A DNA stretch of 64,000 nucleotides from Golubevia sp. BC0850. Its lineage: Eukaryota > Basidiomycota > Exobasidiomycetes > Golubeviales > Golubeviaceae. Location: positions 1 to 64,000 of the forward strand of contig JAAVVG010000044.1 in NCBI GenBank assembly GCA_012976225.1. Reading direction: 5' to 3'. Shown here in pieces: positions 1-64,000 of the stretch. Position 1 is the first letter of the stretch, and each line of letters begins with the position of its first letter. The notes below the pieces were generated by a model. That model worked only from the letters and a program-made list of their open reading frames with translations, searched no databases and had not been told where the DNA came from. The position numbers were made by a program, and so were the translations under genes.

Positions 1-316
1 CTCTTTCTCCCTTTCTGCCTCTCTTGTTGTTGCTGCTAGCTGTTCTGTTATCATTAGATGGAGAGGAAGGGAATCTCTTCAATACGGTAAAGGTGAACTC
101 AGGGGAATTAGTTGCAGTTGAGGGTGATGATTCAGATGTTGATTGATGATCTGTTCTGGCTAAATTTTCAATTTCGTCTTGTTCTGCCGTTTCTTGATCG
201 ATTGGAGCGCTCGAAGGGTTGTTTCCAGTCTTCGTAATGCTACCTTCTCTGTTTTTGTTCTTGTCTGGGGGTTTTCTTTGGGTGGGAAGGATTGAAACGT
301 TTTGGGGTGGAAACAT
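1..316 (-). CDS. Partial protein, N-terminus only, runs off the left edge
   Basis: An open frame of 105 codons starts at the ATG at 316 and is still open at base 1, so only the N-terminus is visible. The protein starts MFPPQNVSILPTQRKPPDK and is polar, with many S, T, N and Q residues and no hydrophobic segment. It ends at the edge in a basic run (NNKRGRKGER). I recognise no domain; the composition fits a disordered N-terminal arm of a nuclear or regulatory protein, which is inference only. A telomere-like motif sits about 15 nt upstream of the start codon, in the presumed 5' leader or promoter. Confidence 0.5.
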   Translation of the reverse strand, partial: MFPPQNVSILPTQRKPPDKNKNREGSITKTGNNPSSAPIDQETAEQDEIENLARTDHQSTSESSPSTATNSPEFTFTVLKRFPSSPSNDNRTASSNNKRGRKGER

Positions 317-330
317 GGTAGTAGTTCGAT

Positions 331-360
331 AAAACCCCAAACCCTAAACCTAACCCTGAG
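331..360. promoter_or_regulatory. Telomere-like (telobox) motif upstream of the left-edge gene
   Basis: The plus strand reads CCCCAAACCCTAAACCTAACCCT, two exact and one imperfect CCCTAA-type units. Similar cores (GGGTTAGGGTTT) recur at about 1744-1755 and 5591-5602. AAACCCTAA boxes act as promoter elements in other eukaryotes, and the block lies just upstream of a start codon. A regulatory role here is inference; it could also be a short interstitial telomeric repeat. Confidence 0.4.
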
Positions 361-449
361 CCATGTGTCTTTGTTAGGAAAGGAATCAAAGGAGAATCTA
401 TCGCTGTCTTGTCTACATTGAAGATATGCTCTGTGGGATTTGCTGCCAC

Positions 450-1229
450 ACTAGCACTGTAGCCCTTCCTGCCTTTTTCCTCAAGACCCCTCTATTCCTG
501 TTTCTCCGCTCAAGACGCGTTCTTTCCCTTCGTTCTCTCTTCAATATTGTTCATGTCATTGTCTCTGTTTCCTTTCGACGCTACAGTTTCCTTAGCTTAC
601 CTTTCCTGATGACTCGTACGTTTTCTCTATATACCAATATCGAATCTTTCCTTACGAAGGTTCTCCAGAACCCCAACAACCTTTGACTCTTTACTTCAAT
701 CCTCCTATGAACTCCACTCTTTTATGTTTGACTCGTAGCTTCGCTATAGTTAAAGGAACTGTATCTCTATCCAAGGGGGTATCTGGAACAATTGGAAAAT
801 ACTGGTTCTGGAAATGGTGACTCAGAGAACAGGAAAAAAAAAGAAAGAGAATGGGATACACTTTGAAGAATTGGCTTGATTTGTGCACTGAGATACCAAA
901 TTGGGTGATCTGATTTGGGCCTGAAATAAAAGTTGGGAAAGGCAACGTGAGAGATGATTGATTGGTGATTTGGTCTCGAATAGATAAAAATAAAAACGAA
1001 AAAAAAGTGAAAATTGAAATGAATGCTGAGGTTTGATTCTTTGAACTGAGTTCGAGATTTGTGACTTCTTGGCTGTCTCTTTTTGACTCTCCTTACTGCT
1101 CTTCTGAGGCAAAGGAGGGTAGGTCTGAAGAAGTGGAAGAGGAAGGGTAAATGAGTGGGTTTAGAAGATTGGGAATTCTTTGATAGGCGTCTGTCTTCTC
1201 AACAAATTCTTTGAAACAAACTGCTCCTA
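450..1229. other. No gene seen; A/T-rich spacer
   Basis: Several short open frames exist on both strands, but none has a recognisable domain, good splice sites or coding-like composition. The stretch contains pyrimidine runs on one strand and A-runs near 835-1000. It separates the left-edge gene from the repeat remnants. Confidence 0.5.
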
Positions 1230-1238
1230 GCCTTGAAT

Positions 1239-1553
1239 CTAGAATTGTATAGAGTCCCAATTTGTTTCCAATTGAAGGGGAGACCAAGATCTTGTCTTGG
1301 GACCTCCTTCCAACGCTTGACATGAGATGAGAGGATGAGATCTGGAGGTTTTGGCATTCTTGCAATGAGGACAAGCTCCGTCTGCTGGAGGATGGTTGAA
1401 CTTGAGATGGTACTTGTTGAAATCTTCATGACCTGTTTGACCTTGAATTGATCTGGAGAGGATATGTGTCGGCCATTTAAGATGTGGAGATTTGAAGTTG
1501 TTGAGGGAAGTCGACTCCTTCTCATCCTGGTGAGAAATAAGTTCTAGCTGCAC
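1239..1553 (-). mobile_element. LINE remnant: C-terminal zinc motif region
   Basis: A 104-codon frame ends in a pattern typical of the region after the RNase H domain in fungal LINEs: a GQTGHEDFNKYHLKF-like segment followed by CPHC-(x)n-SHPLISC, a CCHC zinc motif. The segment is isolated, with no reverse transcriptase or RNase H domain next to it on this strand, so it is a relic. Assignment to a Tad1/I-like clade is inference from the motif order. Confidence 0.55.
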
Positions 1554-1747
1554 ATGCTCGACTCATGGATGAAGAATCATACGCCAGAGAGGAGGATCAA
1601 CTTCTACAACCTAGGTTCTCTCCTAGGAGCTACCAATCAAAAAGTAGTGACCAAGTTTTCCTTCTTTCTACTCGGAGGATGGAAGCTACTGATCTTGAGG
1701 AAGACGAAGGCTCTTCTCTCCCCCCTCTCTCTCACCCTCCTCAGGGT

Positions 1748-1762
1748 TAGGGTTTCTAACTA
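1748..1762. repeat. Target-site duplication, left copy
   Basis: The 15-bp sequence TAGGGTTTCTAACTA is repeated exactly at 2323-2337, bracketing the LINE insertion. The left copy is the tail of a telomere-like GGGTTAGGGTTT run. Confidence 0.9.
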
Positions 1763-2322
1763 GCCACCCACCAAACCCTGGCAGGATTGGCGTGGGCGCA
1801 GGCTACTCCATCTGGCACCAGTAACAGGAGGTCGCAAATGGCAACATACCGATGGGGAGCAGAGCAGAGGTGTTTGACGCAGAGGCAGTGGCCCTGAATG
1901 AAGGATTCAAACATGCAATCCATTCGATACCCAACTCGACAGAATGAGAGAAGCAATTGACCGGGCTGGAACTGGAACTGAAAGTGCAAGCAACAAGATC
2001 TGCCCTGGGACCTTCCTTTTATGGCTCCTTCTCTCCCCTCCCCCTTCTCAATGGGTTTTCCATGTGGAATCCCCCCCCCTTCGCTGCGTCTAGGTTTTCC
2101 CATTGGGTTTTTTCCTGGCCCACGTTTGACTCTCCCCTCTCGCCTTGATTTCTTTCTTTCTCATGTAGGTTCTCAGGTAGGCCTAATGCCTTTGACCACT
2201 TTTTCTCGTTGTCATATCCGCCCCCTTTCTGGGACTCCTCCTTGGAGGTGCCCCACATCTGTATGTCTACACCAAGACGCCGTTCAGATGTTAATCAATA
2301 ATAATAATAATAATAATAATGA
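1763..2322 (+). mobile_element. 5'-truncated LINE copy with RNase H fragment and (TAA)n tail
   Basis: This 560-bp insertion lies between perfect 15-bp direct repeats and ends in about eight TAA/AAT units followed by TGA, the signature of target-primed reverse transcription. Near its 5' end one frame reads IGVGAGYSIWH, then after an in-frame stop GSRAEVFDAEAVALNEGF. This matches the core of a LINE-type RNase H domain, where the E in DAEAVAL corresponds to the conserved catalytic acid. The rest looks like 3' untranslated LINE sequence, and the copy is dead on arrival. The intact flanking duplication suggests a fairly recent insertion compared with the neighbouring relics. Confidence 0.8.
2297..2320 (+). 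repeat. (AAT)8 microsatellite tail of the LINE
   Basis: A 24-bp run of AAT units ends just before the right target-site duplication. It is the 3' tail of the insertion. Confidence 0.85.
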
Positions 2323-2337
2323 TAGGGTTTCTAACTA
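2323..2337. repeat. Target-site duplication, right copy
   Basis: Exact copy of the 15 bp at 1748-1762, directly after the TAA tail. Confidence 0.9.
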
Positions 2338-4149
2338 ATGACGAACCTATTCTTTCAAAATACGATCAAATCGCAAGAGATAATACGAGAGATGGAACGA
2401 AAAGTGTCGGATCTTGGTAACGCGCAGGAAGATCGTGACCAAGAAGGAAAAGCTATGGCGCTCCCTCCTATACAATCCGCTGTTATATCCATCCCTTCAA
2501 GGACAAGCGGTCAAGCTGACAATAATCCTTTCAACCACAGCATGGTTGAGGACGTCCCAACCGGTGAGCATTTTTCCTCGAATGATGGATTGCTGGGTGA
2601 GTTAGAAATCGAGAACAGTAGTGAAGTCAAGTTCAGAGGAAGACCTCTTTCGCCTTCAGTGGAGAAAATTTCAGAATCAGCAGATCCAATTGATTTGCCA
2701 CCTTCCTTTGACTGACCAAGTCAAAGAAGGAGCACACAATCGAGAGGGGCAAGAAAGAAGCTGATTTCGTTGACATAAGCTCTAGACCTGCTGGCAGCAA
2801 AACTCGAACATGGTGAGCTCTCAAATCCAATTCACTTTAGGAGCAGCTCCTACTCATGATCCGACTCTTCTCTATTCCGAACTTCTTCCCAAGATCCATT
2901 CCACGAATCACAAGTACCCAAAAATGTCTTCGACACTGGATCAAGACTCTTCTTCTTTCAAATGCTCATTTCGATTGGAGGAAAAACACTGTTGCTCTCA
3001 TCAATCTCGCTGGAACTAGCTCCCCCCAGGAGGTTGACAACGCGCCGATGGAAGGAGGGTTTGGTTGCAGGATCGCGCCTGACTATTGGGGGTAGCAAGA
3101 ATTTTGCCTCCAAAAGTCCATTCTTCCACTTTTCAATCCACCCGAATCATCTATTTCTGAAGCCCAGCCCTCTTTTATTTTTCGAACAAAAGTTTTTAAC
3201 ATGTACAAAGAATCTAGGTTTCGAATATAAAGTTGAAGGGAGCCAAAATTGATTCACAAATGACCTAACTTTGGTAGTCAATGGCCTTCTATCGATGGGG
3301 GTTACGAAAAATTTCGAGAATTTTGGCTCAGAGCCCAAAACCGCCAACTTCTTAGGTATTTGGTGAAGCGGCAAAAGCTCGCATCGACCTGATTACCTTT
3401 TTAAACTTAAGATCTAGACAAAAAACTAGGAAATCAAAAATTTAAAAGAGGATCGATTGGTAGAATCTTGTGCTAGGAACCGTCTTGGGGGAGGCAGGCC
3501 AACAGTATTTGGCTGGGATTCCCTATTGACCTCACGCATTTCCTTGACAACAAATCTCACCAAGTTTCTTTTTCTGTAGTTACGAAGAGATCTAGATAGT
3601 CTTCAAGCCTCCGAGACGATATTTTGTGATACTGTAAGAGCTCAAAGATCCAGCACTTTGGCTCTAGAATCAACCTGGTTTTGCTTTGATGGAAATGTCT
3701 CCTTTGCAGGGCCAGAATCTTATCTTTTGGACCTCAAGAAGACAATGGGAGGGGTTGGAGCTGCCTCAGACGAGTGTCAGAGTTAGGTCTTTTACAAAAA
3801 CAAACTTTCTGCGGCGACCCAATTTTTGATCTCACACTTTTTTTATTCACCATAGATCACTTTATTTAACAAAACAATCAAGGCGAACGAAGTAAGATTC
3901 GAGGAATCAAGATTTTGATGGTGTTGGCTGAGAATATGGCTACAAGTTTTTGTTACCTCCTATGGTGAGAGTGGATCACGCGACAAGACCTCCGCAACCT
4001 TTGGTGCTCCACCCCCTCACGCGGGGAATTTGGGCCAGACTACGCTGGAACCTCAAATAAAGTCAAAGCAACAGAGGAGGAACGTCTCCTCAAGCCACCA
4101 TTGATAGTCAAATCCTAGGGTCAGATCCTCACGAACAACACTCAAATCA
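2338..4149. other. Repeat-derived or decayed sequence; no gene called
   Basis: A 125-codon polar frame (2338-2715, plus) begins inside the duplicated target site and has no recognisable domain. Shorter frames at 2810-3374 also lack motifs and splice signals. The stretch lies between LINE pieces and the copia relic and is probably old repeat debris, although no diagnostic motif proves it. Confidence 0.4.
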
Positions 4150-4355
4150 TCGATGACAAAGTGACATCTCATCCAGTGGAGGACTTACTCTTTGTAGCTC
4201 CAAAGAACTACAAGATGGCTATGCAGTCTGGGAAACGGCTCCATTGGATTGGAGCCATGGGAGCCGAGATCCAATCTCTCATCGATCAGAGAGTCTACAA
4301 TCTCGTGGATCGACCTCCTGGAGTCAAGGTTCCATTCTCTTTCTATCCAGTTTGA
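4150..4355 (+). mobile_element. Ty1/copia LTR-retrotransposon fossil, RT entry region
   Basis: A short frame reads WIGAMGAEIQSLIDQ then VYNLVDRPPGVKV. This is the conserved lead-in to the reverse transcriptase of Ty1/copia (Pseudoviridae) polyproteins. Only this fragment survives, and I could find no LTRs. It looks old and broken. Confidence 0.7.
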
Positions 4356-4369
4356 GCAGTAGATGAAAC

Positions 4370-4505
4370 CATCATCCATGAATCCAATGCTCCACAGGCT
4401 CTTAGCAAGAGTAAGAGACTTCTCTCTCAAAGCTCGATAGGAGATTCCATCTATTCCTGGGGACTTGTTGGGGTGGCTGAGAAGATAGCTCGTTGGATTT
4501 CTAGG
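4370..4505 (-). mobile_element. LINE reverse-transcriptase remnant
   Basis: On the minus strand a frame reads HPNKSPGIDGISYRALRE. It matches the (N/K)KSPGPDGI motif in the fingers of LINE reverse transcriptases. The palm motifs (including YxDD) are absent, so only a small piece remains. It abuts the copia fossil on the other strand, indicating nested or sequential insertions. Confidence 0.65.
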
Positions 4506-4779
4506 TTGGTGAGTGGTTTGAATTCAGGTTCTAGGTGTTGGAACACTGGGATTGGAATTGAGTTTTGCTCTTGAGATGATGGGTTGCTGGTCAGAGTCGT
4601 GGGTTATCTCTTCAACACCAGTGAATACACTCGGAAGGTTGGTGCGATTCAGACTTTGCTGGGAATTCGGACAATGCAATCAAGGTCAACAGTTCAACTC
4701 TACTGTAGGTTGAACGCAAGGTGGGATTGAGTTTCCCTCTGGTGGCTTGTGTACCACTTCTGTCATTAGTTGAAAAAAA

Positions 4780-6165
4780 TTTCCTATAGGTGATTCATCA
4801 AGTAAAAATCCCCTGTAGAAGTTGCAGAATCCAAGGAAAGTTTAACCTCAGTCTTTGACTTTGGAGCAAGCCAGGAAAGGATAGCCTTTCTTTTTGAACA
4901 TCTTGATGTGACAGTCTGAATTGACTTAGCCAAAGCATTCTGTCTCCTGAATATTGAACTCCCCCTTTTCAGCTTTTGCGTAGAGTCTAGTTGATCAATC
5001 GCTTGAGAGATTCTCAAACACCCTTTTCTGATCTTGCTCATCCCTCGAAAAGATGAGAATGTTGTCCAAGTAAACAGGATTGCAGGAGGTTTGGATAAGG
5101 CTTTTTGGACAGGGATGGAGCTACTCTGAGTTGCCAAGTTGATGTCAAAAGTTTTGCTGAGCAGATTTTTGGTCCTTAAGCTACAGCTTTGTTATAGCTT
5201 GGAGCCCATTCAGCTTTTCATTAACAAGTCCTGGTACAGAGTGACCCAGACTCAAAGTCCTTGGGCAAGGAGAGATTTGAGGAACTGACACTCAAGCTGA
5301 CTGTACCCCTGCTTGAGCTTCAAGAGAGAATTCCTTGGTTTCAGGAATAGCATTCTTAGAGACTTTAGATTCATGCTTGAAGCCTGTTACTTGAGTCTGT
5401 GATGATCTTTGACTCGGTGACCCACTTCTCCACAGTAGAGGCAGGGATTATTGTCAAATCTGAATATGCAAGTTTCCCGCTTTTGTTCCTTTGAGAGTGG
5501 ACCCCTTCTTTGTATGGCTCAATCCAGAATCAAGATAGAAGGTTGAGATTGGAAGACAGGAGAGCTGAATTGAGTAGGTTGGAAAGTGGAGGGTTAGGGT
5601 TTGATGATAGAAGAAGATGAATAGAATGATGGAAATAGTTTTGGGGAAGTGGGAAAGCATTTGTTGCTGTTGATGTTTTGTTTCTGCTCCTTTCAATTGG
5701 TTGTTGTCATTGTGAATTGCGCTTGCTTGTGCTTTGGACAGTCCTTTGAGTCCTTCATCTGACTTCATCAATGTTCCTCTTTTCTCTTACTGATTCCTTG
5801 AGGCCTTCGATGAAGTAATCTTTGAGCGAAATGATGTTCTGGACAGTGGCTCTGACTGTTAAAGAGTCGAATTGCCTGAGATTTGTGACGTTGCTCCCAG
5901 CAGATTTCTTAGATTCGAACCACAAAAGCGACCAAATAGCTCTACCTTGAATATATATATTCCAGCTTTGAAGCAAGAGGTCCGAGCACTCGTGACTCAC
6001 ACGTTCTAGCGATTTCTCTCTGATTCTAGAAGAGCCTGAGACTTTCTGATGGCTCGGCTTCTTGAAGACTTGTGCGCTGTAACAAGCCCTGGTTTGAGAG
6101 AAAGGAAGCCTCTTGAAGAGAAGAAGGACTGGCTTGCTTCCTTGAGGCACAAGTTTGGATATTTC
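4780..6165 (-). mobile_element. Ty3/gypsy LTR-retrotransposon fossil (gag to RT)
   Basis: Minus-strand parts occur in the order expected of a Ty3/gypsy element. A gag segment (YFIEGLKESVRE-like) lies around 5755-6165, a zinc-knuckle-like CLYCGEVGH around 5400-5460, and a reverse-transcriptase palm (LDNILIFSRDEQ, the YVDDILIFS region) around 4800-5080. The element is heavily broken, with many disruptions and apparent internal loss between gag and RT. I could not identify LTRs or target repeats, so its true ends are unknown. It looks old. Confidence 0.7.
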
Positions 6166-6179
6166 AGATCGAAAGATGG

Positions 6180-7191
6180 AACTTGATTGATGTTCGATGG
6201 CGCCTGAGAAGACTCTGAGAAAGGTGATTTGGAGAATCAGTTAGACCGAAAGAGATGCTGTGTAACGAGCTTGGAGTCTCCCGCTCAGACTCTTCTCTTC
6301 GCATTTACCCGGTAGAACACACCGACAACAAGTGTTATAATCAACAGATCTGTCCAAGGGACTCTTTACCATCTTGGGGTAGAGTTAATCTCCAATTATC
6401 GGAGCATTTGTATCCTGGTTGGGTAGAGCCAGTGCCTCTAGTTATCTTGACGAAATATGCTTTCCAAGAAAGGACTAAAAGTTCACTCAACAATGATGAG
6501 ATGAAAAAGCCAGACTAAGTGGGAAAGAAGAGAAGGGAAGGAGAGAAATTTTGAATCCTTCTCAAGGAGAGCCGTGTGCAAAGTTGTCAATTAAGCAGGC
6601 CTCTTTCTCCTATGGTGAAGTTGAGCTTAATGAATTGGAAAAGAATTCAATCCCTCCGGTCTCATGCTCAATTTCAGGTCTGCTGATCTTTCGATTTATT
6701 TGAATGATTCTTTCCAGACCTTTCTCCCCCTTTTCCCTGTCTCTCCAGATCGCTCCTCATCCCCGCTTCTGCCTCCCGTGGTTCATCTCCTCTCTCCCCT
6801 TTCTGAAAATCTCACCTTTCTCTTTCCCCTTGTTTTCGATTCCTAAAGATTTTCTCCCAGAGAAAACAATCGATCTAGTTTCGTGATCTAAAATTGGTTT
6901 TCAAATCGAATAACTTTGAACTAGTCTCTTGATTCGGTTTGGTGACAATTGAAAAAGACTAACAGGTCTACGATTTTCAATCGTATCAGGTAAAATAGGA
7001 TCGTCTTGGAATTTCTCTAAAGAATCTAAACTTGTAGTTGTACTTTGAAAAGAGGAACTTGGAGTTGAAATTGGTTTTGTTTCATGAAAGAAAAGATAGA
7101 AAATTGCTTCTGGATCCAGAGTCTGTTATTAAGCTACAGGTAGATATGAAGTGACAAGTCCATTCCTCAACCTCTCGAACCGACTTCCCAC
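6180..7191. other. No gene seen; 3' flank of CDC23 and possible repeat edge
   Basis: There is one 87-codon plus-strand frame (6255-6518) without any recognisable motif. The stretch from about 6670 to 6840 is C/T-rich. It may include the outer part of the gypsy relic at its left end, but I see no paired terminal repeats. Confidence 0.4.
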
Positions 7192-10100
7192 TCAATCCCT
7201 CATGAAAGCCAGTTTCTTCAACAGCTCCTCAGCCCTCTCCATCAAATCCGGACTACTAGCCGCAACCTTCAACAGAAGATCATTGGCCAAATGAGGATTT
7301 CCAACCAGCAAATTCTTCCCTCTGCTCTCTTCTTTCAGCTTTTCCAACTTTTGTCGTTTCCTGAGTAGACGTTCAGCTCTTTTTATAGAGATCTGTTCTT
7401 GAGACAGAGTTGAACCTTCCTTTGAATCCTTGTTGACCTGTAAATCATTTTGCGTCTCAACATCATCCTGTTCTTCGAGTTCGTCTTGATCCTCGAAAAT
7501 CAAATCTCCCATTTCAGATCTTGCAACTAGAAAGTAAGACTTAGCATAGAAGCCAATTGACAAAGGTTCTGGAGTAGATTGGGATCTTTCGACTAGATTG
7601 ACTAATCTACGATGCCATGAAATCGATGAAGCACATCCAGAGTTGCTATCACTGGTTTGAATTGAATTTGATTTTGCAGAATCTTCTTTTTCTATAATCT
7701 TGATGATTTTGGAAATGATGTCAACTTGTTCTGCTAGATTTGAGAGACAAGATAACATTCGCTGATAGGAAGAGATCGTCTCCTTTGGTCTGCAAGGAGA
7801 GTGAGAAAGACGTGAGAAGGAGATATGAGCAAGTGGAACGAAGTTGTCAAATGCACGACGTCGAAAGAGACGGGCTCACCTTCTCAACCTTTCGTAAGTG
7901 TCTGCGAGAGCGTTCCACATTCTAGAGTCGTAAGGTCTGAGAGAAGGCGAAAGTTGAGGTGGAAACGGGTCAAGAGTCAGTTAAGAGAGCCGTCTGATAG
8001 GAAAAGAAAGGAACCACCTCGAGCAACCAAATCTTCACGATACTGACCGAAGAGCAACAGCTCTCTGATGATAAAAGAGAGCATAGGTCCAAGCTTCATG
8101 AAGTTCGTAGATCTTTCCAAGACCACTCCAAGCTCTGAAATCTCCAGGATTGATTTCTGTTGAAAGGGCGGAAAGGGAGATCAGAAAATCAAAAATTCCT
8201 CAGTCTGTTTGTTCCCTTCTCTTTCTGCTTCAACCCAAGTCCAAAACTCACCAGCTCCCCTCCTATACATCTCCGCAGCAGCATGAGGATTCTTCAATTC
8301 CACATATTCATGACCCAGAAGAATCCAAGCTCCAGAATTCCCAGAATCCAATCTCAACGCTCTCTTAAAAGCCGCAATAGCTCTAATGTGATCTCCAATA
8401 CTTCCATAATAATTCCCAATGCAACAACAAACCTCAGTTGAATCCTTTCCGACTTCTGATAATCTATGAGCTAATTCTGCTAATTTAGCATGTTGATTGG
8501 ATACAAATAACGAATTTGAATAATCTGAGATCCCATCTAATCTCCAAGGATCTAGGGAGAGAGCTGATTCGAAGGCTAGTTGACAAGCTTCGTTCTCTGA
8601 GAGGGTAAGAAGAAGTGAAGGAGAGAGGAGGGTGATTAGAAAAGAAGAAATCAAATTGAGACCGGGAGAGGATAGAGACTGACCATTAGCTTTATAAAGA
8701 TGTTCCCCTTTTGCAACCATCAGATACGCGCTTCTAGGGAACATGTCGCACAGAGATTCGATTCTCTTCAAATGTGAGCCAACGTCGTTGATAGAACTTT
8801 CTCTGGTGTTGTACTCGATAAAGAAGGAGGTCATGAAAGAATCTGGAAGCAGAGGTACGATTTCTTCTAATTCAGTCGTTTCACCATCTAAAGTTGCACT
8901 TAATTCTTTCCAGGCTCCCCAATTGTAAGGCAAGATTTGAACACTTCGAATAAAGCAATCCATAGCTTCTACTCTTTTGTGGAGTTTGCGAAAGATGATC
9001 CCTTTCCTTAAAAGAGAGGGATTTCGAGAGGAGGTTAGATTTCAGAGATGAGAGGTTGTCTGATAGATTCCAGCGACTCACAGATAAAGGAGGAATGGAT
9101 CTGAAGGATCTACTAGATCTGATAGGAGAGGTATTAGATTAGGGCTGGCTGCTGGAAGTTTCCCTGTGAGACCTGAGGAAGGAGAGAAAGAGAGTAGCTT
9201 TCTGATCAGATCCATTCTCCCTACAAACATGCTACACCGCCATTCGAGAACTCATTCGAGAACTTACGGGCTGAATTCAAGCTATGTTCTTCAATCCGAC
9301 GTTCAGAGACCTAGGAGAATAACGAGGAGAGGGAGTCAGAGCTTATCTCTTCTCTATCCAGCACCTCCTCTACTATCTATTCACCCCTTGATTTCCCTAC
9401 AAGCCCAAGCCATTATGTAGGGTCTGCATATTTCTAACGACACTCACCAAGAACCTAGCATACAACCTCAAGAAGGTAGCTTTCGGATTCAAAGAATTCA
9501 AAGATTCCAAAAGAGCTGAACACCTCTCCAACTGATGTGAATCGAAATGACTCTTAGCCAAAGTGAAGACGTCTTCTTCTTCCTCGTTCAATTCTTGAGC
9601 AGACGGCTGACTAGAACCAGCAGCTGAGTTCTCGTCATCTCTTTGAGAGCTATCAGCAGAAGGAGCGAAATGAACGTGATTTGAGCCACCCCCAACTGCA
9701 CTCATGTCTTGATTTGAATCGATTGAACTGTCTGGATCGAGGTTCTTGTTATATTGAGAATTTGAAACGTGAATTAGAGGAGAAGGAGGAGGGAATCTAC
9801 CAGAAGTAGAGGTTGAAGTTGAATGATCATTTGGATGTAAAGATTGATTTGAACCTAAAGCTGGAGTTGAGTGATTAGGCGCTGTAAGTGGATGAACGAA
9901 TCTGGAAAGGCTTGATTGAGTTTGAAGTTGATGGTTTCTAGAATTCTTGCGTAAAGGAGTTGAGAGATAACTTGGATTGAAGGAAGAGGTGATAGTTGCT
10001 GCTTCATCTCGCTGCTGACGCTGACGATTGGATGAAGTTGTTGATCTTGGTACGCAGTTGAGTAGTTCCAATGACCTTTGAGTTTCAATTCAGGTGAAAG

Positions 10101-10305
10101 AGTGAGAAGGAGAGACGTTAGAATGCTACAGATGCACAGGGTTACAGTTGGAGAACAACACCCACACCTGAATGAAGGTAACTCACCACTTTGCAGATGA
10201 AGCCAAACCTCTTTGACTTAATTCATTCGCTGAATTCCTTAAAGCTTTTCTGGCAACCGATGGATCAGAGTCTGGATAAGACGTTCGGATTTCTAGAGCA
10301 GCCAT
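7192..10305 (-). CDS. CDC23: Anaphase-promoting complex subunit 8 (Cdc23), TPR protein
   Basis: A TPR scaffold subunit of the APC/C ubiquitin ligase, which acts in the nucleus on cyclins and securin. Nine exons join in phase (7192-7789, 7880-7936, 8048-8156, 8252-8596, 8684-9006, 9082-9172, 9268-9310, 9448-10075, 10187-10305), giving 770 aa. The N-terminus RGLASSAKWSLELL is the family's 'RGL..SAKWAAELL' motif. Later segments ILPYNWGAWKEL, CCCIGNYYGSIGDH, HEYVELKNPHAAAEMYRRG and WSGLGKIYELHE are the family's TPR helices. A disordered Ser/Gln-rich insert of about 130 residues follows the N-terminus, longer than in yeast. The C-terminus is charged and coiled-coil-like. The start is fixed by the match to the N-terminal motif. 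Confidence 0.95.
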
Positions 10306-10576
10306 CCTCAAGTGTTGTGGTGGTCAAGAAGCACAGGCGCGATCGCAGCGATGGCCAATCTTCCTATGTCCAAGACTCATTTTTGAAAGGATTTCTGTCA
10401 AATTTTGTTTGTGCGGTACCAGTGGTACTCCCTTAGAGATATCTCAGAACTTCACAAGAGCGAAGACCACAATACGCAGAGCTGGAAGCTTTTGAGGTTG
10501 GTGGTATTCGATTGCAAGTATCTAAGCATTAAGGAAGAAAGCTGTTTTTGAACATTGAACTTTTATTTCGAGTGTT

Positions 10577-13177
10577 CTAGACTCCAATGACTGCAATATC
10601 AGATTCCCAATGAGCTTCATCGCAGTTTAGACTTTCATTGGTCTTTGAATCAGCAACAGCCACAGCGAAATCTGTTTCCGAAGATCCTAGAGCGATCATG
10701 GGATGATGCCAAGTTCCAGCAGTGTATCTGATGTTAGGGATTTGAGGTGGCAGAGGAGATGGTTTTAAGGAGAGAAGATTGAGAATGGTGGGCAGCGAAA
10801 GAAAAAAGAGGGAAGGGGTGAGAACTCACGAGATGCCTTGTTCAGTGGTACAGTAGAAGGCAGCAAGAGTGTTGAGATCCGGTTTGTCATCTGATAGAGA
10901 GAGTGTGAATGGGTTCAAGTCAGCATAAGCAGCTTCCTACTTCAGCAAATCAAACCTCCTAACTCTTCTGAACTCACCCAGACCATTCTTAGCCACAACA
11001 ACCAGATAACCCTCATGACCACTCCCTTTAGTCGGAGTCATAGGAACGAAAACCTGATCACTAAATCTATGTCTCTCCAACATTCTAACATGAAAAGGCA
11101 ATCCACTCTTCCCAACTCCCTGACATTTATAAAGGTGAAAATTGGTAACAGCCTGGTCCTCGGGTTTGAAAAGATTTCTACAGCTAGCTAGATTTGAGTA
11201 CTTCTTTGCAGTTCCTAGATTGACAACTTTAAAAGGAGCTGTATGGTTTGAAGGAGAAGCTATGACTTGACCATAGGGAGCGAAACTTTCTGCAGATAGA
11301 GAGTTGGCGACGTGAGTGACTCCAGTAGAGTTTGAAGAGCTTCCTAGAAGAGAAGAGAAAGCTGCTGAGGCGGCTCCAGTTACGGCTTGAAAGGCTGAGG
11401 GTTCTGTTGGTAGAGCTTTGTCTGAAGATCCTGGGATGTCGATTGAAGGTAACTCTCCAGAGAAATTGGCTAGGGTTGAAGACCTTCTTCCTACGAGACG
11501 AATACGTTTGATCCCTCCATCCTGAAAATTAAAAAAAGAAAAAAAAACGGAAGGATAGAGTCTCAGAATTGGTCCCATTCAAGGTTTTGGTGAAAGGTCT
11601 TGAAACTCACAGGGTGCATAGTCAACTTGACGTGACTGAAGCTTTTCTTCTCCTGCTCCAATCTGAAAAAGTGCTGCTTCCCAGCACTGAGCTTGGATCG
11701 GCCAAGAATCGAAGTCCACTCGGCACTGTCTGGAGGTAATTGGCCATCGAAGTTGGTGGCGTGTAGCTCACAACTTTCTGGGAAGTTTCCTAGAAAATGA
11801 GCTGTGTCTACTTCGACGTAGGAGAGCATTCCTGGTTCACCGCTGCGGAGCAGGGAGAAGAAAATGAAAGCTCTATCAGTTCGGAAAACCAGAAAACAAG
11901 GAGAATTGGCAGGAAAAGCCAAGCAACTCACAGCTTGATAACGACCCAATCTTTGTGACCTTTGGCTCTCGAACGTTTGGTTTCCCAACCATCTCCCATA
12001 TCTTTACCTCGACCAGGTAGAATCAAATTAGCTCCCACTCCGAAATGTTGATCACTTGTGCTGTGAGATCGAGGAGGGGAAGTAGGTCAGAAAAAAAGGA
12101 CAGACGAAGTTTTCCACCTTCGATTCTCCCTCAAATTCATTCAGATCTGCTTCTTCACCCTTTGAACTCACAAAACCACTCTCCCTCCATTCATGACATG
12201 GGCCAAATCTAAAACGTTCAATCTTTCGTCACTTGAAGAGGTTTGGATTTCAGAAACTCCCATTCCTAGAGGTGGAGCAGGAACAGTTCCATAGACTCTA
12301 AATCTAGCAATTCCTCCATCTGGAATCATGAGTAGCTTGATATGAGTAATGGGTTTTGAAGAAGGGGAATTTAAGGAATAGAGGTGACGAGCTGATGGGT
12401 TACAAGGAAGACGTGGGAGAAGAGAAGACCACTAGTAGATAGCAGATGAACGACGAATGAGTAAAAGACCTGCTAAGAATCAGTATCAGAGAACTGCTAA
12501 CTTCATTTCATTCCCAAGCTACTCTTCCAAGCCCCCATCTGATTGCGACATCCTTCTCAAGCTTGTTAACTCACTCTCTCATCTGCTTCCTCCAATCCTT
12601 TCCCTATCTTCTGCTCCTCAGCAGATAAACTCATTCCGAAAACTTCAATTTCTGGGGCTTCATTCCCATTGAAGTTAGCAGTATCGATATCGAATCCTGA
12701 AACGATTCCTCCAGCTTTTGGTCCTAATCTTAAGATCACCCAGTCATAAGTCGGATTATGACGACGAGTTTCCCATCCATCGAACAGAGCTCCTTTTGGT
12801 CCGAATTGTCTGTGAAGAGGAAATTTGTTCGGGACAAGGGTAACAAAAGAGTCAGGATTGAAGAAGGAGGGAAGAAGAAACCTTATCTTTCAAGCTGCGA
12901 GCTTGAGTTCCTTTCCTCCCAACCAAAGCTTCTGAGCCATTAAGAGAGAGATACATCTAGGCTGAAGATGTGAATGTTGATGATAGTGAGTGTGACTGAC
13001 TTACCCTTTCATACTAGGAGCAGCCCCAACTTTCAAAAGATCAGTTGCAGGTGCGAACCATTCATCTGAACAAGATAGAATCGTTCCTCCTAAAGAAACA
13101 CTGGATAATTCTGTTAGAGTCCCTAAGGTTGATGGGAAATCTTCATAGGAGATGCTTTTGAAGTTAGAAGAGGTCAT
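10577..13177 (-). CDS. DAL2/DAL3: Bifunctional allantoicase - ureidoglycolate lyase fusion
   Basis: Allantoicase splits allantoate to ureidoglycolate and urea; ureidoglycolate lyase then releases glyoxylate and urea. Eight exons join in phase (10577-10727, 10830-10890, 10978-11521, 11611-11842, 11932-12060, 12172-12431, 12575-12809, 13005-13177), giving 594 aa. Residues 1 to about 358 carry both allantoicase repeats: [34 protein letters not shown] and [17 protein letters not shown], then [34 protein letters not shown] and [15 protein letters not shown] linker of about 50 residues (roughly 359-410, Ser/Ala-rich) leads to ureidoglycolate lyase: [29 protein letters not shown] and [12 protein letters not shown]. 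The end of domain one, the linker and the start of domain two lie in one uninterrupted exon, so the fusion is real in the DNA. In S. cerevisiae these are separate genes, DAL2 and DAL3. The start ATG at 13177 is chosen over an upstream in-frame one because it begins the conserved part. Confidence 0.95.
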
Positions 13178-13835
13178 TGTAGGGTGGTTTGGGTACAGAA
13201 GAAAGAAGAAAGCATAGGTCACAAGAGTCAAGAAGAAGCAAAAGCGATAAGGCCGATGATTGATAAGGGGAAAATTATTCTTCCATGATTTGAAAGTGGT
13301 TGGTTGGTGAAAAGCTGAAATTGATGCTGGATATAATGAAAGTTGGATACGAGGTTACAGATGGAATTAGAATGAGAGAGAGATGGGTAGAATGGTTGAG
13401 AAGGAAGATGGAGTAGAAGATAGACCTCGCTTGCCAGCTTTGTGTAACTTTGATAAGCTAGGCCAGATCGTGGAGCTTTCGAAACCCTGAAGATACAGGT
13501 CACCTTCTGAGTATGAAAAGAAGCATGGAGAGGGAAGAGGGGTGAAAGAGTAAGAAGGTAGGAGGACAAGCAATTGATGGCATCTTCAAAGGTCTCTCCC
13601 GTCTGACTCCAGCTTCAATAGGCTCTTGAGCATTTTGTAAAAGAAGTCACTTACCTGCTCTCAGGCCAAGTGGGTCAGCATCTCTTCGATTGTGAGCCCA
13701 AGCTCACTATCTTCTTTCTAAGATGACAGTTGTCTCCCTCTCTTTCTTCCTCCTATCTTCACGCTTGGTTGGTTGACTCGACTTGTAGCTGCGATTTGAA
13801 ACCCTAAGACTAAATCGATCACAAATCTAGATTCT

Positions 13836-14372
13836 TCAATCATCTCGACCTTTCTCCATCTCACTCAGAACAGCATTCAAAGCAGCTTGTAAAGCCTTCT
13901 CCTTGTCCTCCGCTCTTGCTTGAAGTTGAGCGATGGTACCGTGCAAAGTTTCTATCCTGGATGAGTTTTCCAATGAAATACTAGTGTAAGGGACAGTTGA
14001 GGTTTGCGGTTGATCTAATTGAAGAGCCTTTTGAGCTGAAGCAACGAAGAGTGAAGCTAATTGAACGTGATCGGTAGTGGAAGTGGATGAGGATGAGGAA
14101 GAGGAGTCAAAGGATTTGAGTAGGCTTTGGAATTGGATTTGAGATTGTTGTTCATCTGGAACTGGATCTGGATCTGCAGGAAGAGTGAGAGTAGGAGTAG
14201 GAGAATCTGGATCTTGAAAGGATCTACCAAGTTGTAGGATTGGGTGAAGTGGAAGTGGCTGCTGCTGCTGCTGCTGCTGCTGCTTAGATGAAAGAACTTG
14301 TCGAGGAGAGGTCTGTTGTAGTTGATCTAAATCTGATAGAATATCTTGAATAGAAAATCCTAAAGTTGTCAT
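13836..14372 (-). CDS. Small polyQ / coiled-coil protein, unrecognised
   Basis: An intronless 178-aa frame starting MTTLGFSIQDILSDLDQLQ. The N-terminal helix is followed by a polyQ run of eight residues, a Pro/Ser-rich middle with a poly-Ser stretch, and a C-terminal coiled coil (about residues 140-175, IETLHGTIAQLQARAEDKEK). I recognise no family; small subunits of kinetochore or trafficking complexes have this layout, but nothing specific supports one. Its start lies only 84 bp from that of DPH6 on the opposite strand, so the two share a very short divergent promoter. Confidence 0.7.
   Translation of the reverse strand: MTTLGFSIQDILSDLDQLQQTSPRQVLSSKQQQQQQQQPLPLHPILQLGRSFQDPDSPTPTLTLPADPDPVPDEQQSQIQFQSLLKSFDSSSSSSSTSTTDHVQLASLFVASAQKALQLDQPQTSTVPYTSISLENSSRIETLHGTIAQLQARAEDKEKALQAALNAVLSEMEKGRDD
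14259..14282. repeat. (CTG)8 trinucleotide repeat coding polyQ
   Basis: Eight perfect CTG units (CAG on the coding minus strand) encode the glutamine run of the coiled-coil protein. Length polymorphism would be expected. Confidence 0.95.
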
Positions 14373-14456
14373 TCTGAATGTTGAGTGCTGGGTTGTGGTT
14401 GGGAAGAAGCAATATGAATACAATCTGCAACTCCAACACCTCTTCACTCTCACTCG

Positions 14457-17400
14457 ATGAAAGTAGTTGGATTACTTTCTGGTGGTAAAGACAGTTGCTT
14501 TAATCTTTGTCATTGCGTTGCACAAGGTCATCAGTTGGTAGCTCTAGCAACTTTAACTCCTCCAGAAGGCAAAGGTAAGCCATAAGCCATACTTCTTCGT
14601 CTTCTTCTACTTCTACTTCTACTCTCTCTAAGCTTCTTGCTCTCCTTCTTCCCTTTCCTTCCCCTTGCAGACGAATGCGATTCCTACATGTATCAAACGG
14701 TTGGTCATGATGCAGTTCATTTAGTTGCACAAGCCATGGGTCTACCTCTTTACAGACAAACCATTACTGGAAAAGCCTTAAATCAATCTTCCATTTATGG
14801 TTCCAGGTCCAAGCCTTCTTCTTCGTCTTCATCTTCACCAGACCAACCTTCTTCCAATCAAGATCATGACGAAACAGATGATTTACTCTCTCTTCTCTTG
14901 AAAGTTAAAGCTCATCATCCAGACATCGATGCTCTATCAGCTGGTGCCATTCTTTCAAATTATCAAAGGATCAGAGTCGAACATGTCGCTTTTCATCCTA
15001 GTTTAAACCTTACTCCCTTGACTTATCTTTGGCAACATTCTCAAAGACAATTACTTGTAGATATGGAGAGAGCTGGACTGGAAGCTGTGCTGATTAAAGT
15101 AGCTGGGATTGGACTGGGAGACAAAGATTTGGGGAAAAGTTTGAGAATGATGAGACCCAAGTTGGAGAAATTGGTGAGTTCATTTGGAAGAAATTGGAAG
15201 TTATCGCCTTGCTAATATATATCTCCTGATACAACACAGAACGGGCTTTACGGAGCTCACGTAGCAGGAGAAGGTGGCGAGTATGAAACTTTGACTTTGG
15301 ATTGCCCTCTTTTCAAACGAAGGATTGAATTGTAAGTCTCATTCGAATCGGCCTCAAATATTAAACAACCATTCGAATCTCGATTGACTTATTCTCTCTC
15401 TGTCCACACGCCGCATCCTCATCCCTCAGCGTAGAAACCGAAGTCGTCATCCATTCCGAAGCTTCTTTCGCAAGCGTTTCTTACCTCAAAATCAAAAGTG
15501 CAAAGCTGGTGGAGAAGTCTGCTCCTCTAGAGAGTAAACTAGAACATGTAGAGTTGGGGAAAGTTATTCCTAACCTAGCTCGAACTCCAGAATTGGACTT
15601 CGTTGGAAGAGCGACTGAGCGAGTTGCGAGAGAAGGTGAGCAAGAAAATTCTGGACCCCAAATGATCTCTCGTCTCATAGTACTGTTTGTTTTTCCTTTC
15701 ATACTCGTTTCTGACCTCCGTTCTCAACTCTACTCCTTCTAGCTGCAGTCTCTTCTTCTTCCACGCCGCCCACTTCCACTTCCACTACATTGACTTCAAA
15801 GGAAAACCTTACTCTCACCTCCACTAAGTGGTCCTCTTCTACCATTTCTGTTTCTGGGAAGTGGATGGCAGTTGGTAATGTGACTCCGAATCTTTCACAT
15901 ACAGATCCAAGCTCAAATCGAAATATGGAAGATGAAGTCAACAGTGCCTTCGATATCTTAGAAGGTGAGTCGCCATCGTTTCCGCAATCCTCGAATCCCC
16001 TTCTTCTCTTCTCACTCATCCCTCGTCTCTCATTTTATCCAATGGTTCCAGAACACCTCTCTAAACATCAACTATCAACTCCCCACATCACACATCTCAA
16101 CCTTTACCTCTCCGATCAGTCTCTCTTCTCTCGAATAAACGCCGTCTATTCCAAGAGATTTGGGTCTGCTCCTCCAAGTCGAGCTTGCGTTGGAATCAGT
16201 TCAGATCCAGCAGGACCTTTGATCAGAATTGACATTCTAGCCTTCGACGATGGAACTCGCTATCCAAGTTCCTCGACTGACACGACTTTGGACAGTAGTA
16301 GGAAAAGTTTACATGTTCAAGGTAGAAGTTATTGGGCCCCTGCTAATATTGGGCCTTATTCTCAGGCTGTTACTGTGAGTCACTTTCTCTTCTTTTCTTC
16401 TTCTTGGCGCCCTTCCAAGGGACAAAGCTGACCTCCTTTATTTCGAATGCATCACATCGTAGGCTGGATCTAGGATATCGATAGCAGGTCAAATCGGTCT
16501 GATTCCAGCAACTCTTCAACTACCGACCTCGACTGCAGCTCAGATAGCACTTTCTTTACAGCATGCGAGACGAATCTTAGCTGCTGTCCTCGAAGGTGAA
16601 GGTGTCAAGAAAGGTCGAGATGAAACGCAATCTTCGTACTCTGATGTCCAGGGATGGGTTGAAGGCATAATTTGCTGGCTCGATGAAAAAGGATTCGAAG
16701 AATCTGATTCTTCGTCCCAGGAGAGAGGAGAATCTTTTACTTCTTCCCTCCTTTCGATGGCTCAATCGGCTTGGGAGTATCAGTCGAAAATCGAAGTTCC
16801 CGATGATGAAGCCGAAACCGAACATGAAGTGCAGATGGGAGAATTGGAAGCAGAATGGCAATCGAATTGGACAGGTCCTCGTTCAAAGGGAAAGTCGAAA
16901 CGAATCGATGAGATACCTGCTGTTTACGCGTTCGTTCCTAAAGAGTCTTTGCCTAGAAGTGCGAAAGTGGAATGGCAGCTTACTGCTCATACCGGTCAGC
17001 CAGTCCAGAATGAAGATGATGATGGAGAAGAAATGGCTCTTCCGGAGAGTGAAACAGGTGAGTTTCTGAAGGGAGACAAGTCTCCACTTTCAAATGCTAA
17101 AGCTTCGCTCCTTTTCTGCTCGTCTGACCTCTACAGGATCGTTCACTCTTGGAAATTCTGGGATCTCTGGAAAGTGGTGTGTGAGAGGATCGAGCAGTGG
17201 TAAGACTGCCTTTGGAGTCGCTGGTCTTTCTCTGGAGAATGGGTCGAAAGTTGACGATCAACCTCCAGCAGCCCTTCAAGAGCATTTGAAGAAAGCTCTA
17301 TCTATTCGAGTATTCTACAGCACGAGAAATGGGATCACTTCGTCTAATGGTAAGTTGACCTTCCGACTGTTGCTGTCACACTTCGGACTAACCTCCTCTC

Positions 17401-17580
17401 TTCTCACTCTCCGTTCACTCAGCCTGTGCTGTTCTCGAGAAGATGCTTGCACTTTCTGAACCAAATATCTGCCTCCCTGCTGTCACGCTAGTACCAGTTC
17501 AGTCGCTTTTCGTACCCTCGCTAGCAGTTAGAGAGAAGGGCAGCTGCGATGTAGCTATCGTCTTCACCCAAGTGGGCTAA
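14457..17580 (+). CDS. DPH6: Diphthine-ammonia ligase Dph6 with C-terminal RidA-like region
   Basis: Catalyses the last, ATP-dependent amidation of diphthine to diphthamide on eEF2. Nine exons in phase (14457-14574, 14671-15173, 15240-15331, 15430-15635, 15743-15964, 16052-16374, 16463-17057, 17137-17349, 17423-17580) give 809 aa. The N-terminal ATP-pyrophosphatase domain starts MKVVGLLSGGKDSCFNLCH with the PP-loop SGGKDS, then DSYMYQTVGHDAVHLVAQA and GAHVAGEGGEYETLTLDCP. After about residue 300 the fungal RidA/YjgF-like part follows (SYWAPANIGPYSQAV, ISIAGQIGLIP). Fungal Dph6 (yeast YLR143W) has this fusion. A Ser-rich insert interrupts the PPase domain around residue 75-95. Confidence 0.95.
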
Positions 17581-18316
17581 GAAATCAGCTTACATGTTTT
17601 TCAGTGTTTTTGAATTGATCTGTCTTAACACTGTTTACGTCACTCGCGGTTCAAAGAATCATTGAAATGGCAAACTGCAGCAGCAGCATTCTTTGTTCAA
17701 ATCAATCGTGAATGCTGATGACCAAAGACAGTCGAAATTGGACTTGTGGTGTCGTCTGTAAACTCGAACCAAGCTTCTCAGCAGGACCTTCCCCTTCAAG
17801 ATTCTGCAAGAGAATTGGGAGATAGCACACATCCCTCTTCAGAAAACAGACTCCGATGCCACAAAGCTGTCGTCAGGCCCCCCTCGTACTCAAACAAACG
17901 GATCTGACAAACAACCCCGAAGAATCCTCTCTCAAAAAAGAGGGTTGCGTCGAGACGATCGAAGCCAAAGCTCCAATGAATCAGCCTACTTTTCTTGAAA
18001 GATAACAGAAGTCGGCGTCCCAAAACCAGAATCTTGAAGGTCTGTCTCGGAGTCTTGTTTGACTTTCCTCTCCGAAGTTGGAAGAGAGGTCAACGACGGA
18101 GAGTCAAGAAGAAAACTTGGATGAAATGGCCTGTTCCAGAACGGAAGATCGAAGATTAAGGGTCAGACCTATCGAGAGAGATTTAAACAAGAAGACGATT
18201 GCCGTCATATTGCAAGTTGGAAACGAGTGGTGATGGAAGAGAGGAGGAGCAAACTCACTTTTTTTTTGATGTATCACGAACTCGATCTCTAATTTTCCTT
18301 CGACACCCGATCATAT
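17581..18316. other. No convincing gene; 3' flank of DPH6
   Basis: Open frames of 50-75 codons occur on both strands, for example plus 17819-18000 (polar, no start codon) and minus 17796-18023. None has a domain, and no consistent splice set links them. A short unseen gene cannot be excluded. Confidence 0.4.
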
Positions 18317-18658
18317 CTAGTCTTCAGCAAGACCGTTTCTTCTTCTCCGGAACAAAGAAATTAGGACATAGATTCGAGAGAGGGTTGAGATGTAGACACC
18401 TTTGGGTTCGAACCTGAAAAGAGGGAGGGAAGTAACCATCAGTCTAGCTCAGTACCATCGACCATCGGCTTGCTCGTTAGAGACCCATGTCGAAGAAGGT
18501 GTATACTCAATTCTCTTCAAGGCGTCTTTGTTCATATCATCTGGAGTTAGGAAAGGAGTAAGGCGAAGAGATTGGTCTCAGCCACCTCCGATGATGTGAG
18601 AGCAGATGATCTGATGCACTCACCCTCTAGATCCTCTCAACAAGAGGGACCTAGCCAT
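18317..18658 (-). CDS. Possible small spliced gene, unrecognised
   Basis: The tentative reading starts MARSLLLRGSR at 18658. A second exon reads SLRLTPFLTPDDMNKDALKR then IEYTPSSTWVSNEQADGRW, and a third FEPKGVYISTLSRIYVLISL to a stop at 18317. The exon 2 to 3 join removes 42 nt ending in TTTTCAG and keeps frame, but its donor is GTACTG. The exon 1 to 2 join does not fit a canonical donor in phase. The N-terminus resembles a mitochondrial presequence and the C-terminus one short hydrophobic helix. This may be a real micro-gene or chance; transcript evidence is absent. Confidence 0.25.
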
Positions 18659-19119
18659 TCCATCTAAGAGCCCTCTACTTCCAAATGAACTTCCAAATGA
18701 ACTCCCAAATCAAACCCCTAAGTTGGAGGACTGTACCGCTGGAAGGTAGGAAAGGAAGATGATGCCGGTGAGCTGGTATCGGAGGAAACAAACGAAGGAT
18801 TGATGGGAGGATGTACGACAGACAGCAAAGGTAGAGAGTGAATTCGCCCTAGAAATGGGGACAGAATCTTGGACGAGGATATATGTGAGGAGAAGAAGAA
18901 AGGGAAGAAAGAAAATTTGATCTGCTGCAGCTTCTATATTGAAAAACTTTCCGTTTACGTAAAGTTGCTTGAAACCAAGATAGCGCGCGAACCCAGCCAA
19001 TGAAGAAGAGAGGGTCTTTTTCCAGATGTTTCTCTCGAACCAGTTCAACTCATTTCAAAGTTGTTTTAGCTTCTCTTTTCAAGTACTTTCTTGGAATCAT
19101 TAGCAACTCAACTGCAAGC

Positions 19120-19614
19120 ATGTCTTCAATTCCTTCGACCAGAATCAAGAGAAGCCTCGTCAAAGACCATGGCAAGCCAACCATAGTCATGCTCTCTTAC
19201 AATGTCGCTTCCTCTATCGCAGAGTACTTGCATGAAATTGATCATGAGCAAGAACCAAAGGCACTAATGTCGACACTGTTCGAGGTGGTAACCCTCGCTG
19301 GTAGAGCACGAGAGCAAAGGTGAGAATCAGAAAAGACCTCTACTTTAATTTGGAGAATTCTGGAACTCGGAACCATTTCTCTCTCACTCAGCCTCTACAT
19401 CATCCTTTCCCAAAGGGATGCAACTGTCACTCTTCGTTCTATAGCTTCACTATCTCGAGGATCTCATCTTACTTGCTTACCATTTCTTTTGACGAACGTC
19501 GAGCTAACAAATCAAGGCAATCTCGCCTGCTTCTACTTCTTGATGCGCAGAGATCCAAGAGCCACTGAAAATCATCGTCATCTAGTCTATGTCCAGGTAA
19601 CCCCACTTTTGTGA
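19120..19614 (+). CDS. F-box-like short protein (possibly truncated)
   Basis: Two exons (19120-19319, 19392-19614) join in phase to 140 aa. The text after the start runs SYNVASSIAEYLHEID, LMSTLFEVVTLAGRAREQ, then SLYIILSQRDATVTLRSIAS. This resembles the 'L...C...RRFR..AQPLLY' layout of fungal F-box/LRR proteins, in which F-box proteins recruit substrates to SCF ligases. The match is by pattern only. The protein ends soon after the first repeat-like segment, so it may be a truncated family member. Two further F-box-like loci lie within 5 kb. Confidence 0.45.
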
Positions 19615-19765
19615 TTGGAATTGGATGACCAGAACATACTCTTAGATCTAGAGGTTATACTTTTGATACGATCTCTAATAAGGCCGAAGAAACTTCAGGG
19701 GGTGAGATGAATTTTCAAGTCTCGTAAAATGAATTTCTTTGGTTGACTTGAGAAGCTTGGAGAAA

Positions 19766-20485
19766 TTACTGAATCAGCTGACAAGGGTACTCCGATTTGT
19801 TGAAATCAATTGGCTTACTAGAAAGCGAAGTGCAAGAAAACATTTGAAGGCTTGAGAGCTTCGAGATGAAGATGAGGGTCAGAGGGAAGAGGTCTGTCTT
19901 GCCAGTCTTAATGTCAACGACCTTTAATGTGTCTCTTGAAAGATCTCTCAAGATTTCGAAAGTCTTGTGAACTTCTCTATACATCTCACCAGAATAATTT
20001 TGGACTGCAAGATGATCGTGAGTTCTGAACAGTTGAGATAGAAGCAAACTAAGTTGTCGTTGGATAAGACTAGAAACTTCTCAACTACTTGTTTCAACTT
20101 CAGAGCACTTCTTTGAAATGTACATCCGTCAAGATGAATGTCTAGATTTGACCATAACGAAGGGGAGTTAAGCATAATCTTGGACCTGCTCTTTGAGACT
20201 TGAGTTAAGTCTATCAAGGTCTTCATGAATGGAAGACCTTCTTTTGAGTCTTTTTGAGATGGCTTAGTTAGCTTTAGAAGGATCTTGATCAGTAGAGATA
20301 GAGAAACAAGGTTGATAGTCCCGTTCTTGGAACCTGAAAACGGGGGGCGGAAGGAGTGAAAAGTGAGTAGGAGCGAAAGATGAGAAATCACTCGAATGGA
20401 TATCGAATGACTTTACCAAAGATGCACCAGAAAGGGTTTCCGAGAGTTCATATGCACTCTTGGTTGACATCTTGGAAGTGTCCAT
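19766..20485 (-). CDS. F-box-like protein
   Basis: Three exons (19766-19921, 19990-20325, 20417-20485) join in phase to 186 aa. The segment LTQVSKSRSKIMLNSPSLWS then NLDIHLDGC matches the fungal F-box pattern 'VSRRWR.IALSSPSLWS.I.L', and leucine-rich stretches follow (LSSLQMFSCTSL). Family assignment is from pattern; the usual F-box N-terminal Pro is not evident. It is shorter than typical F-box/LRR proteins (300-600 aa) and may be a decayed or minimal member. It lies convergently to the 140-aa F-box-like gene, 151 bp away. Confidence 0.5.
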
Positions 20486-20768
20486 TCTTGTGAGTGATTG
20501 AGTGGGTGGAAAGAAGTGAAGAAAGAAAGAGAGAAATTCTTCGCGTGTCTTCCACCTCGTCCCTAAAGTTCTAGCTATTCTATACTGTATCTCTACTCAG
20601 ATACTCCAGTCAACTAGAATGGTTCAGAGATCTAGAGACTAGATCGTAAAACGAATGTCAGAAAATGCCTATATCTAGCAGTTCTATGGTACAGCTTCCT
20701 ATGCATTTACAGTTTCAGTTTTGAAGCTTCCCACCCCTTCCTTCCCGCTTGCTGATCCCTTCGCAACC

Positions 20769-22674
20769 TCAGTCCTCTTCATCCTCGTCGACTCTCCATC
20801 TCTCCTTCAACCATTCAGCTCTCAGTCCAAATGTTCCTCCAATGACTCCCAAGAACGCCTCGGTTCCTTCCTTCTCTCTCTTTGGCATCAAAGCCTCGTA
20901 GGTGTTGAAGAGCAGATCTGCGACCAAAGATCGATTTTTGAGGCGGGTGTATGAAAGAGACAGTCTGGAAGTCTGAAGGATCGATTCGGCGGCTGGAAGT
21001 TTGGATTTATGCTGAGCAGAAGTTGAGGGATTGGACACCGAAGAAGAAGACTGACGTTGAGGCGTGGTGATGCGAAGATTGGAAGTAGAAGAAGCCACAG
21101 TGGAACTCGAATTGGAACTTGAACTTGAAGTAGTGAAAACCCTTCCAGGAGGACCGCATCCATCGTAATCCACTTCTCCATCTTCCATCTCGTTTTCTCT
21201 CTCGGCATCTAAATCGATAGCTTCAGCCACCCTCTCGTAAGATTCTCTAACCTTCCGTCTTTTCTGCCTGAGCTCGTTTCTCATCAACAGAAACTCTGTT
21301 AAGCCTCCGATCAGGGCAAACCAGACTGCTAGTCTTTGGATCCCTTTCCTTCGCCTCGAGTTGAGCTGCCAAGCTATTCCAGATCCACCCAGGAATGAGA
21401 AGAGATCGAGAGAGTCGGCCATGACGTTGATTGTGGAGGAGAACAGTTGAAGGAACGCATGAGGTGAAGATGGAAAGATTGAAGACTTTGAAGATGGAAG
21501 GATGAAGAAGATCGACATGACAGTCGAGAGGAACGTTCGATGATGGTAGGAGTAGGACTGGCCACTCTTCGATTTAGAAGTTGAAGAACTTGACCGGTCT
21601 TCATCATAACTTGAAGATAAATGTGGAATCTCTTTGCTCTCTTCATCGACTCGGCTTCTTTCCAGACTTAATTCTTGCAACTTCAACATTTCCTCTCCTT
21701 TCCCGCTTTCGTCTTGCCTCAATTCTTCCTTCTTCATCCTTTCCAGTTTCGGAATAGCATCGGCGTCCTTTCCGCTATCTACAATGAATTCCAGAACGAA
21801 AGCAGAGATAGTGAGAAGCTTCTTGAGGTTCGATATCGATTCGCTTGAGAGATAGAGACGCTTGACAGCTAAGGAGCGTGTCTTCGGTCGGAGGAGCAGA
21901 GTGAAGAGCAATCGAGGTAGCGGAGTTAGAGGGGAGGTGGTGAGAAGATGATGTAGTAGGAGGAGGATGGGTTGAAGGAGGGACTGCGAAGAGAGGAAGT
22001 GTTGGGGAAGAGAAGATGAAGGAAGTCAGTGGGAGGTGAAAATTCCGGCAAGTCTCTCCTCTCAAAGCCTTTCAGTCTGGCTTTCGCGCATCTTTATGGT
22101 CAGAGAAGCAGTCGACTGAGAGAAGAAACGGTTGCTTCTGAGAAAGTGGCTCCCTCCTTCGACTCCTTCCTTCCTTCCCAGCATTCCACTGCCGATTCTA
22201 AAAATCTTTCCCAGCGAATTAATATATGTGCTGATGTTTCTCATCCCCACTCGAGCCACCTAGGACCTGCTCAATCCCAACCCGACTTTCTGGAGGTGCA
22301 TTTCTAACCTCCTTGACTTCCCAGGTATTTGAGCATTTGGCCCACCTCTTTCCCCTTTGAGATGATCCACTACTCTACAGAATATATCAATTGCCACTTA
22401 CCAGCATCTTATCCCTTCCATCGAATCCACCAATGAGCCTGAAGAGCGTCTCTCTTTTCGACAAAGGAGCGAATGGCTCTTCCGCCAGCTCTAAGACTCC
22501 AGTGTAACCATCTGGATGGAGCAGGCCTTGAGAATTCTGACCCAAATTTGACTGCTTACTCGTAGTAGGAGAAGCTTGGATGAAGGTAGTGACTGGAGAA
22601 AGTTGCCTTGAAGCCGAGGAACTTCTGGATCTTGAAGGAGAGTTGAAGTAGGATGGATGAGATGAGATCGCCAT
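20769..22674 (-). CDS. PEX11: Peroxisomal membrane protein of the PEX11 family
   Basis: PEX11 proteins bend and elongate the peroxisomal membrane before fission. Two exons (20769-21983, 22402-22674) join in phase to 495 aa. Family features are ETLFRLIGGFDGRDKML, a helical stretch LLFTLLLRPKTRSLAVKRL, LSSTINVMADSLDLFS and GIAWQLNSRRRKGIQRLAVW followed by a hydrophobic segment. The Ser-rich N-terminus (about 60 residues), a charged insert of about 90 residues, and a Ser-rich acidic insert near the C-terminus are longer than in classic PEX11 and suggest the PEX11C/GIM5-like branch. The single intron is unusually long for the window (418 nt), so an extra small exon is possible. Confidence 0.8.
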
Positions 22675-22957
22675 GGTCGCGATGATCCTTGAGACTGAAT
22701 GGTTCGTTTGATCAGGAGGAAGCCATCTGAGAGTCAACAGCGAACCGCTGGAATGCTATTGCTTGCTTCGAGGCAAGTGTTGTTCTGTAACTGGCTCTTG
22801 ACTTTCTTCTTCTTTCCCTCTTTCTCTTCACTCCGCAACTCGTCAAATTAAGATCTGTCTATCAGACAATCGAGAAAAGTGAGTTTTATAACAGCTGGCC
22901 AAGAAGACTTCGATTCCAGTGCAGGCTACTGACCTCAAACCTTTCTCTTTTCCAGAT

Positions 22958-24537
22958 TGAGACTTTGTCATGATCTATCGCCAACGACTTTCACTCATCT
23001 AGACCTATCGGATGCCATTGGAACTTCTCTGTAAGATCCTAGATTTCCTATAACCGATAAACAGCATCCTCTCATCTAGAACTTGCAAGCATTGGCGAGA
23101 GGTGATTACCGAAACTGCATCGAACTGGAGAGTTCTAGAGATCCCAGATGAATTGGAAGTTCACGAGGTCATAGAGATCCTGAAACTATTCTCCAAGCTC
23201 TCAAGAAAGAGCTTAACTCATGTAGTTGTTAATTCAAAAGTTGTCATTGCGGCGGATTTAGATCAATTAATGGACAAGTTGAAGGAATCAGAAAGTCTCC
23301 AACTTCTTCACATTAAGCAGACTCGCCATCTTAACACAAAGGCCAGAAATTTGGCCAGAACTTGTCTTCCTAATCTTCAGACTCTTTCAACTACAGAACA
23401 TCGATTCAGAGATCAGCTTGTGGGAGCTTTCGTCTAATGGTGATTTTTCAAAAGCATCCTCGACGAGAACTAAATCATCTCCACTAAATGCACTTTACAC
23501 ATCAAACTTAAATCAAATCATAGCTGATGAGCTTAATTGGATGGCTCATGTAACAGACCTCGAGATAACAAAGACAGACTCCATCGAGTCCTTAATTCAA
23601 ATCATGACGCTACTGAAGGACAACCTTAAGACTTTGAACCTCAATTGTTCGATCAAATAAGAGAAGATTCTCCAGCAATGCCGGCTATCTACTTTCCCCG
23701 TTTAACAAATCTGATACTTCCTCATGTGGGCAACCTTTCTGGCTTCTCAAGCTGGTTATGTCCTTCTCTGACTAGGTTAACTGGAAAAACCGAAAATCTT
23801 ACGCGGCTACCAAGTACGACCTTTGAACCTGTAAAGGATCTCATCTTAAGACTAGGTACCGACTACGAAGAGAGCCCTATAGAAAGATCACCTGACTTTC
23901 AATGTCATTCAGGCCCACGATGTGTTAAGAAAGTGACACTTTCTAGAATTCTTTGGCCATCCAATACTACGAAGAAGATTGGAGACATTTTGAAAAATCG
24001 CAGTCTTCCTTCAACGTACCATTCATCTTGGAACTACTCTACTACATCAACTATGAAGTCAGTCCTGAAGCAAAGCTACTCCATCCAGGGGCCATGATCC
24101 ACTGTTGTCCGCTTGTCACAACTCTTTGTTCCTTCGACGAGTTCGGTTTCGACATGAACGCTCTTTGCAAATTTCAGGAACAAAGGAATGAACATCTAGG
24201 TAGCATTCGAGAGCAAGGAGAGGAGCAGAAGGACTTCGAATTTTGATTTATGGATGAGGGAATGGAAGATCAATACGAGGAAGGACTGCAGAGAATAGCA
24301 AGGTACGCTTGATCACTCACAAAGGAAGGAAAGCAAACGATAGAAAGAGAAAAGACCTCTGATACCCATTCCTTTCTTTTTTTACATCATCTCTAAGGAG
24401 AGACACAACTCGCGGGAATCCGATCATTTCGAACCGGGACGATACATTGAGTTCGAAGATGGATACGAATATGAGGATACCTATCAATTCGAAGCTGACT
24501 TGAAGGGTTACTGCGATTTGGACGAGGATGTGTGATA
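22958..24537 (+). pseudogene. F-box/LRR protein gene, frame-disrupted
   Basis: Exon-like text reads RLCHDLSPTTFTHLDLSD, then after a normal intron (about 23032-23081) TCKHWREVITETASNWRVLE, the F-box pattern, and LRR-like text such as CLPNLQTLS and LPHVGN. The reading frame changes near 23390, near 23640 and near 24000 with no GTRAGT-type donor to explain it, and an in-frame TGA at about 24244 splits an acidic C-terminal part. A last exon after 24395 reads GRYIEFEDGYEYEDTYQFE. At least four lesions make this a pseudogene unless the assembly is faulty. No start codon was found upstream. Confidence 0.6.
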
Positions 24538-24539
24538 GA

Positions 24540-24945
24540 GATCGATTGATTGAGTTGTGGAGACTACTTCGAGAAGTACTTTTGATTTGGCATGAATGTA
24601 GTCCGTAAGCCAGTGAGAATGATGAAAGTTGAAAATTGAAATTGAATTGTAAGCGTCTTTGAGTTTGAGTTTGTTTATTTAAAAGTACAGAAAAGAAAGG
24701 GGGGGGGTTTCCATCATAGAAGGGTTTGGGCTCTAGGCCAAGTCTGACCTCAGAAGAAGATTAAAAGGAAAGGAAGAAATGTACAAGAAAAAGAAAGAAA
24801 GAGAAGATCAACCTAATCTTAAGACGGAAAAAAAGGGAATTAAAGACAAATTAGATCTTGATTTGAAAGCTTTGACTTCTCTCAAGAGATATCAGGGCCT
24901 TTCCTATGTTACCAAGAGACTGACAAATCTCTGAAAGAAATCGTT
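24540..24945. other. Spacer between F-box pseudogene and POLD4 3' end
   Basis: No coding signal. It contains a G8 run near 24700 and A-rich stretches, consistent with convergent 3' ends. Confidence 0.5.
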
Positions 24946-25967
24946 TTAGAAGATTCCAACAGCATGAAGAACACTTTGAGACATGTCTCTGTTCCCTTCT
25001 CGGGTTTCCAGAATTTCACGAATCTCAAGAGGTGGTTCATCTCCTAGAGATTCGGCTCTTTCCCAACGTTCTAGACGAGAAAGACCTGAGCATGGACCGT
25101 ATCTGAAGAACAGAAGATGAAACGAAAGGGGGAGAGAGGGGGCGGTCAGTGTTTGTGTTTGGTAAGATCAAAGGAAAGGGCAAGGGAAAGTAGAAAGATG
25201 AAAAAGAAGAGACTCACTTTGGATTCAAATCAAAAACACGTAGCATTTGTTCAATCCTAGTTTCGCCTTCGGCATGGACTGAGAGGGGAGTAGAGATAGG
25301 AGGAGAGGAGAAAGGTGATGAGAGTTGAGTCTTTCGGACAAGGATGGCTTAGAATCAAACCCTCCTCTGTGACTCTAAACCTATCGCTGTATAGCTCAAA
25401 AATGCCTGATTTCAACAAGTAGTCTTTCGTTTTCCAATCAAAGAGGCTCTTGATCAATGTCAAATGGTTCGCCACCTCGCTCCATCCACCTTGCTTCAAA
25501 ACAAACATTGACCCTCTCTCCTGATCGCCCCTATGAAACTTGCTCTACTCACTAGGTTGACACTTAGGTAGTCCCATAGCCTTTGAAACTTCAGCCCAAT
25601 GTTTATTATAACCTGGATTATAAACGTTCAATCTCTCTCGGTTGAAAGCCTCCTTTGACTCCACTTGAACTACTTTTACTTTCTCCTTCTTTGACTTTGA
25701 AGCATCTGAACCGAAAGAAGAAGCGGATGCAGAACGTTTCAGAGCATTGTCTTTCAAAGAAGAAGAGGAAGAAGAAGTGGATCTGGATGTTGAATTGGAA
25801 TTCAAGATGGCTTGTTCCTTTTCTGATTCTCTACGTTTTAGATCGGCTTTGATTGAGGCTTTGGTTTCAACTCTTGAAGAAGTGGAAGTGGAAGTAGATT
25901 TTGGTTTGGTAGACCATGATGAAGATGATAAAGTTCCTTGTCCTTTGCTGGATTTCTTGGACGCCAT
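24946..25967 (-). CDS. CDM1: DNA polymerase delta small subunit (POLD4/Cdm1)
   Basis: The smallest, stabilising subunit of replicative DNA polymerase delta. Three exons (24946-25102, 25218-25278, 25553-25967) join in phase to 210 aa. The conserved C-terminus reads LRVFDLNPKYGPCSGLSRLE then RWERAESLGDEPPLEIREIL, the family signature 'LR.FDL...YGPC.GI.RL.RW.RA'. The N-terminal 120 residues are Ser/Lys-rich and disordered; QGTLSSSSW near the start vaguely recalls a PCNA-interacting box but lacks the aromatic pair. The start ATG lies 117 bp from that of the divergent copper-fist gene. Confidence 0.92.
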
Positions 25968-26084
25968 TCTTAAAAGACTGATGATGGTAAGTGAGGAGAG
26001 AAGGAAGTGAAGGAGAACCAACAAGTTGCTCTTGAAATCATCTATCGAATCTTCATCGTCAAACTCAAGAATGAGATTTAACGT

Positions 26085-27511
26085 ATGGCATTAATCATCA
26101 ATGGATTAAGATTCGCATGTGAAGGTTGCATTCGAGGTCATAGATCTGCAAATTGCAATCATAAAGATAGACAACTCAAGGAAATCAAACCTAGAGGAAG
26201 ACCGCTATCTCAATGCAAGACTTGTAGAGATAATAGAAAGAACTTGGGGAAACATAGCAAATGCTATTGTGGAGATGACTGCAAGGAAAAGGAACTGGAT
26301 CCACAGGTAGATGAACGGTCGGAAGTTGGAGAAAGTAGAGAGGGAGAGGGAAAGGTTGGGGAAGGGAGTGCGAGTGCGAGTGCGAGTGGGAAAGAACAAG
26401 GTGAGTCATCTTCCAAGCCCCTCTCTGAGGTGATAGATATCTCACAGCAGTCTAGGGAAGATATCATAGAAGCATTGGAGCTACTTAGTCGCCCAGCTGA
26501 AGGAACCAATCCGACCGAGGGACATCTCCTCCCCTCCATGACAAACTGATGTCGGGTGACTCAGCTTTCCTTTCTCTACAAACTTCTTTCATTCTAACCA
26601 TTTCTTCATCTCTTGTTTGTCTTTCTAAATCTTCAACAGACTGCAAGTGTAATTCCAATGGACCTTGCATCTGTTGTTCAAGCAAAAGAAAGAAGCCTTC
26701 CAAATCAGATCCTCCTTCTTCTTCTTCGATTTCCAAAGCTTTCGACAACCCTATCAAAAAGAAGAGAATCCCCAAGAAGAAGAGTACGAAAGAAAGAGAC
26801 GAATCAGAAGGTGAACCAACTTCTTGGGGTCAAATTATGCCTTCTACTTTTAACGATCCTTCAAATTTCTTAGAACTTGGTCTACCTGATCTGACCACTC
26901 CATCTCATCCAAATTACTTTGAAGAGTCATTGAATTCAGTTTCCAACTTAAGGACCTTGGATGATTATCCGACTCTTTTCACTGACATTAAAGATCCTTC
27001 AACTTCGAGCTTTTCTCCTACTTTCAGTTCACCTCCTTCTCCTGCACCTATCCCTCAAGCTTCGAATCCCGATATCAATCCTTTTCAAATTTTTATGCAA
27101 GAATCTGGAATGGAAATCAACGTTTCTTGTACTTGTCAAGAAGGTTGTAAATGTCCTGGATGTTTTGGAAACAAATCAAAGGATGCTGATGGAGAGAATC
27201 CCAATCTCAATGGAAAAGTGAAAGTTCAAGATAAACTTCAAGGAAGCTCTGATCAGCTTTTCGGAAATCAATCAAATCAAGATGGATCGGAAGGTTACAA
27301 TTTACAGAACTCTTTCGCCATCTGGAATTTCGAAGGCAAGTCGAGGGAGAAGGAAAAGGAGAAGGAGAAAGGAGAAGGAGCTCCTTTGGAATGTCCAACG
27401 AGATGTTCAACTTGTTTAGGATGTGATTTGAGTTTGGAAAACCCTTGGTGTGGGATACCTGAAGTTGATGAATTTATGAATCGAGGCAGAGGGTTTCAGT
27501 TGAGCTGTTGA
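26085..27511 (+). CDS. CUF1: Copper-fist transcription factor (Cuf1/Mac1/Ace1 type)
   Basis: A copper-sensing nuclear activator of copper uptake or detoxification genes. Two exons (26085-26400, 26640-27511) join in phase to 395 aa. The N-terminal copper fist reads INGLRFACEGCIRGHRSANC, then the KPRGRP minor-groove motif and CKTCRDNRKN ... CYCGDDC. Three Cys clusters follow: CKCNSNGPCICC right after the splice, CTCQEGCKCPGC (the Cuf1/Mac1-type C-motif) and CPTRCSTCLGC. A basic KKKRIPKKK segment may be a nuclear signal. Several Cys clusters fit copper-dependent regulation, but activator versus repressor and the target genes cannot be told from sequence. A (GAGTGC)n repeat codes ASASAS. Confidence 0.92.
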
Positions 27512-27887
27512 GGGGAGAGGGTTTTGGGAGGAGGTGGAAAGGCATTTGTTGTGAACGGGGTCAAGTGATTTACTTCTCTCGGAGGAAGAAAAAAGGAAAT
27601 TTTAGATAGAAAGGATGAATCAAGTTTTTGGAAAGAAGGATCAGAGGTCGGTTTGGTTGTTTTCGTAAATTCTGTCGCTGAGACTGTAAATTTTCTGTTA
27701 AATCAAGGGTTCTGGTAGTAAGTCACGTTTCTTTTCATTTTTTTCATCAGTTTGATGGTCAATTCTGCTATAACGAAGTGTTTGACAGAAAAACACAAGA
27801 GAAGTCCTACAACCCTTGATTCCCTCGACCCTTTCTACTTTCTACCCATCCTTTTCTTGCTTTCACATCTTTTGATTCTCTGTTTTT
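27512..27887. other. Convergent 3' spacer, copper-fist gene / hexokinase
   Basis: T-rich, no coding signal; it holds the 3' ends of two convergent genes. Confidence 0.5.
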
Positions 27888-30476
27888 TTAAACGTTGACG
27901 TACTTTCCTTCGTCTTTACGAGCTTTAGTCATGGCTGAGAGAGAGTCCGTGGAAGGCGATCGAGACGAGACGAGACGAGAGAAAATGAGGGGGGACCAGT
28001 TCAGTAAGGTAGTAGCGAGACATGAGATCCTCTTAAACACTTCTCACTCAAAGATGAATCCAGACCAAGATCTTTTCTCGGCTCTACCAAGCAACGGATC
28101 TACTCACCAGCGATAATAGCAGAACCAACACCCGATCCATCCTCAGCCTGGTGAGTAACGATTCCTTTACCCTTTGGACCAAAGATATCCTCCAAAGCTT
28201 TATGAAGTCTTTCAGGGAATCTGGGATATTTAGAGTAAAGACTTCCATCAGCACCGACTCCACAACCTTTTTCCAAATAACCCATTTTAGTAACTAAAGC
28301 AGCGATACCACAACTTGACAGTCTAGCAGCTCTAGTACCAATCAATTGAGCCAAGTTTCTAAAGAATTGACGTTCTTCCATAGTAGTATCTAGACCAAAG
28401 AAATGAGTGAAAAGACCAGTAACAGTTAAAAGTTCTTCAGTTGGATCAGCTTCGATTAAAGATAAGAAAGCAGTGTCGAAAACGTAAGGTTTCTCAATCT
28501 TGTAAGTGTTTTGTCCTAAGAAAAGTGAACCTTCATCTACCATTTCGCACATGACTAATCGAAATTGTTCTCCTAAGTATAAACCTGCAATCATTTTTTC
28601 ATAGGATTGTTCGTGAGGTTTGTTGGAACGTAAATCAATGTCTTCATCGTATTTGGTGCGAACGTCTGCTAGATGTTCATGCTTGAAAGAGTCGAAGGCT
28701 CCGTATCTGAAGAGGAGTAGAGTTCAATGGAAAAAAGGAGGTCAAAAGAAGCTCCAGCCTCAGGGTTCCACCTCTTCCTCCAACTCCCTTTCTCTTCCTT
28801 TCTCTACTCACTCGCAATTGATAGCCATATCTTCATCATCTGGTAAGCCAAGGTGTTTAATCTTTGGAATGTTCTTAACATGTTCCATATAAGCAGCGTT
28901 ACAACCAGTTCCAAAGATACAAGCGATTCTAGTATCCTGTTTGACGTAATTTGAAGCGATTAGAGTCCCAGTAGTGTCATTAATCAAAGAAGTCATCTTG
29001 ATTGGAACGTTGTTCTTCTCCAAAGATTCTCTAAACATAGCAGCACAATCTTTTCCTTCAGTGTTTGGATTTCCGAAACCTTTGGTCCAACGAACTAGAC
29101 GTCCATGATCGATTTTGTCTTGTCTGTTTCAGATCAAGAAATAAAGAAGAGAGAGAGAGAGCAAGAGGAATCAGCTAAAGAGCCAAGCAGCGAAATGACT
29201 CAAGAGAATCTCTCCTTTATCTTTCCTTGTACTCACTCCATAGGATAACTAAAAGTGAATCCCAAAGCAATCTCTTCTTCCAAAATCACATCCTCTCCAT
29301 TCTCATCACCAAAGTGATCCTTGATGAAAGTGTGTAAACAACTTGCACAGAAATCGAAGAGTTCTTGTCCTTCACATTGTTTCTGTTCGTCTGTTAACCT
29401 GAACTTTGATTGAGTGACCTCAAACTCTCCTTTCCCCTTTAATTGAACATGGCAGACTCTAAGATTTGTACCACCTAGATCTAGGGCTAGATAAGAACCT
29501 ACTTCATCTCCAGTTGGCCAGCCGAAGACGTAGGCAGGAAGCATTGGCTAGATAGAAGAGAGAGAAAGACAGGGGTTTTAGAAAGACTGCTTTTTTAAAC
29601 TTCTGTTTCTGGAAAGCTCTGCTATCTGATCCGAAATTCGGGGGGAAAAAGGAAGGATAGATTGTCTACTCACAACAGTTTGACCTTCTTTCTCTAATCC
29701 TTTTTCTAAAGTCTCTACGAATCTATCTACAATGGTCCTTAAACGTTCTGGGGAGATTGTGAACATTTTAGTGTACTTTTCTAGATGTTCTTTTAAATCT
29801 TCTTCATGTAGATGAGGAGTTGGTTCGTGTTTGTGAGAGGAAGTATGCCATGAAGCGATCTGAGTAGGTGGAGGGGAAGGGAAGGAGAGAAGGGTAGGAG
29901 TTGAGTAGATGGATATCGCTATTTCGAGTGAGAGTATTTAGCTCTGAATCGGTTCAAGCTCCAGGAACTCTTCTTGGAACGAGCCCAGAGTGAGCTTGAA
30001 GACTTGGTGCGTGTCGATCATCTCCCACCAACGAGAAGTGATATTGAACAGAGTAGCTCTGATTAAAGCTGACTTTCTTTCCCTCGGCTTCACGATACCC
30101 TCAGCAATCTTGAAGAGCCTGGAAAGATAAGAAGACAACCCTCCCTGATCGAGCAACTGAGTCTCAAACCCAGAACAGCTCCTTCCCTCCGGACCTTCCT
30201 TCCCTCAATGCTATCTCTCCGCTAAGCTGACACTTTCCACCACTTCACAGCTAACCTCACGATGCCTAACTTGCTAAACAGAGCTTTCTGAGCCTGTTTA
30301 CCCACATGATTATCAAGTTTCTCTATGCCTGAACCTCTTCTGTTACCCTGTAAAGTTTGACTGCTTCTACTACCTCTTCTAGCTCCACCAGCAGAGAATG
30401 ATCCACCGGATTGGGATCCTCCTCCTGATTTGAGCTCCTTGTCTGAAGAGACTCCTGTTTGTGAAAGTGCTGGCAT
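27888..30476 (-). CDS. HXK1: Hexokinase
   Basis: Phosphorylates glucose and other hexoses, the first step of glycolysis, in the cytosol. Six exons join in phase (27888-27934, 28108-28706, 28812-29123, 29237-29547, 29674-29859, 30261-30476), giving 556 aa. Motifs are LALDLGGTNLRVC (phosphate-binding), ALGFTFSYPMEQDK, INDTTGTLIASNY (catalytic Asp), IFGTGCNAAY and VGADGSLYSKYPRF (adenosine region). Compared with yeast hexokinase (about 486 aa) there is an N-terminal extension of about 72 residues, Gly/Ser-rich with RRGS repeats, encoded wholly by exon 1 and separated by a 401-nt intron. Assignment of exon 1 rests on phase and position and is a little less certain than the rest. The very short last exon ends KYVNV. 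Confidence 0.93.
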
Positions 30477-30637
30477 CTTGAAATGTGTTTTTGTTTGGAA
30501 GGATGAGAGGAAGAAGGGGAGAGGTCGATTGAAGGCCAAGTTTTTCGAGATGGAGAGTTGCCCCGAGGGTTTGAGAGAACGGCGCATCATCCATCCTCCA
30601 CTGACTTTTCTTTCTTCAATCTCTTTGAATCCTAACC

Positions 30638-31416
30638 ATGTCGTCTTCAACTGAAAAATCGTTCTCTTTCCGTTTACAGAAAGGTTAGTCTAACATATGT
30701 TGTAGAGACTGCTTCTTATCCTTCGTCCTTCGCTTATCATCCACCTGACCACCTCTCTGACTCTCTCTCCTTACCCTTACAGGTCTAACCTCTTCCTACG
30801 CTTCTCCGCCACTGATCATTGAACTCAACTTCATTCCATCAGAAGAATCCGCTTCTTCATCCGAACAATCTCAAGGTTCTTTCCTCTTCAAATCTCAATC
30901 CAAAGATGACGTCTCGATCAAATCAACAGACGAACCTAAAATGTTAGATTCCAAAGACATTCATAAAACGGATCTGTTTGAAACCTTAGAGAAATTGAAG
31001 GATCTGCCAAGGGAGGAACCGGAGGGTAGTGAAGATATTTATGGAATGGATTATCAAGTGAGTGCATTCGACTCAAAGCTCGCAGTTTGAAATGGCTTTT
31101 CCCTGAAGATGAAAAGATAAAATCCATCTTTGCTCTTATCATTGCTGACTCCTTTCCTTCAATCCTTCCCCAACTCTCGATCTTTCGTTCGCTCTCTTCG
31201 TCTTATCTTATATCACTTCTCGTACGACCCTTTCTCTACTTCTTGCTCCTTTCTCAGATTTTCTATTCAACTCCAACCTTTGAGTGGGTCAACTCTGGGT
31301 CAGGAGGTTGCATAGCCTCTCCAGATTCAATTTCCTCGATTAAACCAACTCCGGAGCAAAAGAAAACCTTCAAGGAGATCGTAGATAGGGTCTTGGAGGT
31401 TTCCAAAACTCTTTAA
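30638..31416 (+). CDS. Unrecognised 159-aa protein
   Basis: Three exons (30638-30683, 30783-31057, 31258-31416) join in phase. The protein starts MSSSTEKSFSFRLQKGLTSS, has an acidic Ser-rich middle, and ends with IFYSTPTFEWVNSGSGGCIA and KKTFKEIVDRVLEVSKTL, a likely amphipathic helix. There is no signal peptide, membrane segment or known motif. Clean splice sites and steady phase support a real gene. It shares a 161-bp divergent promoter with hexokinase. Confidence 0.7.
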
Positions 31417-31628
31417 ATGATTGGAATGAAGACAAATCTATGATGTTTGAACGTTTGAGCGAGAGCGCTGGGGAAAAGTAGGATTGAAATAGGTTGGGTT
31501 GTGTATTTTGGTCAAGGGCTTTCTGCGCTTCATCTTGTGTTTTCTCTCCTGTAAAGATTGACATCAATCTGCTCAGGCTACATCGAAAAGGTGTTTGAAT
31601 TATAAGTAGTCCGAACAAGCAAATTCTG

Positions 31629-31660
31629 GGTCGAGGACCTCCGACCTCGCGGTGCGATAG
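31629..31660. promoter_or_regulatory. Upstream element of first tandem membrane-protein gene
   Basis: The stretch GGTCGAGGACCTCCGACC followed by GACCTCGCGGTGCGATAG (overlapping) lies about 105 nt before the ATG. The core GACCTCGCGGTGCGATAG matches 16 of 18 bases at 34888-34905, at a similar distance upstream of the paralogue. CGAGG and CCTCG form an imperfect dyad. A transcription-factor site is the simplest reading; function is inference. Confidence 0.5.
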
Positions 31661-31763
31661 GTCAAAGGTGCAGCTTAGATCATTCCGAACCTTTCTCCTT
31701 TCCTCTTCTCTTCATTATTCTCTCCTGTCCAATTGGACTCCAAGTGTCAAGATAAGGATCAAG

Positions 31764-34707
31764 ATGGCTAATCGAACAGCAAGTTTCAGATTGGCGCCTA
31801 GGCCCAGGTCGCAGTCTCTTTTGCGGAAGATAGGCTGTCTGGGCGGACTCTGCGGGCTGTTTCTCTCTGCTCTGCTTGTGTTTGTACTTATGGTTGGGTT
31901 TCAGCTCCTAGCCGATTCATCTCACGATGCAGGCATTCCAAATGAAGACGTAGATCGCATGGACAAGAATGAAATAGTGCAGCCACTTTTCATCAATGAG
32001 ACTCGTTTCGACGTCCTGGCCTCTATTTGGTCACCTTATCCAACAAACGGGAGCCAGACCAGTCAAAAAGGAGATCATGTGTACTGGAAAGGGGTCCTTC
32101 AAGAGAACGTGACCTTCTCGGACGGGTATGCGAAGAACGTCAGTCTAACTTTGGACCTCGATCTCAGGTTTCTCTGGTGAGTCTTAGAAGGAGATGTTCC
32201 TGAGAACCTCTCTAGAATGAGACGACTTCTTGATCTTCTATCTTCTTTGCTTCTTGAAGGTCTTTGCCAAAATTCAACAGGTACTCTTTACGAGCATCAG
32301 TCATCGTCATTCCAAGGATGGAAACCACAGCTCTCTCTCTTCCAGAAAATTCACAACTAGTGCTCAACGTTACAAACACGGTCTTGACAGAGAGCTTTCC
32401 GATGAATTTGAGCCCTCTGTCTGACTATCCTCATATCAGCGACTACTGGCGAGATCAGATCTTAACGAAAGGACTGAGAGGTGCTCTTCCTGTCCACACT
32501 GTTCCGTTGCTTTTGGTGCTTCGTCAAGAACTGGATTTGGAAGGTAACAAGATAGTCGTGAGTTCTTATGGCGCCAGCAGTGCTATGTAGCAGTGGCCAC
32601 ATCTTCTCATCAGGCCCGTATGCTTCTGGATTCATAGTTCGACCCAGCCGAAAAGTATCCAAAGTTCTTCATCAACACCAACTTGGAGTTCAAGTTGAGT
32701 CATCGACCATCATCTTTCGGACTCAAGAAATTCCTCAAAAAGTGGTACTCAGCTGAATCTTCTCTGGTAAGTAACAATCAAAGTTCTTCCTAACCAACCA
32801 TTCTGTCTGATTGGCAAGTCGTCTTCCCCCTTTCCACACCAATTCCACTTTCCAGGGCAGTTGCCTGAACTCCCTCTCAACTACTTCGGATGACCGCGAA
32901 CTGACAAAGTGCTACAATACAGACTTTCATGGTCCTTTTCAGTCCCGAATTGAGTTTGTCCCCGAACTACAAAGCGACCACTCAGATCTTGAGTTTTTCT
33001 CTGCTCTGAAAAATCCGTTGACCAACAAACTCGCTCGTAGGGCCTTCTTCGTTCCTTATCTCGTTCTTGGAACCTCTCCTAACCCTCGAGATCTCGTTCC
33101 AATCTTTCAAAATAGTATGAAAACAAATCACTGCTGCTGATCCGCATTCCACAATGAGGATTTCAACTAATCTCGCATCTCTACCTTCTTTCATGTGATT
33201 CATAAACTTGACAGAAACTTTGGTTCATTTCAACTGGACTTCAAAATTGCAAGTCACCTCCGAGAGTAAGTTGTGACTTGTGTGACTGACTCAGTCTTTC
33301 GAACATGCCATCGCTTACCTCTAACCTTCCACTTCTTCCTCAGAAATCAACAAGTTCGCCTCTATTATGGGAGAACGTTCGGCTGAAGCTGTAAGCCAAG
33401 AGATGTTGGCAGGGAATGCTCGTCTTCAGCAAGCTTCGAAAGGTTCTACGGATGGTTACGACATCTCCAATCTCTTCAAACTTGATATGGTGATCGTTTA
33501 TGTTCTTTCTTTGGTCAAGTCGCTCTTAGTCGGAGGAATCTTGCTTTGCGAGTATGTTGGAAGAGACGTTCTCCTCTGGATTTCTATCTAACCGATCTCT
33601 TTCTCTTAACAGGCAACGTTCTGTATTTCTACACGCGAGCAACTACTTCTGGCGTCTCGGTCCATGCAGTAGTCACTACTTCGCTCTCTTTCTTTGGGGA
33701 ATCAGTCTCAAACAGATCACTTCTCACATCAAACCCCTCTGTAAGATGCGATGCAATCGACTATTCTCACGGATTCGATCTGTTTGCAACGTCTTTGTAC
33801 TGCTTAGCTCTGCAACAGCTCTGGTTTGCTTTTCGACTCAAGGTCGGAAAAGTTGGTAGGAAGTGGCCACTTCTCAGCTGGCTCCCAACGATCGTCCGAA
33901 TTCCAGCCGATCATTCAGAGAGACAAACCTCCAGAGAAGACGGCGAGTTTTCAGCACACCATCGATTAGCAGTGAGTAACTAAGACTGGGCCCGAGGTGG
34001 AGTTGGAAGATCATAAATTATTGACTGACCTCACTGTTACTTGTCGTTGCTTCCCAAATCTCTCAGACTCTCATGTTTCTCACTCTCCTTCTGGCCGTCG
34101 GAAAGCCGAGCTGTCTTTATCTGCAAATGGGAGCAATTGGCGGTCTTTCTTTCGCAAAGAATAGCTTGAGCCTAGTTCTGCTCGCTATCCCCCAGTGAGT
34201 TAGTTCTCCATCGACGAGATTAGAAGTCGACTGTCGTACTGACCGGATCTGGCTCTCTCCTCCCTGCTCAGAGCCGGACGAATCTTGGGAGAACTCCAGC
34301 AAGTTCAACTCAATCGTCGAAAAGGGACTTTTGCTGGAGCGTTCAGTGAGTGCTATTGGTCTGATCGGATGCAAAGCATTTACTGATTAGACTCTCCGCT
34401 TCTCCAGAAACTACCATTGTTTTTCAAGCCTTGCGGCATTGCTTTGATCTGGTTCAAGTCATCATTTGGAGCTATCAGCCCTCTAAAGCATTTGTCGGTT
34501 GCGCAGCAGAATTTCTCATCAAGACCATCCATTTCATAAGCTAACCTCTCTCTTTTCTCCTTCTTCCAGGGCGAAGACTCTCTTTCCACTCCTCTTTTGA
34601 ATAGCTCTTCTATTTTACTCACTGGATGCTGGGTCTGGCAAATGCTCAAGTACAAGCCCATAGTTCAGATCAGAGATGAAGACGAAGAAGATCAGGAGAT
34701 GACTTGA
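31764..34707 (+). CDS. Multi-pass membrane glycoprotein-like protein, tandem copy 1
   Basis: Eleven exons join in phase (31764-32176, 32260-32557, 32638-32766, 32856-33114, 33215-33265, 33344-33547, 33613-33971, 34067-34194, 34272-34345, 34408-34493, 34570-34707), giving 712 aa. A basic N-terminus (RLAPRPRSQSLLRK) precedes a hydrophobic anchor at about residues 24-48. A luminal or extracellular domain of about 370 residues with N-glycosylation sequons (NETRF, NGSQ, NVTF, NVSL) follows, then about five or six membrane segments. Conserved marks shared with copy 2 are PLFINETRFDVLA, LYFYTRATT, LLSWLPT, DHSERQ, MGAIGG.SFAKNSL and GCWVWQM.KYK. I recognise no family; a receptor, channel or ER/Golgi role is open. 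The intron at 33548-33612 begins GC. Confidence 0.75.
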
Positions 34708-34873
34708 AAGTCAGCTTTACAGCTTCCAGCGAGCAGGAAGGATAAGGCCGCAATCCTGGTGCTCCTTCTAATTTGTGCAAAAACTTCAACCAGATGTATT
34801 CACACACTTGATTGATGTTCGAACGAAACGGACCAAGTTGTCCGAAAGGTCGGACTAACGTCTGATGGAGTGG

Positions 34874-34905
34874 TCGAGGTGGTGAAAGACCTCGTGGTGC
34901 GAAAG
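34874..34905. promoter_or_regulatory. Upstream element of second tandem membrane-protein gene
   Basis: GGTCGAGG followed by GACCTCGTGGTGCGAAAG lies about 80 nt before the ATG of copy 2. It was kept in the duplication while much of the surrounding spacer diverged. Confidence 0.5.
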
Positions 34906-34984
34906 CAAAATAGACGACCAGCGTGAACTTCTCTCCTTTCTTCTTCTCTCTCCTCTCCTGGCCAATCCCACCCCAAGTATCAAG

Positions 34985-37923
34985 ATGGTCAGTCGAGAAG
35001 CAAATTTCAAGCTGGCGCCTAGGCCTAGGTCTCAATCGTTGCTCCGAAAGCTCGGCTGTCTTGCTATCCTCTGCGGTCTAGTCTTCTCTGCTATCTTGGT
35101 GGTGACCTTGATGATCCTCTACGAGATTCCGAGGGCAGGACCTTTAGCTCTATGTATTCCGGAATCAGAACGACTTGCTTCGGACAAGAACAAGATCGTT
35201 CAGCCCCTTTTCATCAATGAGACTAGATTTGACGTTTTGGCCACTATCTGGTCCCCCTCTCCAAACGTGAACGGAAGCAGCCATGGCAGCGGAAAGGGCA
35301 GAGTTGGAGAAGACCAAATCTTCTGGAAAGGCGCTCTTGCTGAGAACATCTCGTTTCATGGAGAAAGTACGCAGAACTTCAGTCTGCCTTTAGATCTGAA
35401 TTCTAGTTTTCTTTGGTGAGTGCTTCGCTTACTTGAGACACATTGTCAACTTATCTCAAACACTTCTTCTTCTTCTGCAAATCCCCTTGCACAGGTCCCT
35501 TACGAAGATTGAGAGATATTCTCTAAGAGCAACAGTCGTCATGATACCCAAGACAAAGACCTCTGCGCTTTCTCTTCCAGAGAATTGGCTGTCACTCAAC
35601 ACCACCACACTCTTCACCGCTCTATCCAGCTTTTTGCTGGGCCCTGAAGCTTATCACTCAGTTGATGGAAGCCTTAGTCGCTTCATGGAAATGATGGGAG
35701 CGTTTCCAGTTCACACCATTCCTCTGCTCTTTGTTCAAGAGAAGAAAACGAATGCATCAGTTAGCAAAGTTTTGATGTCTCATGCACTTCACCTTACTTT
35801 ACGCTACTAACCTTCTCTTTGTCCCCTTCTTATCTCAGAATCTTGACACTGGTGTGAAACCGCCTTCGGAGATCTTCTTAAACTCACGATTTGAGGTCAA
35901 AATCCAACATCAAACCTGTTTCTTCAAAGAGCATGAATTTTCGATGAAAGGGAATAACGTAGGTTCGAGAATCGTGAGTCAAAGAGTCTCCTAGAACGAA
36001 GCAGCTTTGATAATGTCGAGACAGATCATTGCTAATAAATCTCCTCCCGATCTCTCAGACAAAATGTCTCAACTCCATCACCGACGTAACTGACGAGACT
36101 TCATGGGAAGACTGCTATAACACAGACCTCTATGGACCATTCCAGACCATGCTAAAGTTTGGTCTTGCTGAGAGGACAACTAACATGACTGAAGCTCAAG
36201 AATCTGCTTTTTCTCAATCTCCTCAAGTCGTACAACGATTGTTCTACGTTCCTCATCTCGCTCTTCGAACTTCTTCGGATCCCAGAGATTTGATTCTACT
36301 TCCTCGAAACGGTAAGAACATCGAGGACGTTGCTGAATCCGAAACGGCAAGAACTGACTCCTTTCACCCTCTATCTTTTGCCTTCTCAGAGAGTTCGATC
36401 AGCTTCAAGTTGAGTTCGCAAGTGGAAGTCTCATATTCAAGTGAGTCCAACCTGGTGGGCGCCTGGGCCATCTGTCAGACTGCTAGTTGACCTTTGTATC
36501 TCTTCTTCAGATAATGGATTCAGTGCAATTTACAGTGGTCGTGGCCAGCAGACCCTTAGTCAAATAACTCTCGATGGCAAGACGAGTGCAACAGATCTCT
36601 CTCACGCAGACAAGCAAGATCTCGATCGCGTTGCATCACTTTTCTGGATATTTCTGGTCACCACCAAGGCGTTGCTGGAAATCGGAGCATTGGCTTGTGA
36701 GGACTATGAGCTTGTCCAGCCTATCCGTTGCTATCTAACAGACTTCTCCAACTTTGCCATCTGTTCCACTCCTCAGTCAGCATGCTCTATTTCTACACAC
36801 GTGCCACCACCGTCGGAATCTCGCTTCCTGCACTTTTTTCTACCTCTATCTCTCTTCTGATAGCCTTTCCGTTGTTCCCTCAGCTTGTTCCGCCGGGTTC
36901 TTCCGCCCAATGCGATGAAATTGAATACCTCGAAGGATTTGACATCTTTCTGCTACCCTGGTACATCTTAGTTCTCCAGCAGTTCTGGCTTCTCAGTCGA
37001 CTCAAAGTTGTGCGAACTGGGAGGAGATTTGGGCCACTTCTCAGCTGGCTTCCAACTGTAGTTCGGGTGCTCCCTGATCACTCCGAGAGGCAGAGCTCCA
37101 GAGACGACGAAGAGTTTTCAACCCATTATCGACTGGCGGTAAGTGTCCGTGTGGATGTGACTTGTTAATTCCACCTGTTACTTACTGACCAGCCATTTCT
37201 CGTCCACTGAAACCTTCCACTCCAGGCTCTCATGCTTCTCACTCTACTCCTTTCCATCATCCAGCCGTCCTGTCTCATTCTTCCAATGGGTGCAATCGGT
37301 GGGTTTTCGTTTGCGAAGAACAGCTTGTGCTTAGTTTTGTTAGCTCTTCCACAGTAAGTTCCCCAAAAGCATGGCGTACACTTAGGTGTTTCTCCTGAGA
37401 TGTTGACCAACATATCTTCCTGACCGTCGTCTAGAGCGGGTCGGATATTGGGCGAGTTGCAGCAGCTTGACTTCAATCGGCGTCAACAGACGTTCGCTGG
37501 AGCTTTTAGTGAGTACATCCCCTTTCATTGTCCCCTTTCATCGTGAATTTCCCGATCTATATTAAATTTGAATTCCTTCCCCAGGAATTGGAGTGACTCT
37601 ACAATCAATTCGTCACTTGATAGACCTCTTCATGTCCATTCACTGGGACTTGGATGGAGGGAGAATCACCATCCCCCAATTTGTGAGTTCTCAGAGCCAC
37701 GAATCTCTTTGACCTTTGAGTCTAGATTCTTATCGATATCTTTGCTTTCGGATTTCAGATCGTCAACAGCTCTTCTATTGCGATTACTGGGTGTTGGGTT
37801 TGGCAGATGATCAAGTACAAAGGGATTGTGCAAATTCGAGATGAAGATGAAGACGATGGAACGGAACAACCAACTTTCCAGTCAGCAGAAAATCAAGGAT
37901 ACGAGCGGATACAACTGAGGTAA
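34985..37923 (+). CDS. Multi-pass membrane glycoprotein-like protein, tandem copy 2
   Basis: Eleven exons join in phase (34985-35415, 35495-35759, 35839-35973, 36059-36311, 36390-36440, 36511-36696, 36777-37138, 37226-37353, 37435-37508, 37585-37682, 37759-37923), giving 715 aa. All ten intron positions and phases match copy 1, so this is a tandem duplication that kept gene structure while the protein diverged (the luminal part is clearly less alike than the membrane part). The anchor is CLAILCGLVFSAILVVTLMI; sequons include NETRF and NISF. The matching intron here uses a normal GTGAGG donor. The C-terminal tail differs: copy 2 has an extra segment after RDEDEDDG. Spacing between the copies is 277 bp. 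Confidence 0.75.
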
Positions 37924-38746
37924 AGAATGCAGGATTTTTTTCAAACCTGATGTAGGTCTATCGTATCTGGTGAACAGCCCAGCTGGAGAGTCTCTTCTTT
38001 GTCTTTCTCAATACTTCTTTCGATGATCTCCGGTCTTTGTACTAAGAGAAAGTGGCCTCTCGCGAAAAAATTCCAATTTTTGCCGCGGTGTGAATTGGTT
38101 TTGGGCTCTTTAGTTTGCGAGTTGTCATCAATCATTACGGGACCTCATCTTCCTCCAATGCTGCACTGAGGGAGGTCCCTTCTTGATCGATTCTTCTCCT
38201 TTGAGCACGTTCCATTGGTTTGAACAAAAGTCTGGGTCTGCGGATTCTCCAGAGTTACTCGCTCTGAATTTGAAATGTGCTCGTCGACTCCAACTACTTC
38301 AATCCTTCTTTCCAAAGACCTCACCCAACAGCTACAGAATTCTCGTGTTCATTCATCCATTCGTTCTCTCAGGCATTGATTTGCGGATTGGACCCCTGTT
38401 CGTATTGACAGTTGAGTATATAGAAACTACGAAATTGCCGGAAAGATATAAGAAAGATTACTGAGAGCCCAAGAGGTTTTCAGCTGTACCATCTCTTTCC
38501 CTCAATGAGAAAGATTCGGATAGAGCTATGAAACAGTAGAAAGAGAAGAGTAAGAGGGAAAGCGAATGACGAGAGACTCATTGCTGGCAGAGGGAAGCGA
38601 ATTGATTACAGGTCTGATTGATATTTTCTTTTGATTTTGACTTGAAGCAGCTCTATAATTTGAAGGAAAGAAAGTAGCGATTTGGGAGCAAGATTTGTGA
38701 AGGTTGTAAGAAGAGGCAGAGATGGGGGGGAAGCCAATCGTTTCCC
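37924..38746. other. Spacer with an 8-bp inverted repeat; no gene called
   Basis: GGGACCTC (38139-38146) pairs with GAGGTCCC (38172-38179) across 25 nt. Nearby GCCGCGGTGTGAA (about 38090-38102) resembles the CGCGGTGCGA core of the tandem-gene upstream element. A 93-codon plus frame (38183-38464) has no motif and is probably chance. Confidence 0.4.
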
Positions 38747-41479
38747 TTAATGATGAGGAGTTGGCTCTTCTCCCTCCCTCGTGACGACTCCGAGCTTTTC
38801 CAACTGTTCTGGAGCCAAGGTTGAGATTGGACCAGAGTAGTGATGCCTGGCGTAGACGGCGTACCAGAGGGTGGTGAGGATGACGACTGCACCGGTAAGG
38901 ACAGAGGCGTAGTTGAAACTGAGAACGAGAGGGAAGAATTGTAGAAGGTGAGAAGGAGAGTTAGCATAGTACTTTTTCAAGAGACTAAACGGTAGCCGGA
39001 ATGCCCGGCGAAGATAAATGAATTCGTATACTAACGTGGAAGCATCGAAAGAAGCAGTGATTGGGAAACAAAGAACGGTAACCTCGAATAGAGTCCAAAT
39101 GACTGCGATGGCATTCACGACTCTTCCAACCCAACCTTTTCCTAAAGTGAAAGGACCTGGTACGAAGTTGACTTCTGGATGATCAGCCCAGATTTGACGA
39201 CAGAAGATAGGGACGATGTAGGAGAGATCCATACCGACGGCGGCGAGAGAGAAGATACTGGCGATAGCAGCGTAGGAAGCGAAAGCTAGGAAACCCAATA
39301 GAATGCAAGGAACAATAACCAACCAGACTGCGTTGACAGTGGTACCCATTCTCTTGTTGACCACAGCGAAGAATCCTCTGTCTGGAAGAGCGCGATCACG
39401 AGAGAAAGCGTAGAATGAACGAGCGTTGGCTTGAGTGGCAGTGGTGACTACGAAGAAGGCGGTGGCTGATGAGAGGAAGAGAAGATGAGAAAGAAGGTCA
39501 GCTGCCTAGTTCTCTCGCATGAACACACTGATTTCGAAACAGATCTCTGCATCAACTCACCACATACAAAAGGCCAGATGACGAGGAATCCCTGATGAAG
39601 AAGGAGATGAAGAAGGGAATTAAGAAAGGCGCACACACTCAGCTTTCAAGTCGAGCCTCTCCTCCCTTGGGGTCATCTAAAATTCTGAGGGATACTCACA
39701 ACTTTTCCAGCACTGTTGTTCAAGATGTCAGCGAAGATCAGTCCTCCTGGCCATTGATCAATACCTCTCTCTAGAGAATCTTGAGAAGCAAGGACCATAG
39801 CGATGTTCAAGACCCAACCAGCGAGACCAGTACCTGCTACTGCGACCATAATAGCAACAGGGGCTGAATGAATCGGAAGAAAAGTCAGAGGAAAGAGAAA
39901 AGTGATGAGATAGTCTGAGACGCTGGCAAGACGAGGGGATGACCTTCCTTCACTCTTCAAATCAACTCACCAGCGATAGAAGCTCTGTGAACTTCTTCAG
40001 AAATATGACAAGTGGCATCGTAATCAGTCATAACGAATTGCACTGAACTTAAAGAAATGAAGAGAGCAAGAGCTTGAGAGTTGTATCCAGTTGCGTCTTC
40101 GATAGATCCGAAGGTGTAAGAAGCAGATTTGAGGTTGCTGGCTCCAGTGGTAGCTAGAACTACGATGATAATAACCAAAGTGGCTCCCAAGTTGATGAAG
40201 ACATATCCTGAGGTGAGCTTGGCTAGAGTTTTAGTTCCAAGAGAATTGATGAGACCGTGCATGACCACTGGAGGCAAGAGAAAAAGAAGGAGGCAGGGAA
40301 CTGATTAGAATCTTGGATTCTTTGGCTTCCACAAGAGCTCTTCTCGTTCTGCGGAATCACAGATCCTTTATCTCTTGTTCGATCGTCTCTGGAGAGTTCC
40401 CTTCTCCTTCGCGACGCCTTTCCTCTTATTTCTCCAACTGATTTTCGACTCCTTCTCCTCTCCCCTTCGATTCCCACATCTTGCCTCTATCCCTACTCAC
40501 ATAAAGCAATGTAAAGTCCAACAGTGGCACCAGTAGAAGCAACATATCCAGAAGCAACATAAGCATAAGCCCAAATCATTTGAGACAAACCATATTCAGT
40601 TCCAGCGATTCCAGCCAATTGACCAAGGATATTAAGAGAACCAGTAATCCAAGCAGTTAAAGCTCTAGCTCTCCTTGGGACCAGAAGACCAGAAGCCGAG
40701 TAAAGACCTCCAGCTGAAGGATAGGCAGAACAGATCTCAGCAATGGCAATTCCTAAGAACATGTTGAAACATGATCCCATAAACCAGGCCCAGACAACTC
40801 CTCCGCCTGATAGGAAAGGGCATCAAAAAGAGAAAAAGGGAAGAGGGGGAGGAAGAGAGGAAGGAATGAGAAGACTGCGAGCGGGAAATCAAAGTTGGTA
40901 TAGGGTTGAGTACTCACCTCCTCCAGAGGTGAAAGGGGTATTCATCGTTGTAGCCACACTCGACTTTGTAGAGAAAAGAGGGAGGAGGGGAGAAGTCAAC
41001 CACCGCTCTTGCTAGATGAAGTGTAAAAAATAAAAATAAAAAACGTTGGGTCCCGAGAAGGTGGAACTCACCACAAGACCCTAATAAACAACAGGAGAGA
41101 GGATCAGAGGATAGAGGGTTATTCAAAGCAGTCAGTCAACGATTTCAAAACTGCATCATCTCAATTCTGAAGATTTCTCAATTTTCCAAGTGCAGCATCA
41201 TTCACCGATCCAGTCTCTACCATTGCTTGTCCAGCTCTGTGTACTCACCATGATAGAGAAAGCATAACTAATAGTACTAAAACTCTTGAATTCTCTAGCG
41301 AATTCAGATTTGTGACCCATTCTAGCAGCCAAAGCTGCGTCATCGTCATTTAAAGAAGATGCATCAACATCAGCTGGTTGATGCGAAACTCTTGGACCAC
41401 CATCTGAAGATTTCTTTTCTGTTGAATTCTTGTCTCCAGAAGATTTTGATGAGATCGAGGATGATTTGATTTCAGACAT
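38747..41479 (-). CDS. Amino acid/GABA/choline-type permease (APC superfamily)
   Basis: A plasma-membrane or vacuolar proton-coupled transporter. Nine exons join in phase (38747-38918, 39036-39465, 39561-39591, 39700-39863, 39971-40267, 40501-40806, 40918-40963, 41072-41080, 41249-41479), giving 561 aa. Motifs typical of the Uga4/Hnm1/Bat1 group are EFKSFSTISYAFSIMGLV, SSVATTMNTPFTSGG, IAEICSAYPSAGGLYSASGL, DYDATCHISEEVHRASI and ARSFYAFSRDRALPDRGFF. About 12 membrane segments are expected. The N-terminal 60 residues are polar and Ser-rich. Substrate cannot be set from sequence; GABA, choline or other amines are all possible. Exon 8 of the strand order listed (exon 2 in the transcript) is only 9 nt. 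Confidence 0.9.
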
Positions 41480-42450
41480 TGTGAGAACTGAAAGCGGGTG
41501 GAGTTAGGATCGAAAGGGAGTTGTTATGAAGAGGAGGTTAAGGGAGAGGAAAGAGGAGGAGAGGAAGAAGTTCGACTTGATCGACTCCAGTTTGGGTAGG
41601 AATGGAGATAGGTTTGGGTCTTGAAGAAAGATAGGTAATCGAAAGAAGTATCCTCACTGGATTGGCGTTGAGATAAGAAGAGAGAGTTGAAGGTGAGGGA
41701 TAGGAAAGGAAAGGTAAGGAAAGGAAAAAGGGAGAAGATGGATGATTGCCGGTTGTGGTTCCCGTTTTATCTTTGAATTGAAGGGCTCGTGTGATTGGAA
41801 CTCAAGAGAGGATCAAGATACTATTTGAAGTTGAGCCTAGGAAGATAGATACACTTTGCTTCATGGTCCTGGCCCACGGAAAATCTTCTTGCGCTCTCTT
41901 CCACCGACCAGCATCGATCTCGAATCCCTCTCATTTGCAAGTTCACCAATTACTTCTCTCTGATACAGTAGCAATCCGATTCGAGTACTCACAAGTAAAC
42001 TTGATATTGTGGGAGGAGGTCAACAGAAGAGAGAATTTTTTGGATAAAAGTAGAACTTGGAATTTTTCTGAGGCCCAGATTTTGAGGAAACTCCTTCTAA
42101 GTCCAGACCCCTTCTTCGCCACCGTTGACTGTTCCACGTTCCACCTTCCTCTCTTTCAAGCCCCTTTTCAGGACAAAGAAACTGATTGAAGTAGTCGCTC
42201 AATTTGGAATGGAAACTACGTCATTATCGTCTTTCGTCTCATCGATCATCTAACTCAACTCATCCTCTCTCTCTCTCTTCTCTCTCGTCTACACTTCCGT
42301 TCGAAGACCTTTTCTCTCCCAGTCATTAGAAAGAAGACGAGTGATTAAAAAATATTTACAATTGGAAAAAATGGAGAAGAGACAAAACCAAGAAAGAGGT
42401 ATAGAAGAACCAGTCCCCAGTGACTTCAGTCGAATCTAGAGCATTTTAGA
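41480..42450. other. Spacer between permease promoter and next gene's 3' end
   Basis: Holds the permease promoter with A/G-rich GGAAAGGAAAGG-type tracts around 41690-41730. A 132-codon plus frame (41791-42189) lacks any domain or splice context and is not called. Confidence 0.45.
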
Positions 42451-44643
42451 TTAGTGATAATCGACCAATCCTTTGTTCAACATCAATCCATCCAACCAAG
42501 CCACTCCCATCTTCTTTCCATAAAGATGTTCAACTCCAGTGATGACAGCTTCCAAGTATTGTTCAGAGATGTCGTCTTCTTTCTGAAGGTAAGATCCTGG
42601 TCCGTTAGAAGCTGCTCCTGCTACCCATGAACCTGCAATGAGAAGAAGAAGGATGAAGAAAAAAGGAAAAGATGAAGAAGAGAAGGTGAGAAACAAGTTG
42701 AGCGGTTGAATCTACTCTCTTTACGGTCACTCACCTAAAGCAGTAGCGACAGTCGGGTTGATGGGTTTAGTCAACTTATCACCATCAATAGCTTCATCCA
42801 ATTTAGTTAAATTGTTAAATAGATCAGTTGCAATAGTGGATCTAGCACTACTAGAAGTACTGGTCTTAGAAAGAGTTTGAGCTAAAACCTGAGTTTTCTG
42901 AGTAAGCTTGTTAATCCCCATCCAATTGTAGGGATCTTGAGATTTGGTTCTAGCAGAGTTGGATTGAATCCAAGCAGCGATATGGATGTTAACCCAAGGA
43001 GAGAAAAGATCGTTCTTAGTCAAAGAAGAAGGGACTAATCTTTTTCCAGTTTTCCAATTCAATAATGGATTGTCATCATTTCTACCTGCAGATTCATCCC
43101 ACTTTCCATTGGATAAAACGTTATAAGCACTAGCTTCCATAACCCAACTTCTCTTGTTCGTAGAACTGACAACGTGATCTTTGAATAAGGATAATTCTTG
43201 ACTTCCATTTCCAGGAGAAACTTGCATGATTCCATAAGATGAACCGGAGTCTAATCTTCCTGGAGAAATCAATTTGGCAGAGAAATCAGATTCGGCTTTC
43301 ATGTCTGAAAGAATCACTCTCGCGATTTGCTTGGTAGGTAATTCTGGGAAGTATCTTGCAGAGGCAGATAAGACTGCTGCCACTACTTCTGATTCTTCAG
43401 CTTTAGTCAAAGATCCAACATCATCTGCCCATTTCTGTAAGGAACGTAAATCTGCCAATACAGCTGCAGGTCCGTAGTTTTCATCGTTAGAGGTTAATAA
43501 CATGACTACTGACTTTGGACCTGCTAAACCTGCTGAACTTGATAAGAAAGATTGAGGTTTTGAAGAAATTGAAGGAGATGCAGCTGAGGCGATTGCAGCA
43601 GTTAAGGAAGCAGTTGACAAATTGGTTGAATTGGAAGTTGAAGTAGAAGTCTGATTCTTGGCATCGATAATTTGGACCGTACCTCCTTCTGCTGCGTGAC
43701 TGAGAGTGGCGGCAGATGGCGTGTCTCCAAACTTCCAAGCTCCGTAATCTGAAGTTGCATTGGCATCTAAAGCTGCTTGTGCTACTGATGCTGCTCGATG
43801 AGCTTCACTTGTCTTTAAAGAAGCTGGAGAAGTTGAGGAAGAATCTTTCGTAGAGTTGGAATTTGACTTCACCGTCGAGTTGGACATCGAAGTAGAACTA
43901 GAAGTACCATTTGATCCAGTAATTGAAGTCTCATTCTTTGCAACTCTAGAAGATCCACTATCTTTATACCATTTAGATTTGAACTGATTCAGCTTTTTCA
44001 AAGTGAAATCTAGATTGATTCCGCTCTTCGAAGGAGATTTTTGTGACTGTTGGGTTTGTTGAGTGATGAATTGAACTTCAGAACCTTTTACAACTGTTGC
44101 TTTGAAAGATTTAGAGGTTGAAGCAGATCCCCCTTTCAGACCTTTTGAATCATGTAAGAGATTTTGTAGTACTTTTAAGTTTTCATGAATTCTGGTCTTT
44201 CGGTTTGAAGCTGTGGTTGCGTTTAAATGAGACTTTGAAGAAGTAGGATTTGTGTTTGCTAGGATTCTATCAATTCCTACAGCCCAAGTTACTTGATCCC
44301 TTGAAGAGAGCTGGTTAGAATCTAAATGGCTGTCTTCTACTTCCTCTTCCAACAAACTCCTCTTCCTTTGACTTCGATGATGAACCTTCTTCAATCCTCC
44401 ACCATTCGATCCTCCAACCGATCCAGTATCCAGATTAGATGCTAGAATTGTAGTAGTAGAAGAGAAACTTGATTGCTTAACTCCGTTTAAAGTCATCTGG
44501 GAGTGGTTGGCTCGGGAGTGATGGCGAGTTGGAGCTGCATTGACTTGAGAAACCAATGAAACGATAAGGACTGAAATGATGAAAGAAGTTATCATCCTGA
44601 AGTTTGATCTAGAAGGATCCTGAGAAGAAAGAGAAGACGTCAT
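42451..44643 (-). CDS. Secreted Ser/Thr-rich protein with lysozyme-like (SLT) C-terminus
   Basis: Two exons (42451-42632, 42735-44643) join in phase to 696 aa. A signal peptide is clear from the second Met (44595): MITSFIISVLIVSLVSQVNA with cleavage near AAP, so translation may begin there (680 aa). About 350 residues of low-complexity S/T/N-rich sequence with many N-glycosylation sequons follow, and a dibasic RSQRKR that could be a Kex2 site. From about residue 445 the text KAESDFSAKL ... SSYGIMQVSPGN, then FSPWVNIHIAAWI, follows the order of lytic transglycosylase / goose-lysozyme motifs: catalytic Glu in ESDF, G-(L/I)-MQ, and a later Asn-Ile. Family placement is by motif and moderately sure. 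A role against bacterial walls or in the fungus's own wall is inference. Confidence 0.65.
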
Positions 44644-45461
44644 CTAACCAGTAGAAAGGAGTTGAATAGACTTGGATGTTGAGATGCTTTGAACCCTTCA
44701 AGGGAAATCTCTATCTTCTTCTTTTGAGCGTTTCGGAACAGAGAGAGTTCGAGAAAAGGGAGTTGAAAAGGGGTAGAGGAGCCGCCCGTCAAGGGTTTGG
44801 TCGTTCTAAAGAAGAAGTGGTAGGAAAGAGAGCGTGGGAAGAAGAGAGAGAAGGAAAGAAAGACCCGCTTTCTGTTACGGAATGAACTTTTCCAATTCTT
44901 GTTCGAGGAAAAGAAGATAGTTTGGGTAAGATGTAGGAGAGAGAAAGGAAGAAGTTGGAGTTCAAACAACTTTCTCGACGTCGAGTTTGAAGCTGTCAAG
45001 CTGAAACACTCAGCCTGCGGGGTTTGAAATACGAACTTCGCCTTGATTTTCCTGTTGAGGCAAAGTGCTCTGAAGAAGAATGCATATGACGATGATTCCG
45101 GACGGAGTTGAGAGCAGAAAAAGGCAGAGGAAAGAGGGGGGGGAATCAAGAAGACCGGGAAGAGCTGAGTTTGGAGCCGTAGAGAGTCGATGAACTTGGG
45201 TTGTCCCTTCCGTCCGCCCTTCCATTCTTCCCTTCTTCGCTCCTTTAATCGTCAGTCGAATTCATTGAAACCTCTGATTGAGAGAGATCGTGGTCGAAAG
45301 TGGAAGGGGGACAGGGTGTTCTCAAACAAAGCGCAAGAACTCTGGAATGAAGAATACTTGTAAATTTATTTATGGAGACAGACGTAAGACGGTTGATTCT
45401 GTATGGTAAAGTTGAGTTCTGTTCTTGCGGAAATGGCCAATCGGTTAAGAAATGTACTGGT
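44644..45461. other. Spacer; promoter of secreted gene and 3' flank of IRC20
   Basis: No gene seen. Purine-rich runs occur in 44700-44880. The 170-codon minus frame here is rich in Phe and Ser from low-complexity DNA and shows no motif. Confidence 0.5.
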
Positions 45462-48400
45462 TCAGGACTGTTGAGCTCTCGCTATTCTAGCTTCGGCGGC
45501 CCTGGCTCTATTCTCCCTAAGACGAGCTTGCTCGTCAGCTACAGGACGAGAAGGACCAGGTCGAGAATTTTGGTTGGTTGTCTGGGAAGCGGAAATTCAG
45601 ATCGAAAGAAGTCGCAGGTTAGTTGGAAGCTCCAACAAAGGTAGAAAGGGAAGGAGCGACCATAGGAGCGACGACATTCGAAAGAAAGATACTCACTCGA
45701 GGAACAAAGATGCTCTGGTCGAAAAGACAAGAGAGTAAATCCTTTTCATTCGAAACGAAATCACCTCTCATCTCTCCTTTCTTGTTGGGATTGGTTTCAC
45801 GATTTCCTCTACTCTTGATGTCCAGAAGAGCAGAATCGATCTTGCTCTCAGTCTCGTTTCCATCCTTAAGGTAAAGAGATCTATTGTTTCTTGCAGACCA
45901 GTGAAGAATCCTTTCTTCGACAGTCTCTCGAGCATATAGGCAGAAGATTTGGGAGGGTTTCGTTGCACCGATCCTGGAGACTCTTGAGATCGCTTGCAAT
46001 TCTAAGCCATGATTGAGTAAAGGCTCCAGAATGAAGACTCGATTGGCACAGAGCAAGTTGAGACCTGAAGACTGAGCTTCACTGTGAAGAAGTAAGACAT
46101 TTACCCTCTCAGAGTTTTTGAAGGTTTCGACTGCTTGACCCGCTCTCTTTGCGCTGCGGAAAAGATACAAGAGGTCAGTGGGACGAGAGACTTTGAAACG
46201 GCTATGGCAAACTAAGATCGACTCACCCTCCTTCCAATCTTTCAAACGCAATTCCGTTTCGTTTCAAGGAGTCGGCGACGAAGTCCAATCCTTTGGAGAA
46301 AGAAGTGAAAACCAGCGTCTTGTCGTTGCTTGTTCTCTCGATGTGAAGAAGGTACTGAAGCAGGAAGTCGAGCTTGGTTCCAAATCTTCCGATGATCAGT
46401 ATGCTAGAAGCGTCCCTGATGGTTTGAAGAGGCAGAGGTGTAGAGATATCAGAAGTGCGGCGGGTGGGAGGGTTGAAAGTACCTCTCACAAAGACTCACC
46501 TGATATGATCTTCATCCATCTGATTGAAGACCAGCTCCTTGGAAGAAGAGGATGCACTTGCCGGATTGTCTCCTTGGGAGTTCGAGACCTCAGGTGGCGG
46601 CTCTACCTTTCGATACACGATTCGATGCGTATCTCTGACAGTGATCTTAGTACGACAGACAGGACAGATCGAAGAAGAGGAAGTCCAGTTCTTGAAGCAC
46701 CTAACAAAACAGAGAAAGTTAATATAGAAGGGTTTGTCAGAGATTGAGAAGGCAGATGAAAACGAGCAGAGACCCTCAGCTTCTTGCAGTCATGGCTGTG
46801 GATCGTTTTGACTACTCTGAAACTTACTTTTCACACGTGATATGTCCACATTCTGTAAGAATACCAGTGTTGATTTGATCGGTGCAGATGAGGCAGCTTC
46901 TTGCTTCTTCAGATGAGTCAGAGACAGATTGAACCATTCCCAGTTCATTCAGGTATCTTACCCTAACTTCCTTCTTTCCGATTCCTTGAATAAGTGAAAG
47001 TTCCTCTTCTCCAATCTTGTCCAGATCTTTGACGACGTTACTTGATTCTACGTCTCTGACATGATCGGAGAGCTGTTGCATTGATTTGAAGTAAGTTGCT
47101 CTAGCATTGTGAAGGTTGGAAAGAAGGTGTTCGTCTCTTCTAAGTCTAATCAAAGCTGAAAATTGTTCCTTTGAAAGTTCACGAGCTAGAGCGATTCCAT
47201 CTCTGGCGATGGCAGCTTCCTTCCCATCAGATCTTTCGAGAATCTCCTTCAGTTTGAGGATGACTCCGTCGACAGAGAGATCTCCTTCCTCTAACTTCAC
47301 CTTGGAGCGAAGCTTATCCAATTCAATGAAATGAGCAAGTTGCTCTTTGACGACGTTCTCTCCTTCGTCTTCGTCACCCTCTGCCGAGAGACCAGATTGA
47401 AGACGTATTCGTCTGACTGCAGCCATTTGAGATTCCAACTTGAAAAAGACAGCAGGTTTGGCAGTTGCACCAAGAGCAGTCTTTCCTGAGATGATCTTTT
47501 CTCGTTCTGCAAGCAGAGGCTTGTAAGATTCCAAGAAGGTCTCCGCCTCTACCTGAGCGTCCAAATTCTCCTGATATTGATCGTCTTCTTCGTTTTCTTG
47601 ACTGACGTCTCGATTGACAGCTCTCAGAAGTCTTTCGATGATTGAAGCCCTCCATTCGAAGATGAGATCGCCGTTTCGCGAGAGCAATTCAGCTAGTTCG
47701 TTCAATCCGTCTAGGTAGAAACCACTGTATGCCAATGGAGAAGAGAGAAAGATACGTCAGTTGAGTTGAGACTCTAGACTATGACCAGACATCACTGAAT
47801 TTTCTTTTGGTCCCTTCGTTTCTCCGCTACTCACCTTGCGATACCACCAGAGCCGAATTCTTGCACAGGGTGAAGCTCCTCAATCTTTAAATCCAACTTC
47901 TCGGATCCACCCTTGAATTCACTGAGACACTTGTCGATGTGATTCCGCGGCTCGATCAACATTTGACTTCTAATAATTTCTGCCTCGGCATAAGAATCGT
48001 CTTCCATCGATTTCCACTTGACCTTCCCTTCTGTTTGCCCCTCTTCCAACTCTCCCAGCTGAAAGTAAATGTTTCCCAAAAACTGATGAACTCTATGAAG
48101 TTGTTCCATCCAATCTCTTCTTCTGTTCCTAAGTTGTCCAACATGAACACTTCTAGTCTGTGAGTTACCTCCGTTTACTTCGTCGCCACTTTCTTCTTCA
48201 TCCTCATCTTCTTTGATTTCCATCTCCTCTTCCTTCATTGAGATTTCAGATTCTCCATTGGATTCTATCATTTTCTTGACTTCTTTGTCCGGAGGAAACT
48301 CATAGCCTGGACCTTTGAATCTAGCCGATCTAATTTCACCATCTAGAACTGAGATCCTATCTTTAAGCTCTGGAAGTAAATTCTCTAATTCAACTCTAGC

Positions 48401-50873
48401 TGAATCTTGTCGACCTTCCCTTGCGTTGTCTCCCAGAACAATCATAGCTCTAGTAATTCTCTTCTTAGCTAACAAGAGTCTATCACTATTAAGCTCGTTG
48501 ACCACCGTCTCCAACATAGTTGCTAGGACGTCATCGATTGACCTCAAAACCGAATTCGGAGCTCCTAATCTACCTCCAAGCGCATTGTTGACAACTTGAG
48601 GATGAGTACAAGCTTGACGAAGCTTAAGCAGATGGGTGGCTAGAAGTGTTGGATTGAACTGTCTGCCTGGTTCCAAGTTTCCACTCTCATCGCATCCGGC
48701 TTCATAAAGGAATCTGTTCTCAAGATCTCGGTAGAAAGCAGTCTCGATTGCATTTAGATCAAGGGGGATTACCTGTTTTGTTTGAGTTGCGATATTCAAT
48801 TGTTCCTTTACTTGTGCTTTCGTGCTTCGAGTTGCTAGAATTTGAAGAACTGAGATGAGAGTTGGAGCTAGCATTGGAATTACAAGTCTTTTGAAACCGT
48901 TGTTAGATAGAGGAACTCTAAGGAAGGCGAAGCTCGATTGAAGATCTTCGGTTTGACGAATTAGAGTTCCAGAAACTGATAGACGAAGAGGATAAGGAAG
49001 AAAAGCAGCGAGAAGTTAGTTGCAGATACTCTCAAAGATCAGAGACGAATTGACCTGAGCTATAAAGCTATAACTAACCTGCAATGCTGCTGTCTCTGGT
49101 AATCATCGAGACGGTCTCAGCCGAATGAGAGCTACCTTTCATCAGCTGCACTTCATCCATTACTACTCTATGAAAATCTGTCTGTACTAAAGGACAGCGA
49201 GCTCTCTCGTAAGCCGGAGCTTTCCTTCTAGCCATACTTTGATCCTTTCTAGCCACATGAATCTCTCTCTGCAGTACGTCGAAAGAAACCACCACCAAAT
49301 CGAAGTCCCTTGCTATCCATTTAGGCCAAGTCAAACCTTTAGGAGTATCTCTAGTAGCTTTAACATGACCTAAATAAGAATAAACTCTCAAATCGGAATG
49401 AAGACCAGCTTCATCTAACCATTGTTGTCTTAATGTTTCAGGAGCCACAATCAAAGTTGCAGAAACAGGTTGAACTTCAGTCGATAGATCTTCAGAGAAA
49501 TAAGCTGGTAAAGAAGATCTTGAAGGAGACTGGTTTAATAAGATTATGCAAATCACTTCTACTGATTTTCCTAAACCCATTTCTTCAGAGAAGATACCAC
49601 CCTTTAAGTTGGAGGCCTTGACTTGAGATGCATCTCTTGTGAAGAAAGAGTTTAATGAGTTGAAATAAAGATCTTCAGATACTTTCTCGTAGAACAGTCC
49701 AATTTCAGAAGGACCTCTAACAGTTTGAACTAAGCCTGAATTTCCTTCATCAATAAACCTTCCTTCTCTACCAGCCATGAATTCGACCGCTTTCCTTTGA
49801 AATGGAAAGAGAGTTGGTCTTAAACTTTCAGGTTGAAGGCAATCATCAGTCCCCTCCATCTCAGCGGGAACCAAATTGGAATAAATCACAGAGGCATCTA
49901 CTTTTGATCTACGTTGCTGTTCTTTTCCTTCTGGACCTGGAGAACAGAATCTCATTACTTGAAGCCAGTGATCTGCTAGATCAAAAGTTGGAGTTGTGAA
50001 AGATAGAGGAGTCAATGAGAGTTCTAGTTGGAGCTCTAAATAGATCTTGTTGTGGGATTGGAATTCTTCGGGTGGAGGATAAGGATTGTCTTGATGAAGT
50101 GTGACTGCCGATTTGATATGTAGATAGCCTTGAAGTTGTAATGGGATAGCAGAAGGAAGCCATTCTGAATTGGTGTAGCTCTCAGGACATCGATGAGGTT
50201 CGATTCTTGAGGATTGGAAGATTGGGAGATCGACCAACAGATTTTCATTCCCATCTACTAAAGTAACGATGTTGGTGATGAAACTTTCTTCTTCTCTTTT
50301 TGAAGGAGAACATCTCAACTTGACAGAATTGAAAGGCTTGTCAAAGAGGTTAGTAAGCTCATCCACATCCTCATTCGGTTCCAAAGAAAATAGAAGCTTT
50401 GTTCTAGCCAAGAACATGTCCTCCTCAGTTTTGATCCTCTTTGATGGTTGATCATTACTTTGATCTATAGCTTTTCTCTTTCCTTTAGCTTTGGAAGAGA
50501 TGGTTGAATCTTCTATGATTTCAAAGCCTCGATCTTCATCTTCATCTTGGTTCGGATCCGAAAGGGAAGAGAAACGTTTTAAGTCTAATCTGAATGCAAG
50601 TTCTTCAAAGTCCAGTTCTGGAAGTTGAACTTGAACAAATCTATCTGAGTCTGAAGATCTTGGGGATTTGTCTAGAAGTTGAATTGGAAAGATTGTTGAA
50701 ATTGGAAGGGAGACTGCGCTTTTCATCTGAATGTCTTGAGGTTCTGGTTCTGGTTCTGTTTCTGGTTCTTGATGGGATGTTGCTGGAGCTGAAGATGATG
50801 CAGTAGGAGTAGAGGTAGAACTACCAAGAGTCTGGGGAACTTTCCTGTTAGCACCGATCTTTCGTCGAACCAT
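45462..50873 (-). CDS. IRC20: SNF2-family ATPase with RING finger (Irc20/SHPRH)
   Basis: A nuclear E3 ubiquitin (and in yeast SUMO-linked) ligase with a DNA translocase core, acting in recombination and damage tolerance. Seven exons in phase (45462-45581, 45697-46153, 46227-46415, 46500-46700, 46828-47724, 47835-48975, 49079-50873) give 1599 aa. The N-terminal 300 residues are partly disordered with a KGKRKA basic patch. Helicase motif I is EEMGLGKSVEV (near 430), Ia LIVAPETLRQQW, II VMDEVQ (near 570; DExQ rather than DEAH) and III VSGTLIRQ. A long helical insert (about residues 700-1250) precedes the RING CLICTDQINTGILTECGHIT ... CPVCRT (about 1256-1298). The second RecA half follows, with LVFTSFSKGLD and AISRVSRIGATKP. 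The RING inserted between helicase halves is the family's hallmark. Confidence 0.93.
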
Positions 50874-51289
50874 GACCAGTTTTGGAGTGATTATTGGCTA
50901 GAAGGAGAAAGCGCTTTGAGGGAAGCCGCTCGATCGCGAGCAAATTTGCAACCAAGAGCTTGTAGGAACAAACACATTGCTTTACCCAATTCAGCGTCTA
51001 TTCAAATGAGGAAACGAATCTTAATCTTCCAGGGTAGCATTGTCGGGGGGAGAAATGGTCCACCTTTCCCTCTCGCAGCCCCTCTCGCTCTCTATCTGCA
51101 CTCTCAAATTCTCTGAATTAATGCTCCTGTTTGAAATTTGAAGGTAGATTCCTTTCTATCGTTTTCAGTCTGCAAAGCGAATTTCACTATTGCGGTCTTT
51201 CGTTTACCGGCCCGACAATGACACCTCCGTTCACTCACCCTCATTCTAACCTTTGCCCACAACCTCTAAACCCCATCTAAAGAGAAATC
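50874..51289. other. Divergent promoter region IRC20 / PEX14
   Basis: 416 bp between divergent starts. There is no gene and no repeat. A CCCC/GGGG-rich patch lies near 51030. Confidence 0.5.
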
Positions 51290-52632
51290 ATGACATCCCC
51301 TGTGCGACCAGAAATGGTTTCCTCAGCAATAACCTTCCTAACCGATCCAACAGTTCAATCCAGATCACTCTCAGAAAGGGTTTCCTTCCTAGAATCAAAA
51401 GGTTTAACATCTCTCGAGATTGATGAAGCAATGAAACAATCCGGACAAAGCGTTTCAGTAGTGGGACCTACTCGAGGAGGAGTCAGTTATCAACCATCTG
51501 GATCAGCTTATTATCAGCAGAATGCGATGATGCAACAACAAGCACAGGCACAGCAAGGAGGTTCGATGGGTAGAGATTGGAGGGATTGGTTCATCATGGC
51601 TGTAGTTTCTGGGACTGTTGGGTATGGAGTTATATCTTTAGCTAGAGTGAGTTGAAAAAGGTATTAGGAGGCTTATGATAATGTATGAGAGTGAAGGGGG
51701 TGATGGATGGAAGGTTGACTGGCATTAGAGCCATCTTTCATCCTAAAGATCATACCTTGCTTCCCATCCCATTCCCAAGTGACTGACCCTATTCCCCTCT
51801 CGTATCTTTTCAGAAATACCTGCTACCTCACCTCCAACCGCCCAATGCCTCAGCTCTAGAAACTGATCACGATTCCCTAACAGCCAAATACGATGAAGTA
51901 GCAGCTCAATTAGCCGCTTTGGATCAAGAAACCAAAGCAGTCAGACTTGGAATCGATCAACAGAAGGAAATAGTGGAGAATTCAATCAAGGAAGTTGAGG
52001 TGGCGGTTCGAGAAATGAGAGATGGAGATAAATTGAGAGAGGAAGAAATGAGGAAAGTCAAGGAGGAAGTTGAGGGGATTAGGGAAAGTTTACCAAAGGT
52101 TAGTCACTAAAAATTGTGGAAGGAAAAACGGTGGAAGGCATTTGGAATGATGATTTGGATAGCATTGAAAGATCAAGAGGGTGGGGTTGATCTGACTCTC
52201 TCTCTCCTCCCCCTTCTCTTCACCTCACAGATGCTAGAAAAGACCAGAGAGGCTCAAACAGCTTCTCTAACCGACCTTCAAACGGAATTGAAATCTCTTA
52301 AATCTCTCCTAGTTTCACGAGGTTCAAGTATCGCCTCAAGACCCACTTATGGTTTAAATGCTTCAAATAACAATCCAAGTGGTTCTACTTCTCCTTCTTT
52401 CAATACCGAACCTGCTAGTACAAGTTCGGCTAATGGAAATGGAAATGGAAACGGAAACGGAAACCCTCCATCTTCTCCAAATCATCAAACTAGTGGAATT
52501 CCAGTCCCAACCAATCCAACTTCTCCCTTACCTTTTGGAACCAAACCTAGTATTCCTGCTTGGCAATTGGCTTCTAATAGCACTCCTGCTACTACTACCA
52601 ATACTGAGAGCAAGGGTGTTGAATCTAGTTGA
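51290..52632 (+). CDS. PEX14: Peroxin-14, peroxisomal docking protein
   Basis: A docking and pore component for PTS1/PTS2 receptor import at the peroxisomal membrane. Three exons (51290-51646, 51814-52098, 52231-52632) join in phase to 347 aa. The conserved N-terminal Pex5-binding domain (about residues 8-52) reads SSAITFLTDPTVQSRSLSER then VSFLESKGLTSLEIDEAM. A membrane segment DWFIMAVVSGTVGYGVISLA (about 98-118) and a coiled coil (about 135-235) follow. The C-terminus is Ser/Asn/Pro-rich and includes an NG dipeptide run coded by tandem GGAAA(T/C) units near 52434-52462. Confidence 0.95.
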
Positions 52633-53088
52633 TTGTATTTCGTCGGGTGATCTTTTACTTTGTGTCTTTTGTAATTTGAGCTTCTGTTTGACTTGTGAAC
52701 AACAATGAGAATTTTCTGCCTTTGAAACCAATCCTAAAGAGTGTATTTATTTCGAGCTTAGAAGAACAGATTGGTCAGTGATTAGTAGTCTTCTATCACG
52801 TATACAGCGGGTTGATTAGGGATGTCGGCAAAGGGTTCTCCACCCTCTACCCACATTAATAGATAGGAAAGATTGATTTGAATTCCTGGGTACATAAAGC
52901 TTGACGACTTCTCAAAAACTGATTTCATCCTCCTATATCTCCAACATCTCCTTCAAGTCCTCCTCTCTGTGGAAGAAAGTTTCATCAGCATAGACCCCGC
53001 TTATCAGAAAAGCTGCTTCCCCAATCTTCTCATCTTCTCATCTTCCCTCACCCTTCAACCTCAAACCCTCCCTGCTTCAAATCTCAAG
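52633..53088. other. Spacer: PEX14 3' end and carrier promoter
   Basis: No coding signal. It is C/T-rich just upstream of the carrier start, as is common for fungal promoters. Confidence 0.5.
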
Positions 53089-55204
53089 ATGACGTCTAAG
53101 ATTGATCAAAAGATAGCTAAACCACTTCCAGCTTGGTGTCAATTCAGTGCTGGTGCCATTGCTGGTGTTTCAGAGTTGCTTTTACTTTATCCTCTCGGTG
53201 AGTAGACAGGCAAAGGAAGGAGTCAGAACCCATCCGGATCAGTCAGGGAACAATAGATCTAGATCAGGATCATGAACGAATCAAGTTTCTTACAACAGAG
53301 AAGGATTGAGAGCTGCAAAGGCAAAGGGAAGCGAAGAAGGAGAAAGGAATCAAGATTGAAGCTTTAGAAGATCTGGAAGGGAAGATGCCAATTCCAGCAG
53401 CTACTCTCTCAATTCAATTCTCTCTCTTCGGCCCTCAAGTACCTTCCATCGAATTCTTATTTCAGTTAAGAAGCCACTGGAGAACGCAATTCCCATCATC
53501 AATCTCCCAATTCTCCAGTTCCTTTCTTCTTCCTAATCTTCCCTAACTCAACCTTTTGTCTAATCCCTCCGCTTTGGTCTCCTACTTCATCCTCTCTACT
53601 CCCTACTTCATTCACTTAGATGTCGTCAAAACTCGTATGCAACTTCAGACAAAGGTGGAAGTCCCAGGAGCTGAGAGGTATAATGGAATGGTAGATTGCT
53701 TCAAGAAGATCATTAAGAGTGAAGGGTTAGTAGTAGAGTCACAAGGGCAGACTCGAAGGAAGAATGAGAGTCGAGGATGGAATTCTGGATGACCGAGTGG
53801 AAAGATTGGACACCCCTCTCTCCGGAACTTGATCAGTTTCTTTTCATTTGAACGATCTGGTTCTGATCCGGTGAATCTTAGGCTCCCTCCAGGACTCGTT
53901 ACAGAGCTTGTGATAAGCGAGCCTAAGTTCTCTAATCTCTTACTCTCTCACTGACTCCGCATATCTTTTACTCACCCCTTCTCCCTCTGATCTTATAAAG
54001 TGCTGGAAGACTCTACAGAGGTTTGATCCCACCTCTCATGCTAGAAGCCCCAAAAAGAGCTGTGAAATTTGCGTGAGTGCATATCCTCTACTTCCTTTTC
54101 CAAGTCTCCATCTCCCTCTCTTTCTCCCCCTTCTTCTTTCCCTACTCTTTTCCTCTAGCTCTTCCTTCCTGACCCCCTCTCCTTTCTCCCTCACCTCTCA
54201 TCAGCGCCAACGACTACTGGGGAAAAACCTATCGAGATGCCTTTGGAGTTTCCAAAATGAATCAACAATTATCAATCTTGACCGGAATGTCAGCAGGAGC
54301 CACTGAATCAGTGGTGGTAGTCCCTTTCGAGTTGGTCAAGATCAGGTTACAAGACAAAGCTCAAGCTCATCTTTACTCGGGTCCTATGGATGTGGTGGGA
54401 AAGATCATTAAGGCTGATGGTCTTTTAGGTCTTTATGCTGGGTTGGAAAGTACTTTTTGGAGACATGTTTGGTGAGTGAGGGAAAGTGGTGAGAAAATAG
54501 AAGAAGATGAGGGCGAATTGCTGATCTTGATTGACGTTTCTTTTTCTTGGTGATCTAGGTGGAACGCTGGATATTTCGGTTCAGTGTTCTGGGTCAAATC
54601 TTTGCTTCCTACTCCAAACGTGAGTTCTATCTTCTTTTCTCTTCGAACACTGTTCCCTTTAACTCCTGAATGATCCTTCCAAGCTCTATTTCTCAACCTT
54701 CTTCCATCTTCCACTCTTTCCATTCATTTTTCGATCTCGCAGGGGAAAGGTGAAGAGATGCGTAACAACTTTTTCTCAGGAGCTATTGGAGGTTTCATCG
54801 GAACAGCTCTTAATACACCTTTCGATGTAGTCAAATCAAGAATTCAGAACACTCCTAACGTTGCCGGTCAAGTTAGGAAGTACAATTGGACTTATCCTTC
54901 GATTGCTATTGTGGCTAGAGAGGAAGGATTCGGAGCTCTTTACAAGGGTTTCACTCCAAAGGTTAGTATAGAAGGAGAGCTCTCGGTTAGAGAAGGCGGA
55001 AGGTCAAAGGCAGGTGGAACAAAACAATCTTGGTTGCTGATCCGAGCTTCATTTTCGCCCCTCACCCCTTCTTCTCTCTTTATCCTTCTCTCTTCTCAGG
55101 TTCTTCGTCTCGCTCCAGGAGGAGGAGTGTTACTTCTAGTAGTAGAAGTGGTTCTTGAAGGTTACAGGAACTACTTCGGACCACCATACAAATTAGTCGA
55201 TTAG
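53089..55204 (+). CDS. ODC1: Mitochondrial 2-oxodicarboxylate carrier (Odc1/Odc2)
   Basis: An inner-membrane exchanger of 2-oxoadipate/2-oxoglutarate. Seven exons (53089-53197, 53620-53725, 54001-54072, 54205-54471, 54559-54619, 54743-54961, 55100-55204) join in phase to 312 aa, the usual length. Three carrier signatures are present: PLDVVKTRMQLQ, PFELVKIRLQDKAQ and PFDVVKSRIQNTPNVAG, each starting a repeat with two membrane helices. LIPPLMLEAPKRAVKFAAND and TFWRHVWWNAGYFGSVFWVK are typical of the Odc branch. The first intron is long (422 nt). Confidence 0.93.
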
Positions 55205-55728
55205 AGAAGATCTAGACATATCTCAATCACTTCTTCTCGCAAGCTTTCTCATCCGCAGTTACTCTATGTTCTAAACTCTAGATTTCCCTCCTTCACATCT
55301 TCCATGTAGATCCAATCTTCAAAAGGAGAAGGAGCAACCTAGGGAGAAACTTTCTTCAGAGTGTCTCTATAGGCATGCTTTCCGATCTCTATTGCTCTCT
55401 TCAACGTCACATACTTGTTTTTATCCCTTCTGCTCTGAATAGAATTTCACCCTCACTCGTGTAAAACAGACGTCGAATGCATGGATGTGTCAGGCCTGAG
55501 AAGTCTTTCACTTTGAAAGTATTTGAAGCCAGTATGGGCTTTTTGTTAGTGGATAAGTACAGTCAGTGTATTTAAAGGATAGGTGGGTTAAAGGTATCTC
55601 GATGATAGCAACGACCGAAACTGAACGATAAGGCAAAATATGATCTCTCTTTCCTCCCACTTTAAACTGTAGCTGCTCTTTCAGCTTCACCCTCTCCTTC
55701 TTCTTCATCGTTGATGAAATCTAAGTAT
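55205..55728. other. Convergent 3' spacer; holds an out-of-frame acidic tail
   Basis: Convergent gene ends. Bases about 55665-55745 (minus) contain an open, acidic frame just past the stop of the next gene: NGAGEYLDFINDEEEGEGEA. It may be its true C-terminus in another frame. Confidence 0.45.
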
Positions 55729-58718
55729 TCACCAGCACCATTCTGATCTCTCATCCATCTCTACTTCTTCGCTTGGATTGTGACTGTAAGTAACAGTTCT
55801 GATTCTTTTACTTCCCCTTCCTCTGACAATTTGAGACTTTTCTTCGGGATCAGGATCGTTCGAAGTGTCAGGAGGAGTGTCTGGAGCTTTGCGACGAGTA
55901 GGGATTGAAGTTGAAGGAGTGGAAGCGAAACCGGTAGTAGAACTTCCACTTGCAAATCTATTTTTAATGGAATTGGAAGGATCAAAGCTTCTGCTTCCGG
56001 ATGACCCTACTCTAACATAGCTTGGAAGAGGTTTATTAGATGTAGGGGTTATTGGAGCGCGAAGTTGCTGGCTTGCAGCTCTCGTTGATGGACTCTTCAT
56101 TTCTCTTCCTTCTTCTAAATTTCCTCCAAGACTACTCTTTGAGAAACCGGGTCCAAATTCTTTCATGATCTCATGGTCTCCTTCTCCTTGAAATGGTTGA
56201 GGTTGAGAATAAGAAGAAGCTTTGAACTGACTAGAACGAGGATCCTCTTCGGCTTGAGTTTGAGAAGAGTTGATAGGTGGACTGACAGCACTTCTCTCTT
56301 GAAGAGATTCTTTTGCTTTCCCACTAGATCTTTGAGTTTGACAATTCAGAGTGATGCTGGAGTCTTGATCTCCTAAGGATTCTTTGTGCTGGACAGTCTT
56401 CTTGTGAACAGACTCGTCATCATCTTCTGCTGCTTCTCTAAGAGGTTGATCTTCGGTATCTTCCTCCTGATCTCCCAGGTGGACTTCTTCCATTCCACAA
56501 AATTGATTCCCACCTTCTCCGATTTCTTCGTCTCTCTCTGGCTCTTCTTGTTCTCTGGCTCTGATATCGTTTCCAGCTTCTGGAGCTTGAGAGGAAGAAC
56601 GCTCGTCTCTAGGATACATTGGATTACCTCTTTCGGCAGGAAGCGAGGTTTGAGTTTCATTTTGGAGTCCGGGAGAAGAAGTACGCAAGGCTCTTTGAGC
56701 CGGATCGGTGATAACTCTACGAAGGTCTTGAGAAGATGAGGTGACAGCGCTGCTGTCACTTCTGGAGAAAGCTCTACTTCCTGAGACCAGCTGAAAAGGA
56801 CTTGAACTGATTGTGGCTTGGTCGATCGAGAGAGATGGACCGGGTGGTCCTGCTTTAAGTTGAGATTGCGTGTCGATTTCATGACGTTGATGTTGAGATG
56901 AAGAAGCACGACCACCTGAGCTTTGAGCAAAACTCTGATTCCTATCCGAGGGTCCAAGCTGATGTTCTTGTATCCCTTCTCCAAGTGAAACGGTTCGAGA
57001 TTGGAAGTGAGATTGACTGGATTGTGAGCCAGAATTCAAATTCGAGTCTTGAGATGCTGAAAACCCAATCCTTCTAGAACGTTGACTGGGTAGTTGCTGA
57101 GACTGATCTACTCTACTTTGAATAGGTCTTTGAGCAGCTTGATCTTGTCCATGCCCGTTCTCTGTGAAGTTGGCAGCGGCGTCTGATTGAGGAGGATCGG
57201 ATCTTTGTTGTGATCTTCTAGTTTGGCTTGACCTGGCTCTAACTATTCTAGGATCATGATCGATTCGCAAGAGACCCAGACCAATAGGAGGGTTTGGATA
57301 CATAGCATTGGCACGATCTTCAAGAACTCTCAAGTTCTCCAAAACGGTGGATTGAAGGCTGAAGGCATGAGTCATGACTTGATCCAGTTGACTCTTGACG
57401 TTGTTATAAGCTTGAATACAAGCTGAGTACTCGGCTACCTTGCGTTCTTCTTGGAATTCAGGATCGAGTCTGTCACTCTGCAAGATCAGTGGGGAAAGGA
57501 GAATCGGCGGTGATGCGATGGTGAGCAGGACCGGAGAGACGCAAAAGGAACGAGTCAAGAACCAATAAGTCACTAGAACACCTTCAGACTCACTTCTCTA
57601 GTCTTGACTACACGAGCTTGAGCGTTGACTGTAAAGAAAACAGTTGGAGAGGGAGTCAGAGAGGCGTAAAAGTTTACAACCTCCATCTCTTTGACGATGG
57701 CTCTCTGACGATGATCATCCAAACTCACGTAAAGGCATTAGAGCAGAGTACTTCTGCTCGAATCTCAACACATCAAAGGAGGTTACCTCCACGTCTTCCT
57801 CGACTTCGTAAAGATCGCAAAGAGCAGCAATTTTGAAGTGCAAAATTTCAAGTGAGTAGTTCTGGGAAGCTAGAACAGCGTTGCAGTTGATTCTCCCGAA
57901 TCTGAAAGTCGGAAGATGAGTTCCAGACTTCCAATGTCTGTATTGATAAGCTTCCAAAGAATCAAAAGAACGAGAGGCCAATTGATCTGGAGTGAGTAAA
58001 TCGCCACGCTTGTTCGTCAACTCTCTGGTTGCAAATCCGATAGACTTTCCAGAAAGGGTGAGTTGAGCCAAATTGTTGGTTTTACGAACACTGAAGGGAT
58101 GAGGGAGAGTGTGGGGAAAGAGGTTCAGGAGAAATGATATTGTGTCCGAATGCGGACGATGACGAGAGACGAGTTAAACGAGCTTGAATCTGAACTTACA
58201 TGTCTGCGAGATGGTCAGAGCCATTGATAATTCTGTTTGGGAAGGTTAAAGATAGTGGTGAGATTAAAGGGAGTAGATTTGATTAAAGGGAATAGATCCA
58301 GTGATACATGACGTGAGAAACTCACAATTCGTTAGCAGGATAAGTTTGACCTATCTCAAAGTTGACTTGGTTGAACTATGATGAGTCAGAAGGAAAGACG
58401 AGAAGCTTTGAAAGTCAGTTGAGAGGAAGAGGAAGACGATTCATGAACACCATTTCCCCATCCACTTACAGGATTCTCTTGAAACAAGTCAATCATGTTC
58501 GCCTTTCTCTCATCCTCATCCTCCACCTCTCTGTTTTCTGCTTTCTCAATCTGGTCTTGATTAATCTCCTCTGGGTTCTGATTTTGACTTGAAGAAGGAT
58601 GTAAAGCTTGCTGAATTCCGGAGGTGGATCTTTCATCGACTCGTAAGGATCTGAAGTTGGAGTTGCACTGATTCTCTCCTAGTCTTCTTTGACCAGATGG
58701 AGGTGTGGAATCGCTCAT
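55729..58718 (-). CDS. Unrecognised 825-aa protein with long disordered tail
   Basis: Six exons (55729-57477, 57594-57628, 57729-58090, 58200-58232, 58326-58375, 58470-58718) join in phase. After a polar N-terminus of about 80 residues comes an ordered-looking part (about 85-300): NFEIGQTYPANELIINGSDH, GFATRELTNKRGDLLTPDQ, FDSLEAYQYRHWKSGTHLPT and a helical QAYNNVKSQLDQVMTHAFSL. The remaining 500 residues are disordered, rich in S, Q, R and E. I recognise no family; the globular core plus SQ-rich tail suggests a nuclear protein, which is inference. The annotated stop follows EEVEMDERSEWCW; a two-base change in the adjoining GAGAGA run would open a further acidic stretch. Confidence 0.7.
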
Positions 58719-59588
58719 CAGAGAAATCCTGAGTCTTCGATCTAGTGAGTGGTAAGGAAGATGAAAGGGTGGATGCGCTGGGAAATTGATCCTTCGCGTG
58801 TCTCTTTCTCCCTTCCCTTCCTGGAATCGAGTGCAATCTTTCAAACGACCCCAAATTGCTCGTCATGACGCACTCAGTTAGAAAACAAAATATTGATTGG
58901 CAACGATCCATGAAAATTACAGACTGAGAGTGAGTACGCGAACAAGGAAGAAAATGCCTTGTCTTTCGTTGAACTGGCCCCAGCACGATTTTGGTTCTTG
59001 ACGAGATGCTTGACAGCTTCCTCGTCATCAGCTGTTACATAGATCATTTCCGAGAATCGGAGACAAGGACAAAAGAAGCTCGAACGACAAAGTAAAGCTG
59101 GAAGCTCTGTCCGCCTTGACCTTTATGGTCCCTTACTGATTACATCTATTTCTCTACGTTACTTGTTTGCTCTGTTTGCGAAGAATCATTGTTTAAACCT
59201 TGAGTCCTCCTTCCCAATCGCTCGTGCTTTTGCTCAAGACGCTGATTTTTTGGGACGTTCACACCACAGCACCTTTTTCGTCTTTCCGCCCCTCTTCTCT
59301 GCCATCTATCTCTCTGGTTATAATACCACTTCATGTTCTCATCTCACGTTCTCACCAAATCCCACCTCTTCAAAAGCTTGTTGACGACTGGGTGGCGATT
59401 TTTCGCTGACGCGTTTCACCAGCTGCAGCGAGATCACGTCTTGTTACATAACTTCCTTCTCAACATCACAGAAAGGAGATCAAAACTACTACATCATCCT
59501 CTTCTAAATCAAAGGATTCAGGCTTCAAGCCTCAAGCTTCGAGCTTCAACATCATCCTCTCACCTCCTCCTCAACTCCTCTGAATACC
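58719..59588. other. Divergent promoter region, 870 bp
   Basis: Lies between the 825-aa protein gene and the RING gene. Several short overlapping frames on both strands have no motif. No repeats were seen. Confidence 0.5.
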
Positions 59589-62356
59589 ATGTCAAGCGCA
59601 ACAGCAAGGCACAGATCTAGTTCTCCATCTGATCTGCCAGAAGTCTCGGATCTGGTCAATTCGAATTCAGACTCTCAATCCAGACGTTCGAGAGACAAGG
59701 GGAAATCAAAGAGAAAGAGGGACAGCAACACTCCTCAAAGTGAAGATCCTGAAACACGCTCTACTTTCAAAGGCAAGAGAAGATTAGACACTTCCAGTTC
59801 AAGCAGCAGTCGTAGAACATTAGCTCCAGCAGCTTCATCTTCTCAACGGTCATCAGCTACAGGAGCATTGGATCCTGAGCCAGAAGGAGACATACCCAGA
59901 CCATCTCCTCCAGCTACCTCTCATTCAGCAGCTCATCGGACCAAGCCAGCTCCTTCGGCACCGTCTTCTACTATCAGAGACAAGGCTTCAAATTCAATCG
60001 TGGAAGAGATAGGGAGTCATTCAGCTAGAGCTCAAGCTTTCCTGGAAGCCAGGGAGCGTAACGCTCAGAAGCTGAAGAGAGAATCTGAGATGGCTGAGAT
60101 TCCTCGTCTTCCTGTCAGAGGGTATCCTTATCTTCCAGATGGTTCAATTGGAAATGTTCAACTTCATGGGCTGGGCAGAGGAGAGAGACAGGAGGAGAGA
60201 GCCTCATCCAACTCCCACCTTCAAGAAGGTCTTCCCAACAACAATCTCAATTCAAAGGGTCCTTCAAGATCTACTTCTGAATCAGAACTGGATGCTCAAT
60301 TACAAGTAGTCTCTTCTTCCACTATTTCAGACTCTCATTCAAATCCACCTCTAGATCTACAGAGGGCTTTGCTAGAGATTCAAAGGTTGAAGAAAGAGGT
60401 CTCCTTCAAAGAGGAACTGATTACTGCGCAGAGAGAGACTATAGGTAGAGTCCATGACGAGATCTCTTGTGGAGTGTGTATGGAAGTAGCTTGGAGGCCC
60501 TACGTGTGAGTACTCTCATGGCGTTTCGAGACAAAGGGGAGAACTGGGCAGAGAGGAAGCAACGACTCGATCAAAGTGGATTACAGCTTCAACTTTACCT
60601 TTAATTTAATCTGGATAATTGAAACCCAGATGGAAAGGTAGACTTGTAGAGGGACTCATGGCGAAAATCGAGCACATACATTTTATCAAGCAAACATGCT
60701 GATGCTGCTTTACCTTCTCTCTCTCTCCTTTCCCTCTTGCCACCTCACATTTTCTCTAAAATTTCGCAGAGTAAACCCTTGTGGTCACATGTTCTGTCTG
60801 CTATGTCTTCTAGCTTACTTCCGTAGACCTCTCGAAGACGAAGCACCACTTCCAGCTCTCTTGCAAGAAGAGGCAGAGCAAAGGGAGATTGAAGCAACTC
60901 TTAGAAGGAAGAAGCAATGTCCTAGCTGTAGAGAGGTTATTACTGTAGCGCCAACTGAGGTCTGGGCCATCAAGTCAATGGTCGCTTCAGTGGACAGAGC
61001 TCAAAGGCTAGGAATGGGAGGCTCAGAATCGGCTGGAGACTACGAAGCTTTGTTGGAACCTGAAGATGAAGCAGGTAGGGCTAGGAGAAGAACTGAAAGA
61101 GGAGAAGATCTAGAAAAAGGAGTAAAGGTCTGGGAAAGTGAGTATCGCTCTTCATCTTGATTTGACTTACTTTCGACTGACTTCCTTCGCCTCCCACCCC
61201 TATGTACTTACCCCTTCGCAGACATCTTCGCTAAGATGAGAGGTGCTCCCATCTGGGATGACGATGATCATGTTCATAGATGTGCGCTCTGTACCAGCGA
61301 GATCGAACGGGGAGTTTGTTCCAACCCTGGCTGGTGAGTTTCAGTAGAGTATTTGATTGCATGCCTCCTTAGTCCTTACGTCTTCTTATTGGTCTCCGAG
61401 CGCTGACCTTTTTGCCTTTCCATTTCAGCGGAGAGGTCTACTCTGAGATGTCGGATTTCGACGGAGACGATTCAATTGAGGGAGATGATTATGCAATACC
61501 TCCCTATCATGGAGGACCTGAAGACGAAGGTTTCCGTCAAATGCTGAGAAACATGGCCGATGGTCTAGATTCAACGGACGAAGAAGATGAGGAGGAGATG
61601 CAAGACTTCATCGTCCGTGACGATGAGGAGGATTCGGAGCTTCAAGGAAGACGAGACCATCCTTCTGGTGGTCACTTTGGCAGAGCTCAAGAGTTTAACT
61701 TGGACTCAGACGAAGATTCCGAAGACTCTATTCCTCGACCTCCAAGGGATTGGCAGCCTCCCTCCAGGACACTTGGACGCAACTCCTCGAATGGCTCTGG
61801 CTCTGGCTCCCAACCACGCTCTGCTTTGTTTGGAGGAAGAGCTCGGGGTCCTCACTACACTACTGGTCAACAGCTTTCAGACGATGAAGACGACGTCCTC
61901 ATCGTTCCTGGTCCCTCAAGAGGATCCTCTTCCAGCCAACCGGCTCGCAGAACTACCATTCAGATATCCGATTCAGAGGAGGAAGCCATACAAACTGTTC
62001 GTCGTCCTCAAGCTCGCAGAGTTGCGCTTCAGATCTCAGAATCAGACGAAGGGGAAGGACCTGGACCCAGCAGATTTCAAACCAGATCAAGAGGAACCTT
62101 TTCCGGATCAGAAGAGGCAGGGGAGGAGGACTTTGAAGGTGGAAGAAATCGCCTAGAAGATCTTTCGGGTTCTGAAAGGGGTGGAGCATTCTCTCCTCGA
62201 AGGGATGAGGATGAAGAGGTCGACGACATCGAGTTCGAAGACGAAAGGGAACTCTTTGGTAGAGAGAACTACTATTCGGGTGGAGAAGGAAGTGACGAAG
62301 ATATTCAAGCTGTGTATTCTGAGGGGTATTCTGAGGGGTATTCTGAGGGGGAGTAG
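59589..62356 (+). CDS. RING-finger protein with SUMO-interaction-like motifs
   Basis: A probable E3 ubiquitin ligase. Four exons (59589-60505, 60770-61137, 61222-61333, 61429-62356) join in phase to 774 aa. The N-terminal 290 residues are disordered and basic (KGKSKRKRD), then a short coiled coil. The RING (about 294-370) reads CGVCMEVAWRPY, NPCGHMFCLLCLL and CPSCREVITVAPTEVW, placing it near the CHFR/RNF8-type RINGs. A second small zinc motif RCALCTSEIERGVCSNPGC follows. The acidic C-terminal half holds DDVLIVPGP, TIQISDSEEE and ALQISESDEGEG, each a hydrophobic core beside acidic/Ser residues as in SUMO-interacting motifs. No FHA domain is visible. The tail ends in a 12-bp triplicate. SUMO targeting is inference. 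Confidence 0.85.
62315..62350 (+). repeat. Three tandem 12-bp units TATTCTGAGGGG
   Basis: Perfect triplicate at the end of the RING gene, coding YSEGYSEGYSEG. Recent slippage or duplication is likely. Confidence 0.95.
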
Positions 62357-62710
62357 AGCTTACGGGTCAATACTTTCGAGAGTTTTGTTTCTTTCCTTCA
62401 TCTTCCCATCTTTCTCAATTTTCTTCGTAGATGAGTTCGGGTCATCTTTGTTTTTTTTCAATCACCGGATCTTTTCACAACTGTACTTTAATTTTCATTC
62501 AAAACCACAGAGTAGATTATCGGTTTGAGAATGGCGTGGGTTGTGAGCGGGAGTAGACAGAGAAGCTTATCTCCTCGCTCCTCTTCTCTTCCCAACCTCA
62601 TCCTCTATCAATCTCCCATCACAAATATATCCTGAAACTTACGACTAGTAACTTCAATAACACAACCAAGACTACAGCGGAGCACACTTCTCCAGAGTCG
62701 GTCAAACAAG
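62357..62710. other. Spacer after the RING gene
   Basis: T-rich 3' flank with a T9 run near 62450; no gene seen. Confidence 0.5.
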
Positions 62711-62991
62711 ATGATAAGACCTTTTGAACCATTGAGGCGCGGAGATTCAGGAGAGAGCCTAGCAAGTTCCTCTGACTCCAGTGATTTAGAATACGAGAGA
62801 ATCTATGCTGAAGCTCCGAAGTGAGCAACCGTTTGGATCAACATAATCCGAATCAGAGAGGTGCTGAGCCTTTTCAGCAAAGTGGAATGGGAAACGCAAG
62901 TGTGAGCAGGGATTCTGAAGGGAATGACTCATTCAAGGATGCTTTGGAGATGCAGAGTACTGATTTAGATACGCAACTTGCTGTTACATGA
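62711..62991 (+). CDS. Possible 80-aa acidic/polar protein
   Basis: Reads MIRPFEPLRRGDSGESLASS ... DSSDLEYERIYAEAPK, then after a 38-nt intron (62821-62858, GTGAGC...AG) GAEPFQQSGMGNASVSRDSE and a stop. The phases fit, but the intron is shorter than others here and the acceptor is one of several choices. There is no motif. It could be a small nuclear protein, or the 5' part of the SP-RING gene downstream. Confidence 0.35.
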
Positions 62992-63184
62992 GTGTGTTCA
63001 GCTGGGAAGGAGAGACTCGGTGGGGGAAAGTTAAGATAGTTTCGGAGCTGAAGAGCACATCAGAGAATGTCTCGTCCTTTCGACTCACTTTGGATCTAAA
63101 GTTGTATTTATCTGATCGGAATAGCAACCATAGATCTGACCTTTCTCTATTCTTTCTGCCTCCAGCTTCTTTTCTCGCTCCAGA

Positions 63185-63941
63185 ATGGCTCCCCGCTCAT
63201 CTCCAAGCGCTGCCTCACAACTACCTCACAATAGCCTCACGAATCGCCTGAAGGTTCATCTAGCTCTGGATTCGCAAATATATTTAAACCTTACTGATAC
63301 TCTCAGTGGAGTTTGACTTCTGGTATCAACCCTCATTTTTCACCAACCTTGCGTCCTTCAAGAAAGAGTAAGTTGAGCTTCATAAGCTAGCTGTGTCCCA
63401 CTGAGTCGATTTCTCTCTCCCCTCGCTCTTTCTCTCTCCCTTCTCTAGACCAGAGTTCTAGAAGAGTATTGATGGAGGAAGTGGCTAGGATGGAAGCAGA
63501 TGAAGAGAGTGACGATGAACCCATTCTGACCTCTCAGAAAAGAAGTTTCACGTGTCCTATAACAACTGCTTTGTTGGTCGACCCGGTCACAAAGTAAGTT
63601 TCTTTGTTTCGATCCTACTGATGTAGAGAAAGGATCTAAAAGCTCACCTCTTCGTCGACTGCCCTCCTCTCATCTAGCTCCTCTTACGTACTCTCGTTCA
63701 GCGTTACTCCAACTGTCAAAGTCACATCCTAACAACAAGGCTTTCAAGTGTCCTGTATTTGGATGCAGTAGTCTTGTAGTATTGGACACCACGTTTGTGG
63801 ATATGAAGCTTCAGAAAGATTTGGAAGAGCATGTGGAGGTGGGAGAGAGGGAAGAAAGCAGAAACGCGAAGGAGATCATCATTATTGACTGCGATTGATT
63901 GAGGATCTTTCCCATAGATGAAAAGTGCGCTGCTCGATTGA
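63185..63941 (+). pseudogene. NSE2: NSE2/MMS21-like SP-RING SUMO ligase, damaged
   Basis: NSE2 is the SUMO E3 of the SMC5/6 complex. Recognisable parts are VEFDFWYQPSFFTNLASFKK, an acidic linker EADEESDDEPILTSQ, and the SP-RING halves FTCPITTALLVDPVT and YSRSALLQLSKSHPN with CPVFGC. The SP-RING needs C-x-H between them (as in ..PV..s.CGHvY..), but the exon join (donor 63593, acceptor near 63679) reads N-S-S-Y in one frame while the second half lies in another. The Cys-x-His ligands are missing and the frame breaks there. The 5' part also needs a one-base shift near 63310 to connect from the ATG at 63185. A pseudogene, a recent lesion or an assembly error are all possible. The last exon, MKSALLD, ends at 63941. 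Confidence 0.55.
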
Positions 63942-64000
63942 GGTGTTGTCTTTGTACGTTTTTTGATATTGGATGCAAAAAATTGTTAAACGTCTAACTG

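Follow-up and report, generated by a model that had tools for sequence, protein, structure and literature searches.

The window, by which we mean the whole analysed stretch of 64,000 nt (positions 1 to 64,000 of the forward strand of contig JAAVVG010000044.1, Golubevia sp. BC0850), carries on its minus strand a gene that spans positions 10577-13177, with the ATG at 13177 and the stop codon ending at 10577. Eight exons, joined in frame with matching phases, make up a coding sequence of 1785 nt (594 codons and a stop). Exon junctions were placed by eye on the three-frame translation and then verified by splicing in frame. The seven introns are 195, 143, 111, 89, 89, 87 and 102 nt long; one of them has the donor GTAAGT, the other six have GTGAGT, and the acceptor is AG in all seven. 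The coordinates, the length of 594 aa and the eight exons in phase given in a preliminary description of this DNA were all exact. The exons are as follows:

13005..13177, minus strand: exon 1, start of allantoicase (ATG at 13177, donor GTAAGT, phase 2)
12575..12809, minus strand: exon 2, allantoicase repeat 1 (spliced model; PF03561 match in frame)
12172..12431, minus strand: exon 3, allantoicase repeat 1 (end) and repeat 2 (start) (spliced model; PF03561 match)
11932..12060, minus strand: exon 4, allantoicase repeat 2 (spliced model; PF03561 match)
11611..11842, minus strand: exon 5, allantoicase repeat 2 (spliced model; PF03561 match)
10978..11521, minus strand: exon 6, the joint, with the last allantoicase residues, a 59-residue linker and most of the lyase (stop count per frame)
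10830..10890, minus strand: exon 7, lyase (spliced model; PF04115 match)
10577..10727, minus strand: exon 8, end of the lyase with the WHHP motif, and the stop codon (spliced model; PF04115 match)

An additional exon between exons 1 and 2 (at ∼12956-12882) was considered on the three-frame translation, by eye, and dropped. Joined to exon 1 through either of the two acceptors tried, it meets a stop before the next donor, and its sole open frame is incompatible with the phases of exons 1 and 2. Exon 1 joined straight to position 12809 gives a gap-free alignment with solved allantoicases at this place. A search with Rfam at gathering thresholds returned no matches in the window.

The spliced product has the domains of two enzymes in one open polypeptide, allantoicase at the N terminus and ureidoglycolate lyase at the C terminus. 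Pfam-A identified PF03561 (Allantoicase) in two stretches with 314.2 bits against a cut-off of 27, the best stretch covering residues 30-186, and a single PF04115 (Ureidogly_lyase) at residues 415-591 with 143 bits (cut-off 23). The PF04115 domain is complete, as model positions 6-161 of 162 are covered. The NCBIfam allantoicase model TIGR02961 also scored above its cut-off (342.6 vs 277.9 bits); all eight ureidoglycolate lyase models listed from NCBIfam, a collection of bacterial and archaeal models, stayed below theirs (the best had 92.1 vs 230 bits).

Similarity to solved structures divides the protein in the same way. Residues 24-354 align with 1sg3 and 1o59, which we take to be yeast allantoicase structures; the lyase half aligns with chains named ureidoglycolate hydrolase, namely 2bdr (residues 416-587) and 1yqc, 1xsr and 1xsq (residues 418-568). 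Ureidoglycolate lyase presumably belongs to the RmlC-like cupin fold class. Between the two domains lies a linker (residues 356-414) in which 14 of the 59 residues are Ser and 8 are Ala; such a Ser/Ala-rich segment is probably flexible. The preliminary description had a linker of about 50 residues: the linker exists, and its length is to be corrected to 59, given that allantoicase is aligned up to residues 354-355 and the lyase from residue 415.

We also considered whether alternative RNAs could yield the two enzymes as separate proteins, either in addition to the fusion or in its place. The joint between the domains falls within exon 6 (11521-10978, 544 nt), whose coding frame is free of stops; its two remaining frames contain 8 and 11. 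Retention of any single one of the seven introns would truncate the protein (after 58, 138, 223, 266, 358, 537 or 545 residues). The case of intron 5 is the one that could produce two proteins, as its retention stops the protein after residue 358, near the point where allantoicase ends, and the lyase frame is opened by an in-frame ATG that lies within this intron, at 11578; this ATG is usable only by an RNA that retains part of intron 5. However, both ends of intron 5 have consensus sequences and its excision restores the conserved allantoicase end DGGIKRIR. On the spliced mRNA, no methionine occurs between residues 341 and 490, so translation of a complete lyase could not begin internally. 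Further, for the corresponding fusion of Cryptococcus neoformans, a cDNA that covers the complete ORF was obtained, according to the available text of Lee et al. (PMC3646786). Production of two separate enzymes is thus highly improbable, and the gene model predicts a single mRNA spanning both domains. With both Pfam families in one spliced frame and the joint in one uninterrupted exon, the fusion proposed in the preliminary description stands, as does its argument that this is not read-through between neighbours, of which the single in-frame gene model gives no sign.

Fusions of this kind are known. The available text of Lee et al. (2013, PMC3646786) describes DAL2,3,3 of C. neoformans (CNAG_01108) as an 813-aa fusion of allantoicase with ureidoglycolate hydrolase that has two tandem Dal3 parts; its deletion led to the expected nitrogen phenotype. 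There the fusion is stated to occur in Basidiomycota only and not to have been observed in Ascomycota or Zygomycota, and substrate channelling is proposed, although the enzyme could not be adequately tested by those authors. Three things were therefore already published in 2013 (PMC3646786): the fusion as such, with cDNA, the statement that it is confined to Basidiomycota, and the proposal of channelling. The fusion seen here is not new in kind. The same source, in its available text, confirms the contrast drawn in the preliminary description with Saccharomyces cerevisiae, where the same two steps are carried out by products of separate genes, DAL2 and DAL3, located inside the DAL cluster (PMC3646786).

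The Golubevia protein shares with Cryptococcus DAL2,3,3, as far as the available text of that paper goes, the order of allantoicase and then lyase in one polypeptide, the unclustered arrangement of pathway genes and the urease route. It differs in having one lyase domain in 594 aa, whereas the 813-aa Cryptococcus protein has two in tandem. Other reports contribute little in the parts available. A table row on Xanthophyllomyces dendrorhous g1143 (‘allantoicase, putative’) names an RmlC-like cupin domain (PMC11274570), and so a fusion is suggested there by this one row. In a review, CNAG_01108 is given just as allantoicase DAL2 (PMC5488104), and the available parts of PMC9244630, PMC6320678 and PMC6547517 mention allantoicase and no such fusion. 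A search of limited depth in the open-licence literature found no further descriptions of an allantoicase-lyase fusion.

For comparison, we surveyed 77 bacterial stretches, which gave 66 loci with a relative of allantoicase. Within the stretch fetched, 42 of the 66 have a lyase frame on the same strand downstream. This rate is biased, because the lyase part supplied two of the six patterns used in the search, and contig ends truncate some of the 24 loci that lack a lyase hit. The two frames were adjoining or overlapping in 14 of these 42 loci and separated by 778-1023 nt in the other 28. Allantoicase and lyase in one open frame were found at none of the 66 loci; in the sampled bacteria the two genes are neighbours but unfused. 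In one locus inspected by eye (L022), allantoicase is followed by an OHCU-decarboxylase-like frame, then by a frame that ends in YRGS and finally by the lyase; YRGS is given as the signature of HIU hydrolase in the available text of PMC3646786.

Two bacterial loci have fusions of another composition. In L015 (3998-5569) and L067 (2858-5458), allantoicase is in one frame with OHCU decarboxylase (PF09349); here too a partner from purine breakdown is attached to allantoicase, but it is OHCU decarboxylase instead of the lyase. Upstream, the stop-to-stop frame of L067 takes in a piece of an amidohydrolase as well, which may be an adjacent gene that runs into it. The three stretches picked up by the search patterns among IMG/VR viral contigs contained no relatives.

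The bacterial sequences were used to assess conservation in both halves of the protein, with a column counted as strongly conserved if at least 95% of the relatives were identical (63 allantoicases, after three of the 66 were dropped as too short, and all 42 lyases). The allantoicase half keeps 68 of 79 such columns. The lyase half keeps 25 of 40 and differs in 15, a lower conservation that may reflect divergence between fungi and bacteria; the comparison set consists of bacterial sequences. Residues kept in the lyase include E492, R493, H494, Q499, F501, P503, W551 and H552, and the motifs ERH, QxFxP and WHHP are retained. Among the differences is P495R, at a position occupied by P in all 42 bacterial sequences; those at 572 and 573 depend on the alignment, as phmmer puts the Asp one residue earlier.

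The 15 altered columns, together with the scores of the bacterial NCBIfam lyase models below cut-off, might be taken to mean that the lyase half is inactive and has another role, with ureidoglycolate decaying spontaneously or being processed by another enzyme. Several observations make this a poor explanation. The PF04115 domain is complete and scores far above its cut-off, the three lyase motifs are present and, among the matches listed as best candidates from six-frame translation of the genome (25.8 Mb), there is no second match to PF04115, nor one to PF03561. Since no other match to either family appears among those listed, the urea-releasing route from allantoate would depend, in this assembly, on the fusion protein. 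We consider loss of lyase activity very unlikely, if slightly less so than separate products from alternative RNAs. Lyase activity is what the motifs and the single-copy status point to, and catalysis of two steps by one protein is, judging from the sequence, very likely.

Our main reading, to which we assign a probability of about 0.92, is then that the gene is a DAL2-DAL3 fusion of the basidiomycete kind encoding one protein, with an N-terminal allantoicase and a C-terminal ureidoglycolate lyase. Both domains would be active: the allantoicase half would convert allantoate to urea and ureidoglycolate, and the lyase half would convert ureidoglycolate to glyoxylate and urea. As for nomenclature, in the available text of Percudani et al. 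DAL3/allA are said to have been wrongly assigned to an ammonia-releasing reaction and to belong to the urea-releasing lyase (PMC3793230).

Most other steps from urate to ammonia were matched on contigs other than that of the fusion gene. Matches were found to uricase (contig C22) and urease (C5), along with candidates for a transthyretin-like HIU hydrolase (C63) and for OHCU decarboxylase (C23), the latter weak at 24.4 bits against a cut-off of 24. The Dal1-type allantoinase model TIGR03178 had a single match of 36.6 bits, below cut-off, in a long frame that reads, by eye, like the dihydroorotase-like part and the aspartate transcarbamylase of a Ura2-type protein. An allantoinase of the TIGR03178 kind was not recognised in the genome, in a search that scored exons separately and that a Dal1-type gene with small exons could escape. 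A PuuE-like candidate exists on C33 (435102-436211, L079-L081) in three pieces with 164.1, 156.7 and 23.2 bits to TIGR03212, each below the cut-off of 424.6 bits, which is set for the whole protein; one exon among them has a match to the polysaccharide deacetylase family as well. In this respect Golubevia, with the PuuE-like candidate and no recognised TIGR03178 allantoinase, differs from Cryptococcus, which has Dal1 according to the available text of PMC3646786.

Neighbours of the fusion gene were looked for with Pfam in 10 ORFs, out of 17 listed that reach 200 aa or more; most exons fall among the shorter ORFs. Matches were to APC8/TPR (two ORFs), a RidA-like frame and an amino acid permease; one ORF has a SNF2 region below the Pfam cut-off, and five of the 10 had no match. 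No purine genes were seen beside the fusion gene among the 10 ORFs scanned, a set in which a neighbour with smaller exons could be missed. The downstream neighbour (8181-10089, minus strand) looks like anaphase-promoting complex subunit APC8/Cdc23, with two ORFs matching PF04049.

Elsewhere in the genome, on contig C7 (716073-717221, plus strand; positions 333-1977 of locus L086), we observed matches to histidine phosphatase (PF00300) and thymidylate synthase (PF00303). The frame at 703-1977 of this locus has the second half of PF00300 together with PF00303 and, by eye, no methionine between them; the first half of PF00300 is in the frame just before. The locus looks like another enzyme fusion, with an intron possible between the domains; no paper on a fusion of phosphatase and thymidylate synthase was found in the open-licence literature. 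The best PDB match of a thymidylate synthase exon of this genome is 2aaz, presumably the Cryptococcus enzyme (248.2 bits vs 233.6 for the next). A PAL exon scored higher with plant-type PDB entries (126.9 bits) than with 1t6j (107.1 bits), presumably a basidiomycete yeast enzyme. On these matches a basidiomycete host is likely, with the PAL exon lending it no support.

What the cell would gain from joining the two enzymes is a further matter. The benefit would be a fixed 1:1 supply and the proximity of both activities, and the intermediate might in addition be handed over along a protected path. In its strict form, direct channelling would have the allantoicase site deliver ureidoglycolate to that of the lyase on such a path without leak or decay. 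Two consecutive steps in one chain fit this idea, which Lee et al. put forward for the Cryptococcus fusion, as the available text has it (PMC3646786). The linker, at 59 residues with many Ser and Ala, suggests a tether and not a tunnel. In bacteria, all 66 loci have separate enzymes or no lyase in the stretch, and as none of them fuses the two, the pathway does not require channelling. Physical channelling is possible, without support from the sequence, and we hold it to be unlikely. We are just as doubtful of a composite proposal, in which the linker and the pairing pass ureidoglycolate on before it decays or leaks and, at the same time, the single-lyase form is the original one, from which an internal duplication later produced the double lyase of Cryptococcus.

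The basidiomycete DAL2-DAL3 fusion in Golubevia leaves the picture of the purine breakdown pathway unchanged. For a fusion known since 2013, it provides a further genome, one in which the lyase is present in a single copy. With two domains, its enzyme is a simpler subject than the Cryptococcus protein for asking whether being fused accelerates or protects the conversion of allantoate to glyoxylate.
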